A DNA stretch of 64,000 nucleotides from Suillus spraguei (Eukaryota; Basidiomycota; Agaricomycetes; Boletales; Suillaceae), in NCBI GenBank assembly GCA_016800925.1, contig JABCPU010000014.1, forward strand, positions 1-64,000, given 5' to 3'. A program made the translations under genes and the position numbers. Position 1 is the stretch's first letter. Every line of letters starts with the position of its first letter. Under the pieces are notes generated by a model that made no database searches, was not told the DNA's origin, and was given only the letters and a program-made list of their open reading frames with translations. This document shows positions 1 through 64,000 of the stretch, piece after piece.

Positions 1-1175
1 GCAACAACAATTTGCACAGGGGCTGAGACCAGTTAAGATGAACCTCTAAGGAAACTATCCATCAGTAATGAGGTGTGTCGTGATTGGAAAAAAATGTTGT
101 TATTGGCAGGTTTCGAACCAACACAATCAAAGAGAAGCAGATTTTAAGTCTGTCGTACCAACCACCAGGCTAGACCAGTACAGTGAACTTCGAAAGGAGG
201 CATCCGCGAGTGAATATCAAAGTGTGTTCCAATAAAAAACTTCGTCATCAGCAGATTTCAAACCTGCAGTCTAAGAGAAACAGATTTTGATTCTGTTGTA
301 GCAACCACCAGGATAGACCAGTTGCGGTGAACTTCAAAAGAAACTATTGATGAGTGAATATCAAGATGTGTTCCGGTAGAAAAAAGCTTGGTGTCAGCAG
401 GTTTCGATCCTACATGGTCCAAGAGAAATGTTGTAGCAACCATCTGTCTAAGACCACTTACGGTAAATTTCTAGAGAAACCATCCACGAGTGAATGTCAA
501 GGTGTATTCTGATAGAAAAAAAAACTTGTCGTCAGCAGGTTTCAAACCCGCACAGCCCAAGAGAAACAGAATTTCATTATGTTGTAGCAACCACCAGGCT
601 AGACCAGTTGCGATGAACTTCCAAAGGAACCATCCACGAGTGAATGTTAAGGTGTGCTTCGATAGAAAAAAATTCGTCGTCGGCAGGTTTTGAAACTGCA
701 CAATGCAGGAGAAACATATTTTGATTCTGTCGTAGCAACCACCAAACTGGACCAGTTGCGGCGAACTTCCAAAGAAACCATCCGCACAAGTGAATGTCAA
801 CATGTGTTCCGATAGAAAAAACCTTGTCATCAGCAGGTTTCGAACCTGCACAGTGGAAGAGAAACAGATTTTAATTTTGTTGTGGCAACCACCTGGCTAA
901 GACCAATTACGATGAACTTCTATCTATGAACGAATGCCAAAGTGTGTTCCAATAGGAAAAAACTGTGGGTTAGCAGGTTTCGAACTGTACAGTCCAAGAG
1001 AAACAGATTTTGATTCTGTTGACAACCACCGGCGTAAGACCCCTTACGATGGGCTTCTAAATAAACCATCCATGAATGAGTGAATGTCAAGGTGTGTTCC
1101 GACAGAAAAAACCTTGTTGTCGCCAGGTTCCAAAGATAAACATATTTTGATTATGTTGTGGTAACCGGCGACTCA
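1..1175 (-). repeat. Tandem array of tRNA-Leu-derived units (about 8 x 146 bp)
   Basis: T-arm motifs recur on the minus strand near 105, 251, 397, 535, 682, 832, 973 and 1122, a period of 138-150 bp, and part of an earlier unit lies at 1-60. Read on the minus strand, a typical unit has TAGC/GCTA as a D stem, ACAGA/TCTGT around a 7-nt anticodon loop, a long variable region, and a T arm GCAGG-TTCGAAA-CCTGC. The loop gives anticodon CAA in units 2, 5, 7 and 8 and TAA in units 1 and 6, both leucine. Unit 3 lacks the anticodon arm and unit 4 is degenerate. An A-box-like TAGCCTGGTGG and a perfect B box GGTTCGAAACC are present, followed by a T run such as the one at 521-529, which fits a Pol III terminator. 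No acceptor stem can be paired, so these are tRNA-like repeats rather than working tRNA genes. Confidence 0.7.
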
Positions 1176-2087
1176 CGAGACTTCCCAAGTTGAACATTTA
1201 TGGGGACCCTGATTGACACGGCCCGAAAAAGATGACATGGACAATAAAATTCGAGTCTGAACGTCTACGAGACAATACAATTGCCCCGACGAGGGACGAA
1301 GACTGAGATAATTCTAATTCACCATCATTAGCAGCAGGTTCAATATAATTGACATTAGCGGCCTCACTATCACTAAGTATACACGGAGTTTCTAGAAACA
1401 CAGAAAGCAATCAGCAGATACTAAAAAAACGAGGACAATGAGACACTGTCACCAGCTTGAAGGCCAGACATGGAGGATTGGAGACGGGAGTCTCATCTTC
1501 CCACAAAAGGGTGGCCATGCAGCAATCCAGTTCATCCCAAACTCAACATCACGACCTCGAACTCGACGCTGGCAGTGAGAGTACGGCAATGGATCACTGA
1601 GGCCATGGGGATTTCAGCGAAACGCGAACTTGGCCGAGCGAACGGGCAATCGAAGAAGACGAGAGAAGAAATACGATTCAAGACATGCAGGAAGACGATT
1701 TGAATGAGATCCCAGTGGTAAAAACACGTTATAACCCACTCCATTATGGTAGTAGGAATAAATCTATATGACGCATTAGAATGGTCGCACAGGGTGTTCG
1801 GAGGCCAATGGAAGCACTTAACTTACTAGGAAGGTTTTGAGAAGTGGGAAGCCTTGGAAGTTTTCCATACAACCACAATTTCCTTATATATATTTCCCTC
1901 AATCTACACCTTGTGTCCTGCTTGGTAGATATGATGATCAGCTGACCATTCGGCTCGGTTTCGCGTAACATTCAGACGGCGTCGATTACCGTAAAATGTA
2001 CTCACTCGTCCACAATAAAGACGCACTTCATATACGCGTTGTTTTCCCATACTTCAGCGCTTCAGTAATCCTCATTTCTGACATTTC
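1176..2087. other. Intergenic, nothing recognised
   Basis: Only short open frames without recognisable motifs. The last part is presumably the promoter region of the MFS gene, but no specific element is supported. Confidence 0.5.
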
Positions 2088-3869
2088 ATGTCTCTTGATC
2101 CTACGGCTCAGCAGCTGGACGAGGAAACGCCTTTGCTTCAGGAAAATGCGCCGGCGAAAATACCACAGACACCTCTGCCATGGCGCCAGTTCTCGATACT
2201 CCTAGTGTTGCAGATTGCAGAACCAATGACATCGCAAGTCATTTCACCTTTTGCTCCTCAGGTCAGCGTTTAGCGTTGAAGATTCAAACAAACAAAAGTC
2301 ATAACTTGATTATGCCATACATAGCTCATTCGTGACATTGGGATCACCCACGGAGATGAAGCACTCGTTTCATTTTATGTTGGACTGTTGGTAAGTACAT
2401 GATTAGAGAGGCATTTTCGTTGTAGAAATCTCACCGTTATGGTCTACATAGTACTCGCTGTTCTTTGCAACAGAAGCGCTTACTATTTTCCACTGGAGTC
2501 GTCTCTCTGACTATATCGGTCGCAAACCTGTCCTGCTAACTGGACTGTTCGGACTCTCCCTCTCAATGTTCTGCTTCGGTTTGTCCAAGACATTTTGGAG
2601 CTTGGTAATAAGGTCTGTCTTATGTCTGCGTTGTTTGCTTTTGATTCAGTTCTTATCATAACAGTCGTTGCCTAAATGGCGCACTCAACGGCAACATTGG
2701 CGTCATGAAGAGCATGACAGCTGAAATGACAGATTCAACTAATATGGCCCGTGCATGGGCATTCCTTCCTCTTGCGTGGTCCAGCGGTAGCACACTAGGG
2801 TGTGTTCCGCAGAGTTTTCGTTTTCCTATATATACTGATACAACCATAGGCCACTCATTGGCGGAGAACTTGCGCGACCTGCGGATAGGTTCCCTAATAT
2901 CTTCGGGGGTTCCGAATTTCTGAAGAAATATCCGTATTTCTTACCGTGTGCGGTCCCTGCCACGGTATCAGCATTGACATGGATTGTCGTCCTTGTTTAC
3001 TTGAAGGAGGTATGTTGTTCTATCGCATGAACAGGATAAATCTTCATGTCAGTCGCAGACCACTACTCCCCAAATAAATATTAGCCAACTGCTACCTTGG
3101 AAAAAGCGCAAGATTGTTATTGCTCCTTCACCTGCTTTAGAATCCCCGCCGGTATCGTCTTCGAATGGCGATAAGCCCGTCCCCTTTCGAGATCTTTTTG
3201 TTCGTCCTGTACTTATTGCAACCGGGAGCTACGCCGGTATTGCCCTCGTTGATATTGCATTTCGCACTATACAACCCGTATTCTATGCTACTCCCATATC
3301 ATTGGGCGGTCTAGGGCTTGATTCCCCGGCTATTGGAACTATCCTGGCAGCCCAGGGAATTGTAAGTGGCGTTATACAGCTATTGGCTTTTGCCAAGCTT
3401 CATGATATCATGGGCGCGAAAAAACTTTGGTTGTTCGCTGTAATGTGCGCCCTGCCTATGGTTGCTCTCTTCCCGGCCATGAATGCACTAGCGAGGTCTA
3501 GTGGTGTTGGTCAGGGCGTATGGTGTTTGGGTGGCTCTGCAGGTGGCTCTCACGAACTGCACGAATTGCGCATACGGTTTGTCGTCGTTATTCTCGCATT
3601 GATATATCTGACGTGTTATGGAAGGCGTCTCATTTATGTATATTACTGCGGCTTCTCCTAACCGAGCGTCTGTGGGTGCGACAAACGGGTTAGGACAAGT
3701 GATTGTCTCTGTTATGCGCGCTGTTGGACCGGCTGCGGTTAACACCGCGTTCTCGATTAGCATTGAGAGACAGTATCTTGGAGGAAATTTGGTGTATTGT
3801 GTGATGGTAGGCACAGTGTGCATGGCGATGGGTCGGCGTCTTGTTACTCGCACCATGTGGACTAATTAG
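2088..3869 (+). CDS. MFS transporter, DHA1/ZIFL-like (one apparent frameshift)
   Basis: Membrane transporter of the major facilitator superfamily; substrate unknown. The start is ATG at 2088, with a cytosolic tail holding a dileucine-like EETPLL motif. Exons read 2088-2261, 2325-2390, 2452-2612, 2665-2799, 2850-3009 and 3059 onward, with GT-AG introns of about 50-60 nt. Family landmarks are RLSDYIGRKPVLL, the classic loop 2-3 signature (exon 3), RCLNGALNGN (exon 4), PLIGGELARPA (exon 5) and ASPNRASVGATNG near the C-terminus. A further intron at 3577-3624 joins AYG to VSFMYI. Between about 3490 and 3521 the frame shifts by one base, from ALARSSGVGQ to YGVWVALQ. The only splice alternative is a 19-nt intron, too short to believe. 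This is either a sequencing indel or a broken gene. Family assignment is firm; subfamily is less so. Confidence 0.82.
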
Positions 3870-4507
3870 CTTAGAAGGAAAAAAGATCGATGTGACTGTG
3901 ATTGCAATCTCAAACTAAACATTCGAGGACGTCTTCAACTCTGGTTTCCAGCACATCTGGCTCGAGACCATTATGATCGATGACTTGTTCTCCAGTCTTT
4001 TGGCGAGAACGTAGATGACGGGCCCATGGAACACCCTTCCCCTACTCTGAATATCATTTGGATCTAGATGGACGAGGAAGGTATTCATATTTAACTAGAA
4101 CCGTTAGGTTAGCTTTGCCGCAAAACTCGAACGAGGACCGCGAAGAAATTGAAATCTTGTTTAGGGAGCGGCTAAATGTGCCGTCGAGATCAACAACATA
4201 TTCATCACTCCGAACTTGAAATGGCAAACGCGGACCGTCTTTCTATTTTTTCTGGAAGATTGCAATGCGTGACAGAGTGTGAATAAGCAAACTATCATGG
4301 TGAGAGGGACATGTGACAGTCTTGCGATAGTCAGTATCATACATGTATATCAACATCCTGTTATCGAATGACAGTGGCAGCACCGTGGCGGTGGCAGTAT
4401 GAACTAAATTGGGTGGAAAGCCCGCACGCGTGCGATCACGAGTTGTGCGACCATGTGTGATAACTTTTGTGAAGGATGATAAGTCTTATTGATTTGCGCA
4501 CCTGCTC
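3870..4507. other. Intergenic, nothing recognised
   Basis: About 640 bases between two plus-strand genes with no supported ORF, RNA or repeat. Confidence 0.5.
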
Positions 4508-5882
4508 ATGTCAGGCGCACAGATTAATGAGACATATAAAGAGCTCCTGCAACCCCATTATCCCCAATATCCTCACCCACACATCAACGCTCCTCATATT
4601 ACAAAGTATATCTCCGATGGCAGAATCAGAGGTAATCTTGCATCGCTCTCGCTCTTCCGCGCGACGCAAGCGCAGGCTGAAGAGTCACGCCGCCGGACTT
4701 TTCTACAATGGGGTGGCACTCTGAGTCTGACAGACTACCTCACGCGAGATGCAACAATGGAGTTGGGCGAGCACGCCAAGGATGGAAAGTGGATTACTTG
4801 GTGAGCGCGTCACTTTGCTGGTAAAAGCGAGCTAACGGAAGAGAAGGGTGCTGGCACCACGGAACGACCCCACAACGCTTGATTTTATGAGCGCCTGCGA
4901 GACGTAAGCGACTCGAGCAACCTCAACGAACGAGCAATTTCTAACGCACGTATGTGGGAACAGATACAAGCGCACAGGTCTCGTCGCTTACCCCTCTTCC
5001 TCTCCGTTGGAGCCGAACTCGGTGCACGAGACAACTTGTTATGGTGTTGCCTGCGTGTTTACTCCACCCTCGAAGCGCGGGCGAGGCTACGCAAGCCGTA
5101 TGATGAGCCTCCTGCATTGGGTCAATGCCACACGTGCCTATCTTCCTAAATTCCCCGAGGCATGGGGTGCACCACCAGAAGAAGTAGCGGATGCCGGCGA
5201 TGGATTATTCTCAGTGCTGTACAGTGATGTCGGGGAGGACTTTTACCAGTCGGCTGGCCCTGGAGGTAATGGGGGTGGATGGGAGAAACGGGGAGCGATC
5301 TCGACTATTTGGGAAGTGGGCACAGACGAAGATGATGATGTTGAGGGATGGAAGTGGTTGACGGAAGAGCAACTGAACGGGCTTTGGGAGCGGGATGCCG
5401 TTCGGATCAGGAAGGAGCTGGACAGCATCCCAACGAGCGACAGCTCATACAAGGTGGAGCGCCCAGCCGCATTCGCGACATATCTGCCAACGAATGGTGT
5501 CTGCGCCATTCCACATTACCAAGTCAACCTTTGCCTCCAAATTTTCCATGGCAGACGGATTCTGGGGCATAGAGTCCACGAGCGACCCAAGTACATACGC
5601 AAGCTGGAGCGTTGACCTGAGACCACCTCCACCAACGCTGATCGTCACGCGACTCTGTGCCAGTGAAGAGATGTTCCCTCGGCTGATTGCAAAAAATTAA
5701 ACAGGCGGCTAAACGAAGCGGAATTGGGAAAGTAGAGGTGTGGAATTTGAGAGTAGGATTGAAAGAGGTTGCAGAGAAGACGGGAGGGCGTACGTTCATA
5801 CGAAAATGAACATCTGCCACAGATAGTGTGGTATGGACCTGGGACGACGGGAGATGTAGAGTGGGCGTATAATGAGAAGTGA
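4508..5882 (+). CDS. LYC1: LYC1-like GNAT N-acetyltransferase (three apparent frameshifts)
   Basis: Resembles the fungal lysine N-acetyltransferase family (LYC1 of Yarrowia acetylates lysine using acetyl-CoA). ATG at 4508; exon 1 ends near 4801, a short exon lies around 4849-4900, and the main exon starts near 4965. The acetyl-CoA-binding segment reads GVACVFTPPSKRGRGYASRM, followed by FSVLYSDVGEDFY, a strong family landmark. Reading past 5553 needs a one-base shift to reach MADGFWGIES and WSVDLRPPPPTLIVTRL. Another shift near 5690-5701, at an A6 run, reaches QAAKRSGIGKVEVWNL. A third near 5802-5806, at an A4 run, reaches ENEHLPQIVWYG and the terminal VEWAYNEK with stop at 5880-5882. All three shifts are +1. 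Without them the protein stops at 5615. The conserved C-terminus beyond each break argues for indels in the sequence or recent decay. Confidence 0.72.
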
Positions 5883-6303
5883 TCATCCTGCTATTCAAAA
5901 AATGAATTAACTGACTCGGAGGGTATTTAACAGATTCTGCTGGTGCTGAAGAACTGATATATGGCAGTGGCGTGACAGCCAGCTGAGTGCTGTGTAATAG
6001 CACTGGAATTTAGACTGATAAAGGCGACCATTATTTCAGGGAAATGTCATGTAATCAGAGAATATACCGAATGTAGACGAGCGCTTCGTGTCTCCTGAAG
6101 ATAATCACTTCGAATTTCTCAATTTGTACCTGAGGCGGATGGGACACGTCGTTGATGTTTGCCGTAACCAGAACTACTACCTAGAATTAATACAAGGCTG
6201 CAGTAAGAGGACCGTGCACATAACCAACAAACTACGTCATGGCAAGATGAGCGATTAATCGGTACTTGCAGACGAATGCTCACCGATATTGTGTATCATG
6301 CGT
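5883..6303. other. Intergenic between convergent genes
   Basis: About 420 bases between the LYC1-like gene (+) and the POP3-like gene (-). No gene or repeat seen. Confidence 0.5.
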
Positions 6304-7368
6304 TCATGTGTCTGGTCCTGCTGTCGTAAGGAGACATTTCTTGGGCTTGAATTTTGCACCATTCTTCTTAGCTGCAGCTCTTGCTTTTACTCTTTGTTCT
6401 TTTGCAGATTGCATATCCTTGGGTGCAGTGGTGCGGAGCTTTTGATATGAGTGGGAATCAAGCATTTCAGAGAATTGGGCTGGACTGAAGGTACAAGCCA
6501 AGGTGCGCTGATTACAGGTACAAATTGGAGAAGCATATCGCGAAAAAATAGGTAAATATGGGGCATTATCCTATTGAGGGCGTCAGAAGTGAGGATCCTG
6601 ACATTTGAAACCCTTACATGAACAGCTATCACGGCCGCTCGTCTCAGGCCAAGCGCCTGCGCAAGTGCGGACTCTGAACCCTTTGGTAGGACGATCCATT
6701 TCAGGGGCTGTCGATCTCCTAGAGGGTTAGATTCAGGGCGCACCCTACCACAAGGTGAGAGATGTGATCCAAAAGCGTCGGGGGATTGACATCGGCACGG
6801 CATACAAAGACGACAGCAATTGGAGAAATGTCGGGGAGTATTAGATTGCCATCGGAGACGTGGTAGTGAGCATAACCGAATGTCGGACAGACTTCAACTG
6901 CGATTCAAGTCTCCTTGTCACTTCGTTGACACCGATGGTCGTGTGGCCTGACGATGGAGCAAGCTTGCAAACTGCTGGAAATGGCGAAGAAGTAGAACCC
7001 ACGACACATACAGAGGTTTTTAAACATACTATCGAGCCTGGACTGGGTATCCCTTCCGTCGAATCTGCAATTTCCGATCGGGGTAGAGCTTTCCTAGCAC
7101 ATGCCTTGGAAGATTTTCGACTTCCGCTCCTCACTGCACTTTCCACGGTGGTTATAAGTGTCGCGAGGAACAAGTTTTGCGTGTTTGATGGGATCGGAGA
7201 CCTAGCTTGAGATGTTAACTCGTTGTAAGTTGGAGGGGATCAAAACAACCATTGTATTCGAAATGGATTTCAAGGACACTTTTCAAAAACGTCTTTTCGT
7301 TCTATGGTTTCCCGTGCCTTTGCACGATTTGACGTATGGGTGTGGCTCCAAGGGACATCGGTAGCACT
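6304..7368 (-). CDS. POP3: POP3-like RNase P/MRP protein subunit (several frameshifts)
   Basis: Pop3 is a protein subunit of RNase P and RNase MRP, which process pre-tRNA and pre-rRNA. On the minus strand, in order: a weak N-terminus with KTFLKSVLE and PFRIQW (about 7300-7250); TIGVNEVTRRLESQLKSVRH (about 6940-6880); VFVCRADVNPPTLLDHISHL (about 6820-6755); LPKGSESALAQALGLRRAAV (about 6700-6640), the most diagnostic block; APWLVPS and IPTHIK (about 6510-6440); then KLRTTAPKDM and a basic tail, with stop at 6304. The blocks fall in different frames. Shifts are needed near 6736 and near 6440 (an A4 run), and more toward the N-terminus. An intron probably starts after AVIAVH near 6628. The start at 7368 is the furthest plausible ATG and is uncertain, because an in-frame stop follows it. 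Confidence 0.62.
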
Positions 7369-8665
7369 CCAAAGGGACCCCGTCAAACAATTGTTTGGCC
7401 CTGTGTGGACTGCAGGGCATTGCCAAACAAGCTCCATACCGCTCTCGTGACAGAACCAGACTCAGACTTCAAGTTGGAGCTTAATACGTGCTGGAAGGTC
7501 TATCATGAAGAGAGTGCTTTCCGAAAGCTTGGCGGTCCGGGCGTGGGAACACCAGCGGTATATCACTTGCGTCCTTGAGGTTCTACTCTATTTTTCCTTC
7601 TACCCAAGATTCTCGTGACTATCTTTTGCAGCAATCGTGACGGGAACACTACGCGGTGGTGATGCTCCAACTCATGATTATCACACGCGTCTGCAGGCTG
7701 GCGCCTAGACGAACATTTGTCGACTATCTCTCTCTGCACCTTGGCTAGCCACAATACTTGAGAGGTCAAGGAAAGGGACTGGTGCAGCTTCTTTCGCAGT
7801 TGCCTCGAATTAAATATGTGCACCTGGGGAGCTATCATCTGAGAAGTTTTATCAGACCCGTATCAGATACAAGAATGCAGGGATTAAAATTTGGAAGCCC
7901 ACAAAACTTTTCTGATATTTTTTGTCATGTACAAGGACTCCCCCTCATTGACTGCGCGCTACAATGTCCGCGTCATTGACGTTAGTGACTCAAATTTCAA
8001 ACCCAAGTGTTAGTGGAACAGGAAGCAACACTCAGGCTGCCATCGTCATCCAAAGGCTGTCTGCATCAAAGTGATCTTTCGCAAAATTTCTGGCGCGCAG
8101 AGTTCGTCGACCTTCTAGTATCCATCCGAGCAGGACACTAATTGCAGGCTTTATCCTTGCGATCATGACTAGGTATATCATTTAGGGGACTAGTTTTATC
8201 ACTCATCTAGACAAGTGAATGAAACGTACTTCATCAATTGTTATCGAGTAGATTCTACCCTTACATAATTATGCGATCGCACATCTTTCTAATTCACAGA
8301 TTGGTTCTGTCTGGCTGTGTGCGGCAGTAACGGTCCAGTGCGACCGCACAGCAACCTCATATCCTTCCTATAAGCACCGGACGGCGAGCGCCTCTCGTCC
8401 CTTAACTGCATTCCACAACCATCCAGCGAGTTTTCAATAGCAGAATAGATTGAAACATCCATCCGTCCATCTACCATTTCCACTTTCCATCAATTGACAG
8501 TTTGATCGTTTCGCGACCCAGGTCCTGTTACAACTTATCAGCTTCGATTCAAATCTTCGTACGTTGTCCCTCTAGATGACTATCCCCCACATTATTTCTA
8601 ACCACATGAACCCAGCTAGTGCTTTCAGTTGCTTCATTGCATCTCACATATCACAACCTTCGTCA
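7369..8665. other. Intergenic, nothing recognised
   Basis: About 1.3 kb. Open frames at 7336-7578 (+) and 7563-7838 (-) show no family motif. The final 200 bases are presumably the 5' region of the NLR gene. Confidence 0.45.
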
Positions 8666-11600
8666 ATGAGTGACGATCAAGGTCAGTACTTACATCTCCT
8701 ATCTCACATGCTCTCTGACTTCTTTGATAGTTATTGAAGGAATTTGGGCGAAACTGTCCGAAGTTGCTGTTAGTGGTGCTCAATATAACTCTCGTGAACG
8801 TCAGCCCCACCCGAAATGTTTGGAAGGGACTCGGGTAGATCTCCTGGAATACATCCATGGATTTTTGAACAACACAGAGAAGAATCAACTCATTTGGCTG
8901 CATGGCACGGCTGGCGTCGGAAAGTCTGCCGTCGCATTTACAGTGGCTGACAAGATGAAAGATTTAAAAGTGACCAAAGACACGAACGTCGAAATGCGGC
9001 TAGCAGGGACGTTCTTTTTCTCGCGCAAGCATACCAAACGCTGCACAGCTGGATATTTCTTTGTGACGCTTGTCTACCAGCTTGCTACCAATTTTCCAAG
9101 CATCCGGAAGGATGTGAGCAGAATTATCCGCGACAAACCCGCTCTACTAGATCCAGATGGGCCTCTCAGCGACCAGATGGAAGCTTTCTTTCTTCGACCT
9201 CTCCGGCAACTACAATCAAGATTGTGCGGGTGTCCACCTTTATCGTTTGTCATCGATGCCCTTGATGAATGCACATCGGAACCCGAACTTAAAGATCTCC
9301 CTTGCACAGGCTCTTCGTGACCCCGATCTTCCCGTGACCCACATTCTACTCACGAGTCGCTCGGAATCCCATATCAGCAAAGCTTTTCAGAACGAAGAGG
9401 TGCGTTTGTTAGTGCGCGAGATCCCTGTGAGAACATCTGGGGAGGGTGGCATTATTTCGTTGGATGGCGCAGACGTTGACAATGACATCTGTACTTTCTT
9501 GCGGCATTCCTTCGGAGAGCTGGGATGTCGCCATCCTGATTTTCCTCAGCTATCGGAAGTTGACCTTACGAAGCTGGCGATCCGAGCGGGCAGACGTTTT
9601 CATCGTGGCGTCTACAATGATGAAGTTTATCATCGACGATGAAGACAGTGATCCTCGTGATCGGCTACAGCTGATGCTCAAGCTAACGAACGGGCTACTA
9701 CCAGGAACGGAGGTGTACAAGTTATATGATTGTATCCTCTCCACGTGTGCCGATCCCAAGCGGGCATACCTACACTTGTCCCTCGTTGCTGCTCTCACAG
9801 ACCCTCTTCCCATCTCGCAAATCTCTACACTTCTTGGCCCTGGTTTGGGAAGGGATGTACAGACAACACTAATACAGCTACGGTCTGTCATGGATATCCC
9901 TGCAGACAGCACTCACCCTGTGAATATCTATCACTCGTCCATTCGTGACTATGTTTCCAAGCCCTCAAACTGCGGCCTTCCTCAAGTACGCGATATCGCA
10001 TCACCTCACTCCCTACTCGCACGTTCATCTCTCCGCTTGATAATGGCGATTCCAGCAAGCACGGCTCTGTTGGACGCAATCTCAGAACTGGAAAAGCGAA
10101 GCAAAGCTATGCAACCTTCGGACTCCGATATATTGGAAGACTCCGAGTCATTGATGTTCCTTGTTCAGTCACGGCGGCCACTATCAGCCATCATATATAT
10201 GCTGTCGCTTCGAGGAGATTGTACTTCAGATTTAGAGTCTTGGCTGGGGACTGCGGATGGACATGCCTGGCTGCAGATCCAGAGAGGACGAGAGTGGCTG
10301 AAGATGCGGGGAGGACGAGATTGGCTGGAGACGCAGGGAGGTCGGGAGTGGCTGGAGACGCAGGGGGGACAAGACTGGCTGCAGACTAAAGGAGGACAAG
10401 AGTGGCTGGAAACAGTGGGAGGACGAGACTGGCTGCAGATCCAGGCAGGACCAGAGTGGCTGGAGACCCTGGGAGGACGAGACTGGCTGCAGACTGAGGG
10501 AGGACAAGACTGGCTGCAGACCGACGGAGGACGAGACTGGCTGCAGACCGACGGAGGACGAGACTGGCTGGAGACCGACGGAGGGCTGGACTGGCTGCAG
10601 GCCGACAGAGGACAAATATGGCTGGAGGCCGAGGGAGGACAAGACTGGCTGGAGAACGACAGAGGACAAGACTGGCTGCAGACCGACGGAGGACAAATGT
10701 GGCTGCAGACCGAGGGGGACAAGACTGGCTGCAGACCGAGGAAGGACAAGACTGGCTGCAGACCAAGGGAGGACGAGACTGGCTGCAGACTGAGGGAGGA
10801 CAAGACTGGCTGCAGAGTGAGGGTGGACGAGACTGGCTGCAGACCCAGCGAGGACAAGACTGGCTGCAGACCCAGGGAGGACGAGACTGGCTGCAGGCCG
10901 GGCGAGGAGATCACTGGCTGCAGGCCTGGGATGGACCAGACTGGCTGCAGACCCAGGTGATGGAAGGCATGCTGGAGTACGATGAAGGACGACACTGGCT
11001 GCGGACCCAGCGAGGACAACACTGGCTGCAGACCCAGCGAGGACGAGACTGGCTGCAGACCGAGGAAGGACAATTCTGGCTGCGGCTCTCCGATAGATCG
11101 AATGAACCAGACTGGCCGCAGGGTTGGAAAGGGCGAATGTGGCTGCAGACCGAGAGAGGACGAGACTGGCTGCAGACCGAGGGAGGACGAGACTGGCTGC
11201 AGACCCAGAGAGGACGAGATTGGCTGCAGACCCAGGGAGGACGAGACTGGCTGCAAGCCCAAGCAGGACGAGACTGGCTGCATACCCAGGCAGGACGAGA
11301 CTGGCTGCAGAACCAGGGAGGACGAGATTGGCTGCAGACCCAGGCAGGACGAAACTGGCTGCAGACCCAGGCAGGACGAAACTGGCTGCAGACCCAGGCA
11401 GGACGAGACTGGCTGCAGACCGATGGAGGACGAGACTGGCTGCAGACCGATGGAGGACGAGACTGGCTGCAGACGGAGGGAGGACGAAACTGGCTGCAGA
11501 ACCAGGGAGGACGAAACTGGCTGCAGACCGAGGCAGGACGGGACTGGCTGCAGACCCAGCGAGGACGAGACTGGCTGCAGATCCAGGCAGGACGAGACTG

Positions 11601-12919
11601 GCTGCAGGTCCAGGCAGGACAAGACTGGCTGCAGACCCAGGCAGGACGAGACTGGCTGCGGACCCAGGCAGGACAAGACTGGCTGCAGACCCTGGGAGGA
11701 CGGGACTGGCTGCAGACCGACGGAGGACGAGACTGGTTGCAAACCCAGGGAGGACGAGACTGGCTGCAGACCGACGGAGGACGGGACTGGCTGCAGACCC
11801 AGGGAAGACGAGACTGGCTGCAGACCCAGGGAGGACGAGACTGGCTGCAGACCCAAGGAGGGCGAGATTGGCTGCAGACCCAGGGAGGACGAGACTGGCT
11901 GCAGACACCCCATGGTCAAGCGTGGCAGTCCACTCCTGCAGCCTACGTCTGGGTGACAATGGAAGAATTCTCGAGGACATCGAAAGCAATCAACGAGTAT
12001 ATCATTACTAGCGATTTGCCAGCTTTTCAAGTAATTCAGTATCTCAAGACCTTACCAGACTTCTTGATGCTTCCGGTTTTCCTGGCGTTAAGAAACCGGC
12101 ATCATTCCACCTCTGCATTACCAGCAAATTTTCTTCTACCGGACAGGGAGATAATTCATGTTACGAATGCCTTTGAGAGTTTCGCCAACGAGGCACTGGA
12201 ACGCAGTCGAACAGCTTCCGACGCTCTCAAGTACGCCTGTCACAACTGGGCCGTACATCTGTCGCGTGCCCCGAAGCCATGGGATGATACACTCAACCAC
12301 ATACTCCGGGCTTTTTGGAATGATCATATTATCTCCTGGCTGGAAATGCAGTGGTGTTTGAAGGGTCTGCAGTCTTGCTTTGATATTTTATCGGAGGGGC
12401 AGAAACTTGCACAGGTGTGCCTCTTTTTAATAATTCTTGATCCACCTGCCTAACACGCTGATATTGTCTTGTTCCAGGTTTGTTTTTTTCTTGATTTTAC
12501 GTCACCCCTTGTAATTCTCATCATGCTCAGTTTGAACCTGTCAACGCGCAGCCTGATAAAGGGTCGTTAGCCATCAATCCTGATCTCCACTACTCAGGAA
12601 CGGAAGCTTCGGCACTCGTATCTGCCTCTGACTCGGAAATATCGACAAGAGGACCGTCAACTTCAGCAACTATGCTTCTCACAGAAGACCTTGTCGTTGT
12701 CTCACAAGCAAGGCTGTTACTACTTCTGGCCCATCAACCCGAACTCCTCCCTCTACTTCTTCTCTTGCACCACCCTTACCGCCCTTCCCTTCTCCGAGGC
12801 CCAACACTGCTGCGTTACTTGTTGGCACATCCCGCAAGCGCATATCGGATAGATTTCAAGTCGACAGCGATAGCCAGCTCGAATCGGACACCCCTAACCC
12901 ATCAAAACGTCGGAGATGA
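8666..12919 (+). CDS. NACHT (NLR/STAND) protein with WLQT nonapeptide repeats
   Basis: Fungal NOD-like receptor; such proteins act in non-self recognition and cell death in related fungi. A tiny first exon (MSDDQ at 8666) is followed by a linker ending PHPKCLEGTRVDLLEYI, then the NACHT NTPase: Walker A GTAGVGKS near 8910 and Walker B FVIDALDEC near 9250. Sensor-like ILLTSRSESHI follows, then the winged-helix region with YDCILSTC and YHSSIRDYV. Residues encoded at 10262-11925 are about 60 nine-residue repeats. The C-terminal region (ALKYACHNWAVHLSRAP, WLEMQWCLKGL) looks helical, and the gene ends with a proline/serine-rich tail and basic SRKR and SKRRR, TGA at 12917-12919. One-base shifts are needed near 9291, 9590, 10717 and about 12700. 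Introns split the 3' end around 12416-12530. The N-terminal effector domain is short or missing. Confidence 0.75.
10262..11925 (+). repeat. 27-bp coding minisatellite, about 60 units (G-G-R-D-W-L-Q-T-x)
   Basis: Each 27-base unit encodes nine residues with consensus GGRDWLQTQ and usually carries a CTGCAG site. W, L and G are nearly invariant. The residue three after L varies most (Q, D, E, L), and Q/T between are sometimes R, H, E, N, I, V or A. One linker near 10960-10990 (VMEGMLEYDEGRHW) spans exactly two units, so the phase of nine is kept; a second near 11085-11135 adds three residues. A one-base loss in a G run at 10714-10718 shifts the reading frame while the unit register continues. 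Units are very similar at the DNA level, which points to recent expansion or homogenisation. Confidence 0.9.
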
Positions 12920-13339
12920 ATCGAGTATCGTTTACGACGCAATATTAGTAAGAGCACAGTATGCTGTAAGTGTTTATATATAGTCCACCGCTTGTTAACA
13001 TAATGTTGCCACTAAGCACATACGACCATTTTTCAGTTGAATACAGACTTCTGTTGAGAGTTCTCGGGCTTCTTGAGTAGTAACACGTTCTAAAATCCTG
13101 TTCACACTACCTGATAAGCCTGTTCACGAGAGCGTGGCTGCACTTAGTATGATAATTGTGTATAGCATTTTCACATTTACTTTCTGTGTTAATCTATGGC
13201 ACTGTCGTAGTTTTACACAGCATATTCCAGATTCTCTCTTCAACATATCTACGGATACTATTTGCCTATCTTATGTACGGTAATTCATGTCTAGTAACAT
13301 GTAGTGACCACGTCGCCAGACCAAATAAATAATATAGAA
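12920..13339. other. Intergenic between convergent genes
   Basis: About 420 bases between the NLR stop and the DBP7 stop. AT-rich, no gene or repeat recognised. Confidence 0.5.
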
Positions 13340-15450
13340 TCAAAGAATCTCAAAGCCTTGCCGTCTGACAGCCGTGAACAAGGCAACGCCTGATGCAATC
13401 TGGAACTCGTCGGTCCCAATGCTAATCATCTTCCCGCCCTTCGACAGCCGGCCCTGTGCACGCACAATATTTTGCATTAGTCGCTCTGCGTCACCGACAT
13501 CGTGTTGCTTTGTTGGTTTAGCGGGACGCGAGCCACGACCTTTGGATGCACTGCTTGTTTAATTCTTTCCGTCAGTAATCATCTTCGGCGCTTCACGCAA
13601 GGCGAAGCGAGATGGCCGATGTGAAGGTGTTGGACATGGAAGATATGCTTCTCGTTCAAAAGATGGGTCGCATATGCCCTCATGTGCGAATTGAATGCTC
13701 TCCAAGCAATTTCGGCGTTCTGTGAAAACGTATCAACGCTCGACTTCTCTCCAAATCAAAGTTACCTCTTTGCGTCGCAAAACTCACCGCTCAAAAGAAA
13801 GTTTCACTTCCGTCGCACACGCCTCGTACTCGGAGCTTTTACCACCAAACCCCTTCGCCAACACGCTCTCGATGCTTGCGCCTTCAAGAGTGATGTTGAC
13901 TTTGACATTTCTCCCGTCACGTCGCCCCTCATCTTCCCTTCTACTGATTTCACCCATTCGGATTCGCTGGGGGCAACGATGCTCCAAGGTTCACCACCCT
14001 CGCCTGCACGTACTGTCCGTCCCACTCTGTGAACATACTCAGTCGTGCTGCCTTCGGTGGGTAGGTCGTGCTATATGACTGCGCGAACAAGGGGTATGTC
14101 GAGACCACGGAATGCCACGGACGCGCAAAGAAGAATAGAGGATGCGGGAGCAGGTTCTTAGACTTTGAAGAAGGAATAGCAGAGAAACCGCATAGAGTGG
14201 CAAGACGGAAGGGAGTGGAAGGGAACCATGAGGACGGAAGATCGAGACGCCTGGAAGGAGCGAAGATTGTGCAGTGATTTTATTCTCCTCTTCAGTGGAT
14301 TCGTCGGTCTTATCATCCTTGTCGTCACTTTTGTTTTCATTAGATTCAGAACATTCAATCTTTTCACCGTCATCGATGAATCGCCCAGCAGGCGCCAGTG
14401 AAAATCAATGGAGTCTATGCATCTGAGGAATACGATAATTTCGACCCTTGCGCCTGGAAAAGCAGTGAGCAGAGAAGTGCGACAAGATGCATCTTGAGAG
14501 AAACAATGAGAGAGTTTCTATTATGAGGGAGTGAACTTCTCGTAGTGGTAGCTCGCTCATTGTCGTATTTCGATGCAGCCGAATCCTCCGTCCTCTCTTT
14601 GTCGAGGCCCTTTATTACCAGCGGCCGCATGAGAGTGGTGCCTGCTAACTTCTGTATATCTTCACGAATGGTAGCTGAACAAAAGATCGTCTGTCTCTGT
14701 TGGTTGCAATCCCAACCCCCGACCCCGATGGTCTTACCGTCCTGAACAACTTGAAACGCGGACTTCCTCCTCCCATCCAGACCCTGTGTGATCCATTTAA
14801 AAAGCCGAGCTCCATCAAGCGGTCCGCCTCGTCGAGAACCAACCATCTGCATTTTCCAACGTTGAAAGAATATGTGTTTTGCAGATAATCTAGTAGTCGA
14901 ACTAGGGTCATGGGAATTCATGTCCTCACAAGAGAGGTTTGTGAATATAGGAAGGGAAGCATGTTGGATGGACGTTTATTTCGTGATACTCATATTAGAC
15001 TGTAGGTGAGCAACGAGGAGAGGATGAAAATTCAGGTCTGCGAACGCGGCTGAACCAGTTAATGGTGCGTTGCTTTGTTTGGAGAGTGCATTTGGACAGC
15101 GGAGCGTATAAGTGCTTCAACTTTAGGATTGTGTGAGAGGAGATGATCTGAGTCGGAGGTTTGGCTGGAACAGTCCGCTGTAGAAGCTACTTTGGTAGCA
15201 GGTAAGGGTTTGTCAGGCCGAATCCGCTTTGCAGGACGAGAGTTGTCATCATCATCGCTGCCAGGATGATGGTCAGACCTTCGTTTCTGGACTCGTTTAG
15301 CTTTCAATCTGGACTATTATAAACAGCTGTACACATGAAATCAGGATTATGCTCACCTGTCCGTCCAGCGACCAGATTTTTTTGATGCTAGTTTTGTGGA
15401 TCCTGCATAAGTATCCTCTGTGCGCGATGTTGATGTTGGCGGATCTTGAA
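13340..15450 (-). CDS. DBP7: DBP7 DEAD-box RNA helicase, heavily frameshifted
   Basis: Dbp7 is a nucleolar ATP-dependent RNA helicase of 60S ribosome assembly. Minus-strand blocks in order: [15 protein letters not shown] with KSGRWTDR (about 15445-15360), the characteristic N-terminal motif; a basic acidic linker (15307-15059); [10 protein letters not shown] and the DEAD box in [15 protein letters not shown] (about 14890-14810); [11 protein letters not shown], then FCSATIRED (motif III SAT) and [15 protein letters not shown] (about 14700-14590); [37 protein letters not shown] near 14020, the arginine-finger region; [17 protein letters not shown]; and a tail EFQIASG, with stop at 13340. The blocks lie in all three frames with repeated one-base shifts, the most damaged gene of this stretch. 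The true start is not resolved. It is divergent from ZPR1, whose ATG is less than 100 bases away. Confidence 0.75.
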
Positions 15451-15531
15451 TTCCGTATTACATAATTGTAAGTAGAGCGAAGAGATCTGTTTAGGGGAGA
15501 CCACATAACTACCAACTTTTTAGTACTAATC

Positions 15532-17213
15532 ATGGCTCAAGGCGACGAACACTTCCCTCCGATCGCAGACGTTGTTGATAAAACACAGGCCGGAGATGAA
15601 GATGTCTCCACTAGACCACTCGAAGTGATCGACTCTCTTTGCATGCAATGTGAGGAGCAGGTGGGTATCCAACATTCTAATCACCGGTGGAATATTCAAA
15701 TCCGTCAGGGAGTAACACGCATGATGCTCACATCAATCCCTTTCTTCCGGGAAGTCATTGTAATGAGTTTTCGCTGCGAACATTGCGGCTACTCGAACAA
15801 TGAGATCCAGTCAGCGGGAAAGATCAGATGTGTGCAACTTGTTTTATCTCCTTACTTCTACTCCCTAACTTTGTATCTCCGGGATAGCTGAAGGCACTAT
15901 ATACACAGTTAAAGTTCTTAACCGCGGTGACCTTGACCGTCAGCTCATCCGCTCCGAAGCATGTAGTATCAACATCCCCGAGTTTGAGCTAGTTCTTCCG
16001 CCTCTCGTGGACAGCTTACAACTGTAGAGGGTCTTCTTCGGGACATTGTTGCAGATCTAAGCGTACAGCAGCCGCTCAGACGCATCCAGGATCAGAATGC
16101 CTACATCAAAATCCAGGAAATCATCGATGGTCTCAAGGAGATCATTGCCGATCATGATGACGAAGATGAAAGCAAGGACAAGCATGAGAAGAGAGAACCT
16201 TTCAACGAGGACCCAGTCACACGTGCGATAACCATCACTTTAGACGATCCTTCTGGGAATTCGTTCCTCGAGTTTGTGGGCAGCATGGCCGATCTGAAGT
16301 GGAACATGCGCACATATGAGCGGTCGTTTCAGCAGAACCAGCAACTTGGATTAGCATCTCCTACAGAAGACGCGGAAGAGAATGCAGCGGAACGGGAATC
16401 AGAGGGCCTGAATGACGAAGTATTTGAGTTCCCTGGAATCTGCTCACGTTGCGGACGACCACTTATCACACGCATGAAAAAAGTGTCTATCCCCTATTTC
16501 AAGGTCTGTATCGAAGACCCACTGAATCCACATCCCTGACAAATACATCAGGACACTCTTATAATGTCAACTAACTGCGAAAACTGCGGATATCGGGATA
16601 ACGAGATCAAGTCAGGGGCTGCAATCTCTGAACAGGGCAAGAAGATCACGTTGAAGGTTCAAGATAGAGATGACCTTAGTCGCGACATACTTAAAGTGAG
16701 TGCGTACTTCCTTTTTTAGATCTCTTGACTCAGTGGTGTCCTGTAGAGCGACACGAGTGGTCTCAGCATACCCGAGATAGACCTCGTTCTTCAACCCGGT
16801 ACACTAGGGGGACGTTTCACTACTTTAGAAGGCATCTTAGATCAGGTATACGAAGAACTCACTGAGAAAGTATTCAACGCTGGGGATTCTGGTGTCACAG
16901 ATATCGACGACAGAGCCGAGTTCCAGGAGTTCTTGAGAAAGCTTAAGCAGGTGTGTTTTTCTTTTTGTCATCTCGCGACTATCATCCTGATCTTTGCAAT
17001 CAGGTCAAGAATGCGGAGATACCATTCACCTTGATTCTAGATGACCCTCTGGCGAACTCACACGTACAGAATTTATATGCACCCGATCCAGATCCGAACA
17101 TGGAGATCGTCACATATGAACGAACGTGGCGACAGAATGAAGACCTTGGACTGAACGACATGAATGTGGAATCGTACGGTGGTGATGCGAAGGATGGTGG
17201 TACTGAAAGTTAG
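15532..17213 (+). CDS. ZPR1: ZPR1 zinc-finger protein (one apparent frameshift)
   Basis: ZPR1 is a conserved zinc-finger protein that binds translation elongation factor eEF1A and is essential in yeast. ATG at 15532. The two-module structure is visible. First zinc finger: LCMQCEEQ, an intron at 15661-15708, then [14 protein letters not shown]; an intron at 15830-15887 joins GKIRS to [18 protein letters not shown]. Second finger: [13 protein letters not shown], an intron after YFK, then [15 protein letters not shown]. Further introns follow DILK and RKLKQ. The alpha-beta segments FELVLPP and [17 protein letters not shown] flank a one-base deletion near 16003-16005, where PP must read on into RGQLTT. 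All other splice joins keep frame, and the protein ends GGTES with stop at 17211-17213. Length and architecture match the family. Confidence 0.88.
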
Positions 17214-17455
17214 AAGAGGTTACCCAGACATTTTGTATCCTTTCCTATTTTTTCTGCAACGACAGTAAGAGCTTCTGATGGGCATGGAGGTGATGCCATC
17301 GAATCGAGGTTACCAATTTGAATTTAAACGCGTTTCGGCAGTGATCACGTGAACATTGATAATTTTCGATCATCCACCTTTGAATCTGTCGAAGGTCCTG
17401 CCTCGTAAACGTCCTCTGCATCTGACTACGTTTCAGACGCTGAACGTATCCAAAA

Positions 17456-18720
17456 ATGCAGAGCGACGATGTGATATGGTCCGTAATCGGCCACGAATTC
17501 TGCTCGTATAAAGTCAAGTACGTTCACCGCCATGCTGAACCCCGCATAACCTCACACAACATACACGCTGCAGGACCGTCACTCAGAATTTCTGCCGGAA
17601 TGAGTACAACGTCACGGGTCTTTGTACACGGCAGTCATGTCCTCTTGCGAACTCACGGTATGCGACGGTGAGGGAGAATGAAGGCAAGTGTACCCAATCC
17701 CATGTCATATGACACGATTGATGTCCACCCAGGCGTGCTGTATCTGTATATGAAAACGATCGAGCGAGCACATACGCCTGCTAATATGTGGGAGAAGATC
17801 GAGTTGTCAAAAGATTATTCCAAGGCACTAGAGCAGGTGAATGACTTTGGGCTCAAGCTACTTTTCGTTGACATTCAATGCCCAGATCGATAAAGAGCTC
17901 AAGTATTGGCCAAATTTCACTATTCACAAATGCAAACAGCGTATCACGAAGATAACCCAGTATCTTATCAAAATGCGTCGAATAAAACTACGGCAGGAGT
18001 GCGTTTCGACTTGTGTAACCTTTGACTACTCATTTACACTTTATTTTCAGGCCAAAGCTTGTGGGCGTGAAAAAGAAGTTGGATAGACGTGAAGCGACAC
18101 GGGAACGCAAGGCTCTCTCTGCTGCCCACCTTGAAAAATCTATCGAAAAAGAGCTGATCGAGCGGCTCAAATCAAAAGCGTACGGTGATGCGCCACTTAA
18201 TGTCAACGAAAGTGTCTGGCAAACAATTCTTGACCGGGAAAAGAGTGGAAAGGAGAAGGAATTGAATGTTGGTGCTGAGTTGAATATGGAAGATGATGAG
18301 ACGGATGGAGAGGAAGAAGAAGAGGAGATGGAAGAGGAGTGGGACGCCGAAGGAGGCGAGTTTGTTAGTGATTTCAGTGGAGATGAAGATGGTGATTTGG
18401 ATGATGAACTAAGCGATCTGGAAGATGTAGTAGACGGAGGACTGGGCGCAGAGGAGAGTGAGGATGACGAGTCAGACGACGACAGCTCACCAGAAGATCA
18501 ACCACCGTCTAAAACCGTCCTTGGAAAACGGAAAACCAAGCCAACAGCGAAAGCACCCCCAAGAAAGAAATTGGACAAGCCAGGGAGAAGTTCGTTGTTT
18601 CTCAATCCGATATCCAATGACTTATCATTACTCTATACAGGAGGCCCGAGGGTGGAAGTGGAAATCGAGCGAGAGATGGAGAGCGTACCACTCACAAGGT
18701 CCGCATTGGCCGATTGGTAG
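17456..18720 (+). CDS. MAK16: MAK16 ribosome-biogenesis protein
   Basis: Mak16 is a nuclear protein of pre-60S ribosome assembly, partner of Rpf1. ATG at 17456. Five exons read without any break: 17456-17517, 17574-17689, 17733-17836, 17886-17998 and 18051-18720. Landmarks are [19 protein letters not shown] at the start, [13 protein letters not shown] and [16 protein letters not shown] (cysteine cluster), [39 protein letters not shown], and [20 protein letters not shown]. Then follow [20 protein letters not shown], a long acidic stretch, and basic segments. Introns are 43-56 nt. This gene is intact, in contrast to those to its left. It is tail-to-tail with the MMS22-family gene, 116 bases apart. 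Confidence 0.93.
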
Positions 18721-18836
18721 CGTATCGGGGACCTGTTGGGCCCTCAGCTGTTTTACATATGTATAGATCCCACTGCGGTACGAGCAACCACATTCAAGAT
18801 TTGTGAGAAATCTTTATTATTGATGAAAGACATGAA

Positions 18837-21800
18837 TCAGCTCTCCATAGGCTCATCACCATCGTCATCACCTGCTCTCGCCATTGTCGTTTTCCCCCAT
18901 TGAATGAATTCTGACAACCGAGGCTGAGATGACAGTACCTTCTTGCCCACTAGCGAGCGAAAAACCTTTCGACAAAACTCGGTATAGGTTACTCGTTCCT
19001 CCTCAGATAATATGCTCTGGTGTGCAAGTCATTAGCTCCATGTTCAGACATCAGGGCAATTGTACGGACTTCATAGTTGTCTCTCATAGCTGAGAGCATG
19101 GAAACCAAAAAGCCAAGGTACTTGTGGTTGACAGGATCTGCGTTGGTTTGCAAACGCTCAGCAAGATTGGCAAATACCGCTGGTTAATAATGAGCAGAGT
19201 ATTTGACCCTGATGAATGAATTCTTACATTCTATCAGCGTCTGCCGGACCGTCGAATATTCTTCTAGCGGTATCTCGAATGTAGATGATCCAGTAGACGG
19301 CTCGGCCAGCACACCGCGTAGAAGCGGGTGTCGAAGACCGTCCAGAGTAAATACAATGGATGCGTACTCGTGTTCGATTGTCGTCTTGGAGGGAACAGTA
19401 CATGCGAGGAGAACTTCGATAAAGTAGTCCTCGTACGCCTTTCAGGCGATGAGTATTTTTATATGAGAAACAAAAAATTGACTTACATTATAAGCCTTTG
19501 AGTCAAGCCTGAGAAGTGCGAGGCAGAAACGAAGACCAACCCGGCGACGCCATAAGGGATCAGGTATCCGCTCCCATGATTCAGGTCCAAGGTGCATGTG
19601 GTTTTTCCAACTCTAAGAAGGGAGAGTTGAGTAGCAGTAGTCAAAACAGGTATCAAAACAAACCGATCCATTCTGAACCAGCACATTTCCGACTCCCACC
19701 CAACAATCAATCCATCTATCAGCTGTCTCACGGCGACTATCGACTGTGCTTGGCGCGGGGGAGTCGACTACGTATCTGCAAACAACCCGGAATATTGCTG
19801 AAGCCAGCGGCCCACAGACCTGGAACCTATCAGTCTGGAAAAATATGGGAGGAACAACGAAAGCGACCTTGCAAACTGCTTCTTCCTTCTGTTTCCACTC
19901 CATTCCAGAGGTTTGTGCAGGCTCGTCACCGAGAGCAGCCAGAATTTCAGGGTCGTTCAAGTCGATGAAGAACTTGTCGTATTCATCCTGGCTCTCCTGG
20001 TTATCGACACTCGGTGATATTGGTGGTGCGGTGGGCCGGGGCAAGGCCCTCATTCGAGCATCGAGAAAAGCTGACACCACCTCTTGACATGCAGCGCTTG
20101 AGTCATTCTCTATGGCGATAGGATTTTTGGGACTGAAGACATCCTTTACCCATGCTGATGAGGAAGGGAAAGTCAGGAGGTATTTCGTTGACATTATTCA
20201 ACCACTTACGTCCCTCCAGAAAGGCGGGATCTGGATACTCGTGTCGCTCATCCTCAGTGTCCAGTGAGCATGTCTCAATCATGCGAACAACTGAAACGAG
20301 AAGACTCTTGACCATCTCCACTGTCTTGTTCTTCACGATATTCTTGTTGTCTTTATTTGTTAGCGTTCGCGCCTCCTGATATTCATCCAGCAAAATGCTG
20401 GTAACCTCGACAAGCCAGCCGAGAATCTCTCCAAGCTGCACGCGGTGATGACGCATAACAGCGCAAATATGTTCAATGCCTCGAATACATACAGCCCTGG
20501 TAAAATCATGTGCATCCTTGAAATTGACGCATCGTCGAGCTTGCCCAACACGGTGTCGAACGTTAGGGATGGAGGGATCAAGATGAATAGCGACCGCCAT
20601 GGCATTGAGTCTGTTGAATAGCATAGAATTTTCCTGCCCAGTCGGCTGAACGGCCCTTGTCGATGACACCGAGCCAACTGGGACGACCATGTTCAACATT
20701 TTCTTCACCTGTATGTCCCGTTGTTTTTTCCCGGCGTCACTTGTGCTATCCGCCTGCGCAACTTGCACGATCATCTTGAGGAGCACCTCGAATACGTTGT
20801 CGCCCCTGTCTTGGACCGAAAGCAAAGATATGTCCCTTTGCACCATGAATTGCATAAATTTAGGCTGCTCATGGCGAAGGCTGGCAAATCTACGGCTCCT
20901 GAAGATTTCCACAAGGTGGTTGAACATTATCATTGCATCGTCCAAACCCCAATGCCAACGCTTCCACAGGAGAAAGCATCGAGAAGCAACGACAGAGACG
21001 TACTCGTCTCGTTTGTTCAGGGATGCAGAATGTGTGAGTGCATCTTTCTGTGGATCAGCACCGAGGGAGATGAGTTTCAGAGTAGCCAAAACTGTTTCCC
21101 ATGAAGGTGCGATTCTACTGTGGGATGTTGTCATCCCGTGCACAGAGAACTGCGCGAGTGCACAAAAAGAAAATATATTCCGCCAAATGTACTCGCTTGC
21201 CTCAACTGCAGTGGTGAACGATGATGCTTCGTCTTGAATCAACTGTTTGAACAAAAGCCAAAATGGCTCCGATGATAGTTTGCCAGGAGACTCAGCTGTG
21301 CAGTTAATCAAGAGGTGAAAGAGGCATATCCATGATTCTACAGCTTGAACGGGAGTTGAGTTGGTTTCTAGAGGGCCATCGGGTTCCTTAAACGACGCTA
21401 GAATCTCCCGGAGGTCTACATCTGACAGAGGCCGCATGAGCAAGAGCGCGAATTTGAACAACTCTCGGGTCTCCGATGACCCCCGCCGAGTCCTTGCTGC
21501 GTGCATGATTCGGGCAGCGAGCTCTACTGCAAACCAGCAAATAGGCAATGAGAATTGATGAATATCCGCCTCCAACACCCGCGCCACCAAAGAACCCATA
21601 GTCTCGTGTACCGTGAGCTCTAGCGAACTAAATTCCTGGTCGTTGATGCTGAGACATTGCCACGATACCAATTGGCACACCGTTCGCATCCCAAGTTCCC
21701 AATCCTTCCCAATTACCTCAGTCCATTCGCGTTCTTTGAGCAAGTCATCCGCAAGCTGGTCGCACAAGGGTGCAATTACAGTCGTAAGAACATGCACCGA

Positions 21801-24800
21801 TGTATCAGGCCCAAGGTCGAACCCTCGAATGACGCATGACATAGGAGCAACAGGCTGAGAATGACCTGTAACTAGGCATATCAACTGGTGAAGAAACCCG
21901 CGGCCAATATATGTTCCGGCCGAAAACGCAATCCCTGAGGGCAAAGAGTCAATCCCCAAATCGACTGTGGTTAACAACATCCGTTGATCTCCAGCATGCA
22001 TAAACTCGTGGATGTCACCATAACCTTTCCTCCGCACAGGTGGTGATCGTTCGCGTAGTGGATCTGGTGGCATATCAAAGTCAATGTGGCTACGGCGCGA
22101 ATCCACGCGGGAGGGTGGGGGACGTGACCGAGCATGTGATTTTCTCTGGCGTCCATCCTGACTAGACTCGACACCAGATTGAGGTTTAGAATCCACACGC
22201 GAAAGTGGAATTCGCTGGCGCTTAGATTGGGTATCTTCTCGACGAACTCGAGATGAAATCGCGGACGCGGGCTGTCGCATTGATCCAGGTTGCTTTTGCC
22301 ACCTATCCATCTCCTTCCTCCAAGTCGGGTCCAGCGCCTGATGGAATCCTTCATCACCCAGGTCGATTCGCAAACCTCTTCGCGCAATATGCGTGCCAGA
22401 TTGGTGGAAGCTGTAGAGTTCTCCCTTGCCTTGCTGGCGCTTCTTTCTCCTCCGTTCCTTCCGCAGTGCCTTAGACTTGCGCTCCGCCGGTATTGCCGGC
22501 TCTGTCTTCTGGTGAACCTTGTTATGATGTGAATGATGAGGGCGATGATCATGGTCAGAAGGAACAGCAGGGAACGAGAGAAGGGTCTGGTTGCTCATTC
22601 GCGCGCCACCTGTTACAATGTTGAACTTCGGCCTCGAGTGACCACTCCTGCTTTCACCCATATCTCGGGAATTTATGCCAGAACCTCGGGATCTCCGACT
22701 TGACTTAGCCCTCTGCTTTCTCCCACCACCCACTGTCCTGGTCCGTGTAAGCATCCAGTCAATCAGACTCTTCTCGCGCATAGGCCGGCGATTCTGGCTC
22801 CACGCATCGATTCGTGCATCATCGATCATACCGTCGCTGTCCTCGTCATCACTCTCCGATCCACTCTGGGAACTGGAAGAGATGATAATGGCCGGGGACC
22901 TTGATCTAACTTTGGGAGACGCCCGCCGACGAACTTGTGATACGATGTCTGGTACCTCAGCGTCAACGTCCATGTCTTCATCTCGAGGAATTTCGACATC
23001 CGAGCTCTCAGGGTCTCCCTGAATTATGACATCGCGTCTACCAGCACCCATTCGGACGCGTGCATGTCCAGGTCTCAAGGGCTCGTCGTCACTATCAGAC
23101 GGCGTTGGAGAACGCACTCTTTTCGTACTGTTCACTTGGGAACTGTGCTGCTCGAGTTGCTTCTTGATCATGACAGCGGGCATCATACGCTGCAGGAGGC
23201 GGAAACGTTTGCGATCTTTGGAGGAAATTTCCGGAGAACTTGAAGAACTGCTGAACTCCTTGCGTGGCTCACGGGCGGGTGAATCATCAGGTAAATCCAG
23301 GTGATCGTCCCCGTCAGGCAATGTAGACGAGGAGTATGGTGGTGTCGACGGTGCCGAGGGTACTTCAATTGCATCGTTATCGGTGTCAGGGTTGATATTC
23401 TCTACACTGATCAAGTTGTGGTCGTTGTGGTCAAAGAAATCATAATAGTTGTAGTCATCATCTTGCTGATACTCGTATTCATCGGTCACAGGGGGATTTC
23501 TTGCCGGTGAATGAGACCGAACCTGTGAAGGACGAACATGAAGGGAAAGTGAAGGTGATGGCGAGCGGGAAGGAGACGATATAGCACGCTGCTTTCCCTT
23601 CGAAAGCCTGGATAGGACTGGCGGGGACCACTAAAAAAGAATATATCTGGCACGTCAGTATATAGCAAGTGTTTTCCCAATGAACCTCACTTCGTCTGAG
23701 CGAGACGGAGACCGTCTGGAGGATGTTGATGATGGTCCCGCAGCAGGCTGCTTTGATGACGATGCTACCACCGGAAATTTCTTCAAACGTCTCTTCTTGG
23801 TAATTTCTTTCGCGTCTGCCTCTTCCTGTGCCCTCAGGCGAGCTTCTTCCTTCTCCCTCTTCTTTGCCTCAACCTCAGCCTTCTTCCGAGCCCGCCTTGC
23901 CTCCCTCGCCAACTTACGAACTTCGTCCGTTCCCTCGATCTCGTCGCTTTCAGAAAGATCTCTTAGAGCCTCAGGGAGCCATCCTTCCTCCCGTTCATGA
24001 TTACGATGATCAGCTTCAGCAATGGTAACCCACCTTCTTAGCCTCCTTCCTTCACCATCCACGTAATCTCTGTCCCCCTCAGGGTTGTCGACAGGAAAGA
24101 TATACTCTGTTTGGGTTCCGCCTTGTGTCTGCCCATCCGCCCACTGTGACTCATCTTCTCCATGCATCTCACGACGCTGGGGACTCACAAACTTCACGAT
24201 CGCATCGGGGTTTGCCTTCATCTGCGCCTTGTACTGCGCCTTGTCGAATGCGTAGGGTTGAAGCTGACGTGCCTCCCTGCGGCGAAGGGAGTAACGACTG
24301 ACCGGTTCTGGGTCCTCGGGGATAACGAGAGGAGGTGACGGCGGAACAGGTGGAGGCAGGAGTGGTAATCGATTCTGCGATTGTACAACCGGGGATGGAG
24401 GGTCTTGATTTATTGGAGTGATTGGGGTCAACTTGCGTCTTGATTGGGATTCAGGAGAGATTAGAAGTAACTCGTCAGGGGATGGAGATCGACGACCAGA
24501 GGGTGGTGTGCGTGGTGGTGTGCCTCGGTGTATATGAGTGTGCTTTTGAATACTTTGTGGAATAAGTCCCTGGGATGACTGCGTGGAGGGCCCCGGGGGA
24601 GAAGAAAACAACGACAACGAGTCTGCTGGGCGCGATAGGGAAGGGGACGGACTCGAAACTAGTTCATTGTGTTGAGATAGAGCAAGAGATGCTTTTCTCT
24701 GAGAAAAAGCAATATCTTGAGAAGGAAACGCTGCGGAGGTAGGTGATGACGGGAAAAGGGCGTCATCCGGCTGAGGTTGAGAGGAATCAGGAAGCGGCGA

Positions 24801-25369
24801 TTGGGGATCAGCCTGTGGCTGCACGTCGGATGAAGCAATAGGATGGTACGACAGGTTTCCTAATTGAGCTGAAATAAGTGAGGGGAGGATACCTAGGTCG
24901 TTGAAACTCGGCTCGTGAGCATCTGCGGATCCAGTCTCGTTGTGTAGTGTCGCTTCGTGTGCATCGGTAGCTAGAAGTGATATGTTGGACGCAGGGTTAA
25001 ATGCAACCAGCATTTGCGAGTGCGTTGTGCTTGTATCCAGTGCGGAAGATACGGTAGATTTCACAGGCGATGCATGGGGCGACGAACTAAGATCGACGAT
25101 CAGTTGCGACTCAGATTCGCTATGAGTAATCTTGAAAGGCAATGAGCATTGCGGTAAGATTCAAGTATAAAATTCGGTAATACCTTGACACGCTTCCGTG
25201 GAGAGGGTTGACCTTCTTTCCTGTCATTAAACCTCCCATGCGACTTGGTGGCAGGTCCTGAATTCAGTCGCGTCTTCTTGGGGGAGAAACAAGTATAATA
25301 ATCTGCCTCTGAGATATCAAATTCGCGTTCTTCAACATCAGATGTGTCCACGACTTCATCAAGGTCCAT
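18837..25369 (-). CDS. MMS22: Mus7/MMS22-family DNA-repair protein
   Basis: Mms22/Mus7 proteins are scaffolds of a cullin (Rtt101-Mms1 type) ubiquitin ligase that helps repair stalled or damaged replication forks. Start MDLDEVVDTSDVEE at 25369. Exons seen are 25184-25369, 23691-25130, 20210-23630, then several short ones to the stop at 18837-18839. The N-terminal third is low-complexity S/P-rich. The family motif YSLRRREARQLQPYAFDKAQ sits near 24290-24230, followed by a long charged helix rich in R, K and E. The 3.4-kb exon carries the helical body. C-terminal landmarks in the short exons are WERIPDPLWRRRVGLRFCL, YEDYFIEVLLA, ASIVFTLDGLRHPLLRG and FVSLVG-like FRSLVGKKVL, ending in GDEPMES. 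The estimated product is about 2000 residues, the usual size. Most joins keep frame; the exon near 19850-19780 is not fully resolved. Confidence 0.8.
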
Positions 25370-26985
25370 GCAGAGAATTTGGATTGGATTCAGGGATAAC
25401 TTTCAGAGACAATGTCAAAACAAGGTCGAGTGCTAGCGTGACAACTGGACGCGACGTGATCAATCACGTGGTTGTGACCTCGTATGTACTAGTGACTTGA
25501 CGCTCGATCATTTTTATCGTTCACCTTCTTACTTAGATGGGCTCTTTGTTTCTACAGCGATGATGCCATGGCCCATTATGTGACACTCTCATCGAAATTC
25601 TATCATAGTCTCATGTACAACCTTGCAGAAGATATGATATTCCAGATTCTAATTGGTGCTTATTCTGTGATTCTTTCGACAACACTGTAGGCTACAGTCT
25701 TTGCAGTAACACATTGCAATCGAAAACGGGGGACTTACAGGAGTCGCACTACAAATCATACTGACTGTATACAGATTTGCGAACATTGATACTGAAACTT
25801 GTCATGTATATTGATCACAGGAGCCGCCCTGTGTGGACTGATGTGATTTGTGCAGGAAGCACAACTGCACAAGTTTTATAGCGCTGCCCAAGTCTGACTA
25901 CGCTAAACGACAACTTTGCCTTGCTTCAGATTGGTTCGTGGATGTGTTGGAATTGCACATACTGGCAGTACTGCTTGCGTTCGCCGTGTTTCTCTTTGTT
26001 CGGCCTTCAGATCTATGGTCCATTACAACATATCTGGCGTGACTTGGACCGTCGCGCTCTAATTTCGTTGCGCAGGGTCACTTGACCAAACCCTGATGAA
26101 TACCCGCAAGAACTGCTGATGGAACGACGCAGTTCAGTGGACGCCGACAACAGAAAACACAACCATCTCTGAAATTCTTCAGCTTGCCAACGATGTCTGC
26201 AAGCGCATCTGCTTTTTCGATCGCGCATGCACAAACACATGGGAACTATGTGCGTGCCAACGACAAGCGTGGACGAGCGCATGTTGTCTAAAAACGCGCC
26301 ATCACTAGAATTAGTTGTGAGTAGGATGGTATCTACAACATATTGCGACTGTCGCAGATCATCTCATAGTCCTTCTGCCAACCAAAATCCCACATGATCG
26401 ATACCCAATGCACAAACCACTACCTCACAGCATATCAAGTGCCGATATTATCCCTGGCAGACCGCAGAGCGCTTGTCACCGTATTTCTCTCAAGGATCGA
26501 TGGGGAAAGGCACAAGGAGCCTTTGCAGCGCGAGAAAGGGCAGGAAGGGGAAGAAATGGCATTGGTACTGTTGCCAGGTCACAGTAGCAGCTGCAATTTT
26601 ATTGTAGGTGTCCTGATACAAATACTGACGACTTCATCAGACAATGTGCCATGGTCATTCATATGTACATGTTCGCAAACACTACTACTATTATACACTT
26701 CCGAGAAACATTATTGGAAATTTCAGCTTCTCGCCGTTGGCAGAAGTACCATATCGGGATGCTTTACAAGACTTTTGTTGTATCGGCAGTATCGCCCGCA
26801 CGACGCGGCTTGCAGTAATCTCGAATGGAGTGAGTGCAATTCGGAGCACAGATATTACAAATCGATTATACGCGGAACAGGGACTACCATTCGCCATCCC
26901 GCTCGCACCACTCCGGCCAAGCGATATATATGTAGAGACGATATTCATGATCAGCAATGCGTAATAGGGACAAGTAATCTATAGG
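25370..26985. other. Intergenic, nothing recognised
   Basis: About 1.6 kb between the last conserved gene and the first transposon. A 196-residue open frame at 26394-26984 (+) has no recognisable domain and is not called. Confidence 0.45.
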
Positions 26986-27679
26986 ATACTATCATGGTAC
27001 ACGCAATCGGCAGCCCCCAGAAGTCGGCACTTTCACAAAACTCATGTTTCCAGCTACCTAAACACAAAATTCTCAACATAGACATCATTCTCTCTCTAAC
27101 ACAACTCAATACGAGGTCGAATGAATACATTTGAAGCAGAATTGAATGAGATAGCTGAAAGTGCCGAAATCACGCAGAAATGTCACCTGCCGATATATGC
27201 CGTGACGGAGTTTCAATACTGCACACACCAGTGCCGACTGGAGGCTGCCGGTGCACATTCTTTTAATTCAAATTATCCTCCACACTTTACTAACCAGCCA
27301 TATTTTCATCAATTCTATGCTAATCCAGCTCTCTGCGCACCGTCTTACTCTACAATGCAACATAATAATTCATCTGGCGGTCCTATTGCATCATCATCAA
27401 ACTTAGATAGACAACCTCAGCATCCTTACAACACACACAGTCTCCCTACACATCCCTCTCAATTCTACAACTACGGCACTAATCATGGTCACCCTCGTAC
27501 TTAGATTCTACTAGTATATACTGTACTTGCTTGCTCACGCCGAATTCTAACTCACTTCCTTGCGCTCCTGCTGCTGAGCTGACTTTGAAACTGGCTCAAG
27601 TGACATGTCGTGACTTACAGTGACATTTGCGTGACTGCCGACTTCTGGGGGCTGCCGATTGCGTGTACCATGATAGTAT
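26986..27679. mobile_element. MITE-like DNA element with 44-bp terminal inverted repeats
   Basis: The sequences 26986-27029 and 27636-27679 are perfect reverse complements over 44 bases (core ACGCAATCGGCAGCCCCCAG). If the outer TA on each side is counted as target duplication, the element is about 690 bp with 42-bp ends and a TA duplication, which would fit a Tc1/mariner-type or related element. No transposase is visible inside, so it would be non-autonomous. The only open frame is the one at 27121-27504. Confidence 0.75.
27121..27504 (+). CDS. Hypothetical 127-residue protein inside the MITE
   Basis: Unrecognised. It begins MNTFEAELNEIAESAE, then turns into a region rich in H, N, P, S and Y (for example HPYNTHSLPTHPSQFYNYGT). 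No transposase or nucleic-acid-binding motif is seen. It could be a captured host exon or chance reading of low-complexity DNA. The whole frame lies between the inverted repeats. Confidence 0.3.
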   Translation: MNTFEAELNEIAESAEITQKCHLPIYAVTEFQYCTHQCRLEAAGAHSFNSNYPPHFTNQPYFHQFYANPALCAPSYSTMQHNNSSGGPIASSSNLDRQPQHPYNTHSLPTHPSQFYNYGTNHGHPRT

Positions 27680-28412
27680 AGTAATAAACACTGCTTCAGG
27701 TCCATGTGAAGTGAGCAGTAATACATAGAAGTGAAAGACTTGGGGAATGTTCACTAAACCTTTCTAACAGCAGCAACACCTGCCCCCATGCTCTCCAATG
27801 TCTGCCTGCACTACTGTGGATTGCTGTTGTGTATCGGCATCTGGTGGATGATCATCGCAGTATTCATCAGGTACACAATCATCATTTTGCTTAGGAGCAT
27901 CCACTGCAGCATTGCGCTATAGATCTATGGATGAGACACTGAAGACAGAATGATAGACATCAACTAAATGCACCTCTTTACCTTGTGCGAAAGGAACATC
28001 GACGACAGGTTGCGCTGCATGATCAGGCCACCAGGTGAGTAGGTGTTGTAGCTGTGCTTTGAAAGTGGTAGAGGTGGTGGCTGATGGCAGGGCAGTAGGC
28101 GGTGCTGGTGCTGGTGGAGGATGTGACTGAGGAATCCTTGTCACAGTGAGCCTGAGTTTCTTGAAGCACCCCAGGTGCTGCTGAGGTCGTGGTTGAGAAA
28201 GTCGAGGATGCTGTAATGAATGATGTGTGAGTGAGTGACCCAAAGAATACACTGTTGCATGCACTTCATGCATTCCCGGAAGAAATCAGGTTCTATATCA
28301 TAGCCATATTGATCTTGTCCTGGGATCTCTGCCTGTGAATCAGTCAGTAGTGAAAGAGTTGAGGAAGAGAGAACATACGCCAAGAATGCAGTTATCGGGT
28401 GCAGCGAGCACA
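27680..28412. other. 3' flank of the WD40-TPR pseudogene
   Basis: A minus-strand open frame (27917-28273) is proline/histidine-rich and continues the pseudogene's transcript direction. It has no match to the C-termini expected for the TPR family, so it is not called as coding. Confidence 0.35.
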
Positions 28413-30424
28413 CTACATTGTTTCTGGAACTCTAAGTGAGGTGGAGGTGAGGATTATAGCCTCTGGTGAGATTAGTGAAGACTTGCCAGTAGACCAATCA
28501 AGGCAGCTGGCCTTTGTTGTTTCATTGATATTGTCCATCATAGATTTGTGTGATTCGAGGGCTTGATCGACTTTGCATGCCAGAAGGAAAGCCTGGCACC
28601 GTTTCTGGTGTGCAGTCAACCACAAAGATTTCAGATCCCAGCTGAAGAGCTGGACAACTGACTCGGTTATCAAAAGGATTTTGGATGTGCATTAACGTAC
28701 CACTACCAAGTCCTCGTATACCTCGTGAATGTCCGATTTTGATGATAGATCACTGGAGTTGAGAGTGGTAGTGAAATGGTCAACAGCTTCATCATAATGG
28801 GTGGCATCCAAGGCTCTTATTCCGAGTTGAACATGAAGATATGCCTAATGTATGAGGTTGCAAAGGTTAGTGTTGATGACCCAACGTGGATACATGACAC
28901 TTACTTGCACGATACGACATGCATGAGTATCGGCATTCAGACAACCAGCAGTGAGTTCTTTGAGGAGCAGGTTTGACTCATTGTATTGATCCGCACTGAA
29001 TAGAGCAATGGCCTGCAACACAGAATAAAATAGATAGTATGCGAGGCGAATGTAACATACCTTGATCAAGAGCAGAAAATGAATGGTTTGTGGATTTTGG
29101 TCCATGTACATTGATGCAACATCAAATGCTGCCCTCGCATCTGGAATGTCGCCTTTCCCACAGAAGGCAATACCCTTGGAGATATAGCCTGTCAATGAGG
29201 GCTTGATGTTGATGGACTATATCATCATTGAGTTAGGCTTTCATAGGGGGGCGATGTTGCATGCATAGATGGAGACTTGTCCACTGCCAAAGAATTACTC
29301 ACACAAGATATCAACGCCGATGCCAACAACCATACTTCCTACGCCCATCGCTCATTCGTGATGGCTGGACAACAGGACTGGGACCACGCCCTTGAGGATG
29401 CAATCAATGTGAGATTCGCTGATCCATCACAGGCTGTTGTGATGGCCAGGATCTGCTGGAAGCATACTCAATTTGTGGTATATGATCAAGGACTGAAATG
29501 TACCTTCGGATGAGTACCCTGAGTTGTTCACTCCGAGATCATATTATCACTCCCTCCGCTGAGGATGTGCTTGCCATCCATAGAGAAAGTGACGCATGAC
29601 ATCGAGGATGAGTGCTTGAAGATGGCAATGGTTTGTCGATTTGAATGCCACCAGAGATGGACATGTTGGTCATCAGATGCGGATGCAACGAGTGTGCCAG
29701 TAGGATTAACGGCAATGCCATAGATAATGCTAGTGTGACCTGACCATGGATCACCGACCTGCTTCCATGTTGTTGTATCAAATTCGCGTATCGTTGGATT
29801 GAGATTGGTACCACCAGTAAGAAGATGTGTGCCATTGGGCATCCACACGAGTGACATGTTCCATGTTTTGTGACCTTTGAAGGATGCGATGCATTTCCTT
29901 GTGTCTGAATTATAAATTTAAATATCATTTTGTGTTGCGATGGCAAGAAGTTCTCCAGATGGCGAATATCAAACACAGTAGACTGTACCACCACACCTGA
30001 TCGGTTCTTCTTGTTGCTCCCAGGTTTTGGTGTTCCACAGTTTCGTCGTTTTGTCATATGAACCAGTGGCCAGCACTGTGTCATCAGGAGAAAAGTCCAA
30101 TGACCTGGTCTGATCGGAGTGGGCTTTGATGGGTTGGGTGAGTGATTCACCATTTTCTCCCTGCCAGATGATAAACTCTCTCCCTTCATCACCACTTGCT
30201 ATGAATTGCCCATTTTGTGACATCGCCAATCTTCTCACTCTATTGTTATGCCCCTGCATCTTTTCCAACACAACACCTGTCCTCAAGTCCCACAGACAAA
30301 ACATCTTGTCACTTGAACCCATAACCATCTGCCGTCCGTTGGGGAAAACAGCAACTGCCCTTACACGATATTCATGGCCTTTGAACTCTTGCAGGGGCAT
30401 AGTGATTGGAATGAGCTCTGGCAT
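28413..30424 (-). pseudogene. WD40-TPR protein, copy 1 (broken, internal exon inverted)
   Basis: Member of a fungal family with N-terminal WD40 beta-propeller repeats followed by tetratricopeptide repeats; function unknown, related genes carry a HET domain. ATG at 30424. WD40 units: FKGHEYRVRAVAVFPNGRQM, MFCLWDLRTG, IKAHSDQTRSLDFSPDDTVL, KLWNTKTW and later FSMDGKHILSGGSD. In-frame stops interrupt it near 29972 (TGA where the second copy has CAA) and 29922 (TAA). TPR part: LTGYISKGIAFCGKGDIPDA, HFLLLIKAIALFSADQYNES, CLNADTHACRIVQ and FSWDLKSLWLTAHQKRCQAF. The first TPR exon is on the opposite strand. The gene stops after DWSTGK and lacks the later TPR and HET parts seen in the copy at 43.9-49.4 kb. 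Confidence 0.8.
29251..29431 (+). other. Inverted exon segment within the WD40-TPR pseudogene
   Basis: This segment encodes CIDGDLSTAKELLTQDIN and HRSFVMAGQQDWDHALEDAI on the plus strand, while all flanking exons of the same gene are on the minus strand. Its reverse complement aligns with 48430-48625 in the second copy, where the exon is in the normal orientation. The flanks on both sides align with the second copy without inversion. TGTGATGG lies at one end in reverse and just outside the other end. Confidence 0.75.
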
Positions 30425-32260
30425 TTTACTGGAGGTTGATGGTGTTGAGCACAGTCGAGGTGGACTTTTGAGGGATTCTGGGTATCTTGTTTGAGCTGCA
30501 GGTATTGTGTGTTTTATGCAGTGTCAACCTGCCTCGTTTTCATACACGAAGCTATTCGCCCCCACACGTTCATTGTTACGGCAAGAATGTATCCTATTCA
30601 AGTTGTCATACTGTCATCCATGATGGTATACCTCACTGCATACATGCGTCCAACACTTGTATCCAAACCTTCTAGAATGTATCCTATCATATCCAATGAA
30701 GCAGTTGGTGCTTCACAACACTCGAATCTGACTACACACCTTTTCCACATAACCACATGAATCTTGTTGCGTTTTTATATCGAGTAGCTACTCCAGCACA
30801 ACACCATATCACTCCTTCGAATGCATCCATATAACTTACTGCAATGTCACCCCTTCATCCCACTCAGCTCCAGAGACCTGCCTGTGCACAAATGCAGCAG
30901 AAGTTCTCCTTCTCAAACTCATCACCAATTCTGACATTGAGAAGTGCTTTGCTTCCAACGCTCCACTCGTGACTCGGGTTAATCTTTAATGTGAACTTCG
31001 CACCCTCCTGGCTTAACTGGTTTCAGTCCTCTCATTTGCTGATCCCCTCCCAAAGCCCTCATTATTTGCTGATCCCCTCCCAAGGCCATCGTCATTGGAG
31101 TCCCACTCCACATAAGTATCAATACGACATGGCAGTAACCCTGGTGAACTATCACTGCAGATATTGCAGAACTCTGTCTTTGAAAGACTGTCATCATGGA
31201 TGTTTGGGAATGCGGAATCAATCGTCCTCATACCTGGACCACTGAGAGTTTCACACCAGTTCTTTTACCAATGCTCTCACCCTAATTACTGTGCCAGGCG
31301 CTGCGTGATCGATCTTTGATTGGCTCATACTTATTCTTGAATGTCATGTATCATCTCCTTCATGAATGTGAATGCTTGCTGACAAGGACGAGACGACGAA
31401 TGGTCTGCTGTAGAACGGCGGAGCCCGCACCAAGCTATCTTATCACCCAGATATGCATATCTGATGTATGTTCATTGGAGCAATATTGTAATGAGCTTAC
31501 CTGTAATGCCCCGAGTCCTTGGGTAGTGAAGCTAGTGTGTGCACTCGATAATCTTTGACGTGCAATACTAGAACTGAACAGATCACTTAAACATTTGTCG
31601 AGCACTAGACTTTGATCCTGACTTGCTAACATCATCTGGGCTGTCCAACTGAGACTTCAACTTGAATGTCGAGAGGGCCACTTCCAGCCTGCAATGCTTG
31701 CGGGGTGAATTCATATGGACAGTCTAGGCCATCATGACGTAACACAAGTAATCACCTGAAGAAAATTCAACCTTGGCTTGTGCTAGATGTGGTTCTGTCT
31801 CAGGGACAATGATTAATGAATGACAGTATTCCCCACTCTCTGGGACTTGTGACAGCCTGTATAGTAGTATTATGGCAATGGGCAGCATGTTCTGAATGAT
31901 GCCTTTGCAAGAGAGCAGCCTCGTCACGCTGGAGTCTCTGATAATGAGACCACTTTGATTGATAATCGATAATTTTCTGTCATACAGTTGTATCCATGAA
32001 CTCACGAATTGCGAATAGGAAAGTTTGTGTTCTTGTATTATTCAAGAATACCGTGGTCAATAGTTGTACTAAGGTGTGCCTCGTACTGAAGAGTCGCATC
32101 AAATTTGATCCTGCCTGTTTGTGAGTTAGGTTTGGGTGTGAGGGGATAAGAATATCAGTCAATTCAATTGGCATTGACATGAAGGAAAAGTTCTCCACAC
32201 ATTCGAGATCTCTGTGCAAGAATTACTGGATCGCAGTAAAAATTCATGTCATACTTAACA
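30425..32260 (-). other. Unrecognised gene fragments, minus strand
   Basis: Minus-strand frames show protein-like segments: MHRDLECVENFSFMSMPIEL (32219 down), ELTDILIPSHPNL, LHRRLSSAH-type basic stretches, TEFCNICSDSSPGLLPCRID with TYVEWDSNDD (about 31185-31110), then AKFTLKINPSHEWSVGSKAL and EFEKENFCCICAQAGLW (about 31005-30870). The paired CNIC and CCIC motifs suggest a cysteine-containing domain. A GFGRGSAN-type segment is duplicated at 31040-31090. No family recognised; frames shift and no complete gene model is possible. Confidence 0.3.
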
Positions 32261-32962
32261 TCTGATGGAGGTTGAAGGTCCTTTACTAAAAATAAAGACG
32301 TCTTGAACCGCCACTAATGTCGACCACATGACTCATTGATGTGAAGAGCATAACTCTTCGCATCCGAATCACGTGGATACATCCTTTCTCTTCCCTTATT
32401 ACTTCACTGCCATCCTCAATCCATATGGTCTCAGTTTCTGTTACTACAAACTCGTTATCTCTGTCTACGTCCAGCTCCTTTCCCTCATTACTGACTCACT
32501 ATTTTCAAAAGTCTCTGCTGTCAGCACTATTTGAGCCTCATTATTCTCTCAAAAACTACTCACTCAATCTTCGTACCCTCTTTATTTTCTGTGTGGCTCA
32601 TTCATGATGGAAGACCCTTACTGTTCTCCTTATAAGTAGCTCATGTATGTTCTGGTATCTACAGCAAACTTTATCCTAGAAGATTCCTGCTCAAAAGCAC
32701 CTCAGAAAAGCCCTTGAAACGTTCTGTCCTGTCACTTGCCTCAAAAAGTCTAGTCCTATGCATGCCTACCTGCGACAATCCATTCCTTGCGAAATCCACT
32801 ATTACTCATCTCATATCTCTCACTCAACCTGTTCATGATTGCTTACCAAACTCAACAAGCCCCACAGCTATTAGCCATAATGGCTCACTATTACTTCCCC
32901 TGGTCTTTCATCATGACCCAAGCTGCTAGCAAGGTATGTGGCATTCTTGTGCTGATCGCAGC
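32261..32962. other. Intergenic, nothing recognised
   Basis: About 700 bases, pyrimidine-rich on the plus strand, ending at the 5' LTR. No gene supported. Confidence 0.45.
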
Positions 32963-33727
32963 TGTCATATACCATACTTCTAATCTCAGATCCACATATC
33001 GATCAGATCTGATCCATTCCATATCCATCCGGTCCACAGATCCTGTCCGGACCACCCATCCGAATGTGCTCACTTCTCGCACCTTAACTCCCTTGTGTAT
33101 ATCTGCGTCTATCTCCTTTCGTCATTCCTCCTGTTTCGGTATTCTGGCTGTTTATATTTCTGTCCTGTGTCACTGATCCATTTCCTGTGTTCATTTCCGA
33201 TTCATGCTTACTGATCTGCTGTGCACTAACTAATAGACTTCCATTACACTTCGTACATAGCCCTCGGTCCCAGACTTGTTGATTATCTGTCTTAGATACT
33301 TACAGTATATAAACCACTTGTAGATCTCCATAGAACCTTAGTTCGAATATCATCTTAGATTCTGCTCATTCCACTTCTTCCGGACTTGAGCCACCCTCTG
33401 CTCTAAAGTCACCTTCCGAGACTTAGGATTGATTCCTATAGTCTAAATCTCCGACTCTATCTTCGGATAGTCTACCTCCGTTAGTTTCTAGTTAGGAACT
33501 CGTTCCAAAGCTAGCCTTAATCTTTGTTCTATCCTTGCATTCCGAATAACCTTCGGACATATCATATCCGATACCTTTGGACGCCCGGATCATCACGCAA
33601 CTCCTTCTGGATCTTTGGACGAATAACTTCTCCCTGAAATAAGGGGCATTACTCGAGAAAGGGGCACAGTGCACGAACTGAGGCCAAAGCCCTTTGGATC
33701 TCTCTACCTTTGAGTACGGTCTTAACA
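32963..33727 (+). repeat. 5' LTR of the chromovirus
   Basis: 765 bp starting TGTCATATACCATAC and ending GGTCTTAACA. It matches the 3' LTR closely, with most differences C/T or G/A transitions, so the insertion is not very recent. No primer-binding site for a specific tRNA could be identified after its end. Confidence 0.9.
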
Positions 33728-33777
33728 GTATATTCGAACTCAAACCTTTCCGAGTAACTTTTAAACCATTCCATATC

Positions 33778-35068
33778 ATGCCTCCCCGTAAAACTCAAAA
33801 CACTCTCCGAGGAGCCGGGCTTGGTCCGATCCAACGAGATCCCACACCCATTGTCCAAACATTCACCAGTTTCTCTCAATGCCGCGCAAGCATGAGTGAC
33901 ATAGGTCAAAGTATTTCCGCTCGTCAAGCCAGACCAGATCCGATAACACCAACTCGAACCTGGATAACCCAGACTCCAATTCACGCCCGACCATTCGCTT
34001 TGATGATGAGCTGCGCAGTAACCCACCAGATGATGAAGGTGATGATCCGGACAATGAGGACCTGGATGACGAAGAAGATAAAATCCACCTGAGCCCTCAG
34101 GACCGGGTCCTAGCCCAACTATCCATAGCCATTAATCACCTCGCTCGCAGTAGCCATCGCACCCCCACCTCGGATGATAGCAAAGTCAAAATCCATGAGC
34201 CAGATACCTTCGATGGGTCCGAACCTCGCAAGCTCCGGGCATTCTTCGTCCAATGTGAGCTCAACTTCCAGAGCAAACCTAACGCTTTCCGTTCCGGACG
34301 GGCTAAAGTCAATTTCGCCCAATCCTACCTTAAGGGTATGGCTCTCGAGTGGTTTGAACGGATCTCCTTTCGGACAGATATAGCAACCGTCCGGACTGGA
34401 TGGATGACTACTCCGAGTTCATGCTCGAGCTCCAAACCAATTTCGGACCACACGATCCCTCCGGAGACGCAGAGATGCAGTTAGAACAACTCCACATGCG
34501 TGATGGACAACGCATCAACAAGTACGTTGTAGAATTCCAGCAACTTGCCTCCCAAGTACGCAAATGGGGAGATGGAGCCCTATGACGCCAATTCTACAAT
34601 GGACTTCCAGCCCGAATCAAAGATGAGATTAGTCGCATGGGTAAACCCACTACCCTTTCGGAGTTCAAGACTCTCACCCAGACCATCGACGCCCGTTACT
34701 GGGAATGGAGGGGCGAAGTCACCCGAGAGAGTAGAACCACCTCTTCCAATCCTCCCAGGCAGTCAACATCCGACCGGACAAACTCCAACTCGTCCGGATC
34801 CGATACGCCCAAATTCAATAAATCCACATCCTCCACAACCTCCTCTGCCCCGAAAGTTTCGGATCTTCCTAGCGTTGTTGGTGCGGATGGAAAGCTAACC
34901 ACCCAGGAGCGTCAGAGGCGTATTGACAAAAGGCTCTGTATGTTCTGTGGCGGACCTGGTCACACTGCCCGGGAATGCACCAAATCCACATCGCGCGCTG
35001 CCAAAGGCCGCGCTACCATGCTCACTCCGGAAATGGAACCGGAAGCCTCAGATGAGGCAAAAAATTAG
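33778..35068 (+). pseudogene. Gag of the chromovirus
   Basis: Starts MPPRKTQNTLRGAG at 33778. Landmarks are FDGSEPRKLRAFFVQCELNF (retrotransposon Gag domain) near 34210, DDYSEFMLELQTNFGPHDP near 34405, FYNGLPARIKDEI near 34595, and a CCHC zinc knuckle CMFCGGPGHTARECT near 34940. One-base shifts fall near 33985 and 34350, and TGA at 34583-34585 replaces an expected arginine CGA before RQFYNGL. Confidence 0.85.
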
Positions 35069-35132
35069 TCCGCGACCCTCCTGACTCCGTACGGGATGAG
35101 GGTTGCATTGGCCCAACCCGTGCAACGGAACT

Positions 35133-38100
35133 ACGACTCAACGCTGTAACTCTTCCTGATCCGAACTCTCTGTGTCCATATGTCTCTCTTCCGTCTTTCT
35201 CCAATATATCTGACTTTCCGGCCCTCATAGACTGTGGTTCCTCCCACTGCTTCATAGACACTGATTTCATCCGAAAACATAAAATTCCTACCTATCAGAT
35301 TCCTCCGCTTCCACTCCGTTTATTTGATGGTACATGCAATAACAATATTGTCGAAGCCATAAACTTATCCGTCCGATTCTCCTCCAGTGTAATCACTTCC
35401 GACACATTCTACGTCACCCCTTTGGATTCCTCATGTTATATCGTTCTCGGATATAGCTGGCTCACCCGACACAATCCGTTGATTGACTGGGTATTGGGCA
35501 GCATTGAGTTCCGAACTACTGAACAGGGAATGCCATTAACCCCATCCGCATCACCGCTGCCTCCGGACACACCGTCCATGGCAGGAAAATCCAATCCGAC
35601 ACCTCCATTACCTTCGGGTATTCCATCCAAGGAAGATTCCTCCCCTCCAATATCTCCGTTGCCTCAGAGCACCCCATCCATGGCAGAGACTCTGCCTCTG
35701 ACCAAATCCAAACCCTCCGCTGGTACTTCAGTCCCTAACATATCGTTGATAAACACAGTGGCCTTTTGCCGTGCCTGCAAGTTAGAAGGATCTACTCAGT
35801 TCAGCATCTACCTCCGTCCCTCCGAAGTAAATCTTCGATCCGCATCCGTATCATCCGATCCTCCAGACCTCTCCAGAATCCCTTCCGATTACCACGAATT
35901 CGCGGATGTCTTTGACAAAGGCAAAGCCAGACAACTTCCCCCTCATCGACCCTACGATCTCAAGATTGAGTTGGAAGAAGGGGCTAGTCCACCTCTCGGA
36001 ACCATATACTCTCTTTCTCCGGTAGAGCTTGAGGCCCTCCAGAAGTTCCTTGATGAAAACATCTCGTCCGGACTCCTCTGATCCTCATCTTCTCCCCACA
36101 GAGCCCCCGTCCTATTTGTCAAAAAGAAGGATGGATCCCTCCGCCTTTGTGTATATTTCCGCGGCCTCAACCACATCACCAAGAAAGACCAATATCTGTT
36201 ACCCCTCATTGCCGACCTCCTAGACTCCCCGAGCCGCGCTAAAGTTTATACCAAAATTGATCTCTGATCTGCATATCACCTCGTCTGGATAACAGAAGGA
36301 GACGAATGGAAGACTTCCTTCCATACGTGCTATGGCTCCTATGAATGGTTGGTGATGCCGGAAGGCCTCATGAATGCTCCGGCAGCTTTCCAGCGCTTTG
36401 TCAATAGCGTGTTTGCCGATATGCTGGACGTATGTGTTGTTGTATATCTGGATGACATCCTTATCTATTCCCAAGACCTTGCAAGTCATGAGGAACATGT
36501 CTGAGAAGTTTTACAACGTCTCCGTAAACACCGACTATATGCCAAACCCGAGAAATGTGAATTCCATTCATCCTCCGTCGAATATCTTGGTTACCTCCTA
36601 TCTCCGGATGGCTTGACAATGTCGTCTGAGAAAATCCAGTCTATCATAGACTGGCCAGAACCTCGGAAAGTCAAGGACATACAATCCTTCCTCGGATTCG
36701 CTAATTTCTATCGTCATTTCATCTTCAACTACTCGGATATCGTGGTTCCCCTTACTTGACTCACTCGCAAGGGCGTCACTTGGGACTTTTCCGAGGAATG
36801 CTGGAAATCATTTAACGCACTCAAGAAAGCCTTCACGTCCGCTCCGGTGCTAACGCATTGGATTCCGAATGTTCCTATAGTTGTGGAAACTGATGCCTTG
36901 GATTATGCTATCGCTGGAATACTATCCATTGTGTGCCCAGACTCGGAACTTCGTCCGGTGGCATTTTACTCCCGGATGCTGTCCGGTGCAGAACTCAATT
37001 ATGATGTCCATGACAAGGAACTACTAGCCATCTATGCTGCGTTCCGAACCTGGCACCATTACCTAGAAGGCTCGTCCGAACCTATAGATGTGGTCATGGA
37101 CCACAAGAATCTGGAGTATTTCTCTACCACCAAACTGCTATCCCGTCGTCAGGCCTGCTGGTCTGAGTTCCTCCATCAGTTCAACCTTGTTATCCGTTAC
37201 CGTCCTGGAAAACTCGGAGTCAAGCCAGATTTCCTCACTAGATGATGGGACGTCTACCCTAAAGAGGGGGATAAGGACTACGCTCAGATTAACCCTCACA
37301 ACCTCTGTCCAATATTCGCTTTGGAACAATTAGCTTCATCCCTACGAGCTTCCATTTTAGCAACTCCGGTCCTTAGAGCAGCTGTTCTTATGGACACTGA
37401 ACACCTCCGGAAAGACATTCTGATAGCACTCCCTAATGACCCCATTGCACAAACACATTTTCCAGTTCCTTCAGATCCGAGATGGACAATAGACGATAGT
37501 GGATTCCTTTGTTGTGACAACCGCACCTACGTTCCGGATACCAATGATCTACGACTTCGCATCCTCCGGAATTGCCATGACCACCCCTATCCAGACATTT
37601 TGGACAGAATCGTACTCTCGAGCTCATCCGACGCAACTATACCTGGCCCGGAGTACGAGCCTTTGTCAAAGAGTATGTCAGGTCCTGCACATCCTGCGCC
37701 CGAGCCAAAGTTCCGAGACATAAGCCCTACGGACTACTCAAGCAACTCCCCGTCCCGGAAAAACCATGGAATTCCATCTCTATGGATTTCATTGAACAAC
37801 TTCCGGACTCATCCAGCTTTACAGCCACCCTCGTCATCATAGATTGCCTATCCAAGCAAGCCATATTCGTCCCGACCCACGACACCATTACTTCTCCTGA
37901 TCTCGCCCGCCTATTTCTCCTCCATGTCTTCTCTAAGCATGGAGTTCGATCCCATGTAACCTCGGATCGAGGAACAGAGTTCGTATCCCACTTCTTCCGT
38001 TCCTTAGGAAAGGCATTGGACATGGTCCTACACTTCACATCCGGATATAATCTGGAAGGGGACGGACAAACAGAACGTGCCAACCAAACGCTGGAACAGT

Positions 38101-38858
38101 ACCTCCGGATCTACTGCAACTATCAGCAGGACAACTGGTCCGAGCTACTGCCCCTTGCAGAGTTTGCATACAATAACGCTCCGAGTGCCACTACTGGAGT
38201 TTCACCTTTCTTCGCCAATAAAGGTTATCATCCGAACATTTCCATCCATCCAGAACGCGACCTATCCTCCATCCGTGCCCAGGAATATGCCCTAGATCTT
38301 AACAAACTTCACCAGTTCCTCCGAGATGAGATGTCCGAAGCTCAGAAACACTATCAAGGACCTGCAGACGCTAAAAGACAACCCGCTCCAGACTTCCGGA
38401 TTGGAGAACAAGTCTTCATCAAAGCCAAGTACTTCTGCTCCACTCGTCTGTCGAAGAAACTTTCGGAAAAGAATTTGGGACCATTCGAAATTATATCCCG
38501 CCCGGGTACTCATTCCTTCGCCATCCGACTTCCGGATTCTATGCGTTCCGTACATCCTGTTTTCCATGTCTCGCAGTTAGAGCCAGCAGTTCCGAACACC
38601 GTTCCTAATCGCATCCAACCTCCTCCGCCACCAGTCGAAGTCGATGGAGAACCAGAGTATGAGATATCCGAAATCCTGGACTCTAAACTGGACCGTCGTA
38701 GGCACCACTGCCAACTTCTATACCTCGTCCGTTGGTCCGGATACGAAGGAATGGACGAAGAAACTTCCTGGTTACTGGCCACAGAACTCGGAAATGCATC
38801 GGATCTCGTAGCGGATTTCCACTCAGCATATCCGGACAAGCCTGGTCCCATTGCTTGA
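35133..38858 (+). pseudogene. Pol of the chromovirus (PR-RT-RH-IN-chromodomain)
   Basis: The protease active site appears as ALIDCGSSHCFID (about 35220). Reverse transcriptase: [28 protein letters not shown], and the YLDDILIYS catalytic box near 36450. RNase H: VETDALDYAIAGIL and HDKELLAIYAAF. Integrase core: IIDCLSKQAIFVPT (first D), VTSDRGTEFVSHFF (second D), GDGQTERANQTLEQYLR (E). A chromodomain at the end contains LYLVRWSGYEGMDEETSWL. In-frame TGA occurs near 36079, 36265, 36502, 36757 and 37243, each where related proteins have arginine, plus a frame shift near 37590 in the zinc-finger part of integrase. [10 protein letters not shown] has W where the family has R, another C-to-T change. 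Confidence 0.9.
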
Positions 38859-38915
38859 AAAGTACATAACGAAATATAAGTACATTGAGGTCAGTAGCGG
38901 AAATCCGGATCTGGA

Positions 38916-39593
38916 CTAAGCACCAGTCTCCATTTCACCTCTGGCACCCCCAGTCTCCTCCCCAGTCTCATCCGCCATCTCTTCCCCAGTCCCATCCGCC
39001 ATCTCCCCTCCATTCTCATCCGCCACCTCTTCCCCAATCTCCTCACCAGCGCCATCCTTGTCAGATCCGGCAGAAACGGAAAGCCTAAATCCGGTCCGGA
39101 TTTCCTTGATGAGCAGGGCCTGGAATTCCCTCTGTTGCTGGAGGAAGGCCTCCATGGTAGAGCTCATCCGCTCCATGGCAATCCGACTCCCTTCCGCCGC
39201 CACAATACCATCTTGGAGGAGTCCGTTGGTCCGCGCCAACTCAGCAATGATGCCATTAGCAGCGGCCACCCAAGCCTGATCATCATACTCCACAAAATCC
39301 TTATCCATACCTTCGATAGTGACTGGATTAGAGAAGACATCCACGTCCGCCACATCCGGAGTAGGACTCCTCTGACGGCGCTTGCCTTTGCCCTTCGGAG
39401 ACGGAGTACCAGCAGGACGCTGCCTCTTCCGGCCCTTGGGCCCCTTAACAAATCCGGGCCTTCCAGGACAAGTGGCCTTGTCCTTCCGGCAGACGTCACA
39501 GGACTTAATCTACGAAACGTCGAAATCAGCGGATCCGAAGTTTTTCGGACGACTCACCATGGCATTCTTCTCGGCATCACCCCACTGGCACAT
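38916..39593 (-). CDS. Antisense spliced gene inside the chromovirus, zinc-cluster-like
   Basis: Unrecognised protein of 209 residues, encoded opposite to gag-pol between pol and the 3' LTR. ATG at 39591-39593, exon 1 39558-39593 (MCQWGDAEKNAM), a 48-nt GT-AG intron 39510-39557, exon 2 to the stop at 38916. Exon 2 opens with KSCDVCRKDKATCPGR, a C-x2-C-x6-C pattern like half of a Zn2Cys6 binuclear cluster, then basic KGPKGRKRQR and KGKGKRRQR. A helical region follows (AANGIIAELARTNGLLQDGI, MEAFLQQQREFQALLIKEI), and the tail has repeated acidic GEEMADETGEE units. It has no stop or frameshift although the sense genes do. A nuclear DNA-binding or regulatory role is inference only. Confidence 0.65.
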
Positions 39594-39601
39594 TCGGCCC
39601 T

Positions 39602-39610
39602 AAGGGGGGG
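39602..39610 (+). other. Polypurine tract before the 3' LTR
   Basis: AAGGGGGGG followed by ATAC and the LTR start. It is the expected plus-strand priming site for reverse transcription. Confidence 0.7.
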
Positions 39611-39614
39611 ATAC

Positions 39615-40383
39615 TGTCATATACCATACTTCTAATCTCAGATCCGACCATATCTGATCAGATCCGATCGATTCCATATCCGTCTGGTCCACAGATCGTG
39701 CCCGGACCACCCATCCGAATGTGCTCACTTCTCGCACCTTAACTCCCTTGTGTATATCTGCGTCTATCTCCTTTCGTCATTCCTCCTGTTTCCGGTATTC
39801 CGGCTGTTTATATTTCCGTCCTGTGTTACTGATCCGTTTCCTGTGTTCATTTCCGATTCATGCTTACTGATCCGCTGTGCATTAACTAATAGACTTCTGT
39901 TACACTTCGTACATAGCGCTCGGTCCCGGACTTGCTGATTATCCGTCTTAGATACTTACAGTATATAAACCACTTGTAGATCTCCGTAGAACCTTAGTTC
40001 GAATATCATCTTAGATTCTACTCATTCTGCCTCCTCCGGACTTAAGCCACTTTCCGCTTTAAGTCACCTTCCGAGACTTAGGATTGATTCCTATAGTCTA
40101 TATCTCTGACTCTATCTTCGGATAGTCTATCTCCGTTAGTTTCTAGTTAGGAACTCGTTCCGAAACTAGCCTTAATCTCTGTCCTCTCCTTACGTTCTGA
40201 ATAACCTTCGGACGTATCATATCCGATACCTTCGGACACCCGGATCCGTCACGCAACACCTTCCGGGTCTTCGGACGAATAACTCCTCCCTGAAATAAGG
40301 GGCATTACTCGAGAAAGGGGCACAGTGCACGAACTGAGGCCAAAGCCCTTCGGATCTCTCTACCCTTGAGTACAGTCTTAACA
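39615..40383 (+). repeat. 3' LTR of the chromovirus
   Basis: 769 bp with the same TG and CA ends as the 5' LTR. A third, 5'-truncated copy lies at 58438-59142. Confidence 0.9.
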
Positions 40384-41102
40384 GGGAAACACTAAAATGA
40401 ATTGGGCAATATAACTGTGTATCTAAAAAGAAAGGGAGAATGTGTGGGAAGGACTTTGCCAGCTCATGTGGCTTTCACATATGTCACATAGGGCCACATG
40501 GTTTTCACTTATGCTCACATGGTTTTTGGATAGCTTGCTAGACTACTCTAAAATAGACAATAGACAATTGTAAAGAAAACTTGCATTATCATATGAAAAA
40601 AATGTCCAATTTCAGAATTCTGACAACTAAAATTCTATGGAGTCCAAAAATCCGAAACACCTGCCAAATACAATATAGTGGACAGTAATCCACACACCTG
40701 CTGCACTCCAGGCACAATATGGACAAACAATGCACTTTTCCTACCATGGGAGAGTGAGCACCAAGAATAGCAAAAGCAATAATAGAAATTTTGTCACACA
40801 TTTGGTTACACAATTTGCTTGCATTTGGTGACACAAAGACACTTTTTGTGGGTTTTGTTTAATATTGATGAAAATCAAAATTGACTTATGAATGAGTTCA
40901 GAAAACTCAAATTTGCATTTCCTATAAACAACAGTTTGAACAATAGAATGGAACAAAATCTGCTCATTCCATGAGTTGCTGCTAATATGCATTGGTGCAT
41001 GATGCTAATGTTTGCACATCACCATTTAGAAATATAGAACAGACAATGCCAGAATGCAATCATTGATCACAGTATGAACTTGACAGACTTAACTGACTTC
41101 AA
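40384..41102. other. AT-rich flank of the Helitron helicase
   Basis: No Rep domain or other coding sequence is visible here, though an autonomous Helitron would carry one upstream of the helicase. Short minus-strand frames have no motif. Confidence 0.45.
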
Positions 41103-42956
41103 ATGACATCACCTACCAGACACAATTGTCATCATGCTGTCCATAATCAGAACAGACCTGCTGCTCCTGTACAGCCAAATTTCATGCCAGCTGTGCCTGT
41201 TATGCAGCATCCTCCTTACTTTGTACATCAACCACTACCAGTTGCACAATATCCTAGCTTACCACAAAATGCAATTGAACATGTGTTGCATGCTCATCAT
41301 CCTCCTGTTGATTATAATGCACATTTGAATGATCAGACAAATGCTGCTCACAATAATAGACATCATCAGTGTAATGTTTGTCCACAGCAGGACAGACAGG
41401 AGATAAGACAGCAGGTGCAAGCAGAGCTCATGGCAGCACAGATACAGCCTCCACATATACCTCATATTCCTAATGAACCTGTTCAACCTGCACCTGTGGA
41501 TCCAGGAGTGCTTTCTCTCAATGAGGAGCAGAGGGCAGTCTTTGATGCAGTGGTTGATGATGCAATGCAATGTGATGAGCAAAGACCTGAATATTCCTAC
41601 TTTGTCCATAGTGCAGGTGAATGTGGAAAGACATATCTCTGTAAGCTCATTGCTTCAAAGCTCTGTGCTGAAGGCAAGATTGTCCTATGTGTTGCTTCCT
41701 CTGTAATCACTTCTCTCCTCCTGCTAGGCAGATGCACAGCTCATTTGCAATTCAAAATTCCAATTTCCATCAATGAGGACAGCTTCTGCAACATCAAGAA
41801 AGGAGATGTTGTGCATGAGCTTCTCAAGGCCACCTCCCTCATCATCTGTGATGAAATTCCTATGCTATACCATTACATCCTGGAATGCCTTGACCACTCA
41901 TTACATGACCTTCTAAACATTAATGCTGATTCTGGAGGAATGATGATGCTCTTTGGAGGAGACTTTAGACAGACCCTGCTGGTGGTGCCTCATAGATCCA
42001 GGAAGCAGATAGTTGGTGCTACATTTTGCAGATCTCACATATGGCCAAGGCTTCACATCTTCCACCTGAAGACAAATATGCAGCCTAGTCAAGACCCTGC
42101 CTCTGATAAATTTGCAAAGTGGCTTCTTGAGATCGGAGCTGGGAAGGGCACATATGTAGATAGAATGGTTGCCCTTCCAATTCATATGCACTGCCCTGAC
42201 AATGATATCCAGTCTCTCATTAATGCCCTATACTCTCCTATTCTGCTCCCTGGACATCCTCCTGTGAATGATTCCTTTTTCCTGGAATATACCATCCTCT
42301 CTGCAAAGAATACTGATGTGGACAAAATCAATGCCAACATTCTTGAATCATTCCCTGGAGATAAAGTGGCCTTCACCAGCATAGACTCAATCACTGAGAA
42401 GGACTATGACTACATCCCACCAGAGTTCCTTCATACTCTCATGTCATCAGGGTTCCCTTTGCACAAATTGGAACTCAAAGTGGGTATTCCTCTCATGTTA
42501 TTGGGCGACTTGGACCCCACCAATGGCCTCTATAATGGAACCAGTATGATCCTCCTGTCTTGGACCACGCATATCCTCAGGTGTCATATTCTTAGGAATG
42601 GAGTTGATGGAGCTCATCAAGATGATCAGAACACTGTCCTAATCTCCCGCATGATACTGGATGTCATGTCTGAAGACAATCTCTCTTTCAAGTGTCGCCA
42701 ATTCCCCATTCATCTTGTGTTCACTGTGACAATCAACAAGGCTCAAGGTCAAAGTGTGAAGTGGGTTGGGCTGGATTTGCAGACTCCTATGTTCAGTCAT
42801 GGATAGCTGTATGTGGCTTTGTCTCACTGCACTCACCCAGAGAGAGTGCATGCTATCTTTCCAGAGCATGAAGAAGGGTCCAAGACAACCAATGTGGTGT
42901 ATACAGAAGTACTGAGAGGACTTAGAGATAGAGATGATATGGAGGTTGAGGATTGA
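41103..42956 (+). pseudogene. Helitron Pif1-type helicase, orphan and broken
   Basis: Encodes the helicase half of a Helitron RepHel protein (5'-3' DNA helicase). A Q/P/H-rich N-terminus precedes LSLNEEQRAVFDAVVDDAM, the usual Pif1 opening. Walker A reads SAGECGKTYL, where GxGGTGKT is usual, so a key glycine is changed. Walker B is IICDEIPM, then FGGDFRQTLLVVP, a strong Helitron signature. Near the C-terminus HLVFTVTINKAQGQSVKWVG is followed by FSHG and TAG at 42804-42806, then LYVALSHCTHPERVHAIFPE. The TAG fits CAG>TAG, and H in LSHCT fits R>H. Reading ends at 42956. No Rep nuclease is present, so this is a fragment. Confidence 0.85.
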
Positions 42957-43179
42957 GGATTGGAGATTGGAGATTGATTGATGTATCGATGTACTTTTAT
43001 ATAGAGGACTGAGTGATGCAATGTATAGTGCACTTTTAGATGATGCAGTAGATTTTAGTCTTGGTTTTCTTGAAATGCTGCTCAAAATGTACATGTCTGT
43101 TTGAAAATTCCACTATAATTATGAATAAATTAAGGTGCATGAAGTAGTGATTATTAGGATGAAGCCTTGGCCAGGGAGC

Positions 43180-43225
43180 AAAAGGAGTGTGAAGCACTCC
43201 TTTTGTTTCCTGTGCCAAAGGCACA
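43180..43225. other. Two hairpins downstream of the helicase
   Basis: 43180-43189 AAAAGGAGTG pairs perfectly with 43195-43204 across a 5-nt loop; 43211-43216 TGTGCC pairs with 43220-43225. Helitrons end with a hairpin shortly before CTRR; CTAG at 43243-43246 is a candidate end but further away than usual. Confidence 0.4.
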
Positions 43226-43404
43226 ACAAGCATGGACTCATTTCTAGAACATTATACAAATGAGCAGATGGCAGTAGGTAGGAGACCCAAGTTTGGGTTT
43301 TCATGGCCATTTACATATGGGGTAAGTCACACGTGATTGATGTGCTAAGCATGTAGTAAGTGTCCAGCTTACACATGGTTTCTTAACCTTATTATAGTAT
43401 GCAT

Positions 43405-43809
43405 CCAGGGAATCGGCCTTGATATTACCAGGAAGCTCCTACAGTCTTCTTCTAACTGTGTCCACCACCTGTTGCCTTCATGACATAGCCTTGACTTTGA
43501 ATCTTGATGACCTTACATCCAGTCCTGGAATTTTCCATATCCGAGTCATTCAAATTGATGTAATGAATGAAGACAATATGTTCAAAAGTTCTTGAGCTTC
43601 TCGACGGCACTGGGTTGGACTATATCGTTAATAGCGCTGCAATCGTGTGTTTTGCTGTGCTAGCTTTTACAGGTTGTATGATGATTCTGGCACTGCAGAA
43701 CCCTGGTAAAGACTTGATATTTAGTTTCAATCCAGCTGTGCTTGTAGACTCAGACGATCAAGTGCAATGTCATAGGGACTGCGTAGTCTGCTTTGAAATG
43801 AAAATATAG
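43405..43809 (+). pseudogene. Short-chain dehydrogenase (SDR) relic
   Basis: Fragments of an NAD(P)-dependent SDR: GIGLDITRKLLQSSSN near 43409 (the glycine-rich nucleotide-binding turn), RVIQIDVMNEDNMFKS near 43545, and LELLDGTGLDYIVNSAAI near 43590 (the family NNAA/NSAA motif). No catalytic YxxxK follows, and stops and shifts separate the pieces. It is a remnant of about the first third of such a gene. Confidence 0.6.
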
Positions 43810-46490
43810 TCCAATGCACATGCATGTAATATGATATACACGGGTATGAAATATCACTCAGAGCCCTAATATTCAGGGGGAAACGTACACCTACAGTATT
43901 TCTATCGTCTTGATGTCCATCAGGTCTGGAACAGAAGTCATGCCTTTGACGACTTGCGCAATGATGTCATGATCCGATGCGACCCTCTTGTATTCTCCTC
44001 CATGCTGCCGCTCTAGCATAAACACACTGAATGGCTGCCCAAGAAGAACAAGCAATCACAATGCTCACAATTCCAGATCAATCACCTCCTGTTTCAGAAA
44101 AGAACGGCCAGGTGAGTCGTCTGACGGAGAAGAAGGCGGTGTCCAATAATCCCCCTCGCTCTCCGCATCATCCCCACTGGGAAAATCTCCAAAGTCGGGT
44201 AGTTCGATGAGTGACCCATCCCAGGGACGGACAAGCACGAAAGTTTGCCGAGTGAGTCTTGTCCGTGAGATCGGCTCTTTGGTTGTGATAAGAAGGTTGT
44301 GCAGCCCGTCTGCCTTGATTTCATACATAGAATGCGTTTGCTGAGATGGACCATAGCTCAGACTGATGTCTGTGACACGGAAGGTGATGCAGGGCAGATG
44401 CAGTCTGCAGTTTGCAAAACGAGCAGCGCTCATGTTATCAAGCCGATCGTAAAGTTTCGAAGCCAAATCCAAAGTCATGGGATTTTTTCACAGCAAAGCG
44501 AGAAATGTCTGAATCTCATCTTCAGACAAGGATGGAAAGGTGCATGGAGGAGTGGTATAAGAGGTGATATAGGCTGGAAGACAGCTGTTGAACTCGGACG
44601 GTTGTCCGATCCAGTCGAGGACGGTGATATCACCAGACCGAGCCACAATCTCCTGCAGGAGCTGCCCGAGTGTGTTCTGCTTCTTTTTGCCATAGATTAC
44701 AGGTAGGTGTACACTGAAGATACCAAACAATGAGTATGCAATGTCTTCTTGCAATGTAGTGACACATGATGACGCCCATTGAAGTCTCTGTCAACCATTG
44801 CTCATCCCTGGACAGAAGGAGATCAGGGCTCGTGCGTCTATGCCCGTCGCACCTTCCAACTCCTTCATGATTGCAAAGGACTCTTTGTGGTTGAAAGACT
44901 GATCATCAAGATATAATGACCAATCCTTCTGATAGAAGATGACAACTTTTGGGGCGACAAATTCTTGGAAGGTCCATCCTTGCTTGTTCCAAACACTCCT
45001 CGCCAGTGCACCGGGCTGAGATGAAGGAGGGACATTGTGTAGGTAGACAATGGTGAGCGCTGAGTAGCAGTACCAGACAAACATGGAGTTGACCGATTCT
45101 TGGAGCTCAACATTGTTGCTCTTATCGATGCAGCATGTATCGCTCCATGCCCAGCAGTATCCCAAATCACAAGCAGTTTTGCAGAAGGACTGCAACTTTG
45201 TGATACCACCAACAGGATCCAAATCATCAACAATCTTTCCCTGGATATCCTGCAACAGCGGCTCCTTCCCTTCCCACCTGTGTGATAGCATGACATTTTG
45301 AAAGTATGTCGTCACCACTTCTTTGATGCACTTTATTTGGATATTTCTGTGCGTGATTGTTGATGATACAAGTTCGCTATATCCATACTCGATTTTAAAG
45401 GTGCTTAACTGCGTGTCTCAATCACATAGGAGACCGGTGGTGGTGTCCAAGACGCGCATCAGAGCATTGTTGAGTTGAACATCAATGCCTTTTTGAATAG
45501 TATGGTCCACTTCAGATGGACTGAGATACTGCTGGCGCAACTCTGCAGAAGTAGTCAAAGCATGTTGACTTGTGAATTATTGGGGCTTACTTCATATATC
45601 AGTGTCAGGGGCATGATCCAGTTTTGAGAGCATCATTTGGAAGGCTGCAATAGCTTCATCATAACGGTGTGCACCATGTAACACTGCATGCTCCAACTTA
45701 TACCTGACATGGGACGAAGGGTTGAGTCAGATGACCTGTGTATCACCACAATAAGAATAAGTAAAGAAACAAGAAATGACATTGTACATTCTGTGCATCG
45801 AGAAGTGCTTCTATCCACATCCCCTTCCCCAACTTTGCCGTACTATGATTTGCAAAAACAGTATCGGATACAGAAGCTAAGTCAATCGCCGCTGAATATA
45901 GATCAATGGCCTTGTCATAGTCACTTGCAGCGAGGGCAGTATCTCCATCAATAAGAAAAAGCGCGCTCAATTCTTCTGTGAAAGCTGAGTTAAATGAGGG
46001 TAAGTATTGTAGCCCGTGTCACATTGGGAACTCCAGACTTGCCGTTGGACCAGTCAAGGAAGTCGGCCTTGGTATTTTCGTCACTCAAAGCCATCATGTA
46101 TTGGTATGATTTCATGGCCTCTTGAAGTTTTCCTGCCTGAAGGAGTGCATCACACTGCTTCTGGCATGCTGTTTGCCACAAGGACTTCAGGTCCCAGCCA
46201 AAGAGCTGGACAAAACACTCGGTTATGAAAAGCATTGTGTATGCATCATCTCAACATACCACCACCAAGTCTTCGTAAATAAGATGAATGGGTGATCTTG
46301 ATGAGAAATTGCTAGAGTTGACAGCAGTAATAAACTGGTCAACAGCTTCATCGTGATGTGCGTCAGTCAAAGCTTTGATTCTGAGTTGAACACGAAGATA
46401 TGCCTAATGTGTGTGAGTTGGAAAAAATTGAGGTTGATAGCACAATGTGGCTGTATGATACTTACCTGCACAATATAGCATGCACAAGTA

Positions 46491-46705
46491 CAGTGGCTCA
46501 AAAAACTGTCCGCATGTTTTGGCATTTTTCACTATCTATAATATTGTGTGAGAACAAACAAATGCCTCAAAAACATGCTTATACCACATTGTAGTATGGC
46601 TTCAGGGCTTTCATTTGAGCCCTACACCGTGGGAATCGGTGGAGATATGGTGGAGATACAAGGCTCACAAAATGGTGACTCATGCGGACAGTTTTTTGAC
46701 TCAAG
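46491..46705. repeat. Left terminal inverted repeat of the Tc1 element
   Basis: About 215 bp; the outer motif CAGTGGCTCAAAAAACTG recurs inverted at the inner end (GACAGTTTTTTGACTC, 46687-46702). Confidence 0.85.
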
Positions 46706-46730
46706 TATTTTACAGTAATAACCAGGTATT

Positions 46731-47748
46731 CTAGTATTTTGTATGACCTCCCTTGGCTTTAATTACTGCCTCTATCCTTCTAGGCATACTCTCAATTAAT
46801 TTCTGGCAATCCTCAGCTGTGATCTTCCCCCATTCCACTGCTACTCTCTCCCAAAGCTCCCATACTCCTTTAGGGGGGTTTTCATAGGCTTGAAGCTTTT
46901 TCTTGAGTGTTCCCCAGAGATGTTCAATGACATTGACATCAGGAGACTGTGCTGGCCAGTCAAGAACATTGATGTTATGTTCTTCAAACCATTCCCTAGC
47001 TCTTCTGGATGTGTGCTTGGGATCATTATCCTGTTGGAAAATGATATCTTCTTCATCAATCCCTGATTCTGCCAAGCTAGGCAGCAAGTGGTCATTTAAA
47101 ATGTCCACATACTGCTCAGCATTCATCTTCCCCTCAACCTCAGCAAGCATTCCCACACCATTCCATCCCATACAGCCCCATACCATTAAAGAACCTCCTC
47201 CAAACTTGACAGTCCCATTAACCTCTCTGTCTGTTAGGCCATCTCCCTTCTTTTTCCATACATACACCTTCCCATCTGACCCAATCCTATTGATTTTGGT
47301 CTCATCTGACCATATAACACGCTTCCAGTCCTCTACAGTCCAGTGTTGATGGAGCTAAGGCAAAGGCTAGTCTTCTCTGCCTATGTTTGATGGAGAGAAG
47401 AGGCTTTTTCTTCTTTGTTACTGCCTTGAGATGAGCTGCCTTGAGAACATTCCTCACAGTTTGTGAAGAGACAGGGGTAGTGATGGTGGAATTGATATAA
47501 TGGGTGGCTTGGACAGCATTATCAGCCTTTCCTGTAGTGATATGTTGGATAATAGCCCTTTTGTCAGTAGAGGTAAGCTTGGATGGACGTCCTCCACAAG
47601 AGTTTTCCTTGTCTGGGTGGCTTTCTTTGATGAACTTGGCCACAGTGGACTTGCATACTCCAGTTCTAGAGGAAATTTGGCGAGCAGAGAGGCCAGCATA
47701 AGACAGAGAGAGGATATTATCTCTTTGAGCAGAGGAGATGGCTTTCAT
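46731..47748 (-). pseudogene. Tc1-type transposase, one frameshift
   Basis: Cut-and-paste transposase. ATG at 47748, MKAISSAQRDNILSL, then a helix-turn-helix pair LSARQISSRTGVCKSTVAKF. Next is the catalytic core: first Asp in VIWSDETKIN, second in IIFQQDNDPKHTSRRA, and the glutamate in SPDVNVIEHLWG, 34 residues after it (DD34E). It ends GGHTKY at 46731. A one-base shift near 47340 separates the DNA-binding half from the catalytic half (reading moves to QHWTVEDWKRV). All three catalytic residues are present, so this copy died recently or is only a sequence error away from intact. Confidence 0.9.
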
Positions 47749-47896
47749 GGTGATTATGACTATGATACATGAGATATTCTGGTTTATATAGTTAGATATA
47801 GTCATAAAATAACATAATGACACCACTTTATAATTTATATAATAGTGGCATGATTTTTATGGTGTCATAAATAATGATTTATATAGTTTTAATATA

Positions 47897-48108
47897 CACT
47901 CAAAAAACTGTCCACATGAGTCATCATTTTATAAGCCTTATATCTCCACCATATCTCCGCCGATTCCCACGGTGTAGGGCTCAAATAAAAGCCCTGAAGC
48001 CATACTACAATGTGGTATAAGTATGTCCTTGAGGAATTTGTTCATTCTCACACAATATCATAGATAGTGAAAAATGTCAAAACATGCGGACATTTTTTTG
48101 AGCCACTG
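47897..48108. repeat. Right terminal inverted repeat of the Tc1 element
   Basis: About 212 bp, inverted copy of 46491-46705 with scattered differences. Confidence 0.85.
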
Positions 48109-49612
48109 TATCAGCATTCGGACAACCGGCAGCCAGTTCTTTGAGAAGCAGGTTAACCTCTTCATGTTTATCTGCATTGAAGAGGGTGATGGCCTGAAAT
48201 ACGCAAATGAAGCAGATAATATTAGAGGGAACTGTAACATACCTTGATCAAGAGCAGAAAATGAACGGTTTGTAAATCTTGGTCGGTATACATGAATGCA
48301 ACATTAAATGCTGCCCTCACATCCCAGACAAGACCTTTTCTGCAGAGGGCAATACCCTTGGAGATGTAGCCCATCAATGAGGGTTAGATGCTGATGGACT
48401 ATCCCGCTGTCGAGTTAGCCTTCTGTAATGGGGTCATGATCAGTTAGCGAATCTTACCTTGATTGCATCCTGAAGGGCGTGGTCCCAGTCATATTTTCTG
48501 GCCATAACAAATGATCGATTGGCATAGGAAATATGATTGTTAATATCAATATCTGCATTGATCTCTTGCATGAGTAGTTCTTCGGTGGTAGACAGGTCTC
48601 CATCGATGCACGCATCATGGGCTGTGGTAATAGCTAGGATCTGCACAGAACATGCTCGAATTGCGGTATATGGATCAAGGACAGAAACGTGCCTTTGAAT
48701 TGATGTCGCTAGGTATTTCCCATTCTGAGACCATCATATCGATACGTCCGCTGAAGAGGTGCTTGCTGTCTATGGAGAAAGTGGTGCATTCTGCTGAGAA
48801 CAAGTGCTTAAAGGTGGCAATGTGTTGTTGATCTGAGAGCCACCAGATATAGATACGCTGATCATTAAATGGGGCTGCGACGAGTGTGCCAGTAGCATTA
48901 ACAGCGATGGAATTGATATGGTGAATCTCCCTGGTCCCTAAGCGATAGTAACCGACCTGTTGCCAGGTTGTTGTGTCCCATTCATGTATGGTAGCATTAT
49001 TATCGCCTATGAGAAGGCGTGTGCCATTGGGCGTCCATGTGAGTGGGGACTCAAATGAGCGAATCTTGAAGAATGTGACATGTTCTCTTGTGCCTGTATT
49101 ATAAATCTGAACACCTTCTTCTGTTGCAATGGCAAGAAGTTCTCCAGATCGCGAATATTGAACAGAGCGGACACAACTGCCACACTCAATTGGATCCCCC
49201 AATTGCTTCCAGGTTTGAGTGTTCCACAGTTTCATCATTTTGTCATATGAGCCAGTGGCCAGTGCTGCGCCATCAGCAGAAAAGTCCAATGAGTTGATCT
49301 CTTCAGAGTGGGCTTTGATGGGTTGTGTGTGATTCTCCAGTTTCTCCATTCCAGACAAAATAACACAATCATTGAAGTCCTTTCTGAAGCAAGCGTCCAG
49401 CACTAAAGGCGACTTCAGGAAAATACCAAAAATGCTGTAGCCCTGGTGACAGCTATATAGCACTATGTAGGCACTGTAGCACTCCATAGGCACCCTTTAA
49501 ACTACATAGATGTTTATAGTACTATATAGCATCAAGCTGCACTACATGTGGCTACAGGTGTTCGCCAAGTCAAGATTCACTACAGACAGCTACAGGCTGC
49601 ACTCGCGTGATA

Positions 49613-52600
49613 TTAGCCTGTGTCTAAACTACTTATGACAGACACACCAAACATCTCGCCATTGATGAACTCATTAAGATAAAAATCACTTGCCGCCTCA
49701 TATGCATTTCCACTTCTCAACCTCACATCCACTGACTGGCCCATCTTCAGTATTAGATGACATGGACACACTATTTCGTCGACATGGATTACAGCCGCAT
49801 TGTGGCGGAGTTGGTGCATTGAGCACGACACTTGTCGCATTTGAGAGGAGGGATCTGGAGGTCTAAATGGTGTGAACCACTCGATATAAGTGAGGGCTCT
49901 GCTGTATGTTCCAAATTGATGAGGGAGAGAGAATATAGTGCGAACCTGAGCCACTCGCACACCTGCAGGAGATCATTGTGAGATATGATCCTTAAGCGAC
50001 CAACAAAAACTTACCATCAAGAGTCCACAAGCGAGATGACCGAGGCCTGTCTGATATCATTGCCATGTCAAACCAAGCTGGGCAACTAGGCTTCCGGCCT
50101 GACGCAACTACTTCTGGTGTGGCTCTAATGTGCCACTGCTTTGGTACATCGCTGACTCGTTGATCAGGTGGCGCTATGATGACCACTTGACGATAAACAT
50201 CAAAATGGTTGTGAAGGGAAGGTACGATGGTGGTGTGTGGGTGGTTCTTGTGAAGGAAAGTTTGGAGAGCGGTGAGAAAATTGATAGCACCATGTGCTGT
50301 CACAATTTTAGCAACCATTTGGTGAGGATGTGCTGGAACCTTTGCAAGGATGTGGGTCACTACAACTCCTTCAGCAGTGGCAAATTGTGAGCTCAGTGTG
50401 GTGATGGGAGAGTCTGTGTCTTCGGACTCGGAGTCTGAGTCTGAGTCAGGACCAAATGAATGATGCTCTGTGCCACCTGCAAAGAGAGGTTGTTGTGACT
50501 CCCAATGCAGGTATGCACCACGCAAAAACACTGCTTCCTGCTGCTGCAACCACAAAGCCATTTGCTCTTTATAGTCCCATTTGTTGCTTGGATGGTAAGC
50601 ATTTTTTGCGAAGTCGATATGCAAGCGTTCGGGAAGCTTGGTATTGAAGCCATCAGCTGCACCTAACAAGGTGATTGAATCAACATAGTGAGTCAGTTGG
50701 TGTAACTTAGGTATATTGAAGTGTTCTCGAATGGCGAGTTCCTTCAAGACATCTTTATTGGTGTGAAACACAGCCAGTGCAGTCTGTAGAGCTTCAAGTG
50801 TGTCCATTGTGTGAATTTGCAGCTGTGCATAATAGAAAAAGTCAAGAATTGATCGCACAACTACCAAGACACAGCTGGCACCTCACAACATCAACAAAAA
50901 TGACCTTCAAGACTTGTCAAACATGCACCTGGGCACTGCACCTGTGAGTAAGCCAATAAATACTCGTTGCATTTCTTTGTGTTCACTTCCCATCCATTGT
51001 TTAACAGCCAATATACCTTTCTTGAAGTGACAGAGCCCTGGATAGTCAGGCATGGCCTTGAAACATGCGTCCATCTCTTCCTCCCAACAATATCGACGTA
51101 CCACTTCACAAGATGGTCCTTAAACACTCCTTTATGGAGTTGGTGCAAAAGGTTGGGAGTGAATGTGAGGAAGATATTGCAATGAGGCATATCTGCCCAA
51201 AATGGTTTATAAATGGCGCGTAGACCATTTTCCTCAAATTCTGGAGGATGCTGACCATTCTTGCACCTTTCCAGAATTTCTTTTGTCAACTCTGGATCAT
51301 GCATCACTGAGTTGAGTCCATCACCTCGCTCATTCCCTGCCACCAGACACTTTGGACAACAATTCTTCTTGCAACAGGAAACCAGGCACTGCTCAGGAAA
51401 GTCGGTGACATATGCTGCCAGTATCAGGTGGACACAACGAATCTGTGAGTCTGCACACACCATTTCAGCGCCATCTTGTCCAGCAGCTATGAGAGGATGG
51501 AGGAGTAGAGCCATGCAGTGATGAAAGAGTCTGTATCTGGCCAGCGAGTGTGCATTGGGAATGAAGCAGTCAAGTTTGCCTGCAGGTAAGTAACCAATAA
51601 TAATTGTTGCTTGTGCTGATGCCTGACGCCTTTTGGCCTTGGCGATGTTGCCAATAGACATATATACTGGCCATGCTGACTTGTCCCTCAAAACTGCGAT
51701 AGGCAGGTTTTGTCCAACAATAGAATAATTGGCACCATTGTGGCTCCTTTGGGCAAGGCTTTCTGCTCACAATGTCAGTCTATTTCTTCATTGCTCCCTC
51801 TTGAACAGTCTTACTTGTGTCTCGCCCCACCAGTCTGCCATCCACATCTTGTCAATCACTCTATGTTGGCCTGCACAGTCCACATATGCTCTGGCAGGTG
51901 AGTACGCCATATCTGCCTTAAACAAAGGGTTGCCGATTAACTCCTTGACACACTCTACAGGATCACGGCTCCAAAGCTCAACATTTTCTTGCAACGGTAC
52001 TCTGTCATCATCCTCAAGGTTACCCCAGACAGTAACCTTCCTGCAACTCCAACCTGGTCCATGTGGAAGATTGTTGACCCTCTGCAAGAAAGAGTGGTTG
52101 TTATGGAACGAGACTTTCATGTGGTTTTGCATCTGTGTGGTATCAATATCATGAGTTCAGTCAACACTTTTAACATACTATTGGTAACTTCAAATATTCA
52201 TCAGTCCGTTGTAACAAACATATTGGCGCTGGGCTTAAAACCCCATATTTTGACACCCGTCTCACGTCTACAGGAGTCACCACTAGTCCATGGCCTTCTT
52301 ACCCCTCTAGCAGTAACCGGCGGCATCCCATGCTTACCGCACACCATACCGACTGCCGCACCACGTTCCATGAACCGATGTCCTTCCATGTCCTTGCCGC
52401 GTCCGCATAGCTCCATTTGGTGCGTAGTTTGTTTCCCGTTTGTTATCACTGATTCCACGGCAAGCGTTATTACATGTTGCCTCATGCCGCAGCGCCTCAT
52501 GCTATGTTTACTTACGGTGGTTACTACACTCCAGCGCTACTGATCTCGCCTAGAGTATTCCGAGTACATATGAATTAGGATATAAGCACCGTGTACCCCA

Positions 52601-53708
52601 CACGATAGAGCACCTGATTTTACACCATCGCAATACTATAGGTCAGGATTATTGTCTAGCTCTGGATCAACCCAGTAGTGGACATAGTCTTTAAAGTTCC
52701 CTTATCGCTCGTTAATACATCATGCTCATTCTCCATTACCGCCGGCATACCGCTGGACTTTTGATTGTTACTTTTGACTGAACTTCTCACGCCCTGCTAC
52801 TTTACCACTGAAAGTACTGCGGACTTCTTTACTGTTTCTTTGCACCGCTCGCAACCTTACCGCTACCGCTGAGACCACCGCTCGACATCGCTTGCTAGAT
52901 GCAACCGTTACTGACCTTATCTCGACGATGGTAGCACCGCAGCGCACGACACAAGTTCAGGCGGTATCATCGCTGACTGTGGCAACTTACCGCTGACTCA
53001 GATGCTTGTTTCGCAAATAAGTTAGACTCGAACTTGACCATACTAAATAGGCATCCCCCTTTAGGGTCGAACGCTCTTGTTCTTACAAGTGAAGCAGACT
53101 AGATGGAGTGCAAGACTAACATACTAGTTTAGGCAGTGGTTTATCTACAGCCCAAGCTAGGTTGTATCTTTACACCGTGTCTGACCAAGATTTTTGATGA
53201 GCCACTGAGCCAATTCCCATTCTTCCCTAGTGAATTTAGTTTTCCTTCTCACTAATGCCACGTTCAAGCACTTATGCATCTTCAAAGGGCACCCATGCAT
53301 GCTCACCCTCTTCCTCCTGATGTCTTCTATGTCTTTCAAAAGCTGTCTCACCCTCATGCAGCGCGCCCAGCTGGCATCACCTTGAGGTTCAAAATAATGT
53401 CCAGAGTGGGAGAATGTCTCATCCTCATCCTCGACTTCCTCAATGGCAACACAATGACTTTTTCTGGGAGCAGGGTTGTTGTCAATATCGGCAGATGGGT
53501 GGGAGTGTACATGGCCTGGACATGGAGCAGCGTCATCATGGGCAAAGTCAACAGGTGGTGCATCCCAATCCTCTGCCTCGACATCTTTGATCATTGATGC
53601 CCACTGCTTTTGACATTCAGGACGTCCTGCAATGTGTCTGTGATACCTTGCCACAGAACATACAGGAAGGCATGGTTTGACCACTGTTACCACAACCTGC
53701 CCATGCAC
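49613..53708 (-). pseudogene. Plavaka transposase, interrupted by an LTR
   Basis: Transposase of a family common in basidiomycetes. The N-terminus near 53708 has a CxxC...H...C segment (VCSVARYHRHIAGRPEC) and EEWELAQWLIKNLGQT; the LTR follows, then TDEYLKLPI on the far side. Next are VELWSRDPVECVKELIGNPL (51990 region), RDKSAWPVYMSIGNIAKAKR (51690), GYLPAGKLDCFIPN, AAYVTDFPEQCLVSCCKKNC with a cysteine cluster, ADMPHCNIFLTFTPNLLHQL, and HFNIPKLHQLTHYVDSI (50740). The C-terminal AQVRTIFSLPHQFG and LTYIEWFTPF lie at 49950-49880, stop at 49613. Introns separate these exons. Apart from the inserted LTR most exons remain open. Confidence 0.83.
52210..53174 (+). repeat. Solo LTR, family A copy 1 (in the Plavaka transposase)
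   Basis: 965 bp starting TGTAACAAACATATTGG and ending TTGTATCTTTACA. CCGT lies directly on both sides (52206-52209 and 53175-53178), a 4-bp target duplication. Removing the LTR and one CCGT restores the reading frame of the transposase. No internal retrotransposon region is attached. Confidence 0.9.
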
Positions 53709-53743
53709 TTACTAGGTTTTTTCCAGGAACACTTAATTTCAAT

Positions 53744-54115
53744 GCCACAACCCTAACCCTTCAACATCTTCCTTCGCGATCAGAACTACACAACCCTTCT
53801 ACTTCTCCCTCCACAAACATAGAGTTCACATATCACACCACAACCCTAACCCTTCGACATCTTCCTTTGCAATCAGAACTATGCAACCCTTAACCACTGG
53901 CATGCACAAATGTAGAATATGGCCTTTCCTTTGCCCATTTTCTCATTGGCCTTGGTTACTACCACATCATCTCTCTTATCTTTTCTATTTACCCGTTTTC
54001 TCATTGGCCTTGTCTCTCTCATATTTTATATCTTCCCTCCACAAATGTATGATTCATTCTCATTGAACCTTGGTTACTACCATCATCTCTCTCGTCTTTT
54101 CTATTACTAACATCA
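53744..54115. repeat. Short direct repeats with CCCTAACCCT
   Basis: Two units about 94 bp apart (53744 and 53838) share CCACAACCCTAACCCTTC and AACATCTTCC/GACATCTTCC. They are followed to 54115 by a looser repeat of TTTTCTCATTGGCCTT and CTTGGTTACTACCA. Low-complexity, pyrimidine-rich; no coding signal. Confidence 0.6.
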
Positions 54116-54911
54116 TCTTGTGCCACCTTTCATGCCCAACTGACACCTGACTAAACTAGGCTAGTGATACCATGAGCCGCAAGTAGGAGTTCTGATATTT
54201 GAACCTTGTGTGCCTCTTTGCACTGCTTCTTCTCTGCATCCCAACACTATGCTATCATCTCCCACACCAACAGTTGGTGAGTCACTGGGCCCTGGAAGTG
54301 TTCCAATAGTTGAGCTTTGCACACTTCATCACAGTGCCTTATCTCTGCATCCCAATGTTCCAATACCAGAGTTCGAAGGTAAGTTTGCAATGCTTGAACA
54401 GGTCCTGGTGTTTGATGAAATGGTTGCAATGGAAACAGAATGTCAAGAGTGGGGGCTGGACCCCCTTAGCCTTAGCCTGTCCTGGGGCGCAAACTACATG
54501 AAATGGTTGATCAGAGGTGGTATGGACCTGGTGGAGTGTCAGATTTGTCATGGTGGAGTATGCAGTCAAGTATCTCACATTGTGCTGACTTTGTTGCCCT
54601 CCAGCAGTGGTCCGTTTGACAGTGATAAGGCTGAACTGCAATTTCAATTAGCGCATGGTGAGTGTTGGACCTGCTGAAGTGACTTACTAGGTGGTTATTT
54701 TGCATATGACTGGAGTATTGATCATAAGGTTGAAAGGAAAGTCATTCCAATCCTCTTACTTATACTGTTGAATTGACACCACATGGACAGACGAAAATTT
54801 GACATTCAAATCAACAAAACTCAAAATTTGTTTGTTGATTGAATGCTGCCACAGCATTTTTAAAGGTACATTTGTCACTTATGTTGTCACAATTTCTACT
54901 TACCATTGATC
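54116..54911. other. Unassigned transposon-rich DNA
   Basis: An open frame at 54210-54677 (+, 155 residues) includes VECQICHGGVC but no family is recognised; it may be part of a gene or chance. The remainder holds nothing identified. Confidence 0.3.
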
Positions 54912-56135
54912 ATGGCCACAAAAGCAGGTTCCAAGAAGCCTGCCAAAATGTCTGTTTTGAAGGCCCAGAAAGACCTATGCACTGAGATGGAGTCAACTGC
55001 AGGGTGCACTGCAAGTGGTCGCAAACACTGACCAACTGAAAGAGAGACCTACAGAAGTAAGTAGGACTTGGCAAGTTAACATTCTAAAGTAACAGACACC
55101 TTCTACTTGACAGTGTTAGAAGCTCATCAAGGTGAAGTCCACTACAAAGACTTCAAAGCAGCAATGGAAAAATGCTAGTTGAAGGTACTGCATGCTGCAT
55201 ACAAAAAAAAACCTGAGGAGTTCGACATTGAGCCTGCAGAACTCCTCAGTGATATTGATACTGAAGAAGAAAATATGGTTGGTGTCTTGTTCTTTCAGTG
55301 CCATGTTACTCACAATGACATGGTAGTTCTCAGATCACTGTGTACCTACAAAGGTATCTAAGTCACAGGTTCTCATGTTCAGTATGAGCAAAACCCCACC
55401 AGCTGTCTCTGCTCCAAAGTCTTTCAGTCAGGACCATCTGAGTATGGACTTGAGCCTGACTGTCTCAGCACCAAAGTCAATCAGTAAGTACCACAAAGGT
55501 ACTGTATCTTATGTTGTGTACATCTACAATACTAACACTCTTTTGTCAGCTCCTGCAACCATTGTGCCCTCCAGTGACAATAGCAGCACTGAGGACAAAC
55601 ACAAATCAAGCAACATTGAGTTTGTGAATGATGCTGACTACACTAGTGACCATTGCAATCAAGTGGTGGTCAAAGATGCTTCACCACAGGTCGTCGGGAC
55701 AAAGCATCAACTGCAGGACAGTGATGAAGAAACCAAATTGCTGAAGTTCAGCAAAACTTCAAATGGATCTCGCCAATGATTAAAGGCCTGTGACTTCGAG
55801 AAGGTCACAAAGGATTTGCTTGTCATTGCAATATCTATCTATTGCTGTCTAATTGTGACACGCAAACCCTTTCCTCAGACACTGATTGTTGAGACAAAGC
55901 TAGCTAAAGAGGCCTGGTGAGAGGCATCAAAAATAGCAGGGCTTACTATCCAACTAACACCTCCTTTTGTCAAAATGGTAAGCAGTCACTTGCTCATGCA
56001 CACATGCCTGCCCTATTGATGTTATGTGTTATGTAGATAACAAGGTGCACTTCACAAGTGCAGGGGAGCTCAAAACTAAGATGCGAGCACTTACAGCATC
56101 ATTCTTTGGCTTCTGCACAAGCCATTCTATAGCAG

Positions 56136-57081
56136 TGTAAAGATTCAACCTAGCTTGGGCTGTAGATAAACCACTGCCTAAACTAGTATGTTAGTCTTGC
56201 GCTCCATCTAGTCTGCTTCACTTGTAAGAACAAGAGCGTTCGACCCTAAAGGGGGATGCCTATTAGTATGGTCAAGTTCGAGCCTAACTTATGTGCGAAA
56301 CAAGTGTCGTGGTCAGCGTAAGTTGCTGCAGTCAGCGATGATACCACCGGAACTAGCGTCGTGCGTAGCAGTGCTACCGTCGTCGAGATAAAGTCAGTAA
56401 CAGTTGTGTTGAGCAGTGGTCTCTGTGGTAGCGGCAAGGTTGCGAGCAGTGCAATGAAACAGTAAAGAAGTCCACGGTACTTTCAGTGGTAAAGTAGGGA
56501 GTGTGAGAAGTTCAGTCAAAATAACAATCAAAAGTCCAGCAGTATGCCAGTGGTAACAGAGAATGAGCTGATGTATTAACGAGCGATAAGGAAACTTTAA
56601 AGACTATGTCCACTACTGGGTTGATCCAGAGCTAGACAATAATCCTGACCTATAGTACATGCAATGGTGTAAAATCAGGTACTGTATCGTGCGGGGTACG
56701 TAGTGCTTATATCCTAATTTGTATGTACTTGGAATACTCTAGGTGAGATCAGTAGCGCTGGAGTGTAGTAACCACCATAAGTAAACATAGCGCGAGGTGC
56801 TGCAGCATGAGGCAACATGTAATAATGCTTGCCATGGAATCAGTGATAACGAACAGAAAACAAACTACGCACCAAATGGAGCTATGCGGACGTGGCAAGG
56901 ACATGGAAGGACATCGGTTCGTGGAACGAGGTGCGGCAGTTGGTACGGTGTGTGGTAAGCGTGGAATGCTGCCAGTACTGCTAAAGGGGTAAGACGGCCA
57001 TGGACAAGTGGTATCTCCTGTAGACATGAGACGAGTGTCAAAATATGGGGTTTTAAGCCCAGTGCCAATATGTTCGTTACA
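56136..57081 (-). repeat. Solo LTR, family A copy 2 (in the DUF6532-like gene)
   Basis: 946 bp, reverse orientation relative to copy 1 (TGTAAAG...GTTCGTTACA on the plus strand). Flanked by GCAG (56132-56135) and GCGG (57082-57085), a 4-bp duplication with one change. Removing it joins TSHSIA to AIKQNRN in frame. Confidence 0.88.
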
Positions 57082-57678
57082 GCGGCCATTAAACAGAATC
57101 GTAACCTGGCTGAATGTCTCAAGGATGGGTCATGTTTCATTTTCAAGGTGCGTTACCAATCCTAACTTCACCCATTGTTGCTCGATGTCTGACTCACAGA
57201 GTAACAAGACTGGGAGAAGAGATGTGGGATTTACAAGACTGGATTAATACAGTCCGCAGTGAATGACATGTGGTTTGCAAACTGCAATGACGAGGGTGTG
57301 ATTCACAGTAAATATTTTGACCCGTTTCCAGTCGAAACTCTTGTGCTTATACTCACAGTGGTGAGTGTCTTCCAGGAATCTGATGTCTATGCTGCAGCTG
57401 ACTCCTGCGTTCTAACAGATTGAATGTTGCATCAACAGATGGATAACCAGGGTGAAGGAAGACATAAAATTCTCAATCAGCGACTTATTCTCCAATCTAC
57501 CTTGTTCATCTCAATTCCTTACAGCAGTTTGATGAGCGCACATCTGCCTATAAACTGCTAGGTAGAATCAGTGGTGATATCCTTGACATTGCTTGGTATG
57601 TGCCTGCCCACTTGCATTGATCGTCCTCTGAACTGATGTGGATGGCAAGGCTCCATGCTGGTGTGGACTCACTGGCTG

Positions 57679-58154
57679 CGTGTCACAACCCACAAATGAA
57701 TTAATGCAAGGGCAGAGACTAGGACTCAAACTAAGGTTATCACAAGAAGAGAGAGGAGCAAGGACGTCTTGGATTGCTACAGTTGTAGATACAAGAGGTT
57801 TGAACTAAAGAACTACTACAGCAAAACTAGCTAACTATATACACATATTGAAACTGAGATGTAAACTGAGTTTGAAACTACTAGCCAATCATAAAATAGA
57901 AATGAGAATCGTACAATGTGATAGTTGTGAGATTGTTATGACATCATATTCTAGAAGATTCTAAGATCATGTGATACTATCTTATCTTATCTTATCCAAT
58001 AGCATCATAAAAGATCTCTTCATCTTCATCAGGAAGTTCAGTTATAGAAGCGATATGGGGATTTCGATAGGATTTGGGTTTGTCTTAGCGCTAGGTTTAG
58101 ATGCTTTAGGGAAATTGAGAAAAGAGTAATGATTTGTATTTGGAATTCATGACA
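57679..58154. repeat. Solo LTR, family D, with perfect 5-bp duplication
   Basis: 476 bp starting TGTCACAACCCAC and ending AATTCATGACA. CTGCG flanks both sides (57674-57678 and 58155-58159). Its removal restores the host reading frame. The family is distinct from A and from the chromovirus LTR. Confidence 0.8.
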
Positions 58155-58437
58155 CTGCGCAGGCAACACCCATCGGCTTCATGGATGATATATTCGATGA
58201 TGCAATTCAAGAGTATGAAGCCGAGGCTAGAGATGCACGAGAGCTTGAGGGGGCTGTGGAGGTGTAGAAGTTAGTAATGTTTGACCTTTCAGGAGGCTGC
58301 TGCTGGATGTAGGACTGGATGTAGTGCTGTCTGCTGTCTGCTGTCTGCTATGCTCTAATTTTACTCAGTTTTGTTAATCTCAGCCAGTGGCATGGATTGG
58401 TTGTTGTAGCTAGCTGTTGCACTGTGTAACTGCCTTC

Positions 58438-59142
58438 CATTTCCGTCCGTCCACAGATCCTGTCCGGACCACCCATCCGAATGTGCTCACTTCTCGCACC
58501 TTAACTCCTTGTGTATATCTGCATCTATCTCCTTTGTCATTCCTCCTGTTTCCAGTATTCCGGCTGTGTATATTTCTGTCCTGTGTCACTGATCCATTAC
58601 CTATGTTCATTTCCAATTCATGCTTACTGATCCGCTGTGCATTAACTAATAGACTTCCATTACACTTCATACATAGCCCTCGGTCCCGGACTTGTTGATT
58701 ATCCGTCTTAGATACTTACAGTATATAAACCACTTGTAGATCTCCGTAGAACCTTAGTTCGAATATCATCTTAGATTCTGCTCATTCTGCTTCCTCCGGA
58801 CTTAAGCCACTTTCTGCTCTAAGTCATCTTCCGAGACTTGGGATTGATTCCTATAGTCTATATCTCCGACTCTATCTTTGGATAGTCTATCTCTGTTAGT
58901 TTCTAGTTAGGAACTTGTTCTGAAGCTAGTCTTAATCTTTGTTCTATTCTACGTTCCGGATAACCTTCGGACGTATCATATCCGATACCTTTGGACGTCC
59001 GGATCCGTCACGCAACTCCTTCTGGATCTTCAGACGTATAACTTCTCCCTGAAATAAGAGGCATTACTCGGGAAAGGGGCACAGTGCACGAACTGAGGCC
59101 AAAGCCCTTCGGATCTCTCTACCTTTGAGTATGGTCTTAACA
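58438..59142 (+). repeat. Truncated chromovirus LTR
   Basis: Matches the chromovirus LTRs from about base 70 to the end (GGTCTTAACA at 59133-59142). The first ~70 bases and any internal region are missing. Confidence 0.88.
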
Positions 59143-60048
59143 GGCCTGACTTTTGTCTTCAGCCTCTAATATGTATTACCTCCCATTTGTGATAGGAAAG
59201 TTACTACCTCCTTGCGCTCTAATCCATCTTTAGGGATGACCACATGAATATCGGTATTTCTTGTGACAAGCAGCTACTCCAGTACATCAACATATAACTT
59301 GTCCAGAAGCATGCATATAGCTCCCTATAATATCACTTCTTCATCTTGTAGGCTCCCAATTTCTGTGTCTGCACCAGATTCAACAGCATTATTTGTACAG
59401 GTTCAGAATCCCCTCATCACTACTCAAATCCAACACTACCAATCCCACAAGTGACACAAGGTTCATCTTATGTAGCATTCTCCACGCCAATATAAACATC
59501 CTAGTTACGGATGTGACTTGCACATCAAATGACACTTTAAATATCCTTCCCTGCCAGATCTTACCGCAGAATTAGAAACATACAAGATACGTAACAAAAA
59601 TATCCCACCTAAATATGCTAGATGTCCACGGGAGTATGCGCATTTTTGGTGCAATGTCTATGTACAGACATAAAAACTTAATTCTTTGATGGTTCAATAG
59701 ACTGAATTCTAAGGTACAACATCTGCTAGTTTTTTTTAGAGACTCAATGTGTTGAGTTCAGTGGAGAGTTACTGCACAGAAAAGTGCATTTTCCCCAACC
59801 AAGTCACACGTCTGCCGCAATGTCTATTTGCACTCCGCAGTGTCTCATACAGTGTCGTGCATTCAACATTGGGGACTTAGTTAGAGGCAATGACACTCAA
59901 AACAATCTGCATGAAGCAGCAGAAATGTGCAATCAATAACTGTCACATCTGGAGCATATTTCTTTTATTGCAGATGATCCTGACAAGTATGTAGCTGTGG
60001 AGAAATTTGTTTTAGTATTCTCTCATCATATATAATCATCATACTGTT
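59143..60048. other. Degenerate repeat, otherwise nothing recognised
   Basis: 59239-59360 shows broken similarity to 30758-30880 (shared ACCACATGAAT and AGCTACTCCAG, then CATATA...CTTCATC), so the two share an ancestor with the unrecognised minus-strand gene at 30.4-32.3 kb. The rest has no supported feature. Confidence 0.4.
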
Positions 60049-60998
60049 GTAACGAACATATTGGCACTGGGCTTAAAACCCTATCTTTTGACACTCATCT
60101 CACGTCTATAGGAGTTACCACTTGTCCATGGCCGTCTTACCCCTTTAGCACTTCTGGCAGCACCCCATGCTTACCGCACACCGTACCAACTGCCACACCT
60201 CGTTCCACATACCGATGTCCTCCCATGTCCTTGCCGCATCCGCATAGCTCCATTTGGTGTGTTGTTTGTTTTATGTTCATTATCACTGATTCCATGGCAA
60301 GTCTTATTACATGTTGCCTCGTGCTGCAGCGCCTCACGCTATGTTTACATATGGCGGTTACTACACTCGAGTGCTACTGATCTCGCCTAGAGTATTCCGA
60401 GTACATACAATTTAGGATATAAACACCACGTACCCCACACAATACAGTACCTGATTTTACCCCATTGCACATACTATAGGTCAGGATTATTGTCTAGCTC
60501 TGGATCTACCCAGTAGTAGACTTAGTCTTTAAAGTTCCTTATCACTCATTAATCAATCACGCTCGTTCTCCGTTACTGCTGGACTTTCGAGTGTTATTTT
60601 GACTGAACTTCTCACACACCACTACTTTACCGCTGAAAGTACCACAGCCTTCTTTACTGTTTCTTTGCACCACTCACAACCTTACCGCTACTGCTGATAT
60701 CACTGCTCAACATCGCTCACTCAACGCAACTGTTACTGACTATATCTCAACCATGGTAGCACCGCTACATATGATGCTAGTTCTGGTGGCATCATCGCTG
60801 ACTGTGGCAACTTACCCCTGACTATGACACTACATTCGCACATAAGTTTGACTTGAACTTGACCATACTAATAGGCATCCCCCTTTAGGGTCGAACGCTC
60901 TTGTTTTCACAAGTGAAGCAGACTAGATGGAGCGCAAGACTCACATACTAACTTAGGAGGTAGTTTATCTACAGCCCAGGTTAGGTTGTATCTTTACA
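60049..60998 (+). repeat. Solo LTR, family A copy 3
   Basis: 950 bp, same orientation as copy 1, starting TGTAACGAACATATTGG and ending TATCTTTACA. Flanks CTGT and CCAT do not match, so the target duplication is lost. Confidence 0.88.
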
Positions 60999-61279
60999 CC
61001 ATATTCCAGAATTTTATGTGGTGATCTGACCTTTAGAGCTTAGCCTCCAGCACTAATAAGTCGGCCACAGGACAAGATTTACTTCAAATTTCTTCAAAAA
61101 AATATGGAACTGTGCATTATGTTAGGGGAAACCCACACACAACATTTTTGTGCACGATTGCGTGTGCTAGAGTTGATGCGCAGACTCTTGGGACATGGAC
61201 TCGTGGGACCATCTAGTATGCCAAGGACGAGGCTGTAACAAAGACTATGTCCTTCCTCCACAGCTCATACTGTCATATT
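60999..61279. other. Flank of the large inverted repeat
   Basis: Short stretch between the LTR and the left arm; no feature seen. Confidence 0.5.
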
Positions 61280-63895
61280 GATATATCCAAACTGGCTTAT
61301 TAGCCAAAAACCCCCATATATCTTTCAGTTTAACTATCCACTGTCCAGGTTGATGTATCCTTGGTGAATCCCAGGTACACATCATTCCCAGCATATTTTC
61401 GCATTTTTGGCCACCTACACCTCCCCACAATATTCTCACACTTCATAGCTCCGCATTTTGGGCCACCTACTGTGGGAATTTCCCCACAACACCAAAAACA
61501 TCGCCCACTTTGGGAATCTCCACAATATCAATTGTTCTCACACCCTCCCCACCTTACTGCAGCTTCACCACTACACCACAATGAGTTCCACCCTATATCT
61601 AAGTAGTATTTTGGTATAAATATGTATAATATAGTATAATAGACCGCTTTTTTGTTTATTTGTATTTGTATTTCTCCTCCTCCTCCAGGGGCCATTCAAA
61701 GTAGGTTAGGGTATAGAACACTTTCGCACTTTTGCCCCTTTAATAGGGAAGTGTTCTATGATATTCAGACCATGTTTAAGAGTATATACAAAGAAATTCC
61801 CATCTTTATTTGACCCCCTGAAGCGTCCTACATCAATAGATATAGCATATATACAGGAAAATACAAAATATGTTCTCATGTGTTAATCTATAGGTACAGA
61901 GCCTTTGAAATATGATTCCCAGCATTTATCCAACATTATGAACAATGTATCAGGAGCTCAGAACCACAGTATAAGACCTTGTTGTGTAGTGCATCCCCCC
62001 TCTCCTGATGATTTACCTGCTGTAATTTTTTTTCCTGTAGGACCGAACCTCAAGGAGGGTGTGCGGTCCATTCCTATGCATATTTAGAGCATATTTATCA
62101 GCTAGATATTCCAGGAAACCTATAGGATCCTTCTACAGGAACAATAACTTGACAGATTCACATTTTCATATGTTCGAGGTGCTTTACCATCCATTCCTAG
62201 ATGAATTATCCAGGCTATACATAGACTATCAGTAATACATGTATATCTATTTCTCATGCTAAGGATCAGCCAGATATAGGGCGGAAATTTGAGATCTGAT
62301 GTAAAGGAGGTATTTCTACTGATTAGAAGCCCATATTGTAATCAAGAATGTTATCAGTGAGCAGACACCTGGGATGCCTTTCATATATATCCATAATGAT
62401 AGCCTTAAATCCTGAGAGAGATCGATCAAGGATTGAGTGAATGACAAGCAAAATAACATATGTGTAAATAGTGACAATTGACATCTGTTCACACAAAGTC
62501 ACATTTATATATGATACAGGTCGAAGAGTTCATTAAAGTGTGTGGGATAGATGTTAGACTACCTAAGGAACCCATACTGCACACTGCCCTGAGGGTAGAG
62601 GGTGGGTGGAAGAGATGTAATGTAAAGTCAGTTGACATAGCATTAAAGTCCGACAACTACTTAACTGACCATTTTCGATGTTTTGGGCATTTGGAGTTTC
62701 CCACACTCAATTTCTTATCTATTTCATTTCCCCAGTTCTCAATGCTGGATATATGTTTCTGTAAATTTCGCCCTAGGATACTAAATATATGTGAAATGTA
62801 CTGGAGGTGTCTGACCATTAAATATCGATAATTTGAAGGCATAGGCCCTTATCAGTAGAAATAGCAAGTATATGCACTAGCTCACAACTCCGGACTGTTC
62901 TAAGCTGATCCTAGTTATAAAAAGCAGGTATATGTGCTATTATAATGATATATAAACAGGTATGACTATTAATGCAAGAGTAGAGTAGTCAGAAACATCA
63001 AACTTGTGAAACATGTGATTTATCAAGTTATTGTTCCTGTAGAAGGATCCTATAGGTTTCCTGGAATATCTAGCTGATAAATATGCTCTAAATATGCATA
63101 GGAATGGACCGCACACCCTCCTTGAGGTTCGGTCCTACAGGAAAAAAAATTACAGCAGGTAAATCATCAGGAGAGGGGGGATGCACTACACAACAAGGTC
63201 TTATACTGTGGTTCTGAGCTCCTGATACATTGTTCATAATGTTGGATAAATGCTGGGAATCATATTTCAAAGGCTCTGTACCTATAGATTAACACATGAG
63301 AACATATTTTGTATTTTCCTGTATATATGCTATATCTATTGATGTAGGACGCTTCAGGGGGTCAAATAAAGATGGGAATTTCTTTGTATATACTCTTAAA
63401 CATGGTCTGAATATCATAGAACACTTCCCTATTAAAGGGGCAAAAGTGCGAAAGTGTTCTATACCCTAACCTACTTTGAATGGCCCCTGGAGGAGGAGGA
63501 GAAATACAAATACAAATAAACAAAAAAGCGGTCTATTATACTATATTATACATATTTATACCAAAATACTACTTAGATATAGGGTGGAACTCATTGTGGT
63601 GTAGTGGTGAAGCTGCAGTAAGGTGGGGAGGGTGTGAGAACAATTGATATTGTGGAGATTCCCAAAGTGGGCGATGTTTTTGGTGTTGTGGGGAAATTCC
63701 CACAGTAGGTGGCCCAAAATGCGGAGCTATGAAGTGTGAGAATATTGTGGGGAGGTGTAGGTGGCCAAAAATGCGAAAATATGCTGGGAATGATGTGTAC
63801 CTGGGATTCACCAAGGATACATCAACCTGGACAGTGGATAGTTAAACTGAAAGATATATGGGGGTTTTTGGCTAATAAGCCAGTTTGGATATATC
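61280..63895. repeat. Large inverted repeat, two 873-bp arms and 870-bp spacer
   Basis: Left arm 61280-62152 and right arm 63023-63895 are reverse complements of equal length with no difference seen in the stretches compared. Open frames at 61361-61606 (+) and 63569-63814 (-), and at 61905-62087 (+) and 63088-63270 (-), translate identically. The outer flanks are not complementary and no clear target duplication is seen. The spacer 62153-63022 has an open frame at 62478-62831 with no known motif. Possible foldback DNA element, inverted duplication, or assembly artefact. Confidence 0.85.
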
Positions 63896-64000
63896 CTTCC
63901 CCCACCTACAGGTGTCCTCCACATCAACACCACACACACGGAAGCCTAACAAAATATCTTACATGGTATGTCAGTCTACACAGCAGTGAATGTACCTATG
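63896..64000. other. Window end, nothing recognised
   Basis: About 100 bases outside the right arm with no feature. Confidence 0.5.

Follow-up and report, generated by a model that had tools for sequence, protein, structure and literature searches.

In a window of 64,000 nucleotides from Suillus spraguei (contig JABCPU010000014.1), we find a broken copy of an NLR gene that contains an array of nonapeptide repeats. We think it probable that Suillineae share a large family of NACHT-type NLRs with a solenoid of nine-residue units, and that this locus is one of its damaged members. In our best reading, the array would serve recognition as a variable domain of the NLR, and its repeats belong to a class that has apparently not been described. 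The observations behind this reading are the architecture of the gene, the codon constraint on the repeat, the difference in array length between alleles and the presence of open paralogues.

All parts of the gene described here lie on the forward strand. Tandem Repeats Finder detected the array at 10267-11906 (period 27, 60.4 copies, 81% matches, score 1840), and a codon scan yielded 60 W-L units from 10241 to 11896 that are spaced by 27 bp, except for one spacing of 26, one of 54 and one of 63 bp. The preliminary description of about 60 tandem nine-residue W-L repeats is thus confirmed, and from both approaches the array with the consensus WLQTQGGRD was placed at 10241..11922. The W, L and G residues, which had been described as invariant, are instead strongly conserved: across 1327 units in 30 arrays of the S. 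spraguei genome, W is present in 98.0%, L in 96.4% and G at position 7 in 86.3%. The T at position 4 is nearly as marked (82.2%). The array changes frame once, where the unit at 10700 is followed after only 26 bp by the unit at 10726, and thus it is not one open frame. The reverse strand across the array is also open (628 aa, 10165-12051), so that long open frames are weak evidence alone. Coding constraint is shown by the codon test and not by open-frame length.

The architecture around the array supports the claim that the gene is of NLR type. The first coding exon (ATG, MSDDQ; 8666..8681) was read from the sequence and is similar to the start of the relative P0007; it is probably followed by a short GT..AG intron (8682-8730, putative splice sites). 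The N-terminal part and the nucleotide-binding domain (8731..9296, in the open reading frame 8670-9320) match NPHP3_N (PF24883, E 3.2e-20) and NACHT (PF05729, E 1.2e-07) in Pfam, and both matches exceed the cut-off in the window and in the relatives L032, L033 and P0008. This domain contains GTAGVGKS and FVIDALDE, which we take to be the P-loop and Walker B. The remaining NLR core, with the end of NACHT, a winged-helix and helical region and a leader into the array, was located at 9299..10240 using the frames, the comparison to the allele and homologous residues in P0007. NRC2 and Avs3 were found at E below 0.001 in a structure search with the full-length model of a relative, which is thus STAND ATPase-like by fold. 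WD40, ANK and TPR repeats had no match in five pieces of the window at E 0.1 and none in L032, L033 and P0008 at E 0.01. The relative P0019 does carry WD40.

The array had been proposed to sit where other NLRs place their recognition domain. It does lie C-terminal of the nucleotide-binding module but it is internal, as a conserved C-terminal helical domain (11923..12414, WQSTPAA.VWVTMEEF ... YAC.NW ... EGQKLAQ; found by alignment and helical in the models) is located downstream, and the array is thus not the end of the protein. At the place of the C-terminal superstructure-forming repeats of NLRs, we find the array and this domain, both predicted to be helical, although the class of repeat is not the usual one. 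Among the matches listed in a homologue search with the C-terminal domain, all those with a named organism are from Suillus or Rhizopogon. The last exon (12531..12919), placed by open reading frames and the allele comparison with a putative border, encodes an S/T/P-rich tail. Its two basic clusters, SRKR (12830-12841) and SKRRR (12902-12916), may form a bipartite nuclear signal; both are present in three of the nine longer tails compared (P0054, P0074, P0084), and P0005 has the first only. An N-terminal effector domain was not found in Pfam: P0008 has its first match from residue 47-52, and in the stop-to-stop frames no match precedes residue 65 of L033 or residue 90 of L032. In fungal NLRs, the N-terminal domain is commonly left without annotation (PMC4986451).

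The codon comparison (the same 30 arrays and 1327 units) resulted in a pN/pS of 0.665 in frame; the two remaining forward frames gave 1.00 and 0.87. By position, pN/pS is 0.10 at W1, 0.17 at L2, 0.39 at T4 and 0.54 at G7, whereas it is 1.31 at position 6 and 1.28 at position 8. A bootstrap over the 30 arrays that uses each position's own pS gives 1.04-1.73 for position 6 and 1.10-1.51 for position 8; with the overall pS, position 8 ranges from 0.90 to 1.26 and is not above 1, and the excess at both positions is small. We conclude that W1, L2, T4 and G7 are under constraint and that positions 6 and 8 are without constraint.

The preliminary description left the fold open. Structure prediction of the units now points to an alpha fold with one short helix per unit. 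A first AlphaFold2 job returned 20 helices for 20 units with an array pLDDT of 83-91 per block of ten, in the one good model of five (73.0; the others 57.4 to 50.9). A second protein showed the same register, with a pLDDT of 82-86 over the first units that drops to 43-62 in the middle of the array. In both proteins, each unit has one helix of seven residues with T4 ahead of it. AlphaFold2 may favour helical solenoids when it is given repeats. Of 2044 units, 9.4% have proline at position 5, compared to 0.0-0.9% at positions 6-9 (4.7% compared to 0.1-1.4% in the 1327 units of S. spraguei). The array is thus predicted to be a nine-residue one-helix alpha-solenoid, and alpha-solenoids (ARM, HEAT, PUF, MO25, TPR, ANK) are among the known systems closest to it. 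Structure searches with the array found no close fold, although such an absence is no proof of novelty. A published description of the repeat was not found in the literature searched, a scope that leaves aside bioRxiv and most subscription journals.

Alternatively, the array could be a low-complexity spacer, flexible or disordered, whose expansion is neutral and whose conservation is due to homogenisation. Array length is indeed widely variable (0-42 strict repeat pairs per protein in 120 proteins), indels and odd units are frequent, the middle of one AlphaFold2 model is poorly predicted and broken copies are numerous. However, W, L, T and G are constrained whereas positions 6 and 8 are neutral, the signal is weaker or absent in other frames, and the conserved W-L pair argues for packing. 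Furthermore, three arrays in bacteria (L045, L071 and L106) are under purifying selection (pN/pS 0.34-0.58) and keep the unit despite a high pS (0.68-0.75). We therefore regard a spacer as unlikely.

A second alternative, which we consider very improbable, is that a calcium-binding beta-roll of RTX type, intact or decayed, was joined to an NLR. The RTX nonapeptide and the array unit are equal in length, and many Suillus units share the G-x-D-x-L spacing. The RTX family PF00353 matches the window above its cut-off (E 7.3e-44), and RTX models of NCBIfam match the array below theirs. With part of the array, phmmer finds RTX lipases (best E 7.1e-06) and hemolysin/CyaA chains (from 0.0011) in the PDB, and the array half of the bacterial protein P0142 matches plasmid proteins named 'calcium-binding' at 23-24% identity. 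Against this, GGxGxD occurs in none of the 1327 units, and G is found in 3 of them at RTX position 1 and in 15 at RTX position 2, so that the repeat consensus is distinct from the beta-roll nonapeptide, as had been suggested. P0116, an RTX protein used as control, has 18 G.G.D motifs and the window array has none. On paper, the array does match a described repeat family, which the preliminary description would have counted against its claim, but the match fails our control: PF00353 also accepts a scrambled GG..D array (40.3 bits, cut-off 23). Conversely, PF00353 does not match a variant tandem of 14 SGREWLQTP units up to E 1 or the bacterial proteins L045, L106 and L071, and the natural members P0003, P0013, P0018 and P0022 are among those without a precomputed match. 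The models contain helices rather than beta strands, an array profile found nothing in the PDB, and the protein that carries the array is of NLR type; NLRs act in the cytosol, where calcium is low. Based on the motif counts and the Pfam control, the RTX beta-roll is thus disfavoured.

Pfam-based annotation labels a good part of these fungal array proteins as RTX calcium-binding; consequently, NLR-array proteins and RTX proteins alike can be miscounted in surveys based on it. Databases thus appear to mislabel or miss the repeat. One protein (P0136) is named 'Ca2+-binding RTX toxin-like protein'. Three further Pfam matches were taken as chance: Phage_186_Fil on P0142 and the SGREWLQTP tandem (below cut-off), and DUF2059 on L106 and Cyt-b5 on a GGRDWLQTQ tandem (both just above).

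The gene had been presented as an NLR with an array, yet the frame scan and the alignment to the allele reveal a broken copy. Compared to the allele on C460, the window gene (on C303) lacks eight bases at 9297..9298, has one additional T at ~9603 and is frame-shifted in the tail at ~12713; in all, it has one loss of eight bases and three shifts of one base. The two copies are probably alleles, as their flanks are 98.72 and 99.38% identical. C460 has 28 W-L units (~33 unit lengths) and C303 has 60 (~62). Lesions and stops of its own are present in the C460 allele, so that both haplotypes are damaged at this locus. Such damage, together with a degraded DEAD-box-like remnant that is present at 20 of 35 loci tested (overlapping loci included), could suggest that the family is mostly a dead duplication burst, with the window copy and most others being functionless pseudogenes. 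This remnant, located downstream, was rejected as a conserved partner gene as it is degraded and looks co-duplicated, not functional. We consider a dead family improbable: in the S. spraguei genome, which has 63 arrays by our own grouping of matches, two copies combine NACHT, array and C-terminal domain in one stop-free frame (L032, 1528 aa; L033, 1345 aa). Open frames of at least 900 aa are found in 27 of the 63 groups, these two included, and a few of them have a stop elsewhere in the match. Relatives with a named organism, among the matches listed, come from 20 species (18 of Suillus, two of Rhizopogon), and the 30 arrays compared show codon constraint.

For a recognition domain, the closest comparison is to het-d and het-e of Podospora, fungal NLRs with repeats of high internal identity (PMC4986451, PMC9815663, PMC12222747). 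As in these, we find a nucleotide-binding core, near-identical tandem repeats, few variable positions per unit and alleles that differ in length. In contrast, the Suillus unit has nine residues compared to 20-40 in WD40, ANK and TPR, no N-terminal effector is recognised, and the protein continues after the array with a helical C-terminal domain. The difference between 60 and 28 units at this locus is shared with HNWD-type hypervariable NLRs; their positive selection can be compared to the pN/pS above 1 at positions 6 and 8, which with the overall pS spans 1 at position 8.

We propose that each unit would form one two-turn helix (positions 5-9, 1 and 2) and a two-residue link (3-4), with T or S at position 4 capping the helix and P sometimes next at position 5. 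W1, L2 and G7 would face the core of the solenoid, and positions 6, 8 and partly 5 and 9 would lie on the surface, free to vary. Exchange of 27-bp units may let arrays grow and shrink, so that alleles and paralogues would differ in length and surface residues, which is also the case for other fungal NLR arrays of high repeat identity. In intact copies, ligand binding by the array might free the NACHT module, which could then exchange nucleotide and oligomerise. As no N-terminal effector domain was found, the output might run via a partner or via the C-terminal helical domain and tail. If the fold is true, the array would be a minimal alpha-solenoid whose simplicity suits it to design, and NLR recognition repeats would gain a class beyond LRR, WD40, ANK and TPR. 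The specificity of fungal NLRs could then be tested in an ectomycorrhizal genus whose genomes each contain many copies.

The unit [WF]Lx[ST]xxG[RKQ]x of the Suillus NLRs also forms arrays in a few bacterial proteins (P0142, L045, L071, L106): two subtilases, one PD-(D/E)XK-like protein and one Clostridiales protein. These carriers differ from the fungal proteins, as subtilase, PD-(D/E)XK-like or unknown domains are attached and no NACHT match was found. We are evenly divided on a broader claim, namely that the array represents a new repeat class, a nine-residue one-helix alpha-solenoid that is possibly the shortest natural one and serves fungal NLRs as a recognition scaffold that is modular and rapidly changes in length. 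Its identical unit in rare bacterial subtilases and in a protein that resembles nucleases and is related to a PD-(D/E)XK model associated with defence would then result from horizontal transfer or from repeated invention of a minimal helix.

A permissive pattern yielded 92 bacterial stretches, all of which were ranked; among the best 45 of 92, which were examined, three were kept (L045, L071, L106). The other 42 were rejected as other nine-residue repeats, RTX-type arrays (including L041 and L107) or short unclear frames (including L080 and L119). Viral contigs contained 14 stretches, three of which show arrays after the frame filter: only L129 resembles a coding run (~four units), and L133 and L140 are ambiguous. 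Matches in the phages Edwardsiella GF-2 and Salmonella SEN22 lie on the strand opposite annotated collagen-like and lectin genes and were thus taken as chance. The pattern is present in one of 398 genomes in the phylum of G001 and in two of eight in the phylum that G002 and G003 share; these positives are the genomes from which the search had started.

In the window, the array of about 60 nonapeptide repeats is present as it had been described (period 27, 60.4 copies, 10267-11906). We counted 60 W-L units between 10241 and 11896, and their spacing is 27 bp throughout, save single steps of 26, 54 and 63. A NACHT-type nucleotide-binding domain lies upstream (PF24883 E 3.2e-20, PF05729 E 1.2e-07), and the approximately 165 residues downstream of the array (the C-domain) are kept in an alignment of relatives and are predicted to be helical by structure models. 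The preliminary description read the gene as an NLR; this is correct, but the window copy is broken. The 26-bp step is one of its lesions. A near-identical region lies on another contig of the assembly, C460; the aligned sequence is 98.72% identical on the upstream side of the array (1638 bases) and 99.38% identical on the downstream side (1444 bases). Relative to C460, the window lacks 8 bases near 9297 and a single base near 12713, and it has an extra T near 9603. C460 carries lesions of its own: it is a base short in a T run and has stops within its array and at its last unit. From identity and gene order, we infer that the two regions are alleles; W-L units number 28 in the C460 array, over about 33 unit lengths, and 60 in the window, over about 62.

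The window gene belongs to a large family. Searching the assembly (86.2 Mb, 1256 contigs) resulted in 147 matching pieces that form at least 63 separate arrays when grouped by eye with both haplotypes counted, a lower bound as 68 of 507 candidates were scored. Open frames of at least 900 aa were found for 27 of the 63; in a few of these, another part of the match contains a stop. Two paralogues, L032 (1287-5873) and L033 (1302-5339), have no stop from before NACHT through the C-domain (stop-to-stop lengths of 1528 and 1345 aa); both match NPHP3_N and NACHT, and L033 is without some 45 residues of the leader present in L032. A third paralogue, L034, has no frame of 900 aa among the frames listed, and its gene probably extends beyond the stretch.

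To estimate constraint within the unit, we used 1327 units from 30 arrays, taken at 27-bp steps whether or not each unit has W. W (98.0%), L (96.4%), T (82.2%) and the G at position 7 (86.3%) are conserved. Pairwise pN/pS within arrays is 0.665 in the proposed frame, compared to 1.00 and 0.87 for the two alternative frames. For positions 1-9 it is 0.10, 0.17, 0.63, 0.39, 0.76, 1.31, 0.54, 1.28 and 0.65, where silent changes at position 1 are too sparse for a ratio on its own pS (0.02-8.01). Bootstrapping over arrays with own-position pS gave 1.04-1.73 for position 6 and 1.10-1.51 for position 8; with overall pS the ranges are 1.02-1.45 and 0.90-1.26. The ratio exceeds 1 at positions 6 and 8 in 21 and 17 of the 30 arrays, and at positions 2, 4 and 7 in one, none and five. 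We thus conclude that the scaffold is constrained whereas positions 6 and 8 are neutral or a little above. Mean unit identity is 0.740 within arrays (neighbours 0.774) and slightly lower, 0.706, between arrays.

The array might be taken for an RTX beta-roll, the calcium-binding nonapeptide repeat of PF00353. This model matches it strongly (E 7.3e-44), there are sub-threshold matches to NCBIfam RTX models, and with part of the array phmmer found an RTX lipase (E 7.1e-06) and, from E 0.0011, chains of hemolysin/CyaA, whereas a profile search matched nothing in the PDB. GGxGxD occurs in none of the 1327 units, and the G.G.D motif was found 18 times in the RTX protein P0116 but never in the window array. 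Fourteen tandem copies of the consensus GGRDWLQTQ score 84.4 bits against PF00353 (cut-off 23), and the scrambled GGDRLWTQQ x14 still reaches 40.3 bits. SGREWLQTP x14, near a natural Suillus variant, gave no match at E up to 1, and precomputed PF00353 matches are absent from natural members such as P0003, P0013, P0018 and P0022. The match is best explained by the spaced G and D. One fungal NLR, P0136, is publicly named 'Ca2+-binding RTX toxin-like protein', a name that most likely stems from this cross-match.

Outside the genome, the array with the C-domain matched 136 proteins (120 listed; 7995 candidates scored), a divergent array 85 (7999 candidates) and the C-domain 44 (246 candidates). 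All organisms named among the matches listed are Suillus (18 species) or Rhizopogon (2 species), a range that does not mean absence from other fungi as the word-based search is biased to close repeats; other kinds of protein include at least P0116, P0142 and P0147. Among the 120 listed proteins, where fragments are numerous, strict motif patterns detected the P-loop in 60, the C-domain motif in 71, and P-loop, cap and C-domain jointly in 14. In a single protein, P0019, the array is joined to WD40 repeats instead.

The divergent-array search also detected P0147, which is collagen-like with units scattered along it, and the bacterial P0142 (680 aa, on a 2.7 Mb contig). In its N-terminal part (residues 198-313), P0142 resembles a PD-(D/E)XK model that PADLOC files under defence reverse transcriptases (E 3.5e-12); by pattern, 31 units lie in its second half, e.g. 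FLTSPSGRK and WLSTTAGRK. Plasmid matches of the first half are mostly Streptomyces proteins among those listed (25-30% identity), six of the listed ones being annotated as UvrD-helicase proteins; some matches of the array half are annotated as calcium-binding (23-24% identity). Among the bacteria sampled, such units are rare. A pattern scan of a prokaryote genome collection gave 92 stretches, and three of the 45 inspected have coding arrays of the unit. Two follow a subtilase domain (Peptidase_S8 E 2.4e-34 in L106 and 5.2e-33 in L045), in proteins ending in 27 stepped units (L106, 4445-7114, minus strand) and 41 (L045, 2-3055); the third, L071, is in a Clostridiales genome. Silent sites differ strongly among their units (pS 0.675, 0.742 and 0.747), with in-frame pN/pS of 0.42, 0.34 and 0.58 and values above 1 in the other frames (for L071, just 6 and 3 units are readable there). 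Fungal and bacterial units share W/F1, L2, S/T4, G7 and R/K/Q8, a likeness that may reflect common origin or convergence. A Gly-rich protein on a viral contig (L129, 629-1660) has about four nonapeptide units.

Fungal high-identity repeat NLRs, as presented in PMC4986451 and PMC9815663, are our model for reading the array. By this analogy, the array is most likely a variable recognition surface whose length would shift through exchange of units; its ligand, activation and output we infer. A Pfam scan of L032, L033 and the protein match P0008 found no N-terminal effector. Two basic clusters resembling a bipartite nuclear signal occur in three of the nine longer relative tails printed, the first cluster alone in one, and both are present in the tail of the window gene, which hints at nuclear action. 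For NLRs, this repeat represents a new variant, with no description found in the literature searched, and, judging from modelled structures, possibly a new minimal alpha-solenoid class.

Directly downstream of the NLR lies a degraded DEAD-box helicase-like remnant (13338-15313, minus strand). Similar remnants occur at 20 of the 35 loci tested, co-duplicated with the NLR paralogues; a DEAD match was found in one of four pieces scanned (PF00270 E 0.0042, under the cut-off). A piece of a ZPR1 gene (15988-16539; PF22794 E 1.7e-23, PF03367 E 2.9e-08) is an ordinary conserved neighbour, and positions 106-1129 contain tandem repeats with long units (about 150 and 286-298 bp).
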